NCBI GenBank assembly: GCA_020852755.1
Contig: JADZAF010000036.1
Coordinates: 1-64,000, forward strand
From: Bryobacterales bacterium
GTDB lineage: Bacteria; Acidobacteriota; Terriglobia; Bryobacterales; Bryobacteraceae
Direction: 5' to 3'
Length of the DNA stretch: 64,000 nt
A model generated the notes under the pieces. That model made no database searches and was not told the DNA's origin. It was given only the letters and a program-made list of their open reading frames with translations. Below, piece after piece: positions 1 to 64,000 of the stretch. Positions within the stretch are counted from its first letter, which is position 1. Every line of letters begins with the position of its first letter. A program made the position numbers and the translations under genes.

Positions 1-10
1 GCGGAACGCG

Positions 11-37
11 AAATCTGAGGGACAAATTCTCAGATTT
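11..37 (-). terminator. Stem-loop just downstream of the first gene
   Basis: A perfect 9-bp inverted repeat (AAATCTGAG paired with CTCAGATTT) encloses a 9-nt loop. It lies 13 bases beyond the stop codon of the minus-strand gene that ends at 51. The A/T base pairs at the foot of the stem give a short U-run on either strand, but there is no long U-tract after it. It is a plausible weak, bidirectional intrinsic terminator. Confidence 0.45.
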
Positions 38-50
38 TCAGCGCTGGAAT

Positions 51-794
51 CTAGCCCGCCCCGGTCCCGAAATCCGATTTCACCCGGTAGTCCCCAATGG
101 TTCCGAAGCCGCTCCCGGCAGTGTTCTGCGCCGCCGGCCGGGAGGCCCACCCGTTCAGCTCGGCCACCACGGGAGGCGTATCCTCGGGCAGGGCCTCCCC
201 CCGGGACAACGCGATGTCCCGCCCTACAATAGCGTCGGCCACTTCTTTCGGATACTTGTTGTAAAGGTCGGCGACCAGGCCCGCGCTCAACTGAACGCTG
301 CCGAAGTCCAGGGAGTAATCCGGCGCCGTGCGGCGGTAGGGGCCTTCCAGGTTGGACTCGGTGACGCCGTTCGCCCCCAGGGCCGCCGCTAACCGCTCGG
401 CGGTCTCTTTTGTCGCGAACTGGAGCGGGTTCATCGCCTGACGGTTCCCCGCCGGATCGATGCCGTAGACCTCCATGAACCGCGGCTCGAACCCGGGCGT
501 CCGTCCCGCCCGCTGCGCGTAATGCACCGCGCCCGTTCCGGGATCGAACAAACCTCCCCCCGCTACCTCCACCATGCCGGAAAATTGGCGTCCTTCCCGC
601 GGTCCGGCAATTTCCTGCCTCTCGATCCGCAGGCGCGACGGATCGATTCCCGCGTCGGACAAGGCCTGCGTCAGGAGTCCCAGCATCTCGCTATCCAGCG
701 AAACGGAAAACACTTCACCGGCCGGGACGGTCGGCCGGAGCGGCTGGGAAGCCAGGGTCGCGGCGGAACTGTTGGACGATACAGCGTCAATCAT
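51..794 (-). CDS. Uncharacterised protein
   Basis: I do not recognise the family. The start at 794 is chosen because GAGGTG sits six bases upstream; a start further out at 821 would place that ribosome binding site inside the gene. The 247-residue product begins with a Ser/Ala-rich stretch and has no signal peptide or membrane segment. The middle contains aromatic residues and short Gly-rich turns and the end is Gly/Ala-rich. It is followed by a stem-loop and preceded on the same strand by an exported protein 48 bp away, so the two may be co-transcribed. Function unknown. Confidence 0.6.
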   Translation of the reverse strand: MIDAVSSNSSAATLASQPLRPTVPAGEVFSVSLDSEMLGLLTQALSDAGIDPSRLRIERQEIAGPREGRQFSGMVEVAGGGLFDPGTGAVHYAQRAGRTPGFEPRFMEVYGIDPAGNRQAMNPLQFATKETAERLAAALGANGVTESNLEGPYRRTAPDYSLDFGSVQLSAGLVADLYNKYPKEVADAIVGRDIALSRGEALPEDTPPVVAELNGWASRPAAQNTAGSGFGTIGDYRVKSDFGTGAG

Positions 795-842
795 GCACAC
801 CTCGTGCACGATCCAAAGCACGCCGCGGTCCGAATCCGCGCG

Positions 843-1652
843 CTACTTGGCTGCCACGGTCACCTGGATTTCGAAAAGCTGGTTGGTGGGTTGCGCCCGC
901 ACCGCGACGATATGGGGCGCCTGCGAGGTGGCGGGCATGTCGTTCCTCGCGGAGACGGTTACCACGGCCTTTTCACCGGTCTTCAACTCGGCCCGGTCCA
1001 GCCTGGCCGCCAGTCCCTTCGCGAGACCGCCCTCGATGGCCAGCGTAATGGCGCCGGGCAGGCCATTCCGTATCGTTACTTCCCCGGAAGAGCCGGGCGT
1101 CAGCCGGAGAGCGTTTTTGTCCGCCGTCACCTGCGCCGCAATGCTGTCCAGCAGCTGGCGCGGATCGGGGATGGCCGGCGCTGCTCCCCCCGGCGGGGAT
1201 GAACCGGCGCCTGCCTCCGAAGCCTTCCTGGTCCCCCACGGAGTCTTGTTCAAAGCCTCCTGGTCCACGTACCAGAACCAGTCTCCGTTTTCGAGCTTCC
1301 AGTAACTGGGAATCGGCACCTTCAGGGGCCGGTCCGCGAATCCGATCACCGGCACGATGGTCTCCACGATGATGGTGCCCTTGGCCTTGCGGAATTCGTC
1401 CGAGTAGTCGATCCGGCTGATTTCGAAACTCAGGTAGCGAGGCTTGTTGGCGCTGTAAAAAAAGTCCTTGGTGTCCTCCGCTACCAGCGCTTCGGCCTGG
1501 CGGAACTTGCCTTCGACGTGGAATTGATAGAATTTCGCGATCCGCGCGCGGAGCGCCGCGTCCACCTCCGGCGGCGCCTTCGTGAACAGGTCGGCGGGTT
1601 GCTGCGCGGCGGCAATCGCGCACAGTATGAACGCGAATGGAAATCGCGGCAT
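843..1652 (-). CDS. Exported protein of unknown function, possible NTF2-like fold
   Basis: The product is about 269 residues. It starts with a hydrophobic signal peptide ending near an AAAQQ cleavage site, so it should be periplasmic. The first part of the mature protein (FYQFHVEGKFRQAEALV, then a stretch ending in WYVDQEAL) resembles SnoaL/NTF2-like small alpha-beta barrels that hold small ligands. A Pro/Gly linker follows, and the C-terminal 100 residues look like a beta-rich accessory domain. ATG at 1652 is preferred over GTG at 1655 because GGAG lies five bases before it. The family assignment is inference from pattern only. Confidence 0.6.
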   Translation of the reverse strand: MPRFPFAFILCAIAAAQQPADLFTKAPPEVDAALRARIAKFYQFHVEGKFRQAEALVAEDTKDFFYSANKPRYLSFEISRIDYSDEFRKAKGTIIVETIVPVIGFADRPLKVPIPSYWKLENGDWFWYVDQEALNKTPWGTRKASEAGAGSSPPGGAAPAIPDPRQLLDSIAAQVTADKNALRLTPGSSGEVTIRNGLPGAITLAIEGGLAKGLAARLDRAELKTGEKAVVTVSARNDMPATSQAPHIVAVRAQPTNQLFEIQVTVAAK

Positions 1653-1703
1653 CACTACTCCGTTATTGTAACGTGGCGCTGCCGCCGCCCGTTTCAGCCA
1701 CCC

Positions 1704-2102
1704 TCACACCCCGCTCTTGCCGCCCCGTGCGGACACCGGAATCCGGATCACCGGAATGAGTGAGCGCTTCTCTTCCTGCGGCGCAGGCCGCGCCCTGGCC
1801 GCCAGCTCGCGGTTCAAAGTGGCCACGAACTCTTCGATCTGGCACTGCATCTCGGCCATCTTCTCGCGCATGTTGAGGATTATCTCCACGCCTGCCAGGT
1901 TGACGCCCAGGTCCCGCGTCAGGTGGAGGATGATCTCCAGGCGCTCCAGGTCGTCGTCGGTGTACAGGCGCGTGTTCCCATCGCTCCGCGACGGCTTCAA
2001 CAGCCCTTCCCTCTCATAAAGCCGCAGCGTCTGCGGATGGATGTTGTACTGCTCGGCCACGGCCGAGATCATGTAAGCGGCTTTGGAGCGTGGCTTGCCC
2101 AT
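1704..2102 (-). CDS. hspR: HspR-like MerR-family heat-shock repressor
   Basis: MerR-family transcriptional regulator of 132 residues. The N-terminal winged helix-turn-helix reads SAVAEQYNIHPQTLRLYERE, typical of HspR, which represses dnaK operons by binding HAIR inverted repeats and uses DnaK as co-repressor. A dimerisation helix follows (LERLEIILHLTRDLGVNLAG), then a hydrophobic and basic tail. The gene starts four bases after the dnaJ stop, with an AGAGG ribosome site inside the dnaJ end, so it is the last gene of dnaK-dnaJ-hspR. This is the order seen for HspR genes in actinobacteria, but grpE is missing here. A HAIR-like site overlaps the dnaK promoter at 5324-5344. Confidence 0.85.
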   Translation of the reverse strand: MGKPRSKAAYMISAVAEQYNIHPQTLRLYEREGLLKPSRSDGNTRLYTDDDLERLEIILHLTRDLGVNLAGVEIILNMREKMAEMQCQIEEFVATLNRELAARARPAPQEEKRSLIPVIRIPVSARGGKSGV

Positions 2103-2106
2103 GCCT

Positions 2107-3270
2107 CTACACCTTTGCCCACAGGTCCGCGCGCGGGTCCTCGGGATGCAAACGGGCCAGTTCGCGAAGAATCTCTTTGGTCCGCTCGTCCCGAACCTTG
2201 GGCGCCTGGAGGCGGACCTCGACAATCTGATCGCCGCGCGTGTTCTTGCGGGTGTTGAGAACACCCCGTTCCCGCATCCGGAACTGCTGCCCGTCCTTCG
2301 TCCCCGGTGGAATCTTCAGGATGGCGCGTCCGTCGATCGTTGGGACTTCGATTTTGGCCCCCAGCCCGGCCTCCCACATCGTCACCGGGATCGTGATCTC
2401 GATGTTGTCCCCTTCCCTCCGGAAGAACGGGTGCGGCCGGATCCGGGTGGTGATGTACAGGTCCCCCGGAGGTCCTCCCATCACGCCCGCATTCCCCTTT
2501 CCCGGAACCCGCAGGCGCGAACCGTTCTGAACCCCGGCGGGAATGCGCACCTCGACCGGTTCGCTGGTCGCGGTGCGTCCCTCCCCGTGGCACTGCGGGC
2601 ACACGTTCCGCAGCCGCCCCTTGCCGCCGCAGCGGGGACACGTCAGATTGAAGCGCATCGCTCCGGCCATCTGGGTCACCGTTCCCGACCCGCCGCACTG
2701 CGGGCAGGATACCGAGGCGCCCCCCGAGGAGCCGGACCCGTGGCACGCCGGGCACACTTCATGGCGCGTGATGCTCAGCCGCTCTTGTGTCCCCCGAATG
2801 GCTTTCCAGAAATCGATTTCCAGGGCGTACTCCAGATCGGAGCCCTGCTGCGCTTCGGCGGCTTCCTCCGCTCCCCCCCGGCCGCCGAAGAACTGGGAGA
2901 AGATATCGCTGAACCGCGAGCTTTGACTTTGCTGCGTGCCGCGCGCCCCCTGCGCCGAAGCGCGGGAGAAGAAGTCGGAGAAATCGAAGCCGCCAAAATC
3001 CATGCCCGGCCCGCCCTGCTGCGCGCCGGTCCCCGGAAAGCCCCCCTCCGAGTAAAATCCCACCTGGTCGTACATCTGGCGCTTCTTGGAGTCGCTCAGT
3101 ACGTCGTACGCTTCCTGCAGCCTCTTGAACCGCTCTTCGGCAGCCTTGTCGCCTGGATTCAGATCCGGATGGTACTTGCGCGCCAGCCGCCGGTACGCCT
3201 TGCGGATCTCATCCGCGCCGGCCTTGCGGGACACTCCCAACGTTTCGTAGTAATCGTGTTTCGGCGGCAT
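2107..3270 (-). CDS. dnaJ: Molecular chaperone DnaJ (Hsp40)
   Basis: Co-chaperone that delivers unfolded substrates to DnaK and stimulates its ATPase. The 387-residue protein has the full type I layout. The J domain (residues 5-70) carries the HPD motif at 34-36. A Gly/Phe-rich region with a low-complexity Gln/Ser stretch runs from about 75 to 145. Four CxxCxGxG zinc-binding repeats begin at Cys173, Cys189, Cys211 and Cys224, followed by the C-terminal substrate-binding beta domains. The length is normal for DnaJ. It lies 53 bp downstream of dnaK and is followed directly by hspR, so the three form one heat-shock operon. Confidence 0.95.
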
Positions 3271-3323
3271 GGTTCCAAAAACCGGCGGGGGCGGCCCGCG
3301 CCGCCCCTTCCGCCCCGGCGTCC

Positions 3324-5240
3324 TCAGTGTTTGTCGTCGACGTCCACGAACTCGGCATCCACGACGTTGTCTTTATCCTTGTCCTTGTCCTTCGGTGGTT
3401 CGCCGCCGCCGTCCGCAGCCGGTCCGGCGCCGGGTTGCTGCGCGGAGGCCTTGTACATGGCTTCGGCCAACTTGTGGCTGGCCTGCGTCAGCTTGTCGGT
3501 GGCGGCGTTGATCCGCTCGGCCGACCCTTCCTGAATGGCCTTCTTGGTTTCCTCGATCGCTTCCTCGATCGATCGCGCGTCGGCATCGCTCACCTTGGAC
3601 CGGTGCTCCCGCAGCGTCTTCTCCACGTTGTAGACCATGGCGTCGGCGCGGTTGCGCGCTTCCACCTGGTCACGCTGCTTGCGGTCGTCGGCCGAGTGAG
3701 CCTCGGCGTCCTTGGCCATCTTCTCCACTTCCTCCTTCGAGAGGCCGGAAGAAGAGGTGATCGTGATCTTCTGCTCGTTGTTGGTGGCCCGGTCCTTCGC
3801 CGTGACGTTCAGAATGCCGTTGGCGTCGATGTCGAAAGTAACCTCGATCTGCGGGATGCCGCGCGGCGCCGGCGGAATGCCCACCAGTTGGAACACGCCC
3901 AGCAGCCGGTTGTGCGCCGCCATGGCCCGCTCGCCCTGGAAGACCTTGATCTCCACCGATGTCTGGCTGTCGGCCGCCGTCGAGAATACCTCGCTCTTGC
4001 GCGTCGGGATGGTGGTGTTGCGCTCGATCAGCTTGGTGAACACGCCGCCCAGCGTCTCGATGCCCAGCGAAAGCGGCGTCACGTCCAGCAGCAGCACGTC
4101 CTTGACTTCGCCGGCCAGTACGCCGCCCTGCACGGCCGCGCCCACTGCCACTACCTCATCCGGGTTCACGCCCTTGTGCGGTTCCTTGCCGAACAGTTCG
4201 CGCACCACCTGCTGGATGCGCGGCATGCGGGTCTGTCCGCCAACCAGCACTACCTCGTCAATCTGCGCCGGGGTTACCCCCGCGTCTGCCAGTGCCTGCT
4301 TGCAGGGCCCCACCGACCGCTGAATCAGGTCGTCCACCATCTGCTCCAGCCGCGCCCGGGTCAGCTTCAGCATCAGGTGCTTGGGACCGCTGGCGTCGGC
4401 GGTGATGAACGGCAGGTTGATCTCCGACTCCAGCAGCGTGGACAGCTCCATCTTGGCCTTCTCGGCCGCCTCTTTCAGCCGCTGCAGCGCCATTTGATCG
4501 CGGGAAAGGTCAATGCCGTGCTCCTTGCGGAACTCGCCTACGATCCAGTCGATAATGCGCTGGTCCAGATTGTCGCCGCCCAGATGCGTGTCGCCGTTGG
4601 TCGACTTGACTTCGACCACGCCCTCACCCACCTCCAGGATCGAGATGTCGAAGGTCCCGCCGCCGAAGTCGTACACCGCGATCGTCTCGTTCTTCTTCTT
4701 GTCCAGCCCGTACGCCAGGGCGGCCGCGGTCGTCTCGTTGATGATACGCATCACTTCCAGACCCGCGATCTTTCCGGCGTCCTTGGTAGCCTGGCGCTGC
4801 GAGTCGTTGAAGTAGGCCGGAACGGTGATCACCGCCTGCGTGATCTTCTCTCCCAGATAGGACTCGGCCGCCTCCTTCAACTTGTTGAGAATCATGGCCG
4901 AGATCTCCGGCGGCGAGTATTTCTTGCCCCCGGCCTCGACGCGGGCGTCGCCCTGGTCGCCGCGCACCACCTTATAGGGAACCATCTTCATCTCTTCGGT
5001 GACTTCCTCATGCCGGCGCCCCATAAAGCGCTTGATCGAAAAGATGGTATTCTCTGGGTTGGTGATGGCTTGCCGCTTGGCGACCTGACCCACCAGCCGC
5101 TCGCCGCCCTTAGTAAAAGCCACGACTGAGGGGGTGGTCCGGGTGCCCTCCTGGTTGGCGATCACGGTGGGCTGGCCCCCCTCCATGACGGCGACCGCGG
5201 AGTTGGTGGTGCCGAGGTCGATGCCGATAATCTTGCCCAT
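3324..5240 (-). CDS. dnaK: Molecular chaperone DnaK (Hsp70)
   Basis: ATP-dependent Hsp70 chaperone of 638 residues. The nucleotide-binding domain shows the three Hsp70 signatures: [13 protein letters not shown] at the N-terminus, [12 protein letters not shown] near residue 190, and [15 protein letters not shown] near residue 330. The substrate-binding domain and helical lid follow, ending in an Asp/Lys-rich tail with the usual DAEFVDVDD-type terminus. The ATG at 5240 begins the conserved [10 protein letters not shown] sequence and has AAGGAGG 13 bases upstream. First gene of dnaK-dnaJ-hspR; grpE is not in the window. A sigma70-type promoter and candidate HspR operator lie at 5315-5344. Confidence 0.97.
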
Positions 5241-5314
5241 AGCTAACGAGAAACCTCCTTGGAACTGAGCCACATCTTTGGGTGGTGCCTGCTCCACCCT
5301 ATTAGTACATTTTC

Positions 5315-5343
5315 ATTATCAAAGTTTAGTGGCCTATTGTCAA
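5315..5343 (-). promoter_or_regulatory. Sigma70-type promoter of dnaK-dnaJ-hspR
   Basis: On the minus strand TTGACA (5338-5343) is followed after exactly 17 bases by GATAAT (5315-5320). That is a perfect -35 box and a 5-of-6 -10 box. Transcription should begin near 5308, leaving an untranslated leader of about 70 bases before the dnaK ATG at 5240. The element also overlaps the probable first codons of the divergent modA-like gene. Confidence 0.75.
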
Positions 5344-5344
5344 G
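5324..5344 (-). promoter_or_regulatory. Candidate HAIR operator for HspR
   Basis: The minus strand reads CTTGACA, seven bases, ACTAAAC. The known HspR site (HAIR) is CTTGAGT-N7-ACTCAAG. Both half-sites match 5 of 7 positions and the spacing is exact. The left half-site contains the -35 hexamer, so binding would block RNA polymerase. The two half-sites are poor inverted repeats of each other, so this is a candidate only. Confidence 0.4.
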
Positions 5345-6089
5345 GACCATTCTGGTGGCCTGTAGCCTGTGGCTGCTCGCTTGTAGCAGCAGCCAGCAGC
5401 CCGGCGCCGCCACCGAACCCGAGGTCACCGTCGCTGCCGCTGCCGATCTGATACCGCTCAAGGACGATTTAGCAGCTCTCTATCAACAAAGCACGGGTGG
5501 GGCCGTTCGGTTCACCTTCGGCTCCAGCGGCCTGCTCGCCCGGCAGATTGAGAACGGCGCCCCTTTCGACGTCTATCTCTCTGCCAACGAACGATTTGTC
5601 ACTGAACTCGCGGCGCAGAGCAAGCTCTTGCGGGATAGCGTCCGCGTTTACGGTTACGGTCGTCTGGGCTTATGGTCCGCGCAAGGCTACCGGCGCCTGG
5701 AGGACCTCCTCGACGCAACCGTGAAACATGTCGCTATCCCCAACCCGGTGCATGCCCCGTACGGCGCCGCCGCCCGGCAGGCCCTCCAAAACCGGGGAGT
5801 CTGGGCCGATCTCGAAAAGAAGATCGTCTACGGCGAGAACGTCCGCCAGGCGCTGCAGTTCGCCGAAAGCGGGAATGCCGAGGCGGCGATCACCGCCTGG
5901 TCGCTGGTCCTGGAACGCGGAGGGGTCCCGCTCCCGGCCGAGTGGCACTCCCCCATCCGCCAGGCCGCCGGGGTGGTTGCCGCCAGCCGCTCCACCGGGG
6001 CCGCCCGCCGCTTCCTGGACCTGCTATCCGGTCCCTCCGGCCACTCGCTCCTGCGGAAGTACGGCTTCTCGCCGCCCGCTCCCCGATGA
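5337..6089 (+). CDS. modA: Molybdate-type ABC transporter substrate-binding lipoprotein (ModA-like)
   Basis: Periplasmic oxyanion-binding protein of the ModA family, about 250 residues. It has a short lipoprotein signal with lipobox LLAC (Cys16 from the start used here). The mature protein then shows ModA hallmarks: VTVAAAADL near the start, FTFGSSGLLARQIENGAPFDVYLSAN and the later PVHAPYGAAARQAL. The start is uncertain. TTG at 5337 gives a compact lipoprotein signal but has no clear ribosome site; a longer TTG start at 5259 would run through the dnaK promoter. No modB or modC follows (the next gene is convergent), so the binding protein is an orphan here. Ligand (molybdate, tungstate or another oxyanion) not determined. 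Confidence 0.8.
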   Translation: MSRTILVACSLWLLACSSSQQPGAATEPEVTVAAAADLIPLKDDLAALYQQSTGGAVRFTFGSSGLLARQIENGAPFDVYLSANERFVTELAAQSKLLRDSVRVYGYGRLGLWSAQGYRRLEDLLDATVKHVAIPNPVHAPYGAAARQALQNRGVWADLEKKIVYGENVRQALQFAESGNAEAAITAWSLVLERGGVPLPAEWHSPIRQAAGVVAASRSTGAARRFLDLLSGPSGHSLLRKYGFSPPAPR

Positions 6090-6098
6090 CCGGGCTCT

Positions 6099-6647
6099 TT
6101 ACTGCCCCGGCGCCTTTGCGGGAATGGTCCAGAAGTAGATACGGTGCCCGTCCAGCTCGATCTCTTTGTCCGGCTTCCAGTCGCCCATATCGTGGCAGTG
6201 CGAGACCACCCGGGTGCCCGGCTTCAATTCCTTCCAGAGCTTGGGCCGCAAACGCAGGTTCACCGACGGCAACAGGTAGAGCGTGACCACGGTGGCCTCG
6301 CGAATCCTGGCCTTGAACAGGTCCTCGTTGCGGAACTGCACGCGGCCCTCGACGCCGGCCTGACGGGCGTTCTCCCGAGCTTCCTTGATTCGCTGCGGAT
6401 CGATGTCGATGCCCACGCCGCGCGCCCCCAGTTTCCCGGCCGCAACCACAATGCGGCCGTCACCGCAGCCCAGGTCGTACACTAAGTCGTTCTTGCCGAC
6501 ATTGGCTACCTTGAGCATCTCGGCCACCACCTCGGGAGTGGACGGCTCGTAGCGCACGTCGGGGATTCGGGAAGGCTGCGCCGTCAGGGCAGCCGGAAGC
6601 ATGCCGAGAGCGGCAAGCACGATACCAATGCGGGCGGCCGGTTGCAC
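6099..6647 (-). CDS. Class I SAM-dependent methyltransferase with N-terminal signal peptide
   Basis: A 182-residue Rossmann-fold methyltransferase. Motif I is VYDLGCGDGR (57-65), followed by the acidic loop GIDIDPQRI at 79-87. The layout resembles the small lysine methyltransferases of the FAM173/ATPSCKMT type, which is a resemblance and not a proof. Residues 1-23 look like a cleavable signal peptide (ending LTAQ), which is odd because SAM is cytoplasmic. The GTG start at 6647 is strongly supported by AAGGAGG seven bases upstream, and the signal-like segment is therefore translated. Convergent with modA (9 bp apart). Confidence 0.75.
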   Translation of the reverse strand: MQPAARIGIVLAALGMLPAALTAQPSRIPDVRYEPSTPEVVAEMLKVANVGKNDLVYDLGCGDGRIVVAAGKLGARGVGIDIDPQRIKEARENARQAGVEGRVQFRNEDLFKARIREATVVTLYLLPSVNLRLRPKLWKELKPGTRVVSHCHDMGDWKPDKEIELDGHRIYFWTIPAKAPGQ

Positions 6648-6743
6648 GTTGGTTCCTCCTTGAAGACGGAAAACGGAAGAGAAGCACGATGATAGCCCAG
6701 CGCTCCCGGCTGTTTCAACGCGCGCCGGAGTCCCCGGGGATCC

Positions 6744-7544
6744 TCACTTCCGCGCCACCAGGCGGGCGATCCGCTCCGGACGCCACGACCAGTCGGCTGC
6801 CGCCCGCAGGTCCTCGTAGCGCAGGATACGCAGCCGCCCGAAGAGTTCAGGCAACTGGTTCGGACGGGGCAGCCAGGCCGCCGCGCGCTCGCCGCCCGAT
6901 TCCTCCATCAGGTGTTCGAAAACCAGCGTTCCTCCGGGTTTCAGCGATTCGATGATGCGTGCGGCATAGGGACCGCGCAGCGGCACCCAGGTATAGCTCA
7001 TTACCACGAGATCCCAGCGCTCGCGACCGAACTCGAACTCCTCGTGGCGCGCCACGATCGCCGTCAGCTGCACCCCGGACCTGGCCGCCGCCTCCCGGGC
7101 GATCCGCACGCCTTCCTCGGAAAAATCGAATCCAGTGACATCCCATCCCCGTGAAGCGAGAAACACCGCATTGCGTCCCTGTCCCATGTGAACGTCGAGC
7201 GCACGCCCGGGCGGAAGATCGCGAACCGTCTCCTCCAGCAGGGCGTTGGGTCCGGTATTGAAGCGCGCGCCGGCGCTTGAGTAGGTCCGGTCGAAAAAAA
7301 GGGGATGCAATTCCTCCCGGCGTTCCTTCGCCAGGCGCTGGACGATACGGGAACGCTCTCGCGCCTCGGTCTCACTGGCTCCGGAGCGCCGCAGATGCTC
7401 GAAGTACGCCGCCTGAAGATCGGAAACGGACGCCGGCTGCTTCCGGTACCAGTCAAGATACTCTCTCCAGATACTCTCTTCGTCCCTCCCGCCCCACGCC
7501 CAGCACGCAGCGGCCAGGCATCCGGACAGGTCGCGTCTTCGCAC
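6744..7544 (-). CDS. SAM-dependent methyltransferase, TehB-like fold, possibly lipid-anchored or exported
   Basis: A 266-residue protein. Residues 20-110 form a helical, charged N-terminal part and residues 112-260 form a class I methyltransferase domain. Motif I reads ALDVHMGQGRNAVFLA (115-130) and the following strand is WDVTGFDFS. The family is close to TehB-like and other small-molecule methyltransferases. Motif I has Met-Gly where Gly-x-Gly is common, so activity should be tested rather than assumed. The first 18 residues (Arg-rich, then hydrophobic with Cys14 in an AAAC context) could be a lipoprotein signal. GTG start at 7544 with GGGAGG six bases upstream. Confidence 0.7.
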   Translation of the reverse strand: MRRRDLSGCLAAACWAWGGRDEESIWREYLDWYRKQPASVSDLQAAYFEHLRRSGASETEARERSRIVQRLAKERREELHPLFFDRTYSSAGARFNTGPNALLEETVRDLPPGRALDVHMGQGRNAVFLASRGWDVTGFDFSEEGVRIAREAAARSGVQLTAIVARHEEFEFGRERWDLVVMSYTWVPLRGPYAARIIESLKPGGTLVFEHLMEESGGERAAAWLPRPNQLPELFGRLRILRYEDLRAAADWSWRPERIARLVARK

Positions 7545-7681
7545 TCCGGCCTCCCCCGTAGATTATAGGCCGGACCGGCTCCGGAGGGTCTTTCCCCCGG
7601 CTGCCTTGCAGGCCGGGCTTCCGCCCGCGGGCCGCTTTCCGTCAGCCTCCCCCCGCGCGGAGACCGTTCTAAAAAAACAAA

Positions 7682-7710
7682 TTGCTAACAAAATGTTTAT
7701 ATTGTAGACT
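7682..7710 (+). promoter_or_regulatory. Possible promoter of the winged-HTH gene
   Basis: TTGCTA (7682-7687) and TAGACT (7705-7710) are separated by 17 bases, each matching 4 of 6 consensus positions. They lie in an AT-rich island (about 7670-7705) that stands out from the GC-rich surroundings. The start codon at 7726 follows closely. Confidence 0.4.
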
Positions 7711-7725
7711 GGCTAACGGCGAGCT

Positions 7726-8223
7726 ATGAACACAACCTTGTCAAACGGTTTGACTCGGGAGGAGATGGAAGTCCGCCGCCTGGAAGCAGCCCGGGCGCTG
7801 CTGCAGGGGGCCACCCAATCCAAAGTGGCCCGCCAGTTCGGGGTGAGCCGCACCACCGCCTCGCGCTGGAGCCACGCGCTGCGCCAGAGCGGGCCGGATT
7901 CGCTGCGGCGGCGCCGCGCCACCGGCCGTCCCAGCCGGCTCAGCAGCGAGCAGTTGCGCGCCATCCCCCGGCTGATCGCCGAGGGCGCCGCGGCGTTCGG
8001 CTTTCCCAACGACCGCTGGACAACGGGACGTCTGGCGCGGGTGATCGAGAGCCAGTTTGGAGTCCGCTACGACCCGGACCATGTCGGCCGCCTGATGTAC
8101 AAGCTGGGAATCCGAAGACGCGCCGTGCCGGCCGGGACGATCGCCCCGCCGGCCTACGCGCTTTCCCGATACTCCCCGAAAACGCCTCTGAGCGTGTCGG
8201 AAATCTCGCCCACGGTAGCGTAG
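7726..8223 (+). CDS. Winged helix-turn-helix protein, IS630-transposase-like N-terminal half without a DDE domain
   Basis: A 165-residue DNA-binding protein. Residues 12-60 form a helix-turn-helix ([22 protein letters not shown]). Residues 60-130 form the second, winged part with the pattern [11 protein letters not shown] ... [31 protein letters not shown]. This is the DNA-recognition half of IS630-type transposases. The catalytic DDE half is absent: the protein ends about 30 residues after the winged domain. The last 70 bp overlap, tail to tail, the end of the mutase gene on the other strand. It is either a transposase remnant or a domesticated regulator. No terminal inverted repeats were seen. 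Confidence 0.65.
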
Positions 8224-9650
8224 ACTTCGGCTGCCGCCAGTATGGGCGGCATCAGGTTGGCGCTGCCTTGCGCCGCTGCCGCCAGCCGGTCCAGGCTCGC
8301 GCGGACCTCCGCTTCATGGCGCGATGCCCGCAGCGCCCGCAGCCGCTCGACCTGAGCCTTCTCGACCGCCGGATCCAGGCGGAAGGTCGGAATCCCTTGC
8401 GCCTCCCCCGTCCGGAAGCGGTTGACTCCCACCACGGCCTGCTCGCCGCTGTCCACCGCCTTCTGATACTGATACGCAGCGTTCTGGATCTCGCCCTGCA
8501 TGTAGCCTCGCTCGATCGCGGCCAGGGTTCCCCCGAAGGTCGCGATCCGGTCCAGGTATTTGCGCGCCTCCTCCTCGATCCGGTCCGTGAGCTGCTCGAT
8601 CGACTCGCTCCCTCCCACGGGATCCGCGGTGTTCACGACTCCGCTCTCGTGCGCGATAATCTGCTGCGTGCGCAGCGCCAGCCGGGCCGATTCCTCGGTG
8701 GGCAGGGCGAGCGCCTCGTCCCGTGCATTGGTGTGCAGCGACTGGCATCCGCCCAGCACCGCCGCCAGGGCCTGGAACGCCGTGCGCACGAGGTTCACGT
8801 CGGGCTGCTGCGCGGTCAGCGTCGAACCGGCCGTCTGCGCGTGGAAGCGAAGCTTCAGCGAACGCGCATCGGAAGCGCCGAAACGCTCCCGCATGATGCG
8901 CGCATAGAGCCGCCGCGCCGCGCGGAACTTGGCGATCTCCTCCAGAAAATCGTTGTGCGAAGCAAAAAAGAAAGACAGGCGCGGGGCGAAGTCGTCGATT
9001 GCCAGCCCGGCTGCCAGGGCCGCTTCGATGTAGGCGATCGCGTTGGCCAGCGTGAAGGCCACTTCCTGCGCCGCGGTGGCCCCCGCCTCGCGCATGTGGT
9101 CGCCGCTGATCGAGATGGTGTTGAATTCCGGAAGTTCGCGGCCGGCCCAGGCGAACAGGTCGGTGATGATCCGCAGTGCGGGCTTGGGCGGATAGATATA
9201 GGTGCCCCGGGCAACGTACTCTTTCAGAATGTCGTTTTGCACCGTCCCGGAGAGCTTTCCCGGATCCGCGCCCTGCCGCCGGGCTGCCAGCACGTAGTAG
9301 GCAAGCAGGATCGCCGCCGTGGCGTTGATCGTCATGGAGGTCGAGACGCGCTCGAGCGGGATGCCCTCGAAGAGTCGTTCCATATCCGCCAGCGAGGAGA
9401 TGGCCACACCCACACGCCCCACCTCGCCTGCCGCCAGAGGATGATCGGAGTCGAGGCCGATCTGGGTGGGAAGATCGAAGGCCACCGAGAGCCCCGTCGT
9501 GCCCTGTGAGATTAAGTAACGATACCGCTGGTTGCTTTCCTCCGCGCCGCCGAAACCGCTGTACTGGCGCATGGTCCACAGCCGGCTCCGGTACATCTCC
9601 GGATAGATCCCGCGCGTGTACGGGAACTCACCGGGCCTTTCGAATTTCAT
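8154..9650 (-). CDS. Methylmalonyl-CoA mutase-family large subunit (B12-dependent acyl-CoA mutase)
   Basis: Catalytic TIM-barrel subunit (498 residues) of a coenzyme-B12-dependent acyl-CoA mutase, the type whose B12-binding domain is a separate small protein. Diagnostic stretches are [50 protein letters not shown] and the C-terminal NLMPPILAA. The active-site Tyr (MRQY) and Arg (ALRII) that favour methylmalonyl-CoA are present. The usual Tyr before the catalytic His is Asp here (SGDHM instead of SGYHM). No cobalamin-binding subunit is nearby. ATG at 9650 overlaps the upstream small gene by four bases (ATGA), so the two are translationally coupled. Substrate specificity is inference. Confidence 0.9.
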
Positions 9651-9925
9651 GAACGGGAGATCTTGCGGGCGCGCCGGAAGGAGGAGATGCCGAAACTCAG
9701 CATGATGAAGACGAAAACCGCATTGATGACCACCCAGGCCAGACTGCCGGAGCCGTCCTGCAGCTCCTGAATCCGCCGCCAGCCGCTGGGCAGCGCCCAC
9801 AGGGCTAAGGCCAAGAAAACGAAGCCGATGATTTCATTCCAGAGGGCGCGCATCGGCCGCAATATGCCGGGCAGGACATGGCCCACAAACTGCGAACCGA
9901 GGGCAAAAAGACTGCGCTTCGCCAC
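9647..9925 (-). CDS. Small membrane protein
   Basis: A 92-residue protein with two predicted membrane segments (about residues 32-47 and 61-79) and basic residues at both ends. I do not recognise a family. The GTG start at 9925 has only a weak GAGG nearby. Its stop overlaps the mutase start by four bases, so the two genes form a coupled pair, although nothing in the sequence ties this protein to B12 chemistry. Confidence 0.6.
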
Positions 9926-10005
9926 ACCCTCATGGTACCAGAGTTATTTCTCCGGTCCCGCTTCGCCGGGTAGACCGCTCTCCGCCACCCAACATAAATA
10001 AAGAC

Positions 10006-10034
10006 TTGTGCCCATTCGCCGGCTCCACTACAAT
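10006..10034 (+). promoter_or_regulatory. Probable promoter of the small acidic protein gene
   Basis: TACAAT (10029-10034) matches 5 of 6 positions of a -10 box. It lies 17 bases after TTGTGC (10006-10011), a weak -35 box. The leader to the ATG at 10138 would be about 97 bases. Confidence 0.4.
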
Positions 10035-10137
10035 CAAACCGGGTAAGCAAACGGCGAAGCGGCCGGCGGAACGTTTGTCCGCCACCGCGCGTCACTGAGA
10101 GTGAGGACCTCCGAATCCTACCCGGGAAAGGGGCGTC

Positions 10138-10452
10138 ATGGAAGAGCGGCTGAAGAACCTGATGCAAGAGCTGGGAAATGCCATCAACGAATCGTTGTCC
10201 GATTCGGACCGGATCGCCGAGGCTATCGGGGAGATCAAGCGGGCCGGATACGACGTTTTTCTTGTGCTGGAGGCCACCATCGGCTTCAACAAGCGGGACG
10301 AAGACGGCGAAGAAGAGCCCCAGCCCGAGGTTGCGCCCGAGGAATCCAAGTCGCGCCGGACTTTCGATGCCACCGGCAAGATCAAGTTGACCTCCCAGGA
10401 CCAGAAGTTTCTGCGCGCTCTGAAGATTGCCATCGACGAAGAGTCGCACTGA
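10138..10452 (+). CDS. Small acidic conserved-looking protein
   Basis: A 104-residue soluble protein. The N-terminal half is amphipathic helix (ERLKNLMQELGNAINESL, then IAEAIGEIKRAGYDVFLVLEATIGF). An acidic, disordered middle (Asp/Glu/Pro, about residues 53-70) follows, then a basic C-terminal helix (TSQDQKFLRALKIAID). I do not recognise the family and assign no function. An AAAGGGG ribosome site precedes the ATG. It stands alone on its strand and converges on the glycosyltransferase gene with a 9-bp gap. Confidence 0.7.
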   Translation: MEERLKNLMQELGNAINESLSDSDRIAEAIGEIKRAGYDVFLVLEATIGFNKRDEDGEEEPQPEVAPEESKSRRTFDATGKIKLTSQDQKFLRALKIAIDEESH

Positions 10453-10461
10453 GAACCGCCT

Positions 10462-11493
10462 TCATCCGGCCAGCCGGCGATACACCTCCCAGGTTCTTTC
10501 CACCGCCTGTTCCCAGGTGAAATTCCTCGCGTGCTCGAGCCCGCTCCGGACCAGCCCGGCCCGCAGGTCCTCGTCTCTCGTAATGCGAAGAAGACCGTCG
10601 GCGATGGCGTCGGTATCGCAGGGATCTACCCGCAGCGCGGCATCGCCGGCCACCTCGGGCAGCGCCGAGCGGTCGGAGGTCAGCACCGCCACCCCCCGGG
10701 CCATCGCCTCCAGAACCGGCATTCCAAAACCCTCATCCAGAGAAGGGAAGGCCAGCACTTTGGCCCTGGCGTAGAGTTCCTCCAGCGCCTGCGCGGACAG
10801 GTACCCGAGCACCCGTATGCGCCGGCGGCACGGGCTCTGTTCGATGCGGCTCAGAATTTCCTCCGCCCCGAACCCCGCCGAGCCGGCCAGCGCCAGCTCC
10901 CACTCCGGGCTCACCTTCTCGAAAGCTTCCACCAGCCGTACGATGTTCTTGCGCCGTTGAATCGCGCCCACGTGCAGAATCAGATTGCCTCGCACCCCCG
11001 GAACCGTCCGCTCCGGCTTGCGGACCCCGTGGTGGATCACCGTGATCCGTCCGGCCTCCACACCCAGCAGCGCGCCCACCTGCCTCGCGGTGAACGCCGA
11101 AACCGTTATGATGTGGTCCGACCGTGCCGCCGCGTCCCGGGCCTGTTCCGCGAAACGCCGGCGGAACTCCGGGCTGGAATAATCGCCGGTGAGTACGAAG
11201 AGATCGTGGAAGGTGGTGACCGCCCGGCGCAGCGGCAGCCGGGGAAGCCGCTGGTTGAGGCCATGAAAAACGTCCGGACGGCGCGGGCCGAAGGGTTCCT
11301 GCAGCAGCGTCCGCCGGCAGTTGGAGGGCAGCGCATCGGAAAAGGAGCGCAGCCAGCGATGCGGGCGGTAGCAGAAACGAAAGCGCTGCTCAGGCCGGGC
11401 CCGGGCCAGGCCGAACAGCATCTCGCGCGAGTAAAGACCCACGCCGGAGAGATGCTCGCCCAAGCTGTAGGTGGCGTCGAGAGCGATCTTCAA
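10462..11493 (-). CDS. Glycosyltransferase, GT4-type
   Basis: A retaining GT-B glycosyltransferase of about 343 residues, probably acting on surface polysaccharide or glycolipid at the cytoplasmic membrane. The N-terminal Rossmann half starts [21 protein letters not shown]. The C-terminal half has the nucleotide-sugar binding stretch [22 protein letters not shown] with the family's two conserved glutamates eight residues apart. The start is TTG at 11493, which overlaps the stop of the upstream regulator in the sequence TTGA, so translation is coupled. No other sugar-assembly genes are adjacent, so acceptor and donor are unknown. Confidence 0.85.
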
Positions 11494-12488
11494 CGGGGAA
11501 TATTGTATTCCTTCAGTTTTCGATACAGGGTCGTTCTGCCGATGCCCAGCAGGTACGCCGTCATCACCAGGTCGCCCTTGGTCTGCCGCAACGCATCGAG
11601 TATGGCACGTTTTTCCAGCTCCAGCAGCGGCAGCACCGAGGGCGATCCGGCGGCAGGTGCGGCCGAGGCGCGGCCGGCGCCGTTTACCGCCGCGGAAAGG
11701 GCAAGCAGTTGCGAACGTCCGGCGTCCGCGTGGTTCCTCACCGGAGACGGCAGGTCGGCGCTGTGCAGCAGGGGTCCCGAATTCATGGCTGTCATGCGCT
11801 CGATGGCGTTGCGCAGCTCCCGCACGTTGCCCGGCCAGTCGTAGGCCACCAAAGCATCCAGCGCTTCCTGGGTCAGCGAATACGGGCGCCTCAATTGCCT
11901 GAGGAAGTGTTCGATCAGAAGGGGGATATCCTGCTTGCGCTCCCGCAGCGGCGGCAGGCGCAGCACGATGACGTTCAGGCGGTAGTACAGATCCTGGCGG
12001 AAGCGGCGCTCGCTCACTTCTTTCTCCAAATCGCGGTGGGTGGCGGCGATGACCCGCACGTTCGCCTTGCGCCAGGCGAGGGAACCGACCGGGCGGTACT
12101 CCCGTTCCTGCAGCAGGCGCAGGAGCTTTACCTGCATCTCCAGCGGCAGGTCGCCGATCTCGTCCAGGAAAGCCGTGCCGTTGTCGGCCTCCTCGATGAG
12201 CCCGGGCTTGGATTCCGCGGCCCCGGTGAAAGCGCCTTTCACGTGCCCGAACAACTCGCTTTCCATCAGGCTGGCGACCAGCGCGCCGCAATCGATCGGC
12301 ACGAAAGGCCCGCCCCGTCCGGCCTCGTGGATGAGCCGCGCCACGATCTCCTTCCCGCTGCCGGATTCGCCGAGCAAAAGCACCGGCGCGGAACTGCAGC
12401 CGGCCCGCGCGGCCTGGCGCCGGATCTTCTCGATTTCGGGCGACCGGCCAGCCAGGACGTACGGCGGGTGGGTATTGGGATCGCTCAT
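11490..12488 (-). CDS. Sigma54-dependent transcriptional activator without a sensor domain
   Basis: A 332-residue bacterial enhancer-binding protein. It contains the AAA+ domain with Walker A GESGSGKE, the sigma54-contacting GAFTGA loop, Walker [10 protein letters not shown] and the arginine-finger region. The C-terminus (about 285-332) is a Fis-type helix-turn-helix ([19 protein letters not shown]). There is no receiver, GAF or PAS domain: only about ten residues precede the AAA+ core. Activity is probably set by another protein or by expression level. The gene is coupled through a TTGA overlap to a glycosyltransferase, suggesting control of surface glycan synthesis, which is inference. Confidence 0.9.
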
Positions 12489-12521
12489 CTCCAGAGTAAC
12501 TAAGTAGGAGAGGGCGGGGAT

Positions 12522-13205
12522 TTATCTCGGCTGCGCTTCGGCCCCGGCGGAGTCGAGCCGGACCACGAAGGCGCCGCTGTGCAGGCTGCCGTTCTCCGTG
12601 CGGATCCGTTCCAGAAGCAGACCGGCATCGGGCAGGGTGCCCTCCGCGCCGACCAGCACCCGCCACACCGGCGCCGCCCCCTCCCGCCGCACCAGCCGCG
12701 CGCTGCCATAGCGCTGTTCCATGGCGAGACGGAGCCGCTGCGCGTTTTCATAAACCTGGAACGCTCCGACCTGGACCGCATAGGCCTCCACCGCTTCCGC
12801 TGGCGCGGCCGCGGGTCGCCGAATGATCTCCAGCCGGACCGGAGCGGTTCCGGGGCCGATCATCTCAATTGCGCGTGCGGCCGCGCGCGAAAGGTCGATG
12901 ACGCGCCCGTCCACGAAGGGCCCGCGATCGGTGATGCGCACTTCGACGGTCCTGTTGTTGGTGAGGTTGAGCACCCGCACCCAGGTGCCGAACGGCAAGG
13001 TGCGATGCGCGGCCGTCATGGCTTCCATGTCGTAGATCTCGCCGTTGGCGGCCGCGCGGCCGTGGTACGGGTTCCCGTACCAGCTCGCGATTCCGCTTTC
13101 CACGCTGCCGATCGCAGCCGGCGCCGGAACGCTCACCCGCTTCCTGCGACCGCACGCGGCCGTGAGCAGCGCGCAGCAGGCGGCCACGGCCAGAAGTTTG
13201 CGCAT
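12522..13205 (-). CDS. rlpA: RlpA-family septal ring lipoprotein with SPOR domain
   Basis: A 227-residue outer-membrane-type lipoprotein (lipobox LTAAC, Cys18). The double-psi beta-barrel domain (about 35-125) carries GIASWYGNPYHGRAAANGE and ITDRGPFVDGRVIDLS, characteristic of RlpA lytic transglycosylases, which cut peptidoglycan glycan strands lacking stem peptides. The C-terminal region (about 145-215, YAVQVGAFQVYENAQRL) is a SPOR domain that binds denuded septal peptidoglycan. ATG at 13205 has AGGA nine bases upstream and directly begins the signal peptide. It probably helps daughter-cell separation. Confidence 0.9.
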   Translation of the reverse strand: MRKLLAVAACCALLTAACGRRKRVSVPAPAAIGSVESGIASWYGNPYHGRAAANGEIYDMEAMTAAHRTLPFGTWVRVLNLTNNRTVEVRITDRGPFVDGRVIDLSRAAARAIEMIGPGTAPVRLEIIRRPAAAPAEAVEAYAVQVGAFQVYENAQRLRLAMEQRYGSARLVRREGAAPVWRVLVGAEGTLPDAGLLLERIRTENGSLHSGAFVVRLDSAGAEAQPR

Positions 13206-13382
13206 CTGATGTGATCCTAACCCGCGTTGCCGGAATCGGACAACCCATCCCGCCGCCGCTTGCACGCCGTCTGGAATGCCTTCCCGGCGGTGTGCGGCGT
13301 GTGCGGAGTGGCGGAAGGCGCGCGCCTCCGCCCCGTCCCGCCCCGAGTGACGCTACCGCGAAGCATCCATTGCATTTTTTTC

Positions 13383-13411
13383 TTGACTTTCGACGGGAAC
13401 AACTTTATATA
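13383..13411 (+). promoter_or_regulatory. Strong sigma70-type promoter of the lysine-rich mini-gene
   Basis: TTGACT (13383-13388) and TATATA (13406-13411) are separated by exactly 17 bases. Each box matches 5 of 6 consensus positions. The stretch is markedly AT-rich in a GC-rich region. Transcription should start near 13418. A 6-bp stem-loop (GCGATT/AATCGC, 13423-13440) would sit almost at the 5' end of the transcript. Confidence 0.75.
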
Positions 13412-13468
13412 TGAATCACACTGCGATTTTTCCGAATCGCAAATTTGATGTTTAGGGAGAATCAGCCG

Positions 13469-13531
13469 ATGAAGAACGCGACCAAGAAAGCCGCCGCGAA
13501 GAAGAAGGCTCCTGCGAAGAAGAAGAAGTAG
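13469..13531 (+). CDS. 20-codon lysine/alanine-rich mini-protein
   Basis: An ORF of 20 codons encodes a peptide with ten Lys and six Ala (start MKNATKKAAAKKK, end APAKKKK). AGGGAG lies nine bases before the ATG. The composition matches histone-H1-like or nucleoid-binding tails, so it could bind nucleic acid; alternatively the short ORF may sit in a regulatory RNA. Its own strong promoter (13383-13411) and intrinsic terminator (13574-13608) frame it as a unit of roughly 190 bases. Whether it is translated is not proven by sequence alone. Confidence 0.6.
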   Translation: MKNATKKAAAKKKAPAKKKK

Positions 13532-13573
13532 CCTGCGGCGTCCCGAGAAGGGATCTATTTCAGGTTTCGCTTC

Positions 13574-13608
13574 AAGCCCCGGACATCCTCCGGGGCTTTT
13601 TCTTTTTC
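13574..13608 (+). terminator. Intrinsic terminator of the lysine-rich mini-gene
   Basis: A perfect 9-bp stem (AAGCCCCGG with CCGGGGCTT) encloses a 7-base loop and is followed by a U-rich run (TTTTCTTTTT). This is a textbook Rho-independent terminator on the plus strand, 43 bases after the mini-gene stop. It may also limit read-through from the convergent methyltransferase gene ending at 13621. Confidence 0.85.
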
Positions 13609-13620
13609 CGATCCCCCGCC

Positions 13621-14592
13621 TCAACCCCCGCCCTTCCTCTGCAGCAGGCTCCGGAAGCTCTCTCCCATGCCGAACAGCAGCGTCTTCAACTGCAGGCGGC
13701 GCGCCATCTCTCCGGCGCTGGTGTCCGCCGCAAGCGCTTCCCGGAAGTGGTCGCTCTCTCCTTCGGAGAGCAGCAGCCGCGCCAGCGTCTCGAAGCGGAC
13801 AGTCTCCAGCGCCACTGCGGCGCCATGCTCCTGCAGCGCGCTGAAGTTCACGTGGGCTGTGATGTCGCGCTCGCCCGGATCAGCCAGCACGTCCTCGCTC
13901 GCCACGTGGCGCCGGTAGCTCATCAGCGTTCCCCCCGGAAGGCGTTTGACCTCGCCCCGTGTATAGCCGTAGTCGATGGTGAAGTGGTAACCGGTCCTCA
14001 GGGCCGCCGCAATCCGCTCCAGCCGGCGCAGCGCTTCCAGAGAGACCTCCACCGCAAAGCCGTCTTCCAGTTTCGGGAAGTAGCGCGACACGTAGGCCGC
14101 GATCTCCTCGTCGGCCGGCTCGCCTTCCAGCCAGACAAAGCGGCCTTCGCTCCAGCCCACCCGCTGCCGCACCAAAGCCCCGCCGCGCACCACCACCCGT
14201 TCCACCGGGAGCGCGTCGAAGAACTCGTTGGAGAAGACTACGCCGCACATCCGCTCCGGCAATGAGCCGCGCCCGGCCTCCACCGGCAGGTAGCGAAAAC
14301 GGCTCAAAGCCGCGGCCATCTCACCGCGGCCCGCGCCCAGTTCCACCACTTCGAAATCCTCCGGCTGTCCCATCTCCCGGAAGAGCGCGGCGATGCGGCG
14401 CGCGATCAGGATTCCGAAAACCGGCTGCAGTTGCTCGGCGGTAAAGAAGTCGCCCTGGCGCCCGAACGGATCGCGTGTCCGGCGATAGTAGCCGTGTTCG
14501 GGATGATACAGGGCCACTTGCATGAAGCGCGAAAACGGAATGGGCCCCTCGCGGCGGATCTCCTCTTCGAGCTGCACGGCGGCCGGAGTCAC
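13621..14592 (-). CDS. MidA/NDUFAF7-family SAM-dependent methyltransferase (COG1565)
   Basis: A protein of about 323 residues of the DUF185/NDUFAF7 class. In mitochondria the homologue methylates an arginine of a complex I subunit; the bacterial role is not settled. Characteristic stretches are IPFSRFMQVALYHPEHGYY and GDFFTAEQLQPVFG near the N-terminus, motif I VVELGAGRGEMA, and the hallmark VVFSNEFFDALPV. GTG at 14592 is chosen because GGAGA lies eight bases upstream; GTG at 14613 has no ribosome site. It is divergent from the unknown gene at 14670. Confidence 0.85.
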   Translation of the reverse strand: MTPAAVQLEEEIRREGPIPFSRFMQVALYHPEHGYYRRTRDPFGRQGDFFTAEQLQPVFGILIARRIAALFREMGQPEDFEVVELGAGRGEMAAALSRFRYLPVEAGRGSLPERMCGVVFSNEFFDALPVERVVVRGGALVRQRVGWSEGRFVWLEGEPADEEIAAYVSRYFPKLEDGFAVEVSLEALRRLERIAAALRTGYHFTIDYGYTRGEVKRLPGGTLMSYRRHVASEDVLADPGERDITAHVNFSALQEHGAAVALETVRFETLARLLLSEGESDHFREALAADTSAGEMARRLQLKTLLFGMGESFRSLLQRKGGG

Positions 14593-14669
14593 GGACGCTC
14601 TCCGCGCGCACACCCGCCGCCGGTCTGAAGGCTCACGAACTTATGCTAGCTTGAAACCGAAGGGACCTG

Positions 14670-15257
14670 GTGCTTCCGGAAACCGTTCGGGTCAAACTGA
14701 GCACGGAGGCGGCCGGCACGATCAGCCTGACCGCCGTCGTTGCGCGCGACATGACGGTCCGCGAACTTGCCGAAGAGATCCTGGCGGTCACCGGCAAAGA
14801 TTCGCCGCGGGTCGCCGCCATTCTTCAGCGCGGCACCCTGGTGAGCGGAGCCACGCGTTTCCGCTGGGCGGCTATCGAAGCCGGCGCCTCCGAGGTGGAG
14901 GTGTTGCTCGCGGCCTTTCCGGACTCCGATCCGGCTCGCGCCTTCGCCGCCGACCGCTGCCAGAGCGCGGTGCTCACCGGGCGCCGTCCCATCGAGATCT
15001 CCCGCGAAGCCGGCTTGCGCAAGCCGCTCCTCCGGCGCTCGACTTTCTGGGACGCGCTGATGCAGGCTGCCGCGGCCGGCCCGCTTCACTATTGCGAGTA
15101 CTCCTACCGCCGCCGCGCGGACCGCTACCGCCTGGAGTTGACTCCCCCCGAGCGGGCGCGGCTGCACGCCGCCGCCAGGCTCGTGCGCTATGCCGGGCTG
15201 CGCCGCCAGATCCAGGACGAGCCTGTGACCGGTGTGGACTTCTTCGTGGCTCGCTGA
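14670..15257 (+). CDS. Uncharacterised protein
   Basis: A 195-residue soluble protein that I do not recognise. The N-terminal 90 residues have an alternating beta pattern reminiscent of a small ubiquitin-like or ThiS-like fold (VRVKLSTEAAGTISLTAVVARDMTVRELAEEIL). The remainder is Arg-rich and helical, with LTPPERARLHAAARLVRYAG near the end. The GTG start has AGGGA six bases upstream. It converges on the sugar transporter permease gene with a 12-bp gap. No function is assigned. Confidence 0.65.
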   Translation: MLPETVRVKLSTEAAGTISLTAVVARDMTVRELAEEILAVTGKDSPRVAAILQRGTLVSGATRFRWAAIEAGASEVEVLLAAFPDSDPARAFAADRCQSAVLTGRRPIEISREAGLRKPLLRRSTFWDALMQAAAAGPLHYCEYSYRRRADRYRLELTPPERARLHAAARLVRYAGLRRQIQDEPVTGVDFFVAR

Positions 15258-15269
15258 GCGATCGGCCGG

Positions 15270-16190
15270 TCAGGCCAGGCGCCGCTTGCGAAGCTCATCC
15301 ACCGCTACCGCCAGGATGATCACCGCGCCGATGATGGCCTGCTGCAGGTAAGGGGACACACCCAAAAGGTCGCTGCCGTTGGACAGCAGGCCCATGATGA
15401 AGGCGCCGATCAGGGTCCCCACCACGCTGCCCTCGCCCCCGTGCAGGCTGCCGCCGCCGATCACCACCGCGGCAATGGCCTGGAGTTCGTATCCCTGGCC
15501 GGCGGTCGGCTGGCCCGTCATCAGCCGGGAAGCCTCGATCATCCCGGCCAGCCCGGTGAGCATTCCGCCGATGGCGTAAACCGCCGTGGTGTGAAATGCC
15601 ACTGGGATCCCGGCGTAGATCGCCGCCTCCTGGTTGCTGCCGATCGCGAAAGCGTAGCGGCCCAGACGCGTGTGCTCCAGGACGAAGTGCATCAACACCG
15701 CGCAAGCCATCAGCAGCCAGAGCACGAACGGAACGCCCAGCAGGTTGCCTTCGCCCAGGAACGAAAACGACGCGGGGATCTTGTGAACCGGCAGCCCGTT
15801 GGAAATGATCAGCGTCAATCCGCGGATGATACCCAGGCTGCCCAGCGTCACGATGAACGGCGCGATTCCCAGGCGGGTGACCAGGAAACCGTTGAACGAG
15901 CCCCAGAAGAGTCCCGTCAGAACGCCCACCCCGATTCCCACCGGAACCGGCAGGCCCTGTTCCATGGCCATGGTGCCCAGCAGTCCGCTCATCGCCAGAA
16001 TCGAGCCGACCGACAGATCGATCCCGTTGGCCACGATGATGATGGTCATCCCCAGCCCCATGATGTTGATCACCGCGGTCTGCCGCGCCACACTCGAAAG
16101 ATTGGTGCTGGTCAAAAAGTGCGGAGAGGCCAGCGCCAGCGCCACGAACAGGACCGCCAGGCTCAGGAAGGGCAACAGGCGCTGAATCAT
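15270..16190 (-). CDS. Sugar ABC transporter permease, RbsC-type
   Basis: A 306-residue inner-membrane permease with about eight to ten hydrophobic segments. The family core is clear: IIIVANGIDLSVGSILAMSG near residue 50-70, and the later GYELQAIAAVVIGGGSLHGGEGSVVGTLIGAFIMG. This is the ribose/xylose/autoinducer-type branch (RbsC/XylH/LsrC). The ATG overlaps the stop of the ATPase gene by four bases (ATGA). No periplasmic binding protein follows it, so the substrate cannot be read from context. Confidence 0.92.
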   Translation of the reverse strand: MIQRLLPFLSLAVLFVALALASPHFLTSTNLSSVARQTAVINIMGLGMTIIIVANGIDLSVGSILAMSGLLGTMAMEQGLPVPVGIGVGVLTGLFWGSFNGFLVTRLGIAPFIVTLGSLGIIRGLTLIISNGLPVHKIPASFSFLGEGNLLGVPFVLWLLMACAVLMHFVLEHTRLGRYAFAIGSNQEAAIYAGIPVAFHTTAVYAIGGMLTGLAGMIEASRLMTGQPTAGQGYELQAIAAVVIGGGSLHGGEGSVVGTLIGAFIMGLLSNGSDLLGVSPYLQQAIIGAVIILAVAVDELRKRRLA

Positions 16191-17677
16191 GATTGACTCC
16201 CGGTTTCGAGGGCGGCCAGCCGCAGAACCTCTTCGGGTCCGGCCGTGGGCGGCAATTCCCCCGTGAGCCGGCCCTGACGCATCACCAGGATGCGGTCGGC
16301 GACCTGCAGCAGCTCCGGAATCTCGGAACTCACCATCAGAATCGCGGCGCCGGAACGCGCCAGTTCGTCCATCAGCTCAAAGACCTCCGCTTTGGAAGCT
16401 ACGTCGATGCCCCGGGTGGGCTCGTCAAAAAAGAAGATCCGTGCGTCGCGGAAAAGCCAGCGCGCGATCACTACCTTCTGCTGGTTGCCGCCGCTCAGCC
16501 GGCCGGCCGGCTGCCGCGGCGACGCGGCCCGGATCCGCAGCTTCGTGGAGAGAACGCCGGCCGCCTCGTCCTCCGCCGCCGGCCGGATGACCCCGCCCCG
16601 GCTGACGGCCTGGAGATTGGCAAGGGTGATGTTGGAGGAGACCGGAAGACGCATCGCAAGCCCGGTCCGCTGCCGGTCTTCGCTGACCAGCGCCAGGCCC
16701 AGCTCCACGGCTTTTCGGGGAGAGTGAATTTGCACTTGTTTCCCATCCACGTAGATCCGCCCCGAGTCGATCCGGTCTACACCGAACAGCGCCCGGCACA
16801 GTTCCGTACGGCCCGCGCCGACCAGCCCGGCCAGTCCCACGATTTCGCCCGCGTGCAGCGCGAAGCCGATGCCGCTCAGCAGCGGCTTGCGGCCCAGGTC
16901 CTCAACCCGCAGCAGTTCTTTGCCTCGCTCCAGCGGCTTGCGCTGATAGACGGCCGAAACCTCGCGGCCCACCATGTGGTGAATGATCTGGCCGGTGGAC
17001 AGTTCCCCCAGCGGGCCCGAGTGAACCGTCCGGCCATCCCGCAGGATCGTCACCCGGTCGCCGATCGAGCGCAGTTCCTCCAGCCGGTGGGTGATGTAGA
17101 TGACCGCCACGCCGCGGCTCCGAAGCGCGCGCACGATCCGGAAGACTTCCTCGCTTTCCGCGCCCGAGAGTGACGAGGTGGGCTCGTCGAAAATCAGCAG
17201 GCTGGAGCCATGCAGGATGGCCCGGCAGATCTCCACCAGTTGCTTGCCGGCCGGCGTCAGCCTGCCCACCCGCCAGTCGGCCTGCAGCGGGAAACGGTGC
17301 TCCTCGATCAGCCGCGAAGCGCTCTCCCGCATGTGCCGCCGGTTCACCCACCCCAGGAGCTGCCGCGGCTCCCGGCCCAGAAACAGGTTCTCGGCGACCG
17401 AGAGGTGGGGCGCCAGCAGCGATTCCTGGTGAACCATGGCCACCCCCATCACCGCCGCTTCCCAAGGCCGCTTGAGGAAGACCTCGCGGCCCTGCCACAG
17501 CATGCGGCCGCCGTCCCGCTCCAGCATCCCGGCCGCGATTTTCATCAGCGTCGATTTACCCGCGCCGTTCTCCCCCAGCAGCAGGTGCACCTCTCCGGCC
17601 CGCACCCCCAGGCTGCCCTCCGCCAGCGCGGTAACGCCCGCGAAGCGTTTCCGGATTCCTTGGAGTTCAAGCAGCAA
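16187..17677 (-). CDS. Sugar ABC transporter ATP-binding protein, RbsA-type with tandem ATPase domains
   Basis: A 496-residue protein with two ABC domains, as in RbsA/XylG/MglA. The first domain has Walker A GENGAGKST and Walker B LLIFDEPTSSL. The second has a degenerate Walker A (GLVGAGRTE), signature LSGGNQQKVVIARW and Walker B IFFFDEPTRGIDV, which is the family's normal asymmetry. The likely start is TTG at 17677, giving the expected length and an N-terminus directly before LELQGIRKRF; no clear ribosome site supports it. Coupled to the permease gene; no substrate-binding protein gene on either side. Confidence 0.92.
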   Translation of the reverse strand: MLLELQGIRKRFAGVTALAEGSLGVRAGEVHLLLGENGAGKSTLMKIAAGMLERDGGRMLWQGREVFLKRPWEAAVMGVAMVHQESLLAPHLSVAENLFLGREPRQLLGWVNRRHMRESASRLIEEHRFPLQADWRVGRLTPAGKQLVEICRAILHGSSLLIFDEPTSSLSGAESEEVFRIVRALRSRGVAVIYITHRLEELRSIGDRVTILRDGRTVHSGPLGELSTGQIIHHMVGREVSAVYQRKPLERGKELLRVEDLGRKPLLSGIGFALHAGEIVGLAGLVGAGRTELCRALFGVDRIDSGRIYVDGKQVQIHSPRKAVELGLALVSEDRQRTGLAMRLPVSSNITLANLQAVSRGGVIRPAAEDEAAGVLSTKLRIRAASPRQPAGRLSGGNQQKVVIARWLFRDARIFFFDEPTRGIDVASKAEVFELMDELARSGAAILMVSSEIPELLQVADRILVMRQGRLTGELPPTAGPEEVLRLAALETGSQS

Positions 17678-17936
17678 GCGAATCAGTGTAGCAGGCGGGA
17701 TGGACGCTCCGCCCTCCCGCGGCGCTCCGCGGCCTCGCCGGATGCCCGGGACGAGGGCTCGACTCCGAAATTGGACGAAACCAGACAACCTCCGGGCGCA
17801 TCCCCTCAAAAAAAGACCGAAATATGTATCTCTTTATACGAGAATTGACTATGAGCCTTCTTACCTTGTTGCGGTCACCGAGCAGACGGTCTAGGATATT
17901 AGTGTCTTTAAACTCGATCCTCTCGGAGGCACAAGC

Positions 17937-18404
17937 ATGATATACTCGCGATCCGCCGAATATGCCATCCGTGCCTTCGTGCACCTGGCTCAGGTTCCCG
18001 AAGGCAAATACGAGATGGTGAAGAACATAGCGGAACAGGAGGACATCCCGGCCCACTTTTTGGCCAAGATCCTGCAGCAGTTGGCCCGGAAGGGGTTGCT
18101 CCGCTCCAGCAAAGGACCCACCGGCGGGTTCTCGCTCCGGGTGCCCGCAAGCGAAATCAGCCTGCTCGACATCGTCGAGGCACTGGACGGGTTACAGGAC
18201 TACCAGCGCTGCGCCAGCGGCCTGGCGGATTGTAACAAGGACATGCCCTGCTCGATGCACGATTCCTGGGACGCCCTGCGAAAGCGTATATTGGATTATT
18301 TGGGGCAGAACTCCATCGCGGATCTCGCCAAGGCCCTGGAGTCCAAGCGGCGCACGCTGGAGAGAAGCAAGCGGTCCCGCAAGGTGATGACCGCGAAACG
18401 GTAG
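17937..18404 (+). CDS. Rrf2-family iron-sulfur transcriptional regulator
   Basis: A 155-residue winged-helix regulator of the Rrf2/IscR/NsrR class. The N-terminus MIYSRSAEYAIRAFVHLA and the wing GGFSLRVPASEISLLDIVEAL are typical. Three cysteines, Cys92, Cys99 and Cys105, are followed by His108. The Cys-x2-His spacing at the end matches the Fe-S ligand set of IscR, so a redox- or NO-sensing cluster is likely. A basic tail extends beyond the usual end. ATG is preceded by GGAGG eight bases upstream. Divergent from the sugar transporter, which it might control; it could equally act elsewhere. Confidence 0.9.
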   Translation: MIYSRSAEYAIRAFVHLAQVPEGKYEMVKNIAEQEDIPAHFLAKILQQLARKGLLRSSKGPTGGFSLRVPASEISLLDIVEALDGLQDYQRCASGLADCNKDMPCSMHDSWDALRKRILDYLGQNSIADLAKALESKRRTLERSKRSRKVMTAKR

Positions 18405-18489
18405 CTGGCGCTCACGTCTACACTGGGTTCGGGCGGCAAACGGGGTGCTGCCTCAAGAGGGATAGAACCTCACAGAGGGAGAAAACTGA

Positions 18490-19110
18490 ATGCAGAATTC
18501 CGTACTCGTACCGATGGTGGTGGAGCAGACCTCCCGGGGGGAGCGCGCCTACGACATTTACTCCCGGCTGCTCAAAGAGAACATCATCTTTCTCGGAACT
18601 CCCATCGACGACACGGTGGCCAACCTGGTGATCGCCCAGCTTCTGTTCCTCGAAGCGGAAGACCCCGAGAGGGACATCTCCATCTACATCAACTCTCCGG
18701 GCGGCTCCATCACCTCCGGCCTGGCCATCCTGGACACGATGCGCTTCGTGCGGCCGGACATTGTGACCATCTGCGTGGGCCAGGCGGCTTCCATGGCCGC
18801 CGTGCTGCTGGCGGCGGGCACCAAGGGGAAGCGCTTCAGCCTGCCCAATTCCCGCATCATGATTCACCAGCCTTCGATGAGCGGACTGGCCGGTCAGGCA
18901 GCCGATATCGACATCTACGCCAAGGAGATTCTGCGCATGCGCGAGGCGCTGAACACCATCCTGGCGGAGTGCAGCGGGCAGCCGGTGGAAAGGGTCGCTC
19001 GGGACGTGGACCGCGATTACATCATGAGTTCGGACCAGGCCCTGGAGTACGGCATGATCGACCGGGTGATCTCCAGCCGCGAACTGGCCCCCGTGCCCGC
19101 TAAATCGTAA
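18490..19110 (+). CDS. clpP: ATP-dependent Clp protease proteolytic subunit
   Basis: ClpP serine peptidase of 206 residues, the normal length. The catalytic triad is visible: Ser101 in [11 protein letters not shown], His126 in RIMIHQPS and Asp172 in [10 protein letters not shown]. The oxyanion segment [11 protein letters not shown] is intact. It forms the tetradecameric chamber used with ClpX or ClpA. AGGGAG precedes the ATG. No clpX follows: the next gene is convergent with a 24-bp gap. This may be one of several paralogues, as solitary clpP genes occur in many genomes. Confidence 0.95.
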
Positions 19111-19134
19111 AGCCAACAGCCGAAGCGCTCGCGT

Positions 19135-20058
19135 TCACCGCGTGAAGCCCAGGCGCTTCAGGTCCTGGAACGGCTTATCCGTGGTGAAGCCCGTGATGGA
19201 AAGCTTCTGGCGGCCCTCTTCGATCGCCACGGCGAACGGAGGATCGGTAAAGGGGAAAGCCTCGCGCAGCGGCGCTACATCTCCGGAGAGCCTCGCCTGG
19301 AATCCGGCATCCCTCAGAAAGTCCTGTCCGAAGCGCACCTGCTCGGTCGCCACCGCCACCACCCGGGTATCGCCCCAGTTCAATGCGCCCAGCCGCCTGG
19401 CGGCGTCCAGGCAGTGAGTGCACTCGGGGTTGAAGAAGTACAGGAAGACGCGTCCCTCGCGCAGGGGAAACGCCTGACCCTCCACCGTGATCGACGCGGG
19501 CGCCAGGGCGCCGCTCTGCCGGACCGCGGCCACGCCGTAGGAAACCAGCGCGAACACGCTGACCGCGGCCAGCACCAGCGCCGCGCTGCGCTTGCCTTGC
19601 GAAGGCCTGGCCCACACTCCCGCAAGGATGGCCAGCACCAGCATCACCGCGTCCGAGATGAAGAAGGCCGGGCCCACCGCCCGCTCAATCCACGGAAAGC
19701 AGCCGCACTCCTCTCCTCGAAGCGTGCTGTAGTTGATGGCGAAGTAGCCCATGAATACCACCAGCAGCAGGGACGCCAGCCAGGCGCCCCAGCGCCGGAA
19801 GCGCGGCACCAGAATCAGCACCCCGGCAAATGTGTTTCCGATGCCCAGCAGTAGCGCCGCCGCCAGGCTCAGGCTTTCCGGCACCAGGGCCTGCTGCAGT
19901 TTCACGGCGCCGCCTGGAACGTCGGTGATCTCCCACAGGCCGGCCAGCAGGAACAGGAACGAGATGATCACGGCGGAAATCCAGCTAACGGCCGTCTTCC
20001 ACCCGGGCGCGGCGGGTAAGATGGACGCCTGACCGGGGTGTGGGATACTGTCATCCAT
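19135..20058 (-). CDS. MauE/DoxX-like membrane protein fused to a thioredoxin-like domain
   Basis: A protein of about 307 residues. The N-terminal half (residues 20-170) has four to five membrane segments with the pattern of MauE/DoxX-type proteins and a Cys pair in GEECGCFPW. The C-terminal 130 residues lie outside and resemble a thioredoxin fold, with CxxC as ECTHC in YFFNPECTHCLDAARRL. Together this suggests a membrane thiol-disulfide or electron relay protein. ATG at 20058 or 20067 is possible. The start shares the tetranucleotide CATG with the divergent amidohydrolase start, leaving no intergenic promoter space. Confidence 0.75.
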   Translation of the reverse strand: MDDSIPHPGQASILPAAPGWKTAVSWISAVIISFLFLLAGLWEITDVPGGAVKLQQALVPESLSLAAALLLGIGNTFAGVLILVPRFRRWGAWLASLLLVVFMGYFAINYSTLRGEECGCFPWIERAVGPAFFISDAVMLVLAILAGVWARPSQGKRSAALVLAAVSVFALVSYGVAAVRQSGALAPASITVEGQAFPLREGRVFLYFFNPECTHCLDAARRLGALNWGDTRVVAVATEQVRFGQDFLRDAGFQARLSGDVAPLREAFPFTDPPFAVAIEEGRQKLSITGFTTDKPFQDLKRLGFTR

Positions 20059-21676
20059 GGTCCCCATTTTAGCCCTCTTCGCCGGGCTGGCGGGGGCGCA
20101 GACCGCCGATCTGTTGATCACCGGAGCCCGCATTTACACGCTGGATCCGGCGCGGCCCGCCGCCTCGGCCATCGCCGTGAAAGGCGGCAGAATCCTGGCG
20201 GTGGGCGACGACCTCGAGCGGCTCGCCGGCCCTTCCACGCGCAGGATCGATGCCCGCGGCGCCGCCATCGTTCCCGGCCTGATCGATTCTCACGTTCATA
20301 TGGAGGGCCTCGGGGATGCCCTGGAGACGCTCGACCTGCGGGGATTGCGGTCGCCGGAAGCGATTGCCGCGAAGGTGCGCGAGGCGGCCGGGCAGCTGCC
20401 CCGCGGCGAGTGGATTCGCGGGCATGCCTGGGACCAGTCGCTCTGGCCGGGCAAGGAATTCCCCACCACCGATGTGCTCAGCGATGCCGCTCCGGATCAT
20501 CCCGTGTACCTCACCCGCGTGGACGGCCACGCTGCCTGGGTCAATCGCAAAGCCCTCGAGTTGGCGGGCGTGACCGCCAGAACTCCCGACCCGCCCGGCG
20601 GCAAAATCCATCGCCATCCCGACGGTTCTCCCACCGGCATCCTCATTGACCGCGCCGAGGGCCTGGTGGCAGGCAGGATTCCCGATGCGGGCCCGGCCGT
20701 AGTCAAGCGGCGCCTGGCGAAAGCCGCCCGGGAATGCGCCCGGCTCGGCCTGACCACCGTCCACGACGCGGGCTGCAGCCGGGAAGTGGTTCAGGCCTAC
20801 CGCGAGCTGATCGCCGCGAAGCAGCTGCCCGTGCGGGTCTACGCCATGATCGGCGGCGCAGGATCGCTCTGGCGGGAGTACCTGTCGCGCGGGCCCGAAA
20901 CGGGCGATCGGCTGACCGTGCGCAGCATCAAGCTGATGGCTGACGGCGCCATGGGATCGCGCGGCGCTTACATGGCGGAACCCTATTCCGACGATGCGGG
21001 GAACCGCGGCCTCCTGTTGATGAAGCGCGAGGACGTCGAGCGGGTGGCCAGGGAAGCCGCGGCCCGCGGCTTCCAGGTCAATACCCACGCCATCGGCGAC
21101 CTGGCCAACCGGATGGTGCTCGAAGCCTATGCCTCCGCCCTCGGCGGCAGGAACGATAAGCGGTTCCGCATCGAGCACGCGCAGGTAGTAGCTCTGCCCG
21201 ACGTGGCCCTGTTCGAACGCTACTCCGTCATCGCTTCCATGCAGGCCACCCACGCCACCAGCGACATGCGGTGGGCGGAAGCCCGCCTGGGGCCCGAACG
21301 GGTCAAAGGCGCGTACGCCTGGCGCCGCTTCCTCTCCGCCGGCGTGACCATCGCCAACGGGTCCGATTTCCCCGTGGAGGAACCCAACCCGCTGGCCGGT
21401 TTCTACGCCGCCATCACGCGGCAGGACCCTCAAGGACAGCCGGCCGGCGGCTGGTTCCCCGATCAGCGCATGACGCGTGAGGAAGCCCTGCGAAGCTGGA
21501 CGCTCAACGGAGCCTATGCCGCCTTCGAGGAGAAACAGAAAGGTTCGCTCGAACCCGGGAAGCTCGCCGATTTTATCGTGCTTTCACGGGACATCATGCG
21601 CGTGCCGCCTCGCGACATCCTCTCGACGCGGGTGACCATGACCGTGCTGGGCGGTGAGATCGTGTACTCGCAATGA
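20057..21676 (+). CDS. Exported amidohydrolase, YtcJ-like (Amidohydro_3)
   Basis: A 539-residue metal-dependent hydrolase. The short N-terminal signal peptide ends near AGAQT, so the enzyme should be periplasmic. Metal-site motif LIDSHVHMEG lies near residue 77, later features are VYLTRVDGHAAWVN, LTTVHDAGC, IKLMADGAMGSRGA, NTHAIGD and the C-terminal IANGSDFPVEEPNP. The C-terminal beta domain closes with PGKLADFIVLSRDI. YtcJ-like enzymes hydrolyse N-acyl or formamide bonds; the substrate is unknown. Coupled by ATGA to the following gene. Confidence 0.88.
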   Translation: MVPILALFAGLAGAQTADLLITGARIYTLDPARPAASAIAVKGGRILAVGDDLERLAGPSTRRIDARGAAIVPGLIDSHVHMEGLGDALETLDLRGLRSPEAIAAKVREAAGQLPRGEWIRGHAWDQSLWPGKEFPTTDVLSDAAPDHPVYLTRVDGHAAWVNRKALELAGVTARTPDPPGGKIHRHPDGSPTGILIDRAEGLVAGRIPDAGPAVVKRRLAKAARECARLGLTTVHDAGCSREVVQAYRELIAAKQLPVRVYAMIGGAGSLWREYLSRGPETGDRLTVRSIKLMADGAMGSRGAYMAEPYSDDAGNRGLLLMKREDVERVAREAAARGFQVNTHAIGDLANRMVLEAYASALGGRNDKRFRIEHAQVVALPDVALFERYSVIASMQATHATSDMRWAEARLGPERVKGAYAWRRFLSAGVTIANGSDFPVEEPNPLAGFYAAITRQDPQGQPAGGWFPDQRMTREEALRSWTLNGAYAAFEEKQKGSLEPGKLADFIVLSRDIMRVPPRDILSTRVTMTVLGGEIVYSQ

Positions 21677-22185
21677 GTGCGTCCGCGCTCGTGCTCATCC
21701 TGCTGGCTTCCTCCAGGATCCTGCTGGTCGACGACCTCTACACGATTCCCGCTTCCGAATGGCGCTACCTCGAGTTCGGTTTGAACAAACAGACCGCTAC
21801 GGTGGAATGTGAGTTCCGTGTGGTGGAAGGCGGGTCCGGCGTCCGGCTCGCTCTGGTCAGCCGCCCGGAGCTGGAGCGGTTCCGCTCCGGACGCAGCCAC
21901 GATGTGCTGGCCACCACCTCCTACCTGAAGTCCGGCCGCTTCCGCTTTGCCGTGCCCAGGCCGGGCGAGTACGCCATCGTGGTGGATAACCGCATGGAAG
22001 GGCGCGGCCCCGCCCAGGTCGATCTGAAAATCTATCTCGACTTCAGCGTGCGGCGCACTCCGCAAGCCGTGGAACTCTCCGAGGGACGACGCCGGTTGAT
22101 CGTGCTCCTCAGCATCCTCGTGTTCCTGGCGATCGCCGTTTATGCCGGCCGGAGAATCCTGCCGGCCTTCAGGACCAGGCTTTGA
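21673..22185 (+). CDS. Membrane-anchored periplasmic beta-sandwich protein of unknown function
   Basis: A 170-residue protein. It has an N-terminal hydrophobic signal ([12 protein letters not shown]), a middle beta-rich domain (about 25-130) containing [15 protein letters not shown] and the closing [14 protein letters not shown], and a C-terminal membrane helix (about 143-163) followed by Arg residues. The layout resembles GOLD/emp24-like sandwiches, but this is pattern matching only. It overlaps the amidohydrolase stop by four bases and probably works with it. Its end overlaps the convergent hemL gene by 17 bp. Confidence 0.7.
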
Positions 22186-23425
22186 AGGCCGCCGCCGTCC
22201 GGGCTATGTCCTCTTCGCTGTGCGCCGCCGAGATGAAGGCGGCCTCGAACTGCGAGGGAGGCAGATAGATCCCCTGGTCGAGCATGGCCCGGTGAAAACG
22301 CGCGAAGCGGGTGGCATCGGAGCGCTTGGCCGACTCGTAATCGGTCACCGGCTGATCCGCGAAGAAGAAAGTGAACATCGAGCCCGCCCGGTTTACGGTC
22401 GTGCCCGGCGGAGCCGTGGCGGCCAGGCGCATCCCTTTCCTCTCCAGTTCGCCGTAAACCTCCGGGTGCTCCCGCAGGTAATCCAGCATGGCCAGGCCGG
22501 CGGAAACCGCCAGCGGATTGCCGGACAGCGTGCCGGCCTGGTAGACCGGCCCCAGCGGCGCCACCTTCTTCATGATGTCCGCGCGTCCGCCGTAAGCGCC
22601 CACCGGCAGACCGCCGCCGATCACTTTGCCCAGGGTCGTCAGGTCCGGGCGGATCCCGAAAAGCTGCTGGGCGCCGCCGTAGGCCAACCGGAAGCCGGTC
22701 ATCACCTCGTCGAAGATCAGTAGGGCGCCGTGACGCTCGGTCGTTTCCCGCAGGAGCGTGAGAAAGCCCGGCGCCGGAGGCACGCACCCCATGTTGCCCA
22801 CCACCGGCTCCACAATCACCGCCGCGATCTCGTCCGCATGCGCGCGAAAGGCCTGTTCTATCGCCTCCGCCGAATTGAACGGCAGGGCGATGGTGGTATC
22901 CGCGAAAGCCTTGGGCACTCCCTGGGTGTCCGGGATGCCCAGAGTGGCCATGCCCGATCCGGCCTTCACCAGCAGCGAGTCCACGTGGCCGTGGTAACAA
23001 CCTTCGAACTTCACCGCCAGGCTGCGGCCGGTAAACCCGCGCGCCACGCGGATGGCCGCCATGGTCGCTTCCGTGCCCGAATTGACCAGGCGCACCATCT
23101 CCATCGACGGCACCGCCTCGCAAATCCGTTCCGCCAGTTCCACTTCCCGCTCTGTGGGGGCTCCGAAACTGGTTCCGGATTCGAGCGCCCTCTCCAACGC
23201 CGCGATAATGCAGGGATGCCGGTGCCCCAGCAGTAGCGGCCCCCACGAGCCGACGTAATCCAGGTACTGGTTGCCGTCGGCATCCACAATGCGGGCTCCG
23301 TCGCCGCGCTCGATGAAGGGCGGATTGCCGCCGACGCTCCGAAAAGCGCGCACCGGCGAATTCACTCCCCCGGGAATGCGCCGCTGCGCCCGCGAGAACA
23401 GTTGCTCGGATTTGGTGTGGGTCAT
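22169..23425 (-). CDS. hemL: Glutamate-1-semialdehyde 2,1-aminomutase
   Basis: PLP enzyme converting glutamate-1-semialdehyde to 5-aminolevulinate, second step of the C5 route to heme. The 418-residue protein has the expected length. It starts [23 protein letters not shown], contains [19 protein letters not shown], and has the PLP lysine in [18 protein letters not shown]. It is the last gene of the minus-strand tetrapyrrole cluster, about 200 bp beyond the reductase-like gene; no gene is seen in that gap. Confidence 0.96.
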
Positions 23426-23622
23426 GGAAGCGCCCAGCGATCAGCCGGCAGCCTTCGGCTCTCCCCCGGCTTTCACTGAATCCTTCCCGATTATCGCTTG
23501 CGTTTGCTGCCCGTGTCGAGATCCGCGGCCTGTCGGGAATCCTGCCCTGTCAACGTCATGGTTCCGGGCCGCGACCTCAGGGAGTGATCGTGCGCCGAAA
23601 CCTGCAGTGTCGGCCGGAGCGG

Positions 23623-24804
23623 CTACCGGCTCACCACTTTCTCCGGTACCAGCCGCCGCAAGCCCAGGTTCATGAAGATCTCCAGCATGCTGCCGTTCAA
23701 ATTGCGCAGCAACCGGTCCTTCAGGCCGCGGTAGGTCTGCGTTCCGGCGAACAGATCCTGCATGATGCCCGCGAAGCGGGGACTGAAGCGGGCAAACTGG
23801 ACCATGCGGCTGGGCACCGAGCCGAACAGGAAGCGGCCCAGAAAAACGCGCTTGGCCAGGTGCGAGGCGAATTCGAGATCGGCAGCGAAGTCGCGGCGCA
23901 GCATGCGGCGGTAGTTCTGCACGATGTCCGCATGGCCTCCGTTCGCTGTCAGCGCCTTGGCAGCCAGATCCGCAGAGCGAATCGCGTAGTACAGGCCCTC
24001 GCCGGTGATGGGATCCACCAGGCCGGCCGCGTCGCCCACCGCGAGCCACCCCTCGCCCGCCACCCGGTTGCTTTTCCACGAAGGCCACTCCAGCGAGGGC
24101 AGCAGGTGGCTGTAGAACGGAGCGCCTTTGAACGCCATGCTGCGCTCAGCCAGGAACTGCTCCAGCCGCGCACGCAAAACCTGGGCCGGCTGGTTCTTGC
24201 CGCAGATTCCCACCGAAAGGTGACCGCAGCGCGGAAAAACCCAGATGTAGCCCTCCAGCCTGGAGAGGAACTGGATGTCAATGTGGTCCTGTCCGCCCGG
24301 GATGTAATAGCCCAAAGCCGACATGGTGTCGGCCGCGGTGAGCCGCGTGCCCACGTCACGCAGCGGGTTGCGCGCCCCCGTGGCCACGATGCAGAAATCG
24401 CATCTCAGGCTTCCCGAGGACGTCGTCAGCTGCCAGGCATCGCCCGTGCGCGCCATCTCCCGCACGCGCGTCTTCTCGATCTGCGCGCCGGCCGATTCCG
24501 CCCGCTCCAGCAGCATGCGGTTCAGATCCAGGCGCGAATAGATCAGCAGCGGCTCCCGCAGTCGCAGCGTCGCCGCACCGCCGCGAGGCGCGAAGAGGAT
24601 TGTCTCGTTGATCAGTTTCTTGGGAGTGGGATTGTGCAGCAGGAAAGGGTACTGCCGGTACGCCTTGTAAGTCAGGCCCCCGCCGCAGGGCTTCTCCCAG
24701 GCCAGTTTCTCGTCGAAGAGGACCACCTTCGCGCCCGCCAGGGCCAGTTGTTCAGCAGCGAAGGCGCCGGCGGGCCCGCCTCCCAGCACGGCGACGCACT
24801 TCAT
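23623..24804 (-). CDS. FAD-dependent oxidoreductase of the geranylgeranyl reductase family
   Basis: A 393-residue flavoprotein. The dinucleotide motif VLGGGPAGAFAAEQLA lies at residues 6-21, PCGGGLTYKA at 39-48, and the second FAD motif GWLAVGDAAGLVDPITGEGL at about 248-267. This layout matches geranylgeranyl/digeranylgeranyl reductases, which saturate isoprenoid chains of quinones, lipids or chlorophylls. There is no sign of photosynthesis genes, so quinone or lipid tails are more likely. ATG overlaps the upstream lipoprotein gene by four bases, placing it in the heme gene cluster. Confidence 0.85.
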   Translation of the reverse strand: MKCVAVLGGGPAGAFAAEQLALAGAKVVLFDEKLAWEKPCGGGLTYKAYRQYPFLLHNPTPKKLINETILFAPRGGAATLRLREPLLIYSRLDLNRMLLERAESAGAQIEKTRVREMARTGDAWQLTTSSGSLRCDFCIVATGARNPLRDVGTRLTAADTMSALGYYIPGGQDHIDIQFLSRLEGYIWVFPRCGHLSVGICGKNQPAQVLRARLEQFLAERSMAFKGAPFYSHLLPSLEWPSWKSNRVAGEGWLAVGDAAGLVDPITGEGLYYAIRSADLAAKALTANGGHADIVQNYRRMLRRDFAADLEFASHLAKRVFLGRFLFGSVPSRMVQFARFSPRFAGIMQDLFAGTQTYRGLKDRLLRNLNGSMLEIFMNLGLRRLVPEKVVSR

Positions 24805-25175
24805 TTTTTCTGTTCGCCTGTCGCCGGCGGGTGCCCGGGAGGCATGGCCCCGGGCGCGGTGCCGCCGCCCATTCCCTGTCCGGCATGCCCCGACCCCCGG
24901 CCCTTCACCACCCAGCGGTTCCCCTGCTTCTCCAGCGAGTAGCGCATCTCCATCCCCTGGGCGCCCCCGCCCTTCGGCTGGAACGATACAGTGGCGTCCG
25001 CCTCGTTGCCCCGGAAGGCCACCGAAACCACTTCGATGTTCATGGAGGAGACGTTCAGGTTGGAGCGTTCCGCGAGGTAATCGACCACCGCCTGCCGGAC
25101 GGCTTCCTTCGTTTCCAGCCCGCGGTTGCAGCCGGGGAGGAGCAGAGCGAGCGCAATGGGGAGGACCAATTTCAC
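24801..25175 (-). CDS. Small lipoprotein in the heme gene cluster
   Basis: A 124-residue protein with lipobox LLPGC (Cys16). The mature part (about 20-90) is a small alpha-beta domain (KEAVRQAVVDYLAERSNL, then EVVSVAFRGNEADATVSF and RYSLEKQGNRWVVKG), followed by a Gly/Pro/Met/His-rich disordered tail. I do not recognise a named family; its length and pattern recall small ligand-binding or NTF2-like periplasmic domains. It lies seven bases after cobA-hemD and overlaps the next gene by ATGA, so it is co-transcribed with heme genes. Confidence 0.7.
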   Translation of the reverse strand: MKLVLPIALALLLPGCNRGLETKEAVRQAVVDYLAERSNLNVSSMNIEVVSVAFRGNEADATVSFQPKGGGAQGMEMRYSLEKQGNRWVVKGRGSGHAGQGMGGGTAPGAMPPGHPPATGEQKK

Positions 25176-25182
25176 GCTTCGA

Positions 25183-26679
25183 TTATACCTTGGGGAAGCC
25201 GGACAGCCCCGTAATCGCCTCCACCAGGCCGTCCACCGTGTACACGCCCGCTTCCACCGTCACCTCCACACCCAGCCCCCGCAGCGTGGCCGAGGTGACG
25301 GGGCCGATGGAGGCAATCTTCACGCCCCGGAGAGCTTCCGCCCCCGCTTCCCTCACCAGGTTCTGCGCGGTCGAGGAACTGGTGAAGGTGACCCAGTGGG
25401 GCTTGCACGGGCCGGAGAAAACCTGCCGGGCCAGCTCGCCCAACCCCTCCGGCGCCACGGTGCGGTAGGCCTCGACCACATCCACCTGCGCGCCCTTCCG
25501 GGCCAGCTCCGACGGCAGCAGGTCGCGGGCCACCGCCGCCCGCGGCAGCAGAACGCGCCGGCCCGCCAGGTCGTGCTCCCCGAGCGCTTCCAGCAGGCTT
25601 TCCGCCACGTACTCCTTGCCCGTCAGGTCGACCTTCAGGTGCAGGTCCTCCAAGGCCCGGCGTGTGGCCGGGCCGATGGCGCACAGCCGGGCGCGCAGCG
25701 AGCGCAGATCCCGCTTCGAACGGTCCAGGCGATCCAGGAAAAAACGCACTCCGTTCACACTGGTGAATACGACCCAATCGTAGGTTTCGAGCTGGGCCAC
25801 CGCCCGGTCGAGCGCGCCGTAGTCGGCGGCCGGCCGGATCTCGATGGCGGCAAGGTCGATTACGTTGGCCGCCAAGGCCCCCAGTCTCTGCGCCAGGGCA
25901 TCGGCCTGTCCGCGGGCCCGCGTCACCGCCACGCGCTGGCCGAACAGGGGCAGCCGCTCGTACCAGTTGAGCTTGCCTCGCAGCCGGACAACCTCTCCCA
26001 CCACAATAGTGGCCGGCGGTTTCAGCCCGGACTCCGCCACCAGTTTCGGCAGCGTGGCCAGAGTGCCTGCGATGGTTTGCTGGTCCGGCCGCGCGGCCCA
26101 GCGGACGGCCAGAGCCGGGGTATCGGGAGAGCGGCCATGCGCGATGATGCCGGCGGCGATCCGGCTGAGCGTGGTCAGTCCCATGAAGATCACCAGCGTC
26201 TCGGCCTGTCCGACCTTCTCCCAGTCGATCCGTTCCGGATCATGGCCGGTGACGAAGGTAACCGCGGAGGTGTGCTCCCGGTGAGTCAGCGGTACACCGG
26301 CATAGGCCGCCACGCCCACTCCCGCGGTCACGCCCGGAACAACTTCAAAAGGAATGCCGGCATCGGCGAGCGCTTCAGCCTCTTCCCCTCCGCGCCCGAA
26401 AATGTACGGGTCGCCGCCCTTCAGGCGCACCACCCTCAACCCGCGCCGCGCCCGCTCGATCATCATCCCGCAGATCTCGTCCTGGCTGTGGACGTGCTCG
26501 GTCTTCTTCTTGCCGACGTAGATGCACTCGGCCGAAGGCGGCGCGAATTCGAGCAGCTTGACGGAGGCCAGGTGATCGTAAAGGACCGCCTCGGCTTGTT
26601 CGAGAACAGCGCGGCCCCTCAGCGTGATCAGGCCCGGATCGCCCGGGCCGGCGCCCACCAGGAAGACTTTGCCGCTCAC
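25183..26679 (-). CDS. hemD: Fused uroporphyrinogen-III C-methyltransferase and uroporphyrinogen-III synthase
   Basis: A 498-residue bifunctional enzyme. Residues 1-240 are SUMT/Cob[25 protein letters not shown]-type strand, [22 protein letters not shown] and [21 protein letters not shown]. This domain adds two methyls to uroporphyrinogen III on the way to siroheme and B12. Residues about 248-498 are HemD, which cyclises hydroxymethylbilane; the pattern [15 protein letters not shown] and [12 protein letters not shown] is typical. The fusion channels the branch point product. Its ATG overlaps the hemC stop by four bases. Confidence 0.94.
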
Positions 26680-27602
26680 TTATGCTGCTCCGGTATGGGA
26701 GCGCCGTACACTGCTTCCAGGATCCGGCGTCCGCCGGATTCGAGCAGCCGAGCTCCCAACTGCTCTCCAATGCGCTCAGCCTCGGAGGCATCGCCCTCGG
26801 CCGCATCGGCGATCAGCAGGGTTCCATCCGGGTCGGCCACCACCGCCCGCATCCGCAGGCGCTCCCCGGCAACCACGGCATGCGCCCCGATCGGAACCTG
26901 GCAGCCGCCGCCCAGAGCACGGAGCACGGCGCGTTCCGCCGTTACCGCCAGGCGGGTGGCGCGGTCGTCGAATCGCCCGCAGATCTCCCGGGCCTCGCCG
27001 CTCTCCCGCGTCTCGATGGCCAGCGCCCCCTGGCCGACCGCCGGGCACATCACCTCCGCTCGAAGCTGCTCCGCGATGCGGTCCTCCCACCCCAGGCGCT
27101 TCAATCCGGCCGAGGCGAGCAGGATGGCGTCGAACTGCCCCTCGTCCAGCTTGCGGAGCCGGGTATCCACGTTTCCCCGCACCGATTCCAGGATAAGGTC
27201 CGGGCGCAGGTGCCTCAGCTGCGCCGAGCGGCGCAGCGAGCTGGTGCCCACTCTTGCCCCCTGCGGCAACGCCGCCAGGCGCCCGCCTACCAGTGCGTCC
27301 AGCGGGTCTTCGCGCTCGGGGACAGCGGCGATCCGGAGCCCGGCGGGCAGTTCGGTTGGCAGGTCCTTCAGGCTGTGCACCGCCAGATCGATCTCCCCCG
27401 CCGCCAGCGCCTCTTCGATCTCCTTCGTGAACAGGCCCTTGGTTCCCACCTTCGCCAGCGGCACTCCGGTGATCTTATCCCCGGTGGTCCTGATGATCTC
27501 GATACGGCTCTCCACGCCCAGGGTCCGGAGCTTGCCGGCAACCCAGTTGGCCTGCCACAGGGCCAGTTGCGAGCCGCGCGAACCAATAATCAGCACGCTC
27601 AT
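26676..27602 (-). CDS. hemC: Porphobilinogen deaminase (hydroxymethylbilane synthase)
   Basis: Polymerises four porphobilinogen units into hydroxymethylbilane. The 308-residue protein starts [19 protein letters not shown]. It contains the central [20 protein letters not shown] with catalytic Asp, the Arg-rich [18 protein letters not shown], and the cofactor-binding Cys in [15 protein letters not shown]. Length and motifs are normal. It overlaps hemA upstream and cobA-hemD downstream by ATGA, so translation of the three is coupled. Confidence 0.96.
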
Positions 27603-28864
27603 TGCTCCAGCCGGAAGACCCTGCGGATGGCGTCGATCACGTGTACCCCTTCCGGCTTACCCGCCTGGCGGCGCAATTCCGTGATGGGGCCATGCGCGAT
27701 CTTGTTGACAATGCCGCGGGTCAGGGCTTCCAGCACCTCCTCCTGCTGCGGGGAGAGCGGGCCCATCCGGCGGCGGGCCTTGTCCAGTTCGACCCTCCGG
27801 AGTTGTTCCAGTTGCTCCTGCAGGCCGGCGATGGTAGGCGCTACCTCCTGGACCTTCAACCGCGCCAGCATGCGCTCCACTTCGTGAACGACGATCTCCT
27901 CGGCGTGATCGGCCTCCTTGATGCGCTCCCGCAGGTTGGCATTCACCACCTCCTGGAGATCGTCGATGTCGTACAGGAAAACGTTGTCCAGATCGTTGAC
28001 CGCCGGCTCGATGTTGCGCGGCACGGCGATGTCGATGAGGAACATGGGCCGGTTGCGCCGGGCCGCGATCACCCGCTGCATATCCTCCTTCCGCACCAGG
28101 TAATGCGGGGCGCCGCTCGAGGCGATCAGGATGTCCGCCTCCGGCAGCACCGAGATGAACCGGCTGTACTCGACCGGTGTGCCTTCGAAAGTCCGGGCCA
28201 CCTCGATCGCCCGCTCGTGCGTGCGGTTGGTCACCAGCACGCGGGAAGCGCCGGAGCGCCGCAAGTGCCGGGCCGCCAGTTCCGACATCTTGCCGGCGCC
28301 CACGATCATGACCGTCTTCCCGGAGAGCGATCCGAAAATCTTCCGCGCCAGTTCCACGGCCGCGAAGCTCACCGACACAGCCATCTGTCCGATGCCCGTC
28401 TCACTCCGCACCCGCTTGGCGACCATGAACGACCGCGCCAGAACGTTCTCCAGAGGCCCGCACAGCCCGCCTTGTTCCCGGGCCACGGCATAGGCGTGCT
28501 TAAGCTGGCCCAGGATCTGGGGCTCCCCGATGATCATCGAGTCCAGGCTGGACGCCACCCGGAAGACGTGATGGATCGCCTCCTTGTTGTAGTGCCGGTA
28601 AACGTAAGGCTCCAGGGACTCCGGAGAGACCGCGCTGGCGCGGCGCAGAAACTCCGCGGTCACCTGTTCCGGATCGGTCTCATCGTCCACGTCCACCATG
28701 ATCTCCACCCGGTTGCAGGTCGACAGAATCAGTGCCTCGTTGACCCCCGGAGAGGACGCCAGTTGCTTCACCGCGGCCGGCAGGTCGGCATCGGGAACCG
28801 CCAGGCACTCCCGGACCTCCACGGGAGTGGTCTTGTGACTGACTCCGGTGACCAGCAACTTCAT
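27599..28864 (-). CDS. hemA: Glutamyl-tRNA reductase
   Basis: NADPH-dependent enzyme for the first committed step of the C5 heme pathway. The 421-residue protein has the nucleophile Cys50 in [10 protein letters not shown], the substrate region [24 protein letters not shown], the Rossmann motif [17 protein letters not shown] and the C-terminal dimerisation helices. ATG at 28864 overlaps the hemX stop by four bases and begins [19 protein letters not shown], as expected. The order hemX-hemA-hemC-hemD is a permutation of the hemAXCD order of Bacillus. Confidence 0.96.
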
Positions 28865-29679
28865 GGCTTCAGCAGCGTCCGCAGTTGGGTATGAGCCGCC
28901 CAGGTGATCGCGGAACAGCACAGGGCGGCCACGGCCATCACGGCCGCCTTGCGCCCCCGCCATCCGGCGATCACCCGGAAGAACACCATGGCCATGTAAA
29001 TCAACCAGGTGACCACGGAGATCAGGATCTTCGGCTCGGCGATCCAGGCCCGCTTCCACTCCACGAAAGCCCAGATGCTACCCGTCACGATGGCCAGCGT
29101 GATGAGCACGAAACCAAAAGCCATCGCTTTGGAGATCAGGTCGTCGAGGGTCCCCAGCGGGGGCAGGCGATAGTAGAACTGGTGGGGCTTTTTCCTCTTC
29201 AACTCGCGTTCCTGGATCAGGTAGACGATGGCGGCCACGGCGGTGAGCAGCAGCGCCGCGTAACCCAGCAGCACCAGGACTACGTGCACCTTCAATAAGG
29301 TGTCCCGCACCGCCGCGCTGGGCCACTCGCTCACCGGGTTGGCCAGAGAGGCCATCAGCGTCATCACGAAGACCAGCGGGAAGATAAACACGCTGAGGCT
29401 TTCCAGCTTGTAGCGGCGGTACAGAAACAGGAACAACAGCGTGATGAGCAGCGCGCACAACGAGAGGGACTCGAAGACGTTGTTCGCCGGAAAGTGCCCG
29501 GTGATGATCCCCTGATCCACGACCGAGACGCCGTGCAGCACCGCGGCCAGGGAAAACGCCCCCAGCGCGATGCGGAACAGGTACTGGCGTTTGCGGATGA
29601 GGGTCAGGATCGCGTGCAGCAGGCCGAGCGAATAAAGCACGGCGGCGACACGCAGCCACAGGATGCTGGTCTCAGCCAT
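28861..29679 (-). CDS. hemX: HemX/CcsA-type integral membrane protein
   Basis: A 272-residue protein with about eight membrane helices of the cytochrome c assembly (CcsA/CcmC) superfamily. The conserved Trp-rich region is present but degenerate (GSIWAFVEWKRAWIAEPK), as in the HemX branch. In Bacillus, HemX influences the level of glutamyl-tRNA reductase; CcsA proteins handle heme across the membrane. Being first in the heme operon and overlapping hemA favours the HemX role. A TATACT sequence at 29716-29721 could be its -10 box, without a good -35. Confidence 0.85.
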   Translation of the reverse strand: MAETSILWLRVAAVLYSLGLLHAILTLIRKRQYLFRIALGAFSLAAVLHGVSVVDQGIITGHFPANNVFESLSLCALLITLLFLFLYRRYKLESLSVFIFPLVFVMTLMASLANPVSEWPSAAVRDTLLKVHVVLVLLGYAALLLTAVAAIVYLIQERELKRKKPHQFYYRLPPLGTLDDLISKAMAFGFVLITLAIVTGSIWAFVEWKRAWIAEPKILISVVTWLIYMAMVFFRVIAGWRGRKAAVMAVAALCCSAITWAAHTQLRTLLKP

Positions 29680-29765
29680 TGCAGGTCGGAATCCAGGGAA
29701 ACAGCGGTAACTTCCAGTATATCGCGGAGATCCGAATGTCCGGTTCGCGCGCTATCATGAGGGCC

Positions 29766-31175
29766 ATGAAAGCCGGGTTGTGCCTCCTTGTACTTTCCCT
29801 GGCCGCCGGAGCCCGCCCCGCCCCGGACGGGAGCTTCGTGCGGGTGAGTCCCCGCGACGCCAGGTATCTGGAACTGACCGACGGCTCCCCTTACATCCCG
29901 GTGGGCCTGAATATGATCGCTCCGCCCACCCGCGGCCTCAGCGAAGACGCTTCGCTCGAGGCTTTCGAAACCTGGCTGCGCAACCTCTCTTCCAACCAGG
30001 GCAATTACATCCGCGTCTGGCTCAGCAGCCCGTTCTGGGACATCGAGCACGAGGCCAGCGGTGTTTACGATTCCGTGAAGGCGCGGCGCATCGACCGCAT
30101 GCTGGAAATGTGCCGCCGTTACGGCATCCGGGTGAAGATGACCCTGGAGCATTTCCGCAGCATAGGCGAGAACGTGCGCCAGCCCTGGGCCGATAAGGCC
30201 ATTCATCACGTCTCCCGGGGCGGGCCCGCCAAATCCATCGCCGACTTCTTCGACGGCGGCGAGCCGCGCGATCAGTTCAGGCGCAAGATCGGGTGGTACG
30301 CCCGCCGCTACGGCGACCAGCCCATCGTGTTCGGTTGGGAACTATGGAACGAGGTCAACGCCGTCCGCGGCGGCGACTACATGGCCTGGACCGAGGCGAT
30401 GTTGCCGGAACTGCGCAGGGCATTCCCCAGGAACATGGTCATGCAGAGCCTGGGAAGTTTCGACGCCGCCCGGATCCGGGAGGCCTACCGGCGCCACAGC
30501 ACCATGCCGGGCAACGACCTCGCCCAGGTCCACCGCTACCTGGACCTCGGCGCCTCCCTCGAAATCTGCAAAGGTCCCATGGACGTCCTGGCCGCGGACG
30601 CCATTCGCGAGGTCAAAAGCTACGACCCCGGCCGCCCGGTCCTGCTGGCCGAATCCGGCGCCGTTGAACCCCGGCACTCCGGCCCGTTCAAGCTGTACCA
30701 AGCCGACCGCGAGGGCGTTCTGCTCCACGACGTTCTTTTTGCTCCCTTCTTCGCCGGAGCCGCCGGGCCGGGGCAGATCTGGCACTGGGATGTCTACGTG
30801 GCAGGGAACAACCTGTGGCATCATTTTGCCCGCTTCGCCGACGTGGTCAGGGACCTGGATGCTCCGGCCGAGGGCTTCGAGCCGCTCATGCTGGAGCATC
30901 CGCGCCTGCGGGTCTACGTGCTGAAGGGCCGCAAGAATACGCTGGTGTGGTGCCGCGATCTCCGCAATGACTGGCGCTCCGAGCTGGAACGGGGTGAGAA
31001 GCCGCAGTCGCTGCGCGGCCTGCGCCTGGACCTCGAAGCCGTACTCGGCGGTTCCGGCGCTCAGGCGCGGATCTACGACCCCTGGAAAGGGAGATGGTCA
31101 AAGGCTGCGCTGCGCAAAGGACGCCTCACCCTCCCGCCCTTCACCCGCTCCATCGTCCTGCGAATCACCCGCTGA
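29766..31175 (+). CDS. Secreted GH5-like glycoside hydrolase
   Basis: A 469-residue secreted TIM-barrel protein. A signal peptide spans about residues 1-18. The cellulase-like core shows IRVWLSSPFWD, FGWELWNEVNAV (candidate acid/base Glu196 in the Asn-Glu pair) and PVLLAESGAVE (candidate nucleophile Glu295). A beta-rich C-terminal domain follows. Clan GH-A enzymes of this type cut beta-linked glucans, mannans or related polymers; the exact substrate is not readable. ATG at 29766 has GAGGG just upstream. Divergent from the heme operon. Confidence 0.75.
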   Translation: MKAGLCLLVLSLAAGARPAPDGSFVRVSPRDARYLELTDGSPYIPVGLNMIAPPTRGLSEDASLEAFETWLRNLSSNQGNYIRVWLSSPFWDIEHEASGVYDSVKARRIDRMLEMCRRYGIRVKMTLEHFRSIGENVRQPWADKAIHHVSRGGPAKSIADFFDGGEPRDQFRRKIGWYARRYGDQPIVFGWELWNEVNAVRGGDYMAWTEAMLPELRRAFPRNMVMQSLGSFDAARIREAYRRHSTMPGNDLAQVHRYLDLGASLEICKGPMDVLAADAIREVKSYDPGRPVLLAESGAVEPRHSGPFKLYQADREGVLLHDVLFAPFFAGAAGPGQIWHWDVYVAGNNLWHHFARFADVVRDLDAPAEGFEPLMLEHPRLRVYVLKGRKNTLVWCRDLRNDWRSELERGEKPQSLRGLRLDLEAVLGGSGAQARIYDPWKGRWSKAALRKGRLTLPPFTRSIVLRITR

Positions 31176-31262
31176 TCGCGGCGTGCGGGGCGCGCAGCCA
31201 AGCCGGTTGGCCCTCACCGCCGTGGAGCGTGCCGGAATCTCTGTCTCAAGGCACAGCCCGGC

Positions 31263-32315
31263 CTACCCGCCCACGAACAGCGGCGCGATCGAGATCATGG
31301 TCAGGCCGGTGATGAACAGCAGCAGCATCAGGATGATCAGGTTCATTACCCGCTGATCGGCGCCCGCGAACTCCTTCCACACCAGCAGGCCCCACAAGGC
31401 GCTCACCATGGTGGCGCCCTGTCCGAGCGCGTAGCTGGTGGCCGGCCCGATCTGCACCTCCTCCGGAGCGCTGGCCGCGACGAAGTTCGCAATCGTCCCG
31501 GTGGCCCAGATCACGCCTCCCAGCACGCCCAGCAGGTGTTGCCGGACGCTGCCTTTGAAGAAGTCCAGGATCTCCACCGGCTCGCCCTCCACCGGCAGGT
31601 TCATGAAGAAGAGGTTGAACACAAAGGTGGAGAGAAAAACTCCCACCGCGAAGACGAAGCCGATGGCGTACGGGCCCATCTCCACGCCGCCTGGGTTTCC
31701 TTTTCCCATCTCCACCAGCGGGAAGAAAGACCCCATCAGCAGGCCGCTGACGATGCAGAGTATGATCCCCTTCGGGCTGATGCCCTTGGCCGTGGATTTG
31801 GTCTGCCCGGCTTTGATCCTGGCGCGCAGCTGGTGGCTGGCATGCATGCGGTATGCCACGGCATCCACGATGATTGCCGCCACCACGATGGCCACCCCGG
31901 CGAACAGAAGGATCGGGTTGCCGCGCGGCCGCAGGGCATAGTTCCAGATGACCCCGACCACCAGCGCCGTCCCCACGCCCACCGGGAAGGCAACGGAGAG
32001 TCCCGCGAGTGAAATGGCGGCCACCAGCAGCATGTTGGCCAGGTTGAAAACCACCCCACCCGCAAATCCGAAAGCGATGTTGCGCTTTCCGGTCTGCATC
32101 AGGTCGTCCAGGAACAGCAGGCTGTCGTAGCCCAGCGTTCCGAACGTGAAAGCGTACAGGGTGGCGGCCAGCAGCACCCCGAAGGAGTAGTCGTAATAGA
32201 AAAGTTCGAACCGCCACTTCCCGGCCAGCTTTTGCGTATTAGCCCAGGATCCCCAGCACAGCATGCTCAGGATCATCAGGAAGAGGGCGGCGCCGTAGGT
32301 GTGTGGTAGGACCAT
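31263..32315 (-). CDS. Inner-membrane transporter, ureide-permease/GRP-like
   Basis: A 350-residue membrane protein with ten hydrophobic segments in two repeats of five, as in the drug/metabolite transporter superfamily. CWGSWANTQKLAGKWRFELFYYDY near the N-terminus resembles the plant ureide permease and the glucose/rhamnose (GRP/RhaT) branches. Placed between a GH5-like gene and a phosphatase-superfamily gene, a sugar or purine-breakdown product is a plausible substrate, but the sequence does not decide. The ATG at 32315 lacks a clear ribosome site. Confidence 0.8.
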   Translation of the reverse strand: MVLPHTYGAALFLMILSMLCWGSWANTQKLAGKWRFELFYYDYSFGVLLAATLYAFTFGTLGYDSLLFLDDLMQTGKRNIAFGFAGGVVFNLANMLLVAAISLAGLSVAFPVGVGTALVVGVIWNYALRPRGNPILLFAGVAIVVAAIIVDAVAYRMHASHQLRARIKAGQTKSTAKGISPKGIILCIVSGLLMGSFFPLVEMGKGNPGGVEMGPYAIGFVFAVGVFLSTFVFNLFFMNLPVEGEPVEILDFFKGSVRQHLLGVLGGVIWATGTIANFVAASAPEEVQIGPATSYALGQGATMVSALWGLLVWKEFAGADQRVMNLIILMLLLFITGLTMISIAPLFVGG

Positions 32316-32437
32316 ATGGGTAGATCGAAAGCCGAGAGTACAACGCGCCCCGGCAAGGGGTCAAGCGGGCGGCCCTGACGCCCCGGCCCACCCTGGCCCA
32401 TGGAACGAAGGTGCTATCATGCCCCGCGGAGATCCTC

Positions 32438-33592
32438 ATGAAATATCCACCTCTTCTCGCATTACTCGCGTTCCCCGCTCTCTCGGTTCAGTTGCGGGGA
32501 GCGGCAGCGCCTCCCCGGCCGCAACACGCAGTTCTCCTGATCATCGACGGACTGAGCTACAGGGCCCCGGAACGCATCGACCTGCCCAATCTCCAGAAGC
32601 TGATCGCGGCGGGAACCTACTACCGGAGATCGCACAACATCATGCCGGCCCATCCCCGCACCGGCGAGTGGGCCAAGTACCATCGCTCCTCCATCCCCAA
32701 CCCGGTGATCCTCGCCGGCACCGTGATGCTGAGGCCCGATCAGCAATTCGTCCAGCACTGCTTCTTTCCAGCCCGCATCACCGCCCATTCCGCCAACGAC
32801 ATGGACTACCAGAGGCTCAACGTGGGCTTCAACCTTTCGTTCCTCAGCGGTTCGGACGACGACCCCGTACACGACGATCAGACCATGTACTGGGCCCTGG
32901 AGTTTCTCCGCCGGGCCCGCCCCGCCTTCATGAAGGTGCACCTCCAGGACACGGGCGGCGCCGGAATGGCCAGCTACAGCAGCAAGGATTCCTCACAACC
33001 CTTTCACCGCAACATCTGGGCGCCGGATTCTCCCTACCGCCAGGCCGCCGCGCGCGCCGACTCCTACCTCGGCCAGTTCCTCGCCGAACTCGACCGGCTC
33101 AACTTGAGGGACAAGACCGTGTTCTTCGTGACCTCGGACCACGGGCAGGCGGACGCCGGATGGCACCCCTACGACGACCCGGAGGGCTGGTCCATGCCCC
33201 TGGTTCTTGCCGGGCCGGGCATCCGCCCGGGCCAGAAGCTGGATTACGCCGAGCAGATCGACATCGTCCCTACCCTGTGCCACCTGATGGGCGTGAAGCC
33301 GCCGCCCAACGTGGGCGGCCGCATCCTGGCCGAGGCCCTCACCGCCCCGCCGGCCGGGGTCCCGGCTCCCCAACAGCACCTGAGGGAGTTGAACGAACTG
33401 CTTCGCGAGGCCGGGCAGCAGGCCGGCGAGCTTCGTAAGAAATCCCCGTCGAGCCCGGTCCTGAAGAGCTTCGACCGCGACTTCTACGGACTCGACCGCA
33501 TCCTGGAATGGAGCCGGTTCGGCGTCCTGGACAAGCTGATCGCGCACAACCGCCAGGTGCTCTCGAAACTCAGCACCGCCGCGGGAAGATAG
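32438..33592 (+). CDS. Secreted alkaline-phosphatase-superfamily protein
   Basis: A 384-residue exported protein. The core has two metal-site motifs of the superfamily: AVLLIIDGLSYRAP near residue 35 and FVTSDHGQADAGWHP near residue 235, then LAGPGIRPGQ and IDIVPTLCHLMGV, as in sulfatases and type I phosphodiesterases. The usual nucleophile (Thr, Ser or formylglycine Cys) is not obvious in the expected position; HNIMPAHPRTGEW occupies that stretch. It may be a diverged phosphodiesterase or phosphoglycerate-mutase-like enzyme. ATG at 32438 has GGAG six bases upstream. Confidence 0.75.
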   Translation: MKYPPLLALLAFPALSVQLRGAAAPPRPQHAVLLIIDGLSYRAPERIDLPNLQKLIAAGTYYRRSHNIMPAHPRTGEWAKYHRSSIPNPVILAGTVMLRPDQQFVQHCFFPARITAHSANDMDYQRLNVGFNLSFLSGSDDDPVHDDQTMYWALEFLRRARPAFMKVHLQDTGGAGMASYSSKDSSQPFHRNIWAPDSPYRQAAARADSYLGQFLAELDRLNLRDKTVFFVTSDHGQADAGWHPYDDPEGWSMPLVLAGPGIRPGQKLDYAEQIDIVPTLCHLMGVKPPPNVGGRILAEALTAPPAGVPAPQQHLRELNELLREAGQQAGELRKKSPSSPVLKSFDRDFYGLDRILEWSRFGVLDKLIAHNRQVLSKLSTAAGR

Positions 33593-33720
33593 CCGCAACG
33601 GTGAGTAAATCGGCCGTTGCCGGCCGCAGCTGAAGGGTGTGGTTCGATTTCCTTTCGTGCTGTTCCTGGTAGCCGGGTTGGCGAAGGGACCCGGCTCCTG
33701 TGTTACAACGGAAATCGCCA

Positions 33721-35295
33721 ATGAAGCGCTTCAGCCTTACCCTTATCCTGGCGGCAATCGCTTTGTTTGCGGGCGGCCCCGCCGTCCGCATGGACCGAGT
33801 CATGGCGGACATCGCCTTCCTGTGCTCTCCGGAATTGCAAGGCCGGGCGACCCTGCAGCCCGGCGCCGGCCTGGTCAGCCGCTTCCTCGCCGCCGAGTTC
33901 CGCAAGGCCGGTCTTAAGCCCTTTGACGGCAAGGAGTACTTGCAGGAATTCCGCCTGGTTACCACGGTCCTCGACCGCTCGGCCAGCCGCCTGGTACTGG
34001 ATCGCGACGGCAGTCGCGAAATCCTGAAGCCCGGCGAGGGCTTCCAGGGCGGGTTCAAGGAGGATGTCCGGTTAAAGGCCGGGATGGTCTTCGCCGGCTA
34101 CGGGATCACCGCTCCGGAGTATGGGTATGACGACTACGCGGGCCTCGACGTGCGGGGCAAGGTCGCGGTGATTTTGAGCGGCGAGCCGCGGCAGGAGCAG
34201 CCCGCGGGAGCGTTTCGGGGCAGCGGCCTGACCGTGCATTCGGCGGTACGCGTCAAACGCATGAACGCGCAGACCCACGGGGCCGCCGCGGTGGTAGTGC
34301 TGCCGGCCTCCGCAAGGCCCCGGCCGGCAGCGGCCGGAACACCGCGAACGAGCACGCCTCCGGCGGCCCCGGGCAGTCCCGCCCTGCCCCGGGGGTGGGC
34401 GTCGGTGGTCTACGACGAGGAGATCGCCATCCCCCTGCTCGACTTGAACACCCGCGCCGCGGGCCGGGTATTACCCGGCTACCGGCAATTGCAGGAGCGG
34501 ATTGATGCCGCCGGCAAACCGGCCTCCCGGGAGGTACCGGGAACCCTGGAAGTGGAACTGGTTCAGAAAGAGCGCCAGTCCGGGACGACGTCGAACGTCA
34601 TCGGCGTGATGGAAGGGAGCGACCCCCGGCTCAAGAGCGAGGCCATAATCCTGAGCGCCCATTACGACCACCTGCCTTCTCAGGGCGAGGCGGTTTACCC
34701 GGGCGCGAACGACAATGCCTCCGGCGTAGCCGCCATCCTGGAGTTGGCCCGCCTGGCCGCGGAACACAAGGTGAAGCCGAAGCGGACCCTGGTATTCATC
34801 GCGTTCGGAGCCGAGGAGAACGGCTTGATCGGAGCGTACCACTACGCCGCCCATCCGGTGCTGCCGCTCGGCGGCACGCGCGCGGTGCTGAACCTCGACA
34901 TGATCGGCCGCGATGAGGCCCATATCCCCAGAACGGAAGGCCGGGTTGAGATCCCCGCCCGCACCTCGGACCTGATGAACCTTGCGGGCGGCGCCTGGTC
35001 GCCGGCACTGGCCGCCTCGGCGCGCCGCATCGCCGCCGGCCTGGGCCTGCGCATCGACTCCAAGTACGATGCCGACGCCAGCCAGAGTGTGCTGTGGCGC
35101 TCCGATCACTTTCCGTTTCTGGTGCAGGGCGTTCCGGCGGTCTGGATCTTCGCGGGCTTCCACCCGGGCTACCACGAGGTTTCCGACACTCCGGAGAAAC
35201 TGAACCTGGCCAAGATGGAGAAGATCATCCGCTTGACCTATGCGCTGGCCCTGCAACTGGCCGGCGCCTCGAAGCCCCCGGCCTTCCGGGCGGAG
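33721..35295 (+). CDS. Secreted M28-family zinc aminopeptidase with PA domain
   Basis: A 525-residue exported peptidase. After the signal peptide comes a helical region, then a protease-associated insert (about 115-270, including AGYGITAPEYGYDDYAGLDVRGKVAVIL). The catalytic M28 domain has zinc ligands in AHYDHLP, GANDNASGVAAILELAR, FGAEENGLIGAYHY, LDMIGRD and a C-terminal His in FHPGYHEVSDTPEKLN. It removes N-terminal residues from peptides in the periplasm or outside. The stop codon closes at 35298 if the terminal TAA is counted. A Pro/Ala/Thr-rich loop lies at about 200-230. Confidence 0.9.
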
Positions 35296-35351
35296 TAACT
35301 TGCCCTTCTCTGTGACCTCGGCGCTTCCGATGTCGGACCGAGCCTGACTCC

Positions 35352-38300
35352 TCACCACTCCAGGCGGAACACCAGCAAGTGGTTCGGCTGTGCCGTGCCG
35401 ATATCGGAGAAACCGCCCCGGGTGGCCGTGCCGATCCGCCCGAAATTGCCCAGGTTGTTGCGGTTGAACGCCGAGTTCGGCAAGCCGAAGTTCGGGCTCT
35501 TGAACGGGTTGTTGGAGTCCCAGCGCAGAAGGAAGCGCAGCTTCTCCGCGAAAACCCACTCCTTGGAAAGCGAGAACTGCGGCCAGGTGATGCCCGGACC
35601 CTCCACCACGTTGCGGCCCATGGTTCCGGGAGTGAAGGCGGCCGGGTACTCGAAGGCGGCGGCGTCCAGGTAGGGTACCTGCGCCTGCACGGGAAAGCGG
35701 TGCGGGCCGATACTCCAGTCCTCCATTACCGGATCGACGCCCGGCACCAGGTTGGGCCGGGACTGTCCCGGCAGGTAGCGGTTCGGGCTGCCCGCGAAGC
35801 TTACCGTAAAGGGCGGCCCCGACTGGAAGGTCTGGGTCCAGGCCAGGTCCCAGCCGCCCAGCAGGTGGTTCACCACTCCCGTCCGGTTCATGAACCGCCG
35901 TCCCCTTCCAAAAGGCAACTCGTAGGTCATGACCGAAACGAACCGGTGGCGGATATCGTAGTTGGCTCGGGCCTTCTCCAGGCTGCGGTTGTAGTAAGTG
36001 ATCCCGGAGACGCCGCCATCGTCATCCCCGTTGTTCAAGGTTTTCGAGAACGTATAGAAGGCGTTCAAAAGCAGCCCGTACGAATAGCGCTTCTCGGTCC
36101 GGAAAGTGACTCCATGATAGGAATTGTCCCCGTAATTGGAGTAATGCTGGATCGAGCCGAACTGCGGGTACGGTTTGTAGTTTTGCGGAGCCTGAAAGAT
36201 CTGCTGCAGGACCGCCGGGTCTCTGGAGATGTCCAGCGGAATCTGGTTGATATCCCAGTTATTCAAGAGACGCACGCCGCGGGAGCCCTGGTAGGTCGTT
36301 TCCAGCAGCCAGTTCTGCGTGAAGTTCCACTGGAACCCGCCCGACCAGTTCATCACGTACGGCATGCGCATGCCGGGGTCGAACCACGAGGCGCTCCGGC
36401 CGCTGAAATTCCTGCCGATGAACGGCACCGAACCGTCGGGAGCGATGTTGTACTGGAAGGGCGGCGGCCCCTGGCTCAGCTGAAAAATCGGCCGGGGGTC
36501 CCCGGGAGGCGCCTGCAGCGCGGCCGTGGCGAAGTACTCCTCGAAGTTCTGATTGAGGCCGTTGGTCATCAGGTCCTGGGTGATCACGCCGAAGGACGAG
36601 CGGAACACCAGGTTCGGCCGGATCTGCCACGCCACGCCAACCCGCGGCTGGAAGTTGTTCAGGTCCCGGGAAGCCAGGGAGCGGTTTGGATGAACGATCG
36701 CCCCCCGGAGTCCGGAGATGGGATCCACGGCATCCGGATCAAACTGGGATTGCTGGCCGTACTTGGTGTTGAACGGGCTTTCGTAGCTCCATCGCACGCC
36801 CAGGCTGAGCGTCAGGTTGCGGGTCGGCTTGAAATCGTCCTGGACATACCAGGCGTGTGATTGCCAGCGCGGAAGCCAGCTCGCCACCGCCTGGGTGAAC
36901 TCGGCGCTGCTCACCGATCCCAACAGGAATGCGGCGAAGGTGTTTCCGGTATTGGGACGGAAGGGGAAGTCGGTGGCGCCGAAGCGGTAGATGCCGGAAG
37001 GCAGGGCCTGTACGAGGGCATTGTACCGGGTGCGGATATACTCGTAGCCGAACTTCAGGGTGTGCCGCCCGGCGACCTTCGTCAGGTTGTTCTGGAAGGT
37101 GAAATCCTCGCCGACCTCATAGGAGCGGCCCAGCATTCCCTGCCGGAAGAACGTGGTCCCCCCGGTGCAGTCCGACTGATTGCCGCAGCCCTGAAATACC
37201 GGGAAGTTCTCGGCGCTCACGTTCGGAATTCCCAGCTGCTGCGCCCAGCCCTGCCCGATCGTGCTGGGCTCGGTGGTCGACTTCCGGCGATTGAACCCCG
37301 CGCGGACCTCGTTGATCATGGTAGGGCTGAAGGTGTAGGTGTCCGAGATGACGATGTTCCGCTGATCGATGGGAAGCGGCACGGCCCTGCTGTCGTAATC
37401 CCGCCAGGCGATCTCGGGCGACAGGCGGTCGCGCCAGGAACGGTGCCGCACGTGCGAGTAGCGGCCGAAGATCTTGTGATTGGCCGAAAACTGGTGGTCG
37501 ATTTTGCCGTCGAAACGGGAACGGTATGAGCGGTAATTGGTCGGCGCGATCAGGTTGTTGGTAGGGCCGAATGCGCGGTCGAAGGCGCGCTGCGGGTTGT
37601 TTTCGGGAACGTAAGGATTCTGGGAGAGAAAGTTGCGGACGGCGGGATCGAAGCGCGCCGACGGCACCTGGTTGCCCGGAAACGGCTGCCGCGTCCAGCA
37701 CTCCGCGGCTCCGGCGGGACAATCCGAACCGGGGCCGAACCGGGTGGTGGCGGGGTCGAAGATCGGGTTCAGCCCACCGAAGTTGAAATCGCCGCTGAGC
37801 ATCTCCGGCGAGGGCACGGCCCCGGTGAAGGTCTCCGAGGCCTTCTCGTGATGCCGCTGATATCCGAAGAACCAGAAGGTCTTGTTCTTCCCGTTGTAGA
37901 CGCCCGGAATATACAGCGGGCCGCCCATGGTTCCGGAAAGCTCGTGGTATGCGAAGGGGTTGTTCCTCGGCAATTGCTCCAGGTAATTCCGGTGGATGAG
38001 CGACTTCTGGATGTAGCGGTCCTCGGCCGAGCCGTGCCACTCGTTGGTGCCGGACTTGAACACCGTCGAGAGCATCCCCCCGGCCGAGTGGCCGAACTCG
38101 GCCGGCATTCCGGTGGTGAACAGCTTCACCTCCTGCAGCGCGTCGATAGTGGTGGAGGTGACCTGGTTGGTCGAGCCGATCATGGAGCGCACCGGTTCCT
38201 TTCCGCCGACGCCGTCCATGGTGTAGCCCAGCGACCGCTCCCGCTGTCCCACCACGTGCTGTCCGTTGATGTTCGACGTGGATGGCAGATAGAGGAGAAT

Positions 38301-38750
38301 GCGGAAGGCGTATTTCTGGAGAACGGGTATCTTGACAATCGTGTTTCCCTCCATCACCTGCCCCGTGGCCGCTGTCTCCGTCTCCAGCAGGGGTGCAGCT
38401 CCGGTGACATTGATGGATTCCGTCACCGCTCCGACTTCCAGCTGCACATCGATGCGCGGCTGCTCGCTGGTGCGTAAGGTGATGCCCTCGCGCACATACC
38501 GTTTGAACCCCGGCGCTTCGATGGTGAGCCGGTAACTGCCGGGGATCAGGTTGGGGACATAGTAACTTCCCTCGTTGTTTGTCACCGTGTTGTACACGAA
38601 CTGATTGTCGGTGTTCACAACATTGACGGCGGCCGCCTGCACGACGGCTCCGGTATTGTCCGTCACTCTCCCCACCACGGTGGCGGTGCCGGTGGTCTGT
38701 GAGAAGGCGGCGGGAGCCACCAACACGACGAACCAGATGGCTGTGCGCAT
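35352..38750 (-). CDS. TonB-dependent receptor with carboxypeptidase-regulatory-like N-terminus (Oar-like)
   Basis: A 1132-residue outer-membrane protein. It has a signal peptide (about 1-18, ending AAFSQ), a Cna-B/carboxypeptidase-regulatory-like domain (about 22-105: VVGRVTDNTGAVVQAAAV ... PGSYRLTIEAPGFKR), then a plug domain (YTMDGVGG) and a long beta-barrel ending in a terminal aromatic-Glu-Trp typical for outer-membrane insertion (FRLEW). These receptors are abundant in acidobacteria and are thought to import plant or microbial polymers. AGAGGGG lies seven bases before ATG; a promoter is visible at 38799-38827. Confidence 0.92.
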   Translation of the reverse strand: MRTAIWFVVLVAPAAFSQTTGTATVVGRVTDNTGAVVQAAAVNVVNTDNQFVYNTVTNNEGSYYVPNLIPGSYRLTIEAPGFKRYVREGITLRTSEQPRIDVQLEVGAVTESINVTGAAPLLETETAATGQVMEGNTIVKIPVLQKYAFRILLYLPSTSNINGQHVVGQRERSLGYTMDGVGGKEPVRSMIGSTNQVTSTTIDALQEVKLFTTGMPAEFGHSAGGMLSTVFKSGTNEWHGSAEDRYIQKSLIHRNYLEQLPRNNPFAYHELSGTMGGPLYIPGVYNGKNKTFWFFGYQRHHEKASETFTGAVPSPEMLSGDFNFGGLNPIFDPATTRFGPGSDCPAGAAECWTRQPFPGNQVPSARFDPAVRNFLSQNPYVPENNPQRAFDRAFGPTNNLIAPTNYRSYRSRFDGKIDHQFSANHKIFGRYSHVRHRSWRDRLSPEIAWRDYDSRAVPLPIDQRNIVISDTYTFSPTMINEVRAGFNRRKSTTEPSTIGQGWAQQLGIPNVSAENFPVFQGCGNQSDCTGGTTFFRQGMLGRSYEVGEDFTFQNNLTKVAGRHTLKFGYEYIRTRYNALVQALPSGIYRFGATDFPFRPNTGNTFAAFLLGSVSSAEFTQAVASWLPRWQSHAWYVQDDFKPTRNLTLSLGVRWSYESPFNTKYGQQSQFDPDAVDPISGLRGAIVHPNRSLASRDLNNFQPRVGVAWQIRPNLVFRSSFGVITQDLMTNGLNQNFEEYFATAALQAPPGDPRPIFQLSQGPPPFQYNIAPDGSVPFIGRNFSGRSASWFDPGMRMPYVMNWSGGFQWNFTQNWLLETTYQGSRGVRLLNNWDINQIPLDISRDPAVLQQIFQAPQNYKPYPQFGSIQHYSNYGDNSYHGVTFRTEKRYSYGLLLNAFYTFSKTLNNGDDDGGVSGITYYNRSLEKARANYDIRHRFVSVMTYELPFGRGRRFMNRTGVVNHLLGGWDLAWTQTFQSGPPFTVSFAGSPNRYLPGQSRPNLVPGVDPVMEDWSIGPHRFPVQAQVPYLDAAAFEYPAAFTPGTMGRNVVEGPGITWPQFSLSKEWVFAEKLRFLLRWDSNNPFKSPNFGLPNSAFNRNNLGNFGRIGTATRGGFSDIGTAQPNHLLVFRLEW

Positions 38751-38798
38751 TCAATCACCCCTCTGAGTGAGTGTGGCGAGATTCGCCTGATGGCTGCA

Positions 38799-38827
38799 AT
38801 GGTATTAGAAAGCCCGAGGCAGGTCAA
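38799..38827 (-). promoter_or_regulatory. Probable promoter of the TonB-dependent receptor
   Basis: On the minus strand TTGACC (38822-38827) is followed after 17 bases by TACCAT (38799-38804). The -35 box matches 5 of 6 positions and the -10 box 4 of 6. The leader to the ATG at 38750 is about 42 bases. The remainder of the 38751-39011 gap shows no gene. Confidence 0.5.
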
Positions 38828-39011
38828 GACAAAAAGTCGAGCCGCCGCGGCGGCGCATGTAAACAGGCGGCGGCGAAGAGCGGATGCGCCGCGGCGAATT
38901 GTATCGAACGGCACAAGCCGCCCCGTTCCGTGTTTCCCTGGATGCGGCCTTCACCGGTGCGGTGGCCCGGGAGGTCTCGCACCGGTTCCTGAGGCGCCCG
39001 GGGGGCCAGGA

Positions 39012-40217
39012 TTACTGCCGGCTGGTGCTGGCCGGCCTCCGCCTGGCCAGCAGGAGGTTGGAAGGGACTCGCGCGAAGCCGTAGCCGATCCGGAATTCGA
39101 GGGTTTTCGGCATGGAGCCTGCATACGCCTTCCGCAGGTCCGGCTGTTCCAGCCAGCGAAAACTCCCGTAGGGACGAGTGTAGTCTCCATAGAGCTGGAT
39201 GTTCCAGCGAGTCGCATCGAAAAAGCGATAGGGGATGCCGGAATCGTCCTGCAGGATCGCGGCGCTGCCCGCCAGGACGCGCCCGCGAATCATGGAGAAG
39301 CCGCGGCCGTGCGGCATGTAGGAGGTCGCCTTGAAAAAAGTGACCATTCCCTCCAGGCCCTCGAGGAAGGCCAGAAACGGCTTGTTCTCCTGAAGCCGCT
39401 TGTCCGACAGGTTGACGGAGAAGTAGAAGAGCTTGTGTGCGGGCGTGCCGGCGCGGCCGCGAAAATCGATCTCAACGCCCAGGTTGCCGGTCCGGCCCGG
39501 CGCCCGGTAGCCGGCGGCGCGCTCCACGATGCGTCCTTCCGCATCTAAACGGACATAGCGGTGGCCGAGGACCGTGTGGCCGGTCCGTGCAAGCAGGAGG
39601 AGGATCGGCGGGAGGAGCCCGTCCGTGACTTGTCCGCGGAATTCGCGGTCCATCTCCCGGGTGATGAAGAAACTGCGTTCGAGTTCCGAAGAGACCGACT
39701 CGCGCACTTCCGCCAGGTACCGGGAGAGATCTTCCCGCGCGATCTGCTTCGGCGTGGGCAGCGTCCCTGCCGGCTCCAGGCCCACCATCACGTACACCGG
39801 GCTGTGAGGGAAGAACACAGCGGCCATGAGAATGTCCGGGCCGCTGAACGGGTAGAACAGCGCCGCGTTGTCCAGCGGGGCGCCGCTCAACTCGGCCCCC
39901 TGGAACCGGCGCATGGCCGGAAGCCACCGGCTCTCTACTTTCTTCCACACCGCGTCGAGTTCGCCGCGATGCGCGCGCCAGCACTCCTTCGCCTCCAGTC
40001 CGGCGAAGACGCTGCCCGGGTTGCCGTTAAGGCCGGAGAGAAAACGTCCGACGTCGTCGGCCTCGCGACCCGGCGGCGCCGCTTGGGAGAACCTCGACGC
40101 AGGCCGGGCCTGCGGCCCGCCCTTCGGCGAGCGTTCGCACGAAACCAGCGCGGCGGCGGCCAGAATGGCGAGGGCCGCTCCGAGTCGGTGGGAGAATCTG
40201 GCTGCGCGGCGCTGCAC
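39012..40217 (-). CDS. Lipoprotein of unknown function
   Basis: A 401-residue protein with lipobox LVSC (Cys27) after an Arg-rich, hydrophobic leader. The mature protein has an alpha-beta pattern including ALFYPFSGPDILMAAVFFPHSPVYVMVGLEP and GYARVPSNLLL-type ending; I recognise no enzyme motif. GTG at 40217 is the only plausible start in frame but has no ribosome site close by. Neighbours are the TonB receptor and an exported aminotransferase-like gene on the same strand; spacing (about 40 bp to the latter) allows co-transcription. Confidence 0.65.
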   Translation of the reverse strand: MQRRAARFSHRLGAALAILAAAALVSCERSPKGGPQARPASRFSQAAPPGREADDVGRFLSGLNGNPGSVFAGLEAKECWRAHRGELDAVWKKVESRWLPAMRRFQGAELSGAPLDNAALFYPFSGPDILMAAVFFPHSPVYVMVGLEPAGTLPTPKQIAREDLSRYLAEVRESVSSELERSFFITREMDREFRGQVTDGLLPPILLLLARTGHTVLGHRYVRLDAEGRIVERAAGYRAPGRTGNLGVEIDFRGRAGTPAHKLFYFSVNLSDKRLQENKPFLAFLEGLEGMVTFFKATSYMPHGRGFSMIRGRVLAGSAAILQDDSGIPYRFFDATRWNIQLYGDYTRPYGSFRWLEQPDLRKAYAGSMPKTLEFRIGYGFARVPSNLLLARRRPASTSRQ

Positions 40218-40255
40218 GCATCAATTATAGGGCTGCTTACACCTCCGGCTCGGCC

Positions 40256-41596
40256 CTACTTCAGTTCAGCGGCGTGGCGTTGCACCTTTCGGATGCCGGC
40301 GATGATGTCCTCCATGTCCCGGCGGCTGCCCAGCAGCACCGTGTGGGGGAACCAGAGACCTTCCTGGCAGAGCCGGTCGTTGTTGGGACATCGGTTGCGC
40401 TCCCGCCAGCGAGCGATCTCCTGCTGCGAGTAGATCGCGCGGAAAGGACGTGAGTTCAGGGTGTTTTCCAGGAAAGGATGCCGGTTCAGAGGCGTATAGC
40501 CCGCGGAGATGGGGATGCCCTCGGCGCGCACGGCCTCGACGAAGCGCTCGCGCGAAAGCCCGCTCATGGCCTCCGGGTTGTACCGCATCATGTACAGGTG
40601 GTAGCCGTTGCGCGTGCAGCCGGGGTACACTTTCGCCGGCGCGACGCCGGGCTTTTCAAGCAGCATCTGATTCAGATAGGCGGCGTTCCGGTCGCGCGTC
40701 CTGGCCTGCTCTTCCAGCCGGCCGATCTGCGCCAGCATGGCGGCGGCTTGGAACTCGCTCATGCGCAGGTTGATCCCGTTGAGGCACAGCTTCGGGTCAG
40801 GGGCGTTCTCGTCCGGGGTGCGGTAGTGGGAGTGAAAGCCATACGCCCGGCCGAAAAGCGCTTCGTCGTTGGTGAGGACCGCTCCCGCCTCGCCGCCCGA
40901 CAGGTTCTTCAGCTTATGAAAGCTGAAGCAGCCCAGGTGGCCGATGGTTGCCGCTTTGCGGCCCCGCCATTCCGAGCCGACCGCCTGGCAGGCATCCTCC
41001 ACCACCGCCAGGTTGCGGCGGCGGGCGATCTCCATGATGCGATCCATGTCCGCCATGTTGCCGCCCAGGTGCACCGGCAGGATGCAGCGTGTGCGCGGCG
41101 TGATAGCGGCTTCGATTTTGGAGGCGTCGATCATGGCCGAATCCGGGTCCGTATCCGCGAACACAGGCAGTGCGTAATGAGCCAGGATCGCGTTCACCGT
41201 GGCGATGAAGGTGTAGGGCCCCACGATCACTTCGTCCCTGGGGCCGACGTCCACCGCGTGCAGGGCCGCCATCAGCGCGCTGGTGCCGTTGGCCGTGGCG
41301 AGGCAGTGCCGGGCGCCGGTCCGCGCGGCCCAGGCCTTCTCGAAATCGCGCACGAAATGGCCTTCCTTGCGCCACCAGCGCCCCGACCGGAACACTTCGA
41401 GCCAGCCGCCCTCGTCGGCTGCCGTGACCTGCGGCCAGCCGGGGAACCGGCTGGAGCGGGGGCGCACCGGTGTGCCGCCCAGCAGGGCCGGTCGTCCGCC
41501 GGCGCCGGCCGCCTGTCTGGCATGGAGGGCGGCTGCAGGAGCAGCGCCCGCAAAGGTTCGTCGAAGCATGGTAGGCATGGTTAGAGCCTGACTCAT
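40256..41596 (-). CDS. Tat-exported DegT/DnrJ/EryC1/StrS-family aminotransferase-like protein
   Basis: A 446-residue PLP-type I fold protein. The family core is clear: ATANGTSALMAALHAVDVGPRDEVIV, VVEDACQAVGSEW (PLP-binding Asp) and the Schiff-base lysine in CFSFHKLKNLSGGEAG. Such enzymes make amino sugars from nucleotide-keto sugars in the cytoplasm. Here an N-terminal extension carries a twin-arginine signal (MLRRTFAGAAPAAAL), predicting export as a folded protein with its cofactor. ATG at 41596 is used; ATG at 41569 gives a tighter Tat signal. Confidence 0.85.
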   Translation of the reverse strand: MSQALTMPTMLRRTFAGAAPAAALHARQAAGAGGRPALLGGTPVRPRSSRFPGWPQVTAADEGGWLEVFRSGRWWRKEGHFVRDFEKAWAARTGARHCLATANGTSALMAALHAVDVGPRDEVIVGPYTFIATVNAILAHYALPVFADTDPDSAMIDASKIEAAITPRTRCILPVHLGGNMADMDRIMEIARRRNLAVVEDACQAVGSEWRGRKAATIGHLGCFSFHKLKNLSGGEAGAVLTNDEALFGRAYGFHSHYRTPDENAPDPKLCLNGINLRMSEFQAAAMLAQIGRLEEQARTRDRNAAYLNQMLLEKPGVAPAKVYPGCTRNGYHLYMMRYNPEAMSGLSRERFVEAVRAEGIPISAGYTPLNRHPFLENTLNSRPFRAIYSQQEIARWRERNRCPNNDRLCQEGLWFPHTVLLGSRRDMEDIIAGIRKVQRHAAELK

Positions 41597-41598
41597 AC

Positions 41599-41604
41599 TA
41601 TAAT
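41599..41604 (+). promoter_or_regulatory. Possible -10 box of the ThuA-like gene
   Basis: A perfect TATAAT lies at 41599-41604, about 64 bases before the ATG at 41668. No convincing -35 box is found at 16-18 bases upstream, so the site is only suggestive. Confidence 0.3.
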
Positions 41605-41667
41605 GGCGCGCGGGCGGCCGTCAGTCTGACGACCGACAGCTCGTCGCTTCCAGGAGAAGAAGTCATC

Positions 41668-42528
41668 ATGAAAAGGATTCCCGCGGTAGTGTTCGTGCTG
41701 CGTTTATCGGTCCGGACTTTGCTGTCCGCGGCCGCGGGGGAGACCCGGGTACTGATCGTGGTAGGGCCGAGCACCCATCCGCCGGGGAGTCATGAGGTCG
41801 CGGCCGGGGGCCGGTTGATGGAGTGGGCCCTGGAGAACATGGCCAATGTTCCCGGCGTGCAGGCGGAGGTGGTCTCCGAATGGCCCGCGCGGCCGGTTCT
41901 GGAGGCCGCCCGCACCATCGTCTTCATCGGGGACATCTTCCCTCCCCAGCGCATGCCGGACCGTGACGCGATCCTCCGGGATCTCGCCGAGAGGTTGCAG
42001 GCCGGGGCCGGGATCGTCTGCGTGCATTACGCCACGGGACTGCGGGCGGAAGACGTTGCGCCCGGCGGCGCGCATCCGCTGCTGGGCTGGCTGGGCGGCT
42101 ATTTCGCCACCCGCTGCCCGCACCATCAGTCGGTGGCCAAGGTCTTCGAGTCGGTCACCGTGAGCCCGGCGGCCAAAGGGCATCCCGTTTCGCGAGGGTG
42201 GAAGGAGTTCACACTCTCCGAGGAGCCGTACTACAACAACTACTTCGGCCCGCCGGGCGCCCCGGGGAAGGCAATCGAGTTCGCGACAGCCATGCTGCCT
42301 CCGGAGGCTCCCCGGCGCGAGGTGATCGCCTGGGGGACGGAGAGAAAAGACGGCGGCCGAGGGTTCGGCATCGTCATGCCGCACTTCTATCGCAACTGGG
42401 CCAATGAAGACCTGCGCCGCTTCATCCTGAACGGGATCGTGTGGACGGCCAGGCTCAATGTCCCAAGGGGCGGTGTCCGTACCCCGGCGCCGGACCTCGC
42501 CAGGTTCAACCCGGCGTCGGTGAACTGA
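41668..42528 (+). CDS. ThuA-like protein (class I glutamine-amidotransferase-like fold)
   Basis: A 286-residue protein with a signal-like N-terminus (residues 1-22). It shows the ThuA/trehalose-utilisation layout: RVLIVVGPSTHPPGSHEVAAGG, a flavodoxin-like core with TIVFIGDIFPP and GIVCVHYATGL, the ending EDLRRFILNGIVWTA. In this family the catalytic Cys of glutamine amidotransferases is generally lost; a Cys-Val-His appears here. The molecular function of ThuA homologues is unsettled, often linked to disaccharide use. AGGAGAAG lies upstream of ATG. It diverges from the exported aminotransferase. Confidence 0.8.
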   Translation: MKRIPAVVFVLRLSVRTLLSAAAGETRVLIVVGPSTHPPGSHEVAAGGRLMEWALENMANVPGVQAEVVSEWPARPVLEAARTIVFIGDIFPPQRMPDRDAILRDLAERLQAGAGIVCVHYATGLRAEDVAPGGAHPLLGWLGGYFATRCPHHQSVAKVFESVTVSPAAKGHPVSRGWKEFTLSEEPYYNNYFGPPGAPGKAIEFATAMLPPEAPRREVIAWGTERKDGGRGFGIVMPHFYRNWANEDLRRFILNGIVWTARLNVPRGGVRTPAPDLARFNPASVN

Positions 42529-42537
42529 AAGGGGCCT

Positions 42538-43512
42538 TCAGGCCCCGGCCGCCAGGGGCAGGGTCAGGGAGGCTGCGGCGATCTGGCCGGAGACGACCTC
42601 AAAGGCCGGGGTCTCGGCGGAAAGGGCGCGCCCCGAACCGTTCGCCTCTATGCGGATCACGTAGTGGCCCGGGCGGACGCCCAGTTTGCTCCAGTGGGCG
42701 CTCCGGGCGGTGGTTTCCCGCAGAACCTCGCCGCTCTCGCCCCGCAGGGTGACGGTAAAAGCGTCCGCGACGGCGGCGTCGGGGTTGGTGATGGTGAGGC
42801 TGATGGAGCCCGGCCGGGTCTGCTCGCGCCGCCGGGTCTCGGCCTCCTCCAGGCGGGCCCGCTGGGTTTGTGCGTCCTTCTCCATCTGGGCAAGACTGCT
42901 CTCGAACTCGGCGGCCCACTGCTGGGTCTCCTGCGAAACCGTGGTTCGCACCGTGCCGACGAACTCCTTCACGCGGGCGATCAGGGCCTCCACGGCCATC
43001 TGATCATCCGGGCTTCTGAGACGTGATTCGAGAGCTGCCCAGTCCATGCGGAATTCGCAAAGCAAGCGCTGCAGCTCCGTTGCGGTCCGGACGTAGCGGA
43101 TCCAGCCGGTGGAGAAGCCGCCGAACCGGTCCAGCGCGACCAGGGTCGCGGCGAGCCCGGCGAACAGAGAGACCAGCAAGTCCGAAGCGGACCCGCGGCC
43201 CAGCAGGGAGTCGAAGAAACCCGGCCAGGCGTTCTTGGCGATCGGGAACAGTCCAGCCAGGCCGGTCAGCAGTATGGCGGACCAGCGCACTGCCTTCGAC
43301 GCGCGGGACTTTCCCGCCTTGTTCCGCCAGTACCAGGCGATGGCATCCGCCGCCTCGCGCTCGGCGTACTCCTTGAGCCCGGCAATCGATGCGCGCCGCT
43401 CCTCGGCGGTAATCCACTTCAGGGACAGATCCGCGGGGTGAATGTTCTTGGGCCTGTCCCGCCCCCCGCCCCCATCGCCCGGAGACAACGGCTTCTCGCT
43501 TTGACCCAGCAT
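42538..43512 (-). CDS. SLATT-type two-transmembrane protein with C-terminal beta-sandwich
   Basis: A 324-residue membrane protein. Residues 30-230 match the SLATT/DUF4231-like layout: helix with ADAIAWYWRNKAGKSRASK (55-72), TM1 at about 76-93, TM2 at about 110-127, then a long charged helix to about 235. The SLATT class was described as effectors in nucleotide-signalling conflict systems, where they are thought to perturb membranes. A coiled-coil segment (MEKDAQTQRARLEEAETRR) leads to a carboxypeptidase-regulatory-like sandwich (238-324). No cyclase, SLOG or protease partner is adjacent. ATG has AGAGGG seven bases upstream. Confidence 0.65.
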   Translation of the reverse strand: MLGQSEKPLSPGDGGGGRDRPKNIHPADLSLKWITAEERRASIAGLKEYAEREAADAIAWYWRNKAGKSRASKAVRWSAILLTGLAGLFPIAKNAWPGFFDSLLGRGSASDLLVSLFAGLAATLVALDRFGGFSTGWIRYVRTATELQRLLCEFRMDWAALESRLRSPDDQMAVEALIARVKEFVGTVRTTVSQETQQWAAEFESSLAQMEKDAQTQRARLEEAETRRREQTRPGSISLTITNPDAAVADAFTVTLRGESGEVLRETTARSAHWSKLGVRPGHYVIRIEANGSGRALSAETPAFEVVSGQIAAASLTLPLAAGA

Positions 43513-43534
43513 GCCGGCGCCCTCTCTGGTGCAC

Positions 43535-43543
43535 AGTGTAACA
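43535..43543 (-). promoter_or_regulatory. Possible extended -10 promoter of the SLATT-type gene
   Basis: On the minus strand TG-T-TACACT forms an extended -10 element about 23 bases before the ATG at 43512. The same bases form a small palindrome (GTGT-A-ACAC at 43536-43544), and a GC-rich imperfect dyad follows at 43541-43565. No -35 box is visible. Confidence 0.3.
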
Positions 43544-43762
43544 CCGGCCGGCAGAGCCGGGGTGTAAGGGTCCGGATACCGCTGTCAGAAGTCAGCAGAA
43601 CTGTCATTTTCCGGGATGCGCCCCGCCGCCTTCCATTCCGGGCAACGCCGGAAGGGTTTGCCCCATCCCCGGCTGCCGCTTGAACACGAGCAGGTCATGC
43701 ACCGCGCAGCATTCGCGTGGAAGGCGCACTGCGGGGGGGCGTGAGCCGGCGAAACGGGGCGC

Positions 43763-43794
43763 AAAAAAACAGCCCGCCGAGTTAACCAGCGGGC
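43763..43794 (-). terminator. Intrinsic terminator on the minus strand, no matching gene
   Basis: On the minus strand GCCCGC and GCGGGC (6-bp stem, extendable in an alternative pairing) are followed by TG and seven T residues. This is a good Rho-independent terminator for transcription running leftwards. The nearest possible source is the stretch 43800-44045, where no gene is seen. Confidence 0.6.
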
Positions 43795-43839
43795 GGGCCA
43801 GGTAGTTCGCGTTCTGCCTATGGGGGATCATACCACCAA

Positions 43840-43872
43840 ATGAGGGTATCAAACCACCCCACATGAGGGTAT
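43840..43872 (+). repeat. Two 10-bp direct repeats, 23 bp apart
   Basis: ATGAGGGTAT occurs at 43840-43849 and 43863-43872. Both copies are preceded by an ACCAC at a similar distance. A weaker copy (ATGGGGGATC) may lie at 43820. The spacing of about two helical turns would put bound proteins on one DNA face. Confidence 0.55.
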
Positions 43873-44045
43873 TAAAAATAGGTAGATCTAGTACTATACA
43901 GGCCGTAAGCCGGTGCGCCTGAGGCAGCGCCGGCCATCCCCCGGTATACTGAACAGGATTCGCAGGTCCCAAATCAGAGCCGCGCCGGCCCGGCGGCATC
44001 CTGACCTCGGACCCCGGTCGCAGATCTCAGAAAGGAGTTGCATTC

Positions 44046-45470
44046 ATGCGGTGTGAGAAGAGGCTCTCGACCCGCCGGGCCCTGCTGCGGCAGGCCGCGG
44101 CGGCGGCGGGGTTGGGCGCAATATTCAAGATGACCGAAGAGCCCGCGGCCGGGCAGCCGCGCCGGGGACGTCCCCCGGTGCGCTACGGCCCGATCAACAA
44201 GTACTCGGCGCCCAGCGATCTCCGGATCACGGACATGCGGGCGCTCACCATCGCCGCCAACTTCGACTACCCCATCATCCGCCTGGACACAAACCAGGGC
44301 GTCTACGGATTGGGGGAGGTGCGGGACGCAGGCACCCGGAACAGCGCCCTCATGCTCAAGCAGTTCGTGGTCGGCGCCAATCCGCTGAATATCGCGGAGG
44401 TCCTCCGCACCATCCGGCCTTACGCCTGGCACGGCCGGCAGGGCGGCGGCTACTCGGCCGTGGACCTGGCGCTGCACGACATTGTCGGCAAGGTTTTCGG
44501 AGTGCCGGTCTGGCGGCTGCTGGGCGACAAGTATCACGACCGCATCCGGATGTACTGCGACACCGTCAGCTCCAAGGACCCCAAGGTGTACGCCGGGCGG
44601 ATGCTGGCTCGCAAGAAGGCAGGCTACACGTTCTTCAAGATGGACCTCCAGACCATGGAGCTGGTCGGGGACAAGCCCGGGGCGGTGGACTATCGGGGGG
44701 TGGCCACCCCCAAGGGCCTGCAGATGCTGTGCGACTACATCGCGGCCATACGGGACGTAATCGGCTACGATGCGCCGCTCTCGGCGGACCACTTCGGCCG
44801 CCTGGACGTTCACGATTCCATCAACTATGCCCGCGCCTTCGAGCCCTACCGCCTGGCCTGGGCCGAAGACCTGCTGCAGGTGGGCACCCTGAACCGCGGA
44901 GACGCGCCCCTGAACTGGCGCGCCTACAAGCAGATCAAGGCCTCGACCACGACTCCCGTGGGCGGGTTCGAGAGCCTCTTCGGGCTGGAGGAGGGGTTCA
45001 AGCCCTTCATCGATAACGACGCGGTCGGCGTGATCCATCCGGATCCCGGAACCTCCGGCCAGTGCCGCGAGACCAAGCGGATCTGCGATTACGCCGCGCA
45101 GTTCGGCATCCCGACCGCCATCCACATGGCCGGCTCGCCGTTGGGCACCATGGGCGCGGTCCACACCGTGGCGACGGTGGAGAACTTCCTCTCCATGGAA
45201 TGCCACGCGGTGGATTTCATGTCCTGGTGGCAGGAACTGGTGACTGGCGTCCCCAAGCCGTTCATCAACCAGGGCTACATCACGGTGCCGGACACGCCAG
45301 GACTGGGAATCGAGCTGAACGAACCTGTAGTGAAGGAGCACCTGCGCTATCCCGGCTACTTCGAACCCACCACCGATTGGGATAAGGCCACGGCCCGGCC
45401 CCAGGGGGTTGCAGGCTATCCGCATTTCAACGAACACGGCGAGTGGGTGGTGACGCAGTCCGAGCGCTGA
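44046..45470 (+). CDS. Tat-exported enolase-superfamily enzyme (mandelate racemase/muconate lactonising group)
   Basis: A 474-residue protein. The N-terminus has a twin-arginine signal (STRRALLRQAAAAAGLGAIF). The remainder is an enolase-superfamily capping domain plus barrel: ITDMRALTIAANFDYPIIRLDTN, a Lys-x-Asp in FFKMDLQ, metal ligands in LSADHFGRLD and LAWAEDLL, Glu in VGGFESLFG, and a catalytic-type His in AIHMAGSP. Members dehydrate or racemise sugar acids; the substrate here is unknown. Export is unusual for this superfamily but recurs in the window. AAAGGAG lies before the ATG. Confidence 0.85.
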   Translation: MRCEKRLSTRRALLRQAAAAAGLGAIFKMTEEPAAGQPRRGRPPVRYGPINKYSAPSDLRITDMRALTIAANFDYPIIRLDTNQGVYGLGEVRDAGTRNSALMLKQFVVGANPLNIAEVLRTIRPYAWHGRQGGGYSAVDLALHDIVGKVFGVPVWRLLGDKYHDRIRMYCDTVSSKDPKVYAGRMLARKKAGYTFFKMDLQTMELVGDKPGAVDYRGVATPKGLQMLCDYIAAIRDVIGYDAPLSADHFGRLDVHDSINYARAFEPYRLAWAEDLLQVGTLNRGDAPLNWRAYKQIKASTTTPVGGFESLFGLEEGFKPFIDNDAVGVIHPDPGTSGQCRETKRICDYAAQFGIPTAIHMAGSPLGTMGAVHTVATVENFLSMECHAVDFMSWWQELVTGVPKPFINQGYITVPDTPGLGIELNEPVVKEHLRYPGYFEPTTDWDKATARPQGVAGYPHFNEHGEWVVTQSER

Positions 45471-45491
45471 CTTGAGCCGGCGCGCAGCACC

Positions 45492-46217
45492 GTGAACCTG
45501 GGCTTGGCAGCGTTCTGTTTTCGGAGCCTGTGCCGGGAATACGGCTCGGGCTTCCTGGTGCACGTGGTCCTTGCCCATCCGCTGGCTGCCGTGCGAGGCA
45601 TGGCACGCCACGCGGCGGGCCGGGCCTCGACGCTCGTGCGCTGGCAGGGTGGAGAAGGCAGCCTGGTGGGCATAGGCTACTGCCTGAAACCGCTCACCCC
45701 TGCCTGCCCCGCCGGCCGGGCCAACCACCGCTGCCTGGTTTTCGAAGGCGAGTTCGACCAGGGTTCGCCGCCCTGCCGGGATTGCCTGGTCCGCGCCATC
45801 GGGCAACAAGCCCTTGCCGCGGGAAGTACGGTTTACGTGATGACATCGGCCCGGGACATCCTCAGCGACGTTCTTCTGCCGGCTCTCTCGCTCCGGCGGT
45901 TCAGCAGCGCCCTGTTGACTATGTGCCGCTACTCTTTCGAGCCGATGCTTCTGGCGCTGGCGATCTGCCGGATCGAAGCCCGGCTGATCCCGTTCTTGCA
46001 CGGCGATTGCCGGGACTATGCTGCCTGGCGGCGCGCCGATACCGGCGACAAGCCGGAACAAACGCTGCTGGACGAGGCGGTTCTGCGGGAATTGACTTCC
46101 ACCCTGGCCGGCGCCGGGCAGGAGAATCCGGCTACCGGCTTCCGTAAGGCGGGCAACCTGTACGAGCCGAACACCGGGCCTGCTAACTTTCAGCCGCAAC
46201 TCTCGTCTCTTCCTTAA
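45492..46217 (+). CDS. Cys-rich protein of unknown function
   Basis: A 241-residue protein with ten cysteines, including CRDC (95-98) and Cys145, Cys159, Cys173. The region VYVMTSARDILSDVLLPAL (114-132) and GDCRDYAAWRRADTGDKPEQTLL (171-193) look conserved and structured, but I know no named family. A metal or Fe-S site is possible. GTG start at 45492 has a weak ribosome site. Its stop overlaps the next ATG (TAATG), so it is coupled to the beta-lactamase-like gene. Another frame over the same area (45530-46147) was considered less likely. Confidence 0.65.
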   Translation: MNLGLAAFCFRSLCREYGSGFLVHVVLAHPLAAVRGMARHAAGRASTLVRWQGGEGSLVGIGYCLKPLTPACPAGRANHRCLVFEGEFDQGSPPCRDCLVRAIGQQALAAGSTVYVMTSARDILSDVLLPALSLRRFSSALLTMCRYSFEPMLLALAICRIEARLIPFLHGDCRDYAAWRRADTGDKPEQTLLDEAVLRELTSTLAGAGQENPATGFRKAGNLYEPNTGPANFQPQLSSLP

Positions 46218-47344
46218 TGCCCAATGCTGTCTCCCGGCGCTTCTTTCTGAGGGGCGCCGCGGCTGCCCCGTTGCCGGCCGCCGGCTGGAAGTCCGGAAGG
46301 CCCGTCGCTTACCTGGAGGAACTCAGCCGGCTGATGCGCGCGGCGCCGGTGCCCGGCGCGGCCATCGGGGTGTTGCACGGCCACCGGCTCTCCTGGATCG
46401 CTCCCCTGGGTGTCCGGGCCGAAGGTTCCGGGGACCGTGTCACCGCTTCCACGCTCTTCCATGCCGCGAGCCTGACGAAGCAGGTGGTCGCCCACGCGGC
46501 TTTCATCCTGCGGGACCACGGCAAGCTCGACTTCGACCGGCCGCTCGCCGCCTATCTCGACGGCCTGCGCAATCTCGCCGCCCGGACCGTCACCGCGCGC
46601 CACGTGCTCAGTCATTCCTCCGGTTTCCCTAACTGGCGTTCGGCGGGACCCTCGGAGCCGGCCCCGGATCTGGCGCCCGCGTTTCCGCCCGGCTCCCGAT
46701 ATCGTTACTCCGGGGAAGGTTTCTTCTATCTGCAACGGGTTCTGGAACAAGTCGGCGGAACGGGTATCGGCCGGATCGTCTCCGAACTGGTGTTCGAGCC
46801 GCTGGGGATGACTTCGACCACGCTGATCTGGGACCCCGGCACCCTGGACCGTACGGCGCTGCCTCACGACCGGCAGGGGGAGATCCGCACAGGCTGGGAC
46901 AGCGGCGCGCGCGCCCTTCGAGCCCACGCAGCCCGCGTCGGACAACCGGTGAACGTCCTGCGCTACGAGGAGTATGCCGCCGCCCTCCGGCGAACGCTCC
47001 CCAACGGGATCATTCCCAACGCGGCCTCCAGCCTGGTCACCTCGGCCGAAGACTACGCCCGCTTCGTCGCCGCCGCCGTGCGCAACCCGGAACTGGACCG
47101 GCAGCAGGTGAAGATCAACGAATCTCTGGGCTGGGGCCTGGGATGGGCGATCGAGCGGACCGCGGGGCGTACGTATCTGTGGCAGTGGGGCGACAACCCC
47201 GGCTTCAAGAACTTCGTGCTCGCGGAGCCTTCAACCGGGAACGCCGTTTTCGTATTCACCAACGGAGACAGCGGCGCCCGCGTCTATGACCGCGCCGTAA
47301 CCCACATCACCGGGCACGACCACCCGGCCCTGTTCTGGCTTTGA
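46217..47344 (+). CDS. Tat-exported serine beta-lactamase-like hydrolase
   Basis: A 375-residue protein of the class C beta-lactamase/esterase/DD-peptidase family. A twin-arginine signal (VSRRFFLRGAAAAPL) opens the protein. The SxxK motif is Ser85-Leu-Thr-Lys88 (HAASLTKQVV), the second motif is Tyr164-Ser-Gly (RYRYSGEGFFYL) and WGDNPGFKNFV near the end replaces the K-T-G box. The changed boxes fit esterases and peptidases better than true beta-lactamases. Coupled by TAATG to the Cys-rich gene and followed 61 bp later by the tricorn gene. Confidence 0.82.
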   Translation: MPNAVSRRFFLRGAAAAPLPAAGWKSGRPVAYLEELSRLMRAAPVPGAAIGVLHGHRLSWIAPLGVRAEGSGDRVTASTLFHAASLTKQVVAHAAFILRDHGKLDFDRPLAAYLDGLRNLAARTVTARHVLSHSSGFPNWRSAGPSEPAPDLAPAFPPGSRYRYSGEGFFYLQRVLEQVGGTGIGRIVSELVFEPLGMTSTTLIWDPGTLDRTALPHDRQGEIRTGWDSGARALRAHAARVGQPVNVLRYEEYAAALRRTLPNGIIPNAASSLVTSAEDYARFVAAAVRNPELDRQQVKINESLGWGLGWAIERTAGRTYLWQWGDNPGFKNFVLAEPSTGNAVFVFTNGDSGARVYDRAVTHITGHDHPALFWL

Positions 47345-47405
47345 AGGAACTTGCCCGGTGCTGTCCCCGTATATACTGAATTCACTCAGGAATCCAGGAG
47401 GGCCC

Positions 47406-50400
47406 GTGCGTCTGACAGTCCTTTCGCTTGCGTTCGCGGCCGCCGGTTTTGCCGCCGGCGAGCCTTTGCTTCTCCAAGAACCCGCGCTCAGCAAAACCCA
47501 CATCGTCTTCGTCTACGCCGGCGATCTGTGGAGCGTTCCTCGCGCCGGAGGCGATGCCGCGCGGCTAACCAGCGGGACCGGGCATGAGACCGACCCGGCG
47601 TTTTCGCCGGACGGCGGGACCGTCGCCTTCACCGGCGAATACGACGGCAACGTCGATGTCTTCGTGGTTTCCGCTTCAGGCGGCGTCCCGAAGCGCCTGA
47701 CCTGGCACCCCGGACCCGATCGCGTGCTGGGCTGGACCCCGGACGGCAAGCGCGTCCTGTTCACTTCGCCGCGCGCGGCCTACTCCTACTTCACCGAGAT
47801 CTTCACCATATCGCTGGACGGCGGACCCGCGGAGAAACTGCCGCTGCCCACCGGCTACGAAGCCGCGATGTCTCCCGACGGGCAGTCGATCGCCTACGAG
47901 CCGACCGGCCGCGCCTTCTCGATGTGGAAGGGTTATCGCGGCGGGCGCACCACGCGCATCTGGCTGGCCCGGCTCTCCGACAGCACCGTCACCAAGGTGC
48001 CGCGCGAGAACTCCAACGACTTCAATCCCATGTGGGGAACAGACCGGGTCTGGTTCCTCTCGGACCGCAACGGCCCCGTGACGCTTTTCTACTACGACCT
48101 CAAGACCAAAGCCGTGCGCGAGGCCGTTCCGAACCGGGGCCTGGATCTCAAATCAGCCTCGCTCGGCCCGGATGCCATCGCCTACGAACAGTTCGGCGGC
48201 ATCCATCTCTACGACCTGAAATCCGGCCGGACGAAGCCCGTTCCGATCCGCGTGCAGGGCGATTTTCCGGAACTGCGCGCCCGCTTCGTCAACGTGGGCA
48301 GGCGGCTGGGCAGTCCCGCCCTGTCGCCCAGCGGCGCCCGGGCCATATTCGCCTCCCGTGGCGAGATCCTCACCGTGCCGGCCGAGAAGGGCGATCCCCG
48401 CAACCTGACCAATACTCCGGGGGTGATGGAACGCGATCCCCAATGGTCGCCCGACGGGAAGACCATTGCGTACCTCTCGGACGAGTCAGGAGAGTACGCG
48501 CTGCACCTGCGCCCCCAAAGCGGCTCCGGCGAGGTGACCAGGATCGAGTTGAAGCCCGGATTCTACACGTCGCTGCGTTATGCGCCGGACAGCAGGAAGA
48601 TCGCCATGGTGGACAGCTTCTTCCGGCTCTGGTACGTCGACCTGGACAGCGGGAAGCAGGTCGAGGTGGCGAACGACTACTACCAGATGCGCAACGGCAA
48701 CATCTCCGGCGCCTGGTCCCCGGACAGCCAGTGGCTGGCCTACTCCAAGGTCTTGCCCAACGGCCTGGCCGCCATCCACCTCTATTCGCTCGCCCGCGGC
48801 AGCTCCACGCAGATCACCGACGGCCTGAGCGACGCCATCAACCCGGTCTTCGACAAGGACGGCAAGTATCTCTACTTCACGGCCAGCACCGACTCCCGCG
48901 GGGTCGGGCTGGAGATTCAGGCCACCTCCCGAACCTTCACAAGTTCCATCTACCTCGTGGTTCTCGATAAGACCCTGCCCTCCCCGTTCGCTCCCGAAAG
49001 CGATGAAGAGAAGGCGGCGGAAGAGAAGAAACCGGCCGAGGCCGCGAAGGCCGAGCCGCCGGCTGCCGCTGCTCCGAAGCCGGAAATGGCGAAGCCGAAG
49101 CCCGGGCCTGTCGCCGTGAAGATCGACCTGGACGGCATCGACCAGCGCATCCTGTCCCTGCCCATGCCGCCGCGCCGTTACGTGGGGCTCCAGGTGGCCA
49201 AGGCGGGCGTGCTGCTCGCGCTCGAGTTGCCAGCGGTGCCCGCCGGGCCTCCGCCCGGAGGGCCCGGAGCCGGTTTCGGCCTGGCCGTCCATCGCTACGA
49301 CCTCAAGGCTCGCAAGAGCGACGTGCCGCTGAGCGGCGTGAGCGCCTTCCAGATGTCCTGGGGCGGCGAAAAGGCGCTGTACCGGCAGGGAGAGAACTGG
49401 AAGATCACCGCGCTGCGGCCCATGCCGGGGCCGGGTGCGCCCGCCGCGGGCCCGACACCGCCGCCCGGCGGCCCCTCTCAAGGCGCGCTGAAGACGGAGG
49501 GAATCGAAGTGCGCGTAGACCCTGTCCAGGAGTGGGCGCAGATGTACCGCGAAACCTTCCGGATCGAACGCGACTGGTTCTACGACCGTAACATCCACGG
49601 CTTCGACCTGAAGGCCGCGGAGAAGAAGTACGAGCCGTACTTGAAGAATCTGGCCTCGCGGCGGGACCTGACCTACCTGATCCAGGAGATGTTGGGCTCG
49701 ATGGTCGTGGGGCACCTGGGGACCGGCGGCGGCGACATCCCCGAGGTGAAGCGCGTCCAGACCGGACTGCTGGGCGCCGACTACGAGGTCGCAAGCGGCC
49801 GGTACCGCTTCACCCGGGTCTACAGCGGCGAGAACTGGAACCCGCAGCTCACCGCCCCGCTGACGCAGCCCGGGGTGAACGTCAAGGCCGGTGAGTATCT
49901 GCTGGCCGTGAACGGCCGCGAGGTACGGGCCCAGGACAACGTCTACAGCTTCTTCGAGGGCCTGGCGGGGAAATCGGTGGTTCTGAAAGTGGGCCCGGAT
50001 GCGAACGGCGCGGGCGCGCGCGACGTGACCGTGGTTCCCGTGGCCGATGAGAGCCGGCTGCGGCACCTCGCCTGGATCGAGGAGAACCGCCGCAAGGTGG
50101 ACCGGATGACCAGCGGCAGGGTGGCCTACCTCTACATGCCCGACACCGCCACCGGTGGCCTCACCGCGTTCAACCGCTACTTCTATGCGCAGATCGGCAG
50201 GGAAGCGCTGATCGTGGACGAGCGCTTCAACGGCGGCGGCCTGCTGGCTACCGATATCGCCGAGATCCTCAACCGCAAGCCGCTCAGCGCCGTGGCCAAC
50301 CGCGTGGGCGCGGCCGATCCCGTGCAACCGCAGGGCATTTTCGGCCCGAAGGTGATGATCATCAATGAGCGCGCGGGCTCGGGCGGCGACGCCATGCCCT

Positions 50401-50735
50401 GGTACTTCAAACGGTCCGGAGCGGGCAAGCTGATCGGAACCCGCACCTGGGGCGGACTGGTCGGCATGGCCGGCGCGCCTCAGTTGATGGACGGGGGCAT
50501 GGTGAGCGCTCCGAGTTCCGGCGTGTACAACCCCATCAGCGGCGAGTGGGAAGTGGAGAATATCGGCGTGGCGCCCGATATCGAGGTGGAACTCGACCCG
50601 GCGGAGGTGCGCAAAGGCCGCGATCCGCAACTGGAGAAAGCAGTCGAAGTGGTGCTGGAGGAGCTGAAGAAAAATCCGCCTCCGAAGCTGCGCCGCCCCG
50701 CTTTTCCGAACTATCACCGCCCGGGCGGAAAGTAG
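47406..50735 (+). CDS. Tricorn-type protease (S41 family), exported
   Basis: A protein of about 1109 residues. It has a signal peptide (1-18), two WD40/TolB-like propellers (repeats such as DPAFSPDGGTVAFTGEY and DPQWSPDGKTIAYLSDE), a Pro/Ala/Lys linker near residue 545-580, a PDZ domain (about 830-900: GVNVKAGEYLLAVNGREV) and the C-terminal S41 core. Catalytic features are VDERFNGGGLLATDIAEIL and NERAGSGGDAMPWYF with the nucleophile Ser. It degrades oligopeptides, here probably in the periplasm. GTG at 47406 has AGGAGG four bases upstream. Confidence 0.92.
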   Translation: MRLTVLSLAFAAAGFAAGEPLLLQEPALSKTHIVFVYAGDLWSVPRAGGDAARLTSGTGHETDPAFSPDGGTVAFTGEYDGNVDVFVVSASGGVPKRLTWHPGPDRVLGWTPDGKRVLFTSPRAAYSYFTEIFTISLDGGPAEKLPLPTGYEAAMSPDGQSIAYEPTGRAFSMWKGYRGGRTTRIWLARLSDSTVTKVPRENSNDFNPMWGTDRVWFLSDRNGPVTLFYYDLKTKAVREAVPNRGLDLKSASLGPDAIAYEQFGGIHLYDLKSGRTKPVPIRVQGDFPELRARFVNVGRRLGSPALSPSGARAIFASRGEILTVPAEKGDPRNLTNTPGVMERDPQWSPDGKTIAYLSDESGEYALHLRPQSGSGEVTRIELKPGFYTSLRYAPDSRKIAMVDSFFRLWYVDLDSGKQVEVANDYYQMRNGNISGAWSPDSQWLAYSKVLPNGLAAIHLYSLARGSSTQITDGLSDAINPVFDKDGKYLYFTASTDSRGVGLEIQATSRTFTSSIYLVVLDKTLPSPFAPESDEEKAAEEKKPAEAAKAEPPAAAAPKPEMAKPKPGPVAVKIDLDGIDQRILSLPMPPRRYVGLQVAKAGVLLALELPAVPAGPPPGGPGAGFGLAVHRYDLKARKSDVPLSGVSAFQMSWGGEKALYRQGENWKITALRPMPGPGAPAAGPTPPPGGPSQGALKTEGIEVRVDPVQEWAQMYRETFRIERDWFYDRNIHGFDLKAAEKKYEPYLKNLASRRDLTYLIQEMLGSMVVGHLGTGGGDIPEVKRVQTGLLGADYEVASGRYRFTRVYSGENWNPQLTAPLTQPGVNVKAGEYLLAVNGREVRAQDNVYSFFEGLAGKSVVLKVGPDANGAGARDVTVVPVADESRLRHLAWIEENRRKVDRMTSGRVAYLYMPDTATGGLTAFNRYFYAQIGREALIVDERFNGGGLLATDIAEILNRKPLSAVANRVGAADPVQPQGIFGPKVMIINERAGSGGDAMPWYFKRSGAGKLIGTRTWGGLVGMAGAPQLMDGGMVSAPSSGVYNPISGEWEVENIGVAPDIEVELDPAEVRKGRDPQLEKAVEVVLEELKKNPPPKLRRPAFPNYHRPGGK

Positions 50736-50740
50736 CGGCG

Positions 50741-52528
50741 CTACTGCCCGCAGACCGTCGCGCAGCCTTCCGCGGCGGGGTTCAGGCCGCAGTACATGGC
50801 GTTGACCAGCGATCCGGGATGGTTCTCGATATCGCCGCTCAACTCCCAAAGCATGAGTCCGCCCAGCCCCTTGCCGCGGGCGTAAGCCGCCTTCCCGCAG
50901 ACCGATTTTGTGTCGTCGTAGCTCAGGAAGCCCAGGCCCTGCTTCCGGCTGATCTGCCAGGTCACGGTCGGAACCTCCGCCGCGGTGTCGTAGGCATACG
51001 CACCCTTCGGCAGGATGTTGAGGACGATGTCCTGGTAGTCGAAGACGCCGGTCGTGCCCGCCTGCCCGCCGTCCCAGGTGCCTGCCGGGACGCCGCTGAA
51101 GGCCTGGAACAGGCCCAGGATAGCGGGGTTGCCTCCAGCGGCGTTGGTCACCTTGGCGTAAGACCGGCCGTAGGCCGGCACTCCGGCGCTGATCAGTGAC
51201 GGCGGCACACCTGCGGCGATGTGTCCTTCCGCGCACGCGGACAGGGTGAAGCGCGGTTCCCCGGAATCGCCGGGGTTGAGCGCGAGCTGGCTGTGGTGGC
51301 CGGTGCGGGAATCCCAGGGCCCGTGCAGGTCGTAGGCCATCAAATTGATGCCGTCCAGGTAGGGAACCATGCCCGCCAGGTTCATTTCCTCTTCATACAG
51401 GCGTGGATTGCACGAGTTGGCTATCGTCAGCATTTTGCCCGCGGATACGAACATCGGCCGGCAGGCGGCCAGAGTGGTCACGTAATTGTCCTTGTCGATT
51501 CCGGGCCGGTAGCTGTTGTCCCCTTCCCCGGGATCGCCCGGATACTCCCAATCGAGGTCCGCCCCGTCGAACCCGTAGCTCATCACGAAATTCAGCAGGC
51601 TGTCGCAGAAGTGCTGTCGCTTGACCTGGTCCGCGAAGACGTCCGAGAAGTGGTTGGACCAGGTCCACCCGCCCACCGAAATGAGAGTCTTTATATGGGG
51701 ATACTGGCTCTTCAGGATGTTCAGCTGCTGGAAGTTGCCCTTGTAGGCGGCGCCCGGCGGCTCGTTGCCGAAGATCTTGCCTGTGTCGGCGAACTCGTCG
51801 CCCAGCACCACGGAACCGTCCGGAAGCAGGTTGGCGAAAGCGTAGTTGATGCGGGTCAGTTTCTCCGCCGGAATGTGATCGACTCCCGGCTGGTGCTCGT
51901 TGACGTAATACTCGCGCGCGTATAGGCTCCAGGAGGTGTAGTAGCCGGTGATTTGCGGACCGCTGGGCGGAGGCGGTGGCGGCGGAGTCCCCGAAGCGAT
52001 CTCCACGTACATGTGATCCACGTTCAACGTGGCATGGTTCTTGCGCCCGGCCGTCCGGTCGGTATCGACCGCCCGCACCAGCAGCGAGCCGGCCACGCCG
52101 GCCGCGAAATCGTAGCTGTAGAGCGAGAGCGTTTCGCTGTTGACGGTCAGCATGGCCGTCCAGCTCTGCCCTCCGTCCCGCGAGAACGCGAAGCTGAAAT
52201 TATCGCCGTCGCCGCCGGCGTCCAGCCGCGAAGCCCGGACGAAGAAACGGTAGCTGCCGCCCGCCGCCACGTCGAACTGCCAGCGGTGCTCCAGCAGGTC
52301 GGCGCGCTTCGGCGGAGGCCCGATGGCCGCGTCTTGCTCCACGAGCACTTCCACCGCGCCGCCCGCGTCCTGAGTGGCGGTATGGTCCCCGGTTCTGGTC
52401 CCGGCAACCGTGTTCTCCGCGACCGCGAAACATTGGAGCGGATCGGCGCCGGTGCAGCCCGTAGCCGCGGAAAGGGTGACCGTTACGGTCAACAGGAACG
52501 TGAGGAGCGGGATCATCCGGAGCGTCAC
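50741..52528 (-). CDS. Secreted GH18 chitinase
   Basis: A protein of about 595 residues. After the signal peptide comes a beta-sandwich domain (about 30-190) of carbohydrate-binding type, a poly-Pro linker, and the GH18 barrel (about 195-595). The catalytic motif DGADLDWEYP (DxxDxDxE) is intact, SVGGWTWSNHFSDVF precedes it and LMAYDLHGPWD follows; PGD-type loop insert is present. It hydrolyses chitin or related GlcNAc polymers by substrate-assisted retention. GTG at 52528 has GGGAGG five to six bases upstream. It converges on the tricorn gene with a 5-bp gap. Confidence 0.95.
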   Translation of the reverse strand: MTLRMIPLLTFLLTVTVTLSAATGCTGADPLQCFAVAENTVAGTRTGDHTATQDAGGAVEVLVEQDAAIGPPPKRADLLEHRWQFDVAAGGSYRFFVRASRLDAGGDGDNFSFAFSRDGGQSWTAMLTVNSETLSLYSYDFAAGVAGSLLVRAVDTDRTAGRKNHATLNVDHMYVEIASGTPPPPPPPSGPQITGYYTSWSLYAREYYVNEHQPGVDHIPAEKLTRINYAFANLLPDGSVVLGDEFADTGKIFGNEPPGAAYKGNFQQLNILKSQYPHIKTLISVGGWTWSNHFSDVFADQVKRQHFCDSLLNFVMSYGFDGADLDWEYPGDPGEGDNSYRPGIDKDNYVTTLAACRPMFVSAGKMLTIANSCNPRLYEEEMNLAGMVPYLDGINLMAYDLHGPWDSRTGHHSQLALNPGDSGEPRFTLSACAEGHIAAGVPPSLISAGVPAYGRSYAKVTNAAGGNPAILGLFQAFSGVPAGTWDGGQAGTTGVFDYQDIVLNILPKGAYAYDTAAEVPTVTWQISRKQGLGFLSYDDTKSVCGKAAYARGKGLGGLMLWELSGDIENHPGSLVNAMYCGLNPAAEGCATVCGQ

Positions 52529-52637
52529 ACCAACCTCCCTGGGTTTGCAGGACGCCTGCAATTGTACACCGCGCCTTGCCACGGCCGGTGGCCTGGCGGC
52601 AGGATGAGAGTTCCAGTCCTGCCCGCTCCGCCCGTTC

Positions 52638-54062
52638 CTACAGCGATGCCAGGGCCGCCTGTAACATGGCCCGGGTGTAAGCCACGTTGTAGGCGAGCCC
52701 GGTGTACCCTCCGCCGCCCGGGTAGCCCGGAAGGCGGCCGCCCGGCGCGCGCTCCCGGTCGTAATCCAGGGCGCGCTGGTGCTCGGGATAGATCATGTGG
52801 TTGTACCCGTTGCGCACCAGCGCCCGCATGACGCCGAACATGTCCACCATGCCGTTGTCCACGAAGACTTCCTGATACTTCTCGTAGGGCTTCTCCACGA
52901 TGACGTTGCGGTAGTGGACGTGGTTGATGCGCTTGCGGCTGCCGAAATACTCCGCCACGGCCACCGGGTCTTCGCCCATCTCCCGGGTGACGCCGCAATC
53001 GTAGGTGATGCCGTTGGCCGGGCTGTTGACGATGCTGATCAGCCGCTTCCAGCCCGCCAGGCTGCCCATGATCTGCTGGGAGCCGCGGCTGATGGGCGCC
53101 GGAGGATCGTTGGGGTGCAGGGCCAGTTTCACGCCCGCCTTTTCAGCCGCGGGAACGGCCGCCTTGAGAAACCAGGTGATGTTGGCCCACATCTCTTCCA
53201 GCGTGCGCGCGCCCTCGCGCGGCAGGGCCGGCAGATCCTTGACCTTCACCTTGCGCGCGTTGGGGAAAGCGGCCAGGGTCTCGGGAGTGATCCGTCCGTT
53301 CTCGTCACGGTAGATGGGCTGCACCACCAGGTTGTTCTCGTCCACCAGCAGCTCGAGTTCGTAATCGAACGCCGTGTAGCCCGCCCTGGCCCGGCCGACG
53401 GTCTCGTAGTAGCCTTCGATAACCCGGTGCGCGTAGAAATTGTACTCGACGATGGGCATCCCGCCTTTGCCCGCCGCCTCGATGGAAGCGATGACGGACT
53501 CCATATCCTTGCCGCGATCCTCGCGGCCGTAGATGATGCTGTTCGGGATATTGATCATGGCGTGGTAGGCCACCAGCCCGTGTTCCTTGGCGCTCTGGAC
53601 AGCGCGGGTCACGGCCTCCACCGTCCAGGGCGTGCCCCCGATGCCCACATAGATCAGGTGGCTGACGCCCAGCTGGCGAATGCGCTGATAGCCGGCTGAC
53701 GGGTCGCCGAAAAATCCGGGTCTCCGGCCGGACTCCGGCGCGGGGGCGGGCGGAGCCGGCTGCGCGGAAGGCGCCAGGAAGCCGCCATACTGCCCCATCA
53801 TGCGGCCGCGGCCCTGGCCCGGTCCGCGCCCGGGTCCGGGACCGCCCGGACCAGCCGCCTCTCTGCCGGGCGGCTGCGGGGGCGCGGGCAGCGGCCGGCC
53901 TCCGTCGCCGGCCGATAGACAGATCTTCGGCGTGTTCGGCCCTTCCTCGATGGGCCACCTGCGCGGCGCGGAAGCGGCCACAGCGGCCTCCGCCAGCGAC
54001 TGGGCAAGCACGACGCCGCTTGCCCCCTGCATCATTTGCCGTCGTGAAAACCGGGTTGCCAT
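52638..54062 (-). CDS. Tat-exported mannonate-dehydratase-like (UxuA family) protein
   Basis: A 474-residue protein. It begins with a twin-arginine signal (FSRRQMMQGASGVVLAQSL), then a Pro/Gly-rich spacer (about 60-110) before the xylose-isomerase-like barrel. Metal- and substrate-site patterns resemble UxuA: LALHPNDPPAPISRG, ITYDCGVTREMG, INHVHYRNV and EVFVDNGMVDM. UxuA dehydrates D-mannonate in uronate breakdown, normally in the cytoplasm. ATG at 54062 has AGGGAGG seven bases upstream; the upstream ATG would contain this site. Substrate unknown. Confidence 0.85.
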   Translation of the reverse strand: MATRFSRRQMMQGASGVVLAQSLAEAAVAASAPRRWPIEEGPNTPKICLSAGDGGRPLPAPPQPPGREAAGPGGPGPGRGPGQGRGRMMGQYGGFLAPSAQPAPPAPAPESGRRPGFFGDPSAGYQRIRQLGVSHLIYVGIGGTPWTVEAVTRAVQSAKEHGLVAYHAMINIPNSIIYGREDRGKDMESVIASIEAAGKGGMPIVEYNFYAHRVIEGYYETVGRARAGYTAFDYELELLVDENNLVVQPIYRDENGRITPETLAAFPNARKVKVKDLPALPREGARTLEEMWANITWFLKAAVPAAEKAGVKLALHPNDPPAPISRGSQQIMGSLAGWKRLISIVNSPANGITYDCGVTREMGEDPVAVAEYFGSRKRINHVHYRNVIVEKPYEKYQEVFVDNGMVDMFGVMRALVRNGYNHMIYPEHQRALDYDRERAPGGRLPGYPGGGGYTGLAYNVAYTRAMLQAALASL

Positions 54063-54150
54063 AGGAATCCTCCCTTGCATTGTAGCCGTGCCGGGGGCCG
54101 GCGTCAGCGGGCCGCGCCCGCGCGCAGGATAATGGCGGGGGAGTCATGAC

Positions 54151-55344
54151 ATGAGAGTTCCCCTCCTGGTCTTCCTGGCGGCCCTCACGGCCTGGCCGCA
54201 GCAGCGCAGCGAGAGCTGGCTGGGCAATCTCGCGCCGGTGATCGAGTCCATGCACCGCGAACGCGGCTTCCCGCTGGCTTACGAGAACCGCAAGGGTATG
54301 CCGGTCGAGGAGTGGCGCCGGCGGGGGCGCGAGGAGGTCCTGCGCTTCCTCTCCTACTTCCCGAAGCCGGTGCCGCTCGATGTGAAGGTTCATTCGACCG
54401 TCCAGCGCGAAGGCTACGAAATCCGCGTCATCTCGTTTGCCGGATCGGCGCACTACCGCGTCCCGGCTTACCTGCTGGTTCCCAAGGCGGCCGGGAAGCT
54501 GCCCGCCGTGGTGGCTCTGCACGATCATGGCGGATGGTTCTATCACGGCAAGGAGAAGCTGGTGCGCATGGACGGCGAGCATGCGGCCCTGCAGAGCTTC
54601 CGCGACCAGTACTATGGCGGGCGCGGCTACGCGGACGAACTGGCGCGCCGCGGCTTCGTGGTCATCGTGCCCGACGCCTTCTACTGGGGCGAGCGCCGCA
54701 TGCAGTACAGCCAGCCGCCCCAGGAACTGACCGCCCGCCTCGCCGGCCTGCGGCCCGAGCAGCCCGAATACGTGGCCGCCATGAACCGCTGGCTGCGCGA
54801 GCGCAATGCCGACCTGAATACCTGGCTCTCCTTCAGCGGGGTGAGCTGGATGGGCATCGTGGTCCACGACGACCGCCGCGCCGTCGAGGTGTTGGCCTCG
54901 CTGCCCGAAGTGGATGCCGGCCGCATCGGCTGCCTCGGGCTTTCCGGCGGCGGCTACCGCTCGACCTACCTGACCGGCATGGAGCCTCGCATCCGTGCTT
55001 CAGTCATCACCGGCTGGATGACCTCGCTGCCCACTACGCTGGAGATACCTTACGCGGTTCACAGCGCGCTGTTCGACGCCTTCGGCGTCCACGCGCTCCT
55101 GGACCATCCGGATATCGCCGCGCTCGGGGCGCCCCACTGCGCCCTGTTCGTGCAGAACTGCGGCCAGGACCGCCTCTTCACCCGGGCCGGCATGGAATCC
55201 GCGGCCGCCAGGATCCGCGCCGTGTACTCGGACCTGAAACAGCCCGCACGCTACCAGTCCAGGTTCTACGACGTGCCGCACCAGTTCAACACGGCCATGC
55301 AGGACGAAGCCTTCGAGTGGCTAAGCCGCTGGCTGGCGCCCTGA
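54151..55344 (+). CDS. Secreted alpha/beta hydrolase (dienelactone-hydrolase/acetyl-xylan-esterase type)
   Basis: A 397-residue protein with a signal peptide (1-17). The alpha/beta core holds PAVVALHDHGGWFYHG (oxyanion region), FVVIVPDAFYWGERR, and the nucleophile elbow IGCLGLSGGGYRS (GxSxG). A terminal His occurs in FYDVPHQFNTAM. This build is found in acetyl-xylan esterases, glucuronoyl esterases and related deacetylases that trim plant polymers. Divergent from the UxuA-like gene with an 88-bp gap. Confidence 0.85.
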   Translation: MRVPLLVFLAALTAWPQQRSESWLGNLAPVIESMHRERGFPLAYENRKGMPVEEWRRRGREEVLRFLSYFPKPVPLDVKVHSTVQREGYEIRVISFAGSAHYRVPAYLLVPKAAGKLPAVVALHDHGGWFYHGKEKLVRMDGEHAALQSFRDQYYGGRGYADELARRGFVVIVPDAFYWGERRMQYSQPPQELTARLAGLRPEQPEYVAAMNRWLRERNADLNTWLSFSGVSWMGIVVHDDRRAVEVLASLPEVDAGRIGCLGLSGGGYRSTYLTGMEPRIRASVITGWMTSLPTTLEIPYAVHSALFDAFGVHALLDHPDIAALGAPHCALFVQNCGQDRLFTRAGMESAAARIRAVYSDLKQPARYQSRFYDVPHQFNTAMQDEAFEWLSRWLAP

Positions 55345-55352
55345 GTGCGGCG

Positions 55353-55460
55353 CGCGGCGCTCGTGCCGCGGCTGGACAGGGTCGCCCCCGTGATTCCCGG
55401 CGCCGCCCGGCATTGCGGCGCACGTTCTTGACGTGCGGTGGCGGCACTCGTGCCGCCACC
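55353..55460. repeat. Cluster of three hairpins, REP-like
   Basis: Between two convergent genes lie three palindromes. The first (55353-55370) has a stem of eight pairs with one G-T wobble. The second (55419-55437) pairs CGCACGT with ACGTGCG. The third (55437-55460) has an 11-bp perfect stem and a 2-base loop. First and third share the core CGGC(G/A)CTCGTGCCGC, which suggests copies of a dispersed repeat. They may also act as a bidirectional terminator. Confidence 0.6.
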
Positions 55461-55500
55461 TCGCCGGAACGGAAACACCCGTATGGTTGCCGCTGTGCGG

Positions 55501-57807
55501 CTACGGCTGTGCGCTCTTCTCAAGCTCCTTCCAGCCCGCGCCGGGCCGGCGGGCCAGCTCCAGCCACGCGCCTTCGGGCGCCTTGCCGCTGGATGCCGCC
55601 TGGACCGCGGTCCCGATCCACAGCGTCTCCGGGCCCGCGGCCGGGCTGAGCGACTTCAGGTATTCCACCAGCCGCGCCACATGCAGCCGGAACGCGCCCG
55701 AGGCGGAGCTGTGGCCCCCGGCTACGAAAGCCAGCACTGCGGCAACCGTGCGGGCCGCCCGTTCTTCCGGACTGCCGCCCGGCATCCCGCCATCCGGCTC
55801 CAGCAGGGCCGCCAGGTCGATCAGGCCCGAGTCCCCGCTCGCGGCCGGCGGCGCTTCCCGCGCCCGGCGCATGAGCCTGGTCAGGCGGCCTGGCCGGACG
55901 GGAGCTGCCGCCTCAATGCTCGCATTGCCAGCGTCGAAGACGATCTTGCGCGCCGAAGGCGCGGCCATGGCGGGCGGCGCCAGACTGGCCAGCATGGGTG
56001 CAGCGTGTGGGAAGTATGCCTGAAACTCCGTATCCTGGGGCATCCCCACCGGCACCACGCGCGTTTCAGGCAGCTCACCCGGCCGGTCGCCTGCCCGCCG
56101 GACCACAGCCACCAGGGCCATCTCCCGGCTGGCCAGCCCGTAGGTCCTGCTCAGCTCCAGCAGCCGCTCCGCCACCCGGCTCTGCCGGCGCTTGCGCAGC
56201 GGGGCAACCGCTTCCTCCTTGGGATAGCGGCTCTCCCAATCCGTGATCAGCCGAGAGCCGCGCAGCAGGCGCACCGCTTCCCCGGTTTCCGCGTCACCCG
56301 GCGGCACGTCGAAGCTCAGGCTCCCACCGTCCCAGGCGAGGTCCACCCGGCCGTGATTCTCCGTTTCGCCGAACAGCAGAACCGGGGTTCCGGCGAACAC
56401 GAAGCGCGGCGGTTCGGGCTGCACGCCTTCCGCCGTGAGGCCCGTGGCAACCGGCCGGCCCAGGGAGGCGAACAGGTCGACGGCCGCCAGGTCCACCCGT
56501 TCCCGCGGGGTGACGAAGCGGCTCACTCCTCCCGTCTCCCGGGCCAGCAGGCTGAGGAAGCGGTCCTGGCTGGCGCTGCCGATGCCCAGGCAGGAAAGGC
56601 GCACGCCCGTCGCGCGCGCCTGCGCCAGAATGTCCTCGGTCCCGTACACCTGGCCGTCCGTCAGGATGACGATATCGCCCTCGCCGCCCAGCAGGCGGGC
56701 CGCCTCGCGGACGCCGGCGGCCAGTTCCGTCCCGCCGCGCGCGTCGATCTTCTTCAGGAATGCGCGGGCCCGCTCGCGCTCCTCCCGGGTGGCCGGAACG
56801 GGCGCCCGGTGCATCGATTCCACCTTGTCGTCGAATGCGACCAGTACGAACGAATCCTGGTCCGACAAAACGGCCAGGCAGGCTTCAATGGCTTTGCGGG
56901 CCTGCGCGATCGGTTCCCCGGCCATCGACCCGGAGCGGTCGAGCAGCATCACCGTGCGGCGCGGCGCTTCCGCGGCCGGGCCGAACAGCGTGGACGGGAC
57001 AATGATCGCGAACGGCCGCTTCCCTTCCCTCGGGCCGGCCAGCACCTGGGCCCTGGTTTCACGGAACCGCACGTCCAGCACCAGGTCGCGGTTGGGCACG
57101 TCCCTTTCCGGAGCGAGCGCCACCCGCGCCGACCCCGGCGCCGGCTGTCTCACCCGTATGGAATGCGACGGCGAGCCGATCTCCTCCACCGGCAGTTCAT
57201 GCAGCACGGACAGTTCGAAACCCACCTCATGCAGAGACGAGGCGTCCTTGCGAAAGCGCGGCAGGATGACGTCGCCGAATTCGTCCGCGGGCAGTTCCAC
57301 CTCGCCTTCGCCCTCGGTGACGGCGGCCCGCATGCGCGCGTGATAGGCCGGGGCCAGCGTGAACGGGAACCGGAAGCGGAAGCCGTCGTCGCGCAGCTCG
57401 ACTCCGGCCAGCACCTCGAGGTACACCGTGACCTTTTCCTTCGGCCGGATGTTGCCCACCGTCAGGTTGACGATGCCGTCCCCGTACTGCCGGGCCAGCG
57501 CCGAGAGCGACCCTTCGGCAAGGCCCTTTTCGTAGGCCTTCACCGCCTCTTCGGTTTCCTTCAGTTCCGAATGGGTCTCGAAACCGTCCCCGGTGATGCG
57601 GAAGCGGCGCAGGGCCGCGTCCCGCGGCAGGGGAAACGAATAGATCACTTCCAGGGGGCGCTCTTCCTCCGACTGGAATATGTGCTGGACAACCAGGCGG
57701 GCGCCCGCCGGCAGAACCTGGCCGGTCAGCCACAGGCGCTGCATGGCGAGGCGCAGGGGCTCTCCCGTGGGCGCCGCGACGGGCGCGAAACTCAATGCCG
57801 TGCTCAT
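55501..57807 (-). CDS. VIT and von Willebrand factor A domain protein
   Basis: A 768-residue protein with no clear signal peptide. Residues about 10-145 form a VIT domain (VVQHIFQSEEERPLEVIYSFPLP ... GIVNLTVGNIRPKEKVTVYLEVL). A vWA domain at about 285-460 carries a perfect metal-ion-dependent adhesion site (VMLLDRSGSM) and DIVILTDGQVY. A long, Ala/Pro-rich C-terminal region holds short helices. The architecture matches inter-alpha-trypsin-inhibitor heavy chains and their bacterial relatives, whose role is unclear. ATG with AAGGA upstream; 8 bp after a MerR-type gene. Confidence 0.85.
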   Translation of the reverse strand: MSTALSFAPVAAPTGEPLRLAMQRLWLTGQVLPAGARLVVQHIFQSEEERPLEVIYSFPLPRDAALRRFRITGDGFETHSELKETEEAVKAYEKGLAEGSLSALARQYGDGIVNLTVGNIRPKEKVTVYLEVLAGVELRDDGFRFRFPFTLAPAYHARMRAAVTEGEGEVELPADEFGDVILPRFRKDASSLHEVGFELSVLHELPVEEIGSPSHSIRVRQPAPGSARVALAPERDVPNRDLVLDVRFRETRAQVLAGPREGKRPFAIIVPSTLFGPAAEAPRRTVMLLDRSGSMAGEPIAQARKAIEACLAVLSDQDSFVLVAFDDKVESMHRAPVPATREERERARAFLKKIDARGGTELAAGVREAARLLGGEGDIVILTDGQVYGTEDILAQARATGVRLSCLGIGSASQDRFLSLLARETGGVSRFVTPRERVDLAAVDLFASLGRPVATGLTAEGVQPEPPRFVFAGTPVLLFGETENHGRVDLAWDGGSLSFDVPPGDAETGEAVRLLRGSRLITDWESRYPKEEAVAPLRKRRQSRVAERLLELSRTYGLASREMALVAVVRRAGDRPGELPETRVVPVGMPQDTEFQAYFPHAAPMLASLAPPAMAAPSARKIVFDAGNASIEAAAPVRPGRLTRLMRRAREAPPAASGDSGLIDLAALLEPDGGMPGGSPEERAARTVAAVLAFVAGGHSSASGAFRLHVARLVEYLKSLSPAAGPETLWIGTAVQAASSGKAPEGAWLELARRPGAGWKELEKSAQP

Positions 57808-57815
57808 GGGATTCC

Positions 57816-58199
57816 TTATTCTTTCCTTCCTTCGTTACCGGCAGGCTGGACCCGGCGCGCGAATTCTTCGACCGCCGCCCGCACCTGCCTGGTTCGCCAG
57901 GGACTGGCGTCGGCCCTGACCCAGACAATGACATCGCCTGCCACCGCGTGCTGCCACCAGGAGGTGGCGGGCGGCAGCACGCTTTCCTTCGCCGGCCCGC
58001 CGGGCAGACGGGCGATCTCCGCCAGCGTGCTTCCCCGGGCCTGCAGGCTCTTGATCTCCTCCAGGCGCTCCAGGTGCTCCTCGGTGTAGGCGGCCGCCCG
58101 TCCGCCCTTCACCGGCCCGCGCAGCAGGCCGCGGGCGATATAGAAGCGGATGGTGCGGGCAGGCAGTCCCGACGCCTCCGCGATCTCGGCCAGCGTCAT
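57816..58199 (-). CDS. MerR-family transcriptional regulator
   Basis: A regulator of about 127 residues with a MerR winged HTH (TLAEIAEASGLPARTIRFYIARGLL, then AAAYTEEHLERLEEIKSL). A Gly/Pro-rich segment and a small C-terminal domain (VAGDVIVWVRADASPWRTRQVRAAVEEFARR) follow; no cysteines are available for metal sensing. ATG at 58199 is preferred over GTG at 58211 because the promoter places the RNA start near 58212. It is co-transcribed with, and probably controls, the VIT-vWA gene. Confidence 0.85.
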   Translation of the reverse strand: MTLAEIAEASGLPARTIRFYIARGLLRGPVKGGRAAAYTEEHLERLEEIKSLQARGSTLAEIARLPGGPAKESVLPPATSWWQHAVAGDVIVWVRADASPWRTRQVRAAVEEFARRVQPAGNEGRKE

Positions 58200-58218
58200 G
58201 GAGTGCTTCACAGAAAAA

Positions 58219-58247
58219 AGTGTACGTCGAAATCATGACAGTGTCAA
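58219..58247 (-). promoter_or_regulatory. Promoter of the MerR/VIT-vWA operon
   Basis: On the minus strand a perfect TTGACA (58242-58247) and TACACT (58219-58224) are 17 bases apart. A perfect palindrome TGACA-C-TGTCA overlaps the -35 box (58236-58246) and is a candidate operator for the MerR-type protein. The 17-base spacing is normal rather than the stretched 19-20 bases of classic MerR-activated promoters, so repression is more likely. Confidence 0.65.
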
Positions 58248-58402
58248 GTACTGTTTTGTATCGCCGCGATCCGCGCTCGCCCCCGCTTGCCGGCCGGAGC
58301 ACGCCGGCCGCGGCCTTCCGGGACGCCTCCCATACCCCAACGCTGCCGGCATTCGGGTTGCGGACCGTACGGACAGTGAATATTCTGGTCGGGGAGTTCA
58401 TG

Positions 58403-60490
58403 ATGCGCGCGAGGCGGTTGGTATTTGCGGTGAACGTTGCGGCCTGGCTGATGCCGCTGTCCCCGCCGGCGAGCGGGGCCGCTTCCGTGGCGCTGTCCCG
58501 CGAGGAGGCGGTTCGCTGGGTGCGGCGGCTGCTGCCGCTGCCCCATGAGATCCGGCTGGATCGTAAGGTTGCGGTGCCCCGGGGACGAATCACGGTCGCG
58601 CTGCGCCCGGGGGCCGGACTTGTGGAGCGGCAGGCGGCGGAAGAGATCTCTTCATTTGCCGGCGCCGCGGACGGCAAGCCGCTGTTCACGATTCTGGTTG
58701 GAATTCAGGACGCAGCCTGGCGGCAGGGGGCGCTCTCCGAGGCGCGGCGGAAGCGCCTGGAGAGTCTGCCGAACCGCGATCAGCCGTATGTGATACTTCC
58801 CGCCGGAGACTCTACATTGCTGCTGACGGCCCTTGACGGCAAGGGAGTCTACTACGCCGCGCGCACGTTGTGCCAGCTGTTGGAAGCTTCCGCCAGGCAG
58901 CGGGACGTTGACGTGCCGCTGGCCGAAATCACCGACTGGCCGGACCTGGAGGAGCGCGGTTTGTGGAACTTTCCCGAACCGGCAAGCTGGGTGCCGTGGA
59001 TGGCGTCGCTGAAACTGAATTACGGCAAGATGTCGAACACGCAGTTGAAAACCGTCGAGCGGGGCCGGAAAAACGGCGTGGTGATCGAGAAGTCTCTGTA
59101 TGAACAGGCGCGCCGGCAGGCCATGCAATACATGCCCTACCTCATCCACCTGAACTTCCTGGATGCCAGCGGGTTGTTCCGGGCATATCCGGAGCTGGCC
59201 GGCCGCGGCGATGCGGCGCTGGCCGGGCGTTACTTTGCGCACAAGCGCGGCAGTCAGCATCGCGTGCCGTTCGCGGGCCACCCCCTGTTTCAGAAGATCG
59301 TCGAAGAGTGGCTCGAGGACATGGCCGCGCAAGGCGTGGACGAGGTCAGCTGCTGGCTTTCGGAGCGGCCTGCCGAGGACCAGCGGCCGGAGACTACCGC
59401 GGCCGGGCAGTTCGTGCTGGAAGGGCGCGCGCTCGTGAACGCGTGGCGCGAAGTCCGGAAGCGGTATCCGGGATTCCGGATCCGGCTGTTCTTATCCACA
59501 GTAACCACGGAGCGCGATTACCGCGTGGTGGCCGAAGCGCCGCCCGAGGTTCGCATCGAGCGGGCCTGCGCCACCGCGCTCGAACGCATTACCCATCTGC
59601 CCCGCGACCTGTTCCGCTACCCGTTGCTTGACCACTACGCGGCGGAGGGCCGCTGGGTGGCAAGCTATGATGTGCCGGTCGGCGCCAACGCGCGGGTAGA
59701 CACGCCGGAATACAAGCTGCCGCAGACTTCCGTCCACCGCGTGCGCGACTATCTGGTGCAGCTGTCCCAGCGCCGCTACCGGGGCGCCTACGGAATGCTC
59801 GCCTGGTCCAAGAAAGCGCGTGAGACCTACGGATTCAGCACGGCCGCGCTGGCGGAGTACGGCTGGAATCTGAACGGGCGCAGCACGCGGGAGTTTGCCG
59901 TCGCCTGGGCAACGCGCGAAGGCATGGAGGACCCCGAAGCCTTCGGCGAGTGGTCCGAGATCATGGGTCCGGTTGAGTTCGATGTCTACGACTCGGACTT
60001 CCCGATCGCTTATTCGTGGGGTAAGTTCATCCAATTGATCCGGGAGCGCCGCCGGCCCTACCTGGGCGAGGGCGTCTTCCGCTACTACACAGGACCCCGG
60101 GACTTCTCTGAAAAAATCGCGGCGTGCGACCGCGCAATGGCGATCGCCGGGCGGTTCCGGAACCCCTATTTCGCGGATGAGACGAGGATCGTGCGATCGT
60201 ACGTGCGGCTCGCGCATTCTCTGTACGAGTTAGCCGAGCACGTATCCACCGACTCTTTAGAGACTCTGGCCGGCCAGGAGAGGCTGCGCGAGTCTTTGCG
60301 CCAATTGGAAGCCGCCGGTGAAGAGAATACCGGCGCCATCCGGCTCTGGCGGAACCACCTCGGACCGGCCGGTTGGGACCGGCCTCCCAATATGGACTCG
60401 TCCGTGCAGCGCGTGCTTGACGCCATCCAAGGCACCCACACGACGGTCTCCGAGATCAAGGATTTCCTGGAGGGCCGGTACTTCTATTAG
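58403..60490 (+). CDS. Secreted glycosidase-like protein with GH20b-type N-terminal domain
   Basis: A 695-residue exported protein. After the signal peptide (about 1-29) comes an alpha-beta domain (about 45-170; VERQAAEEISSFAG ... YVILPAGDSTLLLTALDGKGVYYAARTLCQLL) of the kind that precedes the barrel in GH20 hexosaminidases and several other GH families. The barrel-like remainder lacks the GH20 Asp-Glu signature in the expected form; ASQGVDEVSCWLSERPAED-like segments carry acidic residues that could serve. The substrate is unknown. ATG at 58403 has GGGGAG six bases upstream. Confidence 0.65.
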   Translation: MRARRLVFAVNVAAWLMPLSPPASGAASVALSREEAVRWVRRLLPLPHEIRLDRKVAVPRGRITVALRPGAGLVERQAAEEISSFAGAADGKPLFTILVGIQDAAWRQGALSEARRKRLESLPNRDQPYVILPAGDSTLLLTALDGKGVYYAARTLCQLLEASARQRDVDVPLAEITDWPDLEERGLWNFPEPASWVPWMASLKLNYGKMSNTQLKTVERGRKNGVVIEKSLYEQARRQAMQYMPYLIHLNFLDASGLFRAYPELAGRGDAALAGRYFAHKRGSQHRVPFAGHPLFQKIVEEWLEDMAAQGVDEVSCWLSERPAEDQRPETTAAGQFVLEGRALVNAWREVRKRYPGFRIRLFLSTVTTERDYRVVAEAPPEVRIERACATALERITHLPRDLFRYPLLDHYAAEGRWVASYDVPVGANARVDTPEYKLPQTSVHRVRDYLVQLSQRRYRGAYGMLAWSKKARETYGFSTAALAEYGWNLNGRSTREFAVAWATREGMEDPEAFGEWSEIMGPVEFDVYDSDFPIAYSWGKFIQLIRERRRPYLGEGVFRYYTGPRDFSEKIAACDRAMAIAGRFRNPYFADETRIVRSYVRLAHSLYELAEHVSTDSLETLAGQERLRESLRQLEAAGEENTGAIRLWRNHLGPAGWDRPPNMDSSVQRVLDAIQGTHTTVSEIKDFLEGRYFY

Positions 60491-60502
60491 CGAAAGGGTG
60501 AC

Positions 60503-60523
60503 TTCGCGGATCGCTCCCGCGAA
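60503..60523. terminator. Stem-loop between convergent genes
   Basis: A perfect 7-bp stem (TTCGCGG with CCGCGAA) with a 7-base loop lies 12 bases after the stop of the glycosidase-like gene. No T-run follows on either strand, so it is only a weak terminator candidate. The rest of the 109-bp gap shows nothing notable. Confidence 0.3.
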
Positions 60524-60599
60524 TACGCGCCATCGCCCGCCGGGATGGTTCCTCAAAGGCGGCCCGAAACGCGCCTTTCGCCGCATTCGCGCGCGTAGC

Positions 60600-61916
60600 C
60601 TATCTTTCAAAACCCCGTATGTATGGGATGACCGGCGGCCGCGGCCCCGTGTTGAAGAGCGGTCCCCGTGTCGAACGGTACGTCATGTTCATGTACGGCG
60701 TCTCGATGCGGCGTCCGGTGGCATGGTAACGGCCGTTCTCCCAGTTCGATTCCATGTTGAACGACACAATCCCCGTCGACAGAAGGAGCCGCTCCGCATT
60801 GTACGGTTCCTTTCGGGTCAGCATCATCTCGACCAGCCAGTGCTCAAAGGCGTTCGCGGCGTGGTATTGGGAGTACGGCCCGGGCCAGCCCAGCATCGAG
60901 ACGATCACCGGGTCCTTACGACCTGCGATCTCGCCCGCGTAGGTCCACCCCACACCCCGGACCGAATGTACCGCCGCTTTCGTCCCGTCACGATAGTCCA
61001 CGATGGAGACGCATGCATCGCGGGTGGTCTCCTGAAAGTGTCCCGGCTTCAGGTTGAAGCCGGCCCGCACTGCTTCGAGCAGATTGCCCGCCCAGGGATT
61101 ACGCTCAGTCCACTTCCATGTTTCAGGCCCCTGGATGCACTGCACCGCCTGGATGCCTGTCTCACCGCCCTTGCGGCGTTCGACAAAGGCCTGGAGCACG
61201 TCGACGCAATGGAAAAGACTTCCCTCATCTCCGGCGCCTCCCGCCACGACCGATGCCTTTATGGGCGTGTCGATATCCAGCTCTATCTCGGGCTTGCGGT
61301 AGTAGAACGGTATGGAGGAACCGCCGTACAGGGGGAAGTCCAGTTCACGGGATTTGTCGAACATCCACTTGGCTTCGTCCCAGCTGGTGGAGAGATGCTT
61401 GTCGTTGAAGACCGGCGCCGAGCGCTTACTCTGCTCGAACACCCGGACTATCTGCTGGTACAGCCACCATCGCGGATAGTATTTCTGCCCCTTCAGATTG
61501 GTGTGATAATCCCCGTGCTCTCCCACCAGGACCACACCATCCACCGCAAGTTCTTTCCCCCCGAGCGTGAGAGCTTCACGTACTGTGTCAAAGATCGGAA
61601 TGCCTTTCGATTTGCATACTTTCCGGCCCAGTCCGCTTTCCTGAAGCTGATGGATGTACACGGACACAACGTCCACCCGCGAAGGAGTATGGGCGCCCTT
61701 CCACCAATAGCCGTCCAGAAGCTTGGTGATGATCCAGTCCGCATGTGACCCCGGCGCTGCCCAATAAGTGACGACACAGGCGATACGAGGCCGTCTTTCC
61801 TGGCCCTGCGCGACAGCACCGGCCGCGATGCCGGCTAAAGCCGTGCTATTGGAAATCTTCAGCATGTCACGGCGGGTGAAGAGCGGGTTCGGCCCCATAC
61901 GGTGATCTTCATTCAT
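60600..61916 (-). CDS. Tat-exported protein, distantly oxidoreductase-like
   Basis: A 438-residue protein with a twin-arginine signal (FTRRDMLKISNSTALAGIAAG). The mature part starts RRPRIACVVTYWAAPGSHADW and contains VDGVVLVGEHGDYHTN, PVFNDKHLSTSWDEA and a C-terminal region with aromatic residues. The layout recalls Gfo/Idh/MocA-like proteins, but there is no clear GxGxxG nucleotide motif, so a redox role is doubtful. GAGGAG lies seven bases before the ATG. A TATAAT at 61959-61964 may be its -10 box, without a -35. Confidence 0.65.
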   Translation of the reverse strand: MNEDHRMGPNPLFTRRDMLKISNSTALAGIAAGAVAQGQERRPRIACVVTYWAAPGSHADWIITKLLDGYWWKGAHTPSRVDVVSVYIHQLQESGLGRKVCKSKGIPIFDTVREALTLGGKELAVDGVVLVGEHGDYHTNLKGQKYYPRWWLYQQIVRVFEQSKRSAPVFNDKHLSTSWDEAKWMFDKSRELDFPLYGGSSIPFYYRKPEIELDIDTPIKASVVAGGAGDEGSLFHCVDVLQAFVERRKGGETGIQAVQCIQGPETWKWTERNPWAGNLLEAVRAGFNLKPGHFQETTRDACVSIVDYRDGTKAAVHSVRGVGWTYAGEIAGRKDPVIVSMLGWPGPYSQYHAANAFEHWLVEMMLTRKEPYNAERLLLSTGIVSFNMESNWENGRYHATGRRIETPYMNMTYRSTRGPLFNTGPRPPVIPYIRGFER

Positions 61917-62083
61917 GCAAAAACTCCTCGCGTATTGCAGCGGCCATGGAACGCTAAATTATACCGCCGGCGGCGCCCGGCGCCGCGGGCGGGCGCTGTC
62001 GGAGTCAAAGGGGCTTCCCGGTTACCCTGCTGTGCTCGGCAGCAGATAATCGCACAGGACCATGGCGTTTTCGCGATGCCGGC

Positions 62084-63556
62084 TCATTTCAGCATCTTCA
62101 CTTCGAGATCGTCGAACCAGCAAATCCCCTTTCCGGCCATCTGGAGATGGAGGGACATGATGCTCGTCTTCTCCGGGGGCGGCCCCATCCGGAGGACGAG
62201 CCGCGTCCAGTCGTTGGTGCCCTTGACTCGCTCCGAGCGGGATAGCGGCCATGCCGGCGGGATGTTCGGGACATGGTAGGCCCCCCCGATGGAGACGCCG
62301 GGGCCGGTCACCCCGCTGGTCTTCACCCAGACGGAGATCTCGTAGCCCTTACACGGCGTCCACGGCTCGGTGAAATAGCCCTGCCCCTCGGACATCGACG
62401 ACCAGGAGGCGACTCCCTCGGTGGTCTTTTCGATTTTCAGGCTGCCCGGGCCCGAGCGGCCGGCCGTGCGGTCCCACACCGCGCCCTTTTCGTTCTGGGG
62501 AAGCCAGAACCAGGGATCGATGTCCCCCTCGCGGGGCTTCGCTATGGCGACTCCCTTGTCGAAACCGCTCACCCGCTCGTACATCGGAAGTTCGGTCGCG
62601 CCGCCGAAATCCCCCGGCCTGAGGGCGGGAACCACCGCCGCGGCGTTCATCGCTTTCGCCCGGGCGTCGGGGAGCTGGAACAGGCGGAAATGGGTGGCGA
62701 CGGGTTTGAAGAGATCGGCGAATTCGGCCGCGTACCCCATGTGGATGTCGTAGCCCCACGGGCAGATGCTCACATGCGTCTTGGCGGGCGTATCGTCGAG
62801 GAACTGGAACGCCGGGCAGCCGTCCGGCTCGTACACGGCCGCGAACACCCCGTCCTGCTTGAAGGCGATCCCCCCCTTCAGCGACGACGAAAAGTGGTTG
62901 TGAGGGATGGCGGCGACCCGCCCGTCCGGCGCCTCGTACACGAAGTTCCGGTAACGCCCCTTCCACATGCCGGGGAAGCGCTGCGAGGGCGCCGGGCTGT
63001 TAGACAGCCACGGGTCGCAGAATTCGAAATTCACCCTGCCGCCCTGCGAAAGCGTTTCCGGGTCCTTGACCACGGCCCGGTCGCGAAAATCGTAAACATA
63101 ACTGGCCATCGCGGCATCGTAGGTTACCGTGAGGGTGCGCGTGACCGTGAGGGCATCGTGCGGATCCTTCACAGTGAAAGCCACCGTGAGACGGTCCGTT
63201 CCGTTCCCCTCGACCGCGATGCCGTCGAGCCGCGTGGTGATCACATCCCCGGTCTTCCAGAAGAGCTGGACGGCCTCAACCAGCGGCTTCGCGCCGGGAG
63301 AGAGCTTGATCTGCCGGAGGAGGAGGGGCCGCTCCACTTTGCTGAAAAACATGAGCGCCTGCATGGGCTCGTCGAGGGTGCTCATGTCGAGGACGGCGAT
63401 TTGCTCGTCGCCGTCGTAGATGCCCTGGCGGTAGTTCACGTCGCCGCGCACCTGCCAGGTGAACACCGGCTTGTGGGCGGCCCGGGCGGCCGCCGCGCCG
63501 GGCAGGGCGAAAAGGACGCATGCTGCGATGCAGCGACGAAAGCGCGTGACGGGCAT
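62084..63556 (-). CDS. Exported protein with C-terminal carbohydrate-binding-like domain
   Basis: A 490-residue secreted protein that I do not recognise. A signal peptide (about 1-24) precedes a large beta-rich domain (about 30-330). The last 120 residues read like a carbohydrate-binding or discoidin-type sandwich (GSLKIEKTTEGVASWSSM ... GICWFDDLEVKML). It may bind or modify polysaccharide. ATG at 63556 has GAGG six to seven bases upstream. The 167-bp gap to the next gene holds no feature I can support except a possible -10 box. Confidence 0.65.
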   Translation of the reverse strand: MPVTRFRRCIAACVLFALPGAAAARAAHKPVFTWQVRGDVNYRQGIYDGDEQIAVLDMSTLDEPMQALMFFSKVERPLLLRQIKLSPGAKPLVEAVQLFWKTGDVITTRLDGIAVEGNGTDRLTVAFTVKDPHDALTVTRTLTVTYDAAMASYVYDFRDRAVVKDPETLSQGGRVNFEFCDPWLSNSPAPSQRFPGMWKGRYRNFVYEAPDGRVAAIPHNHFSSSLKGGIAFKQDGVFAAVYEPDGCPAFQFLDDTPAKTHVSICPWGYDIHMGYAAEFADLFKPVATHFRLFQLPDARAKAMNAAAVVPALRPGDFGGATELPMYERVSGFDKGVAIAKPREGDIDPWFWLPQNEKGAVWDRTAGRSGPGSLKIEKTTEGVASWSSMSEGQGYFTEPWTPCKGYEISVWVKTSGVTGPGVSIGGAYHVPNIPPAWPLSRSERVKGTNDWTRLVLRMGPPPEKTSIMSLHLQMAGKGICWFDDLEVKMLK

Positions 63557-63692
63557 GGAAGACCTCGTGGTGTGGGTGCGGGAGAATCGAATGACAGCGA
63601 GAGAATTCATCAAAACCGGGATTTCCATTCAGAGGCTCCCGGTACGGCTCCGGATATCCCGGGCTTGCATCTTGGACCTCCCGGACCCGTTC

Positions 63693-63720
63693 AGTATACA
63701 CCGGCCCGGCCCGGGTTCAA
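63693..63720 (-). promoter_or_regulatory. Possible promoter of the exported CBM-like protein
   Basis: On the minus strand TTGAAC (63715-63720) and TATACT (63693-63698) are 16 bases apart, 4 of 6 and 5 of 6 matches. The leader to the ATG at 63556 would be about 130 bases. Confidence 0.4.
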
Positions 63721-63760
63721 TGCCGGAGCCGATGCCGCCGAACGGCCGCCGGGTCAATTA

Positions 63761-63940
63761 GTGCCTGAAGATCCTCAAACCGAAAGGAAGCGGCTCGGGC
63801 ACTCCTCGGTGCGCGCGGCCGCCCACGTCTTCCTCCACGCTATCCACGGTCAGGATGACGAGGCGGTACGGCGATGGGAGGAGTATCTGAACCGCAATCG
63901 GGTGCCGAAGGCGGAAAACTGGAAAGGCGACGTGCAGTAA
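63761..63940 (+). pseudogene. Tyrosine recombinase C-terminal remnant
   Basis: About 60 codons ending at the stop 63938-63940 read like the last part of a phage-type integrase: RLGHSSVRAAAHVFLHAI, then GQDDEAVRRWEEYLNRNR. In active enzymes a Tyr nucleophile sits about ten residues after GHSS (pattern GHSS...VYLHAI); here that codon is TTC (Phe). No start codon, catalytic Arg boxes or upstream homology were found in this frame. It is a decayed integrase tail, suggesting an old mobile-element border. Confidence 0.5.
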
Positions 63941-64000
63941 GCTACCGAGTTGCCCGTGTGCCACGACGCGGCATCGCCGCTGCTACCGCCCGCAGCACGT

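Follow-up and report, generated by a model that had tools for sequence, protein, structure and literature searches.

Bacterial histone H1-like proteins, such as Hc2 (PF07382), the Burkholderia family NF038053 and the C terminus of Pseudomonas AlgP, carry Lys/Ala/Pro repeats of the KKAA/KPAA kind, reach 150 to 350 amino acids (aa) and have a length set by the number of repeats. Chlamydia Hc2, an H1-like protein, is reported to vary by the number of lysine-rich pentamers (PMC2848022). Peptides of KPAA repeats bind DNA in vitro, and AlgP, a K/P/A repeat protein, localizes to polyphosphate granules (PMC9239181). Dual-function RNAs (SgrS/SgrT, SR1/SR1P and VcdRP) are short stand-alone transcripts with a terminator and a tiny ORF, which in VcdRP encodes a 29-aa protein (PMC8672173). 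The mini-gene described here shares the repeat type and the repeat-dependent length with the H1-like proteins and, by analogy, presumably also disorder and DNA binding, but its peptide is usually only 13 to 32 aa long, lacks a folded domain and has its own conserved RNA leader. Like the dual-function RNAs, it seems to combine an RNA part under selection with a small ORF whose variation shows coding selection. Unlike them, it has lost the whole ORF across a genus while the RNA was retained, and it occurs in a phylum outside the examples found.

The window analyzed was a stretch of 64,000 nucleotides from a Bryobacterales bacterium (GCA_020852755.1, contig JADZAF010000036.1, positions 1 to 64,000, forward strand). 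It contains a 226-bp unit of promoter, 5' hairpin, Shine-Dalgarno sequence (SD), MKNATKKAAAKKKAPAKKKK ORF and terminator (Table 1). The first-pass annotation had claimed a near-consensus promoter, a 5'-proximal stem-loop, a ribosome site, a 20-codon ORF with ten Lys and a terminator, and every one of these elements was found in its place, confirming the observation as a whole. The description of the promoter as near consensus held for the -35 hexamer (5 of 6 positions) and the spacer but not for the -10 element; because the latter matches at only 4 of 6 positions, a strict consensus scan omits the promoter. The -35 and -10 elements, the 17-nt spacer and the intrinsic terminator are those of a sigma-70-type unit. 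TTGAC and TATA were nearly invariant across the class, the T run just 5' of the -35 was likewise conserved, and the pattern TTTTTNCTTGAC-N16-20-TATA occurred only once in the 7.4-Mb genome.

Table 1. Coordinates of the unit and its neighboring genes in the window
Feature	Position	Strand	Basis
UP-element-like T-rich stretch TGCATTTTTTTC, directly 5' of the -35	13372..13383	+	Kept in family and class alignments
-35 hexamer TTGACT	13384..13389	+	TTGAC invariant in family (30/30) and class (66/66) sequences
-10 element TATATA, 17-nt spacer	13407..13412	+	Spacer of 17 in 162/165 units (survey allowing 15-22 nt)
TGAATCAC (conserved), discriminator with the probable start site (inferred)	13413..13420	+	Alignment
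5'-proximal stem-loop TGCGATTTTTCCGAATCGCA	13422..13441	+	Covariation in family and class
Shine-Dalgarno AGGGAGAATC (core GGGAGA at about 13456-13461)	13455..13464	+	Family and class alignments; retained even in ORF-less copies
ORF, 20 aa MKNATKKAAAKKKAPAKKKK, ten Lys, stop TAG	13470..13532	+	Third-position bias, frame kept
Small variable inverted repeat GTCCCGAGAAGGGAT 3' of the stop	13540..13556	+	By visual inspection, comparable short inverted repeats in many members of the family
Intrinsic terminator, 10-bp stem AAGCCCCGGA/TCCGGGGCTT and T tail	13574..13608 (stem 13574-13598)	+	Structure scan
Divergent neighbor, RlpA-like protein (DPBB_1 and SPOR)	12522..13214	-	Pfam; synteny in family
Convergent neighbor, MidA-like SAM methyltransferase (PF02636)	13621..14613	-	Pfam; synteny in family

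The search of related genomes that had been suggested along with these claims showed the unit to be conserved. With the 241-bp region as the query, a plain DNA search matched 47 of 61 relatives, the best matches coming from different genera with mostly 74 to 87% identity. When 30 of the loci found in this way were used to build a covariance model, it detected the unit in 136 of 150 genomes of the Bryobacteraceae (104 of the 108 of good quality), in a single copy per genome with one exception. The exceptional genome has a divergent second copy, MKSATKKSTKTSSQSPAKKSKSAPAKKGKK, without a canonical promoter, at L088 (G119:C98). The same architecture is carried by several other families of the Terriglobia, including the Acidobacteriaceae. 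A pattern scan of named genomes yielded little beyond Bryobacterales, Acidobacteriaceae, Edaphobacter, Granulicella, Terracidiphilus, Acidobacterium and comparable taxa; the few remaining titles reflected oddities of binning or were chance matches that lack a start codon. The conservation of AGGGAGAAT in the 118 loci selected by pattern is partly due to the selection pattern itself; the promoter and hairpin were not part of that pattern, and the class-wide covariance model used for the results (R3) required no ORF and still found copies lacking one.

Outside the Terriglobia, the architecture was found in the order of G651, which belongs to another class, with peptides of 26 to 37 aa beginning MAAKKAAKKAPAKK, and G499 perhaps also carries the unit (MATKKKAAKKKKKC). 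Units of the order of G651 (L350-L355) have a roughly 100-nt leader that shows striking conservation of its own, ACATCTAGTGTGTT...CATCTTGTGGT, and holds complementary CACAAGA/TCTTGTG segments. In family f3 (mostly genus g39), which belongs to the order of the Bryobacteraceae, the unit was not found, nor were K/A repeats found in g39, indicating that the function is not universal.

Searches of Pfam and NCBIfam gave no family for the 20-, 27- and 76-aa members, and no Rfam family, including Acido-1 and Acido-Lenti-1, was found in the window at gathering score; the best Rfam matches below the threshold were terminator-like chance matches. The unit is a conserved gene that lies outside these databases. 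No description of it was found in the openly accessible papers searched, and an earlier one may exist elsewhere. A plasmid or phage origin was also considered and gave no match. Single elements of this kind are common, and terminator-like sites occur near the shuffled expectation, as would be anticipated if promoter-, hairpin- and terminator-like pieces lay by chance around a spurious ORF. Such a juxtaposition is refuted by the conservation, the covariation and the coding signal and can be regarded as practically negligible. The view of the first-pass annotation that this is an isolated unit overlooked by automatic annotation was supported by the conservation and the synteny.

The variation within the ORF indicates that it is coding and under selection. 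In the 30 loci from the DNA search, which are independent of the ORF search pattern, the differences counted in codons 3 to 8 were 268 at position 1, 265 at position 2 and 1016 at position 3. The frame was kept in all 30, with lengths of 18 to 27 aa, and the differences in length consisted of Lys/Ala/Pro codons. An ORF poorly conserved in comparison with its flanks had been named as a result that would overturn the proposal; the comparison was run and did not do so. Across 165 distinct units, the peptides were 13 to 76 aa long, with 49% K and 30% A, and most of them ended in KKKK or AKKK; these Lys/Ala/Pro-rich, low-complexity repeats of variable number are of the H1-like kind. Some peptides were very short, 11 to 14 aa. 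In two loci the ORF was expanded in place, to 76 aa (L126) and 52 aa (L060), and in each case the standard promoter and hairpin precede it. With the H1-like family models (Hc2/NF038053), the 74-aa paralogue scored only 13.6 bits (cut-off 40) and 17.6 bits (cut-off 80).

Longer proteins of similar composition were also found. Five genomes of genus g8 (L278-L282) in which the mini-gene was not found encode H1-like K/A/P proteins of 77 to 114 aa, whose genes follow a leader, CACACTG-stem-GTTGATTGGGAGAATC, that resembles the mini-gene leader and has a covarying stem. The idea that long H1-like proteins have neatly taken the place of the mini-gene was considered and rejected: the five g8 genomes fit it, but g39 has neither, and many genomes have both. 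Since many genomes with the mini-gene also encode longer K/A-rich proteins, the mini-gene product is not the sole protein of this kind in them. A protein query of 97 aa had almost no power to detect low-complexity relatives. The genome of the window itself encodes a separate H1-like candidate (L284, G000:C311) that combines a highly acidic segment with an extended KKAPVKKAAKK tail. In another Acidobacteriota family, a 152-aa KATKRK repeat protein (L245, G437:C11) has the same T-run TTGACA promoter type.

The sequence of the 5' hairpin varied while its pairing was retained. In the family, 12 double-changed cells were counted versus 3.4 in shuffled alignments, and class-wide the number was 108 versus 32.7, with none of 500 shuffles as high and double changes at all eight pairs. 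The hairpin starts a few bases 3' of the inferred start site, and mRNA-stabilizing 5' stem-loops begin close to the 5' end of the transcript. The mRNAs with a stabilizing stem-loop of the ompA type have, like this unit, a stem-loop near the 5' end (inferred for the unit) followed by an SD and an ORF; in contrast, the hairpin here covaries across a class and precedes a gene of 20 codons, and a stabilizing role may be attributed to it on the basis of this likeness. A switch in which a hairpin arm would pair with GGGAGAATC and sequester the SD, as drawn from the minimum-free-energy fold, was rejected, as it had no double changes and is impossible class-wide.

The synteny in the Bryobacteraceae, with the RlpA-like gene divergent upstream and the MidA-like gene convergent downstream wherever it was found, indicates that the unit is monocistronic and not the leader of an operon. 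The leader option of the first-pass annotation was accordingly rejected for this family. Beyond the terminator of 40 of 83 Acidobacteriaceae-type units lies an RsmE-like gene on the same strand; this neighborhood was seen in none of the 82 MK-type units. A run of Lys codons shortly 5' of a terminator, followed in part of the Acidobacteriaceae by a gene on the same strand, is what a lysine-sensing leader peptide with an attenuator of the downstream gene would look like. This explanation is very improbable: it is already refuted at the window by the convergent gene, the alternative pairing that would sequester the SD lacks double changes, and the unit persists without Lys codons.

Such persistence, which was unexpected, was most extensive in genus g131 of the Acidobacteriaceae, probably Terriglobus. 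The model matched in 17 of its 19 genomes, in 16 of which the unit was readable to its end and the Lys ORF was destroyed; the 17th copy, cut by a contig end, had the same disrupted start. These copies retained the promoter, the hairpin, AGGGAGARTAG (with one exception) and the terminator. In four close pairs, the unit was 97, 99, 95 and 95% identical versus 83 to 87, 87 to 89, 76 to 82 and 88 to 92% in the flanks, respectively, and wider pairs showed 86 to 88% in the unit versus 71 to 82%. In one distant pair this order was lost (71 versus 69 to 75%). Because the flanks include coding genes, the constraint on a noncoding unit is notable. The ORF was also lost in 3 of 13 copies in genus g54 of the Bryobacteraceae, some genomes of which had no detectable unit, and in single copies in G284 and G240 (Acidobacteriaceae). 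Between the stop and the terminator, Acidobacteriaceae units have a conserved AAGGCAA(A/C), present also in ORF-less copies, at a place where Bryobacteraceae often have AGGTTC.

The persistence of the RNA where the ORF is lost suggests that the RNA probably serves an independent role, as in a dual-function RNA, and the genus-wide loss indicates that the peptide can be dispensed with at this locus. The suggestion of the first-pass annotation that the unit is a small RNA with a peptide thus gained real support from copies that are ORF-less yet conserved. In a stronger form, the unit would chiefly produce a regulatory RNA, with a 5' hairpin, an exposed AGGGAGAAUAG and a terminator, and the ORF would be a secondary passenger that depends on the lineage. 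It is supported by the intact remaining parts in the 16 g131 genomes, by the absence of the ORF also from three species of g54 and from two other Acidobacteriaceae genomes, and by the higher identity of the unit in all close pairs. We consider it rather unlikely, however, as coding selection is clear in most lineages and the ORF is intact in 165 distinct units, AGGGAGAAU is also simply an SD, and the absence of a detectable unit in some g54 genomes fits decay.

Most g131 genomes encode, at another locus (L326-L338, L342, L347), a protein of 85 to 149 aa with an N-terminal MATKKA tail, and the three that were tested belong to DUF6496 (PF20106). Several of these genes sit behind the SD CAGGGAGAAGTAG, which is much like that of the ORF-less unit. 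The pattern was absent from six Acidobacteriaceae with an intact ORF. The DUF6496 proteins resemble the mini-gene peptide in this tail and in several cases in the SD, but differ from it in their length, their C-terminal family domain and their locus. Judged by this resemblance, the tails may represent a captured peptide module, or a coincidence. A bolder possibility, which we put forward only tentatively, is a class-wide dual-function RNA, in which a single transcript would serve as a regulatory RNA and also encode a histone-tail-like protein smaller than any other stand-alone one known; one genus would have turned it into a pure noncoding RNA, with the peptide module appearing again as the tail of DUF6496 proteins.

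The explanation that we favor, with moderate confidence, is that Acidobacteriota, chiefly Terriglobia, carry a monocistronic gene for a minimal H1-tail-like, polyanion-binding peptide whose RNA has its own role. A strong sigma-70-type promoter would give high expression of a short RNA, estimated at about 180 to 190 nt in the window (from promoter to terminator), with the 5'-terminal hairpin protecting it and the terminator providing a clean end. Translation would yield a tiny, disordered Lys/Ala/Pro polycation acting as a detached histone H1 C-terminal tail, which may neutralize and bridge nucleic acid or another polyanion, e.g., polyphosphate, by charge rather than by fold, while the RNA would serve a second role. 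By analogy, the H1-tail composition, the DNA binding of KPAA repeats and the likeness to AlgP and Hc2 make a minimal charge-based nucleic acid or polyanion binder the most likely function. The nucleoid-associated peptide proposed by the first-pass annotation is plausible in view of the composition and of orthologues that appear to have grown into H1-like proteins, although members of 11 to 14 aa are small for DNA condensation. A site of action on ribosomes or polyphosphate granules instead of DNA would agree with the localization of AlgP to such granules (PMC9239181) and with the RsmE-like gene downstream of half of the Acidobacteriaceae-type units. It appears improbable, as that neighborhood is missing from all 82 MK-type units and nothing connects the unit to ppk or ribosomal genes.

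Few groups of soil bacteria are as abundant as the Acidobacteria, and to our knowledge hardly any work has addressed their chromatin or RNA regulation. Retention of the unit in a single copy across the class, together with a promoter of a kind unique in the genome, speaks for a fundamental housekeeping function of a mini-gene too short for gene finders that apply a length cut-off. The unit is also a natural example of an mRNA turning into a noncoding RNA, and because intact, expanded and ORF-less states occur in related cultured strains, the functions of the peptide and the RNA are experimentally separable.
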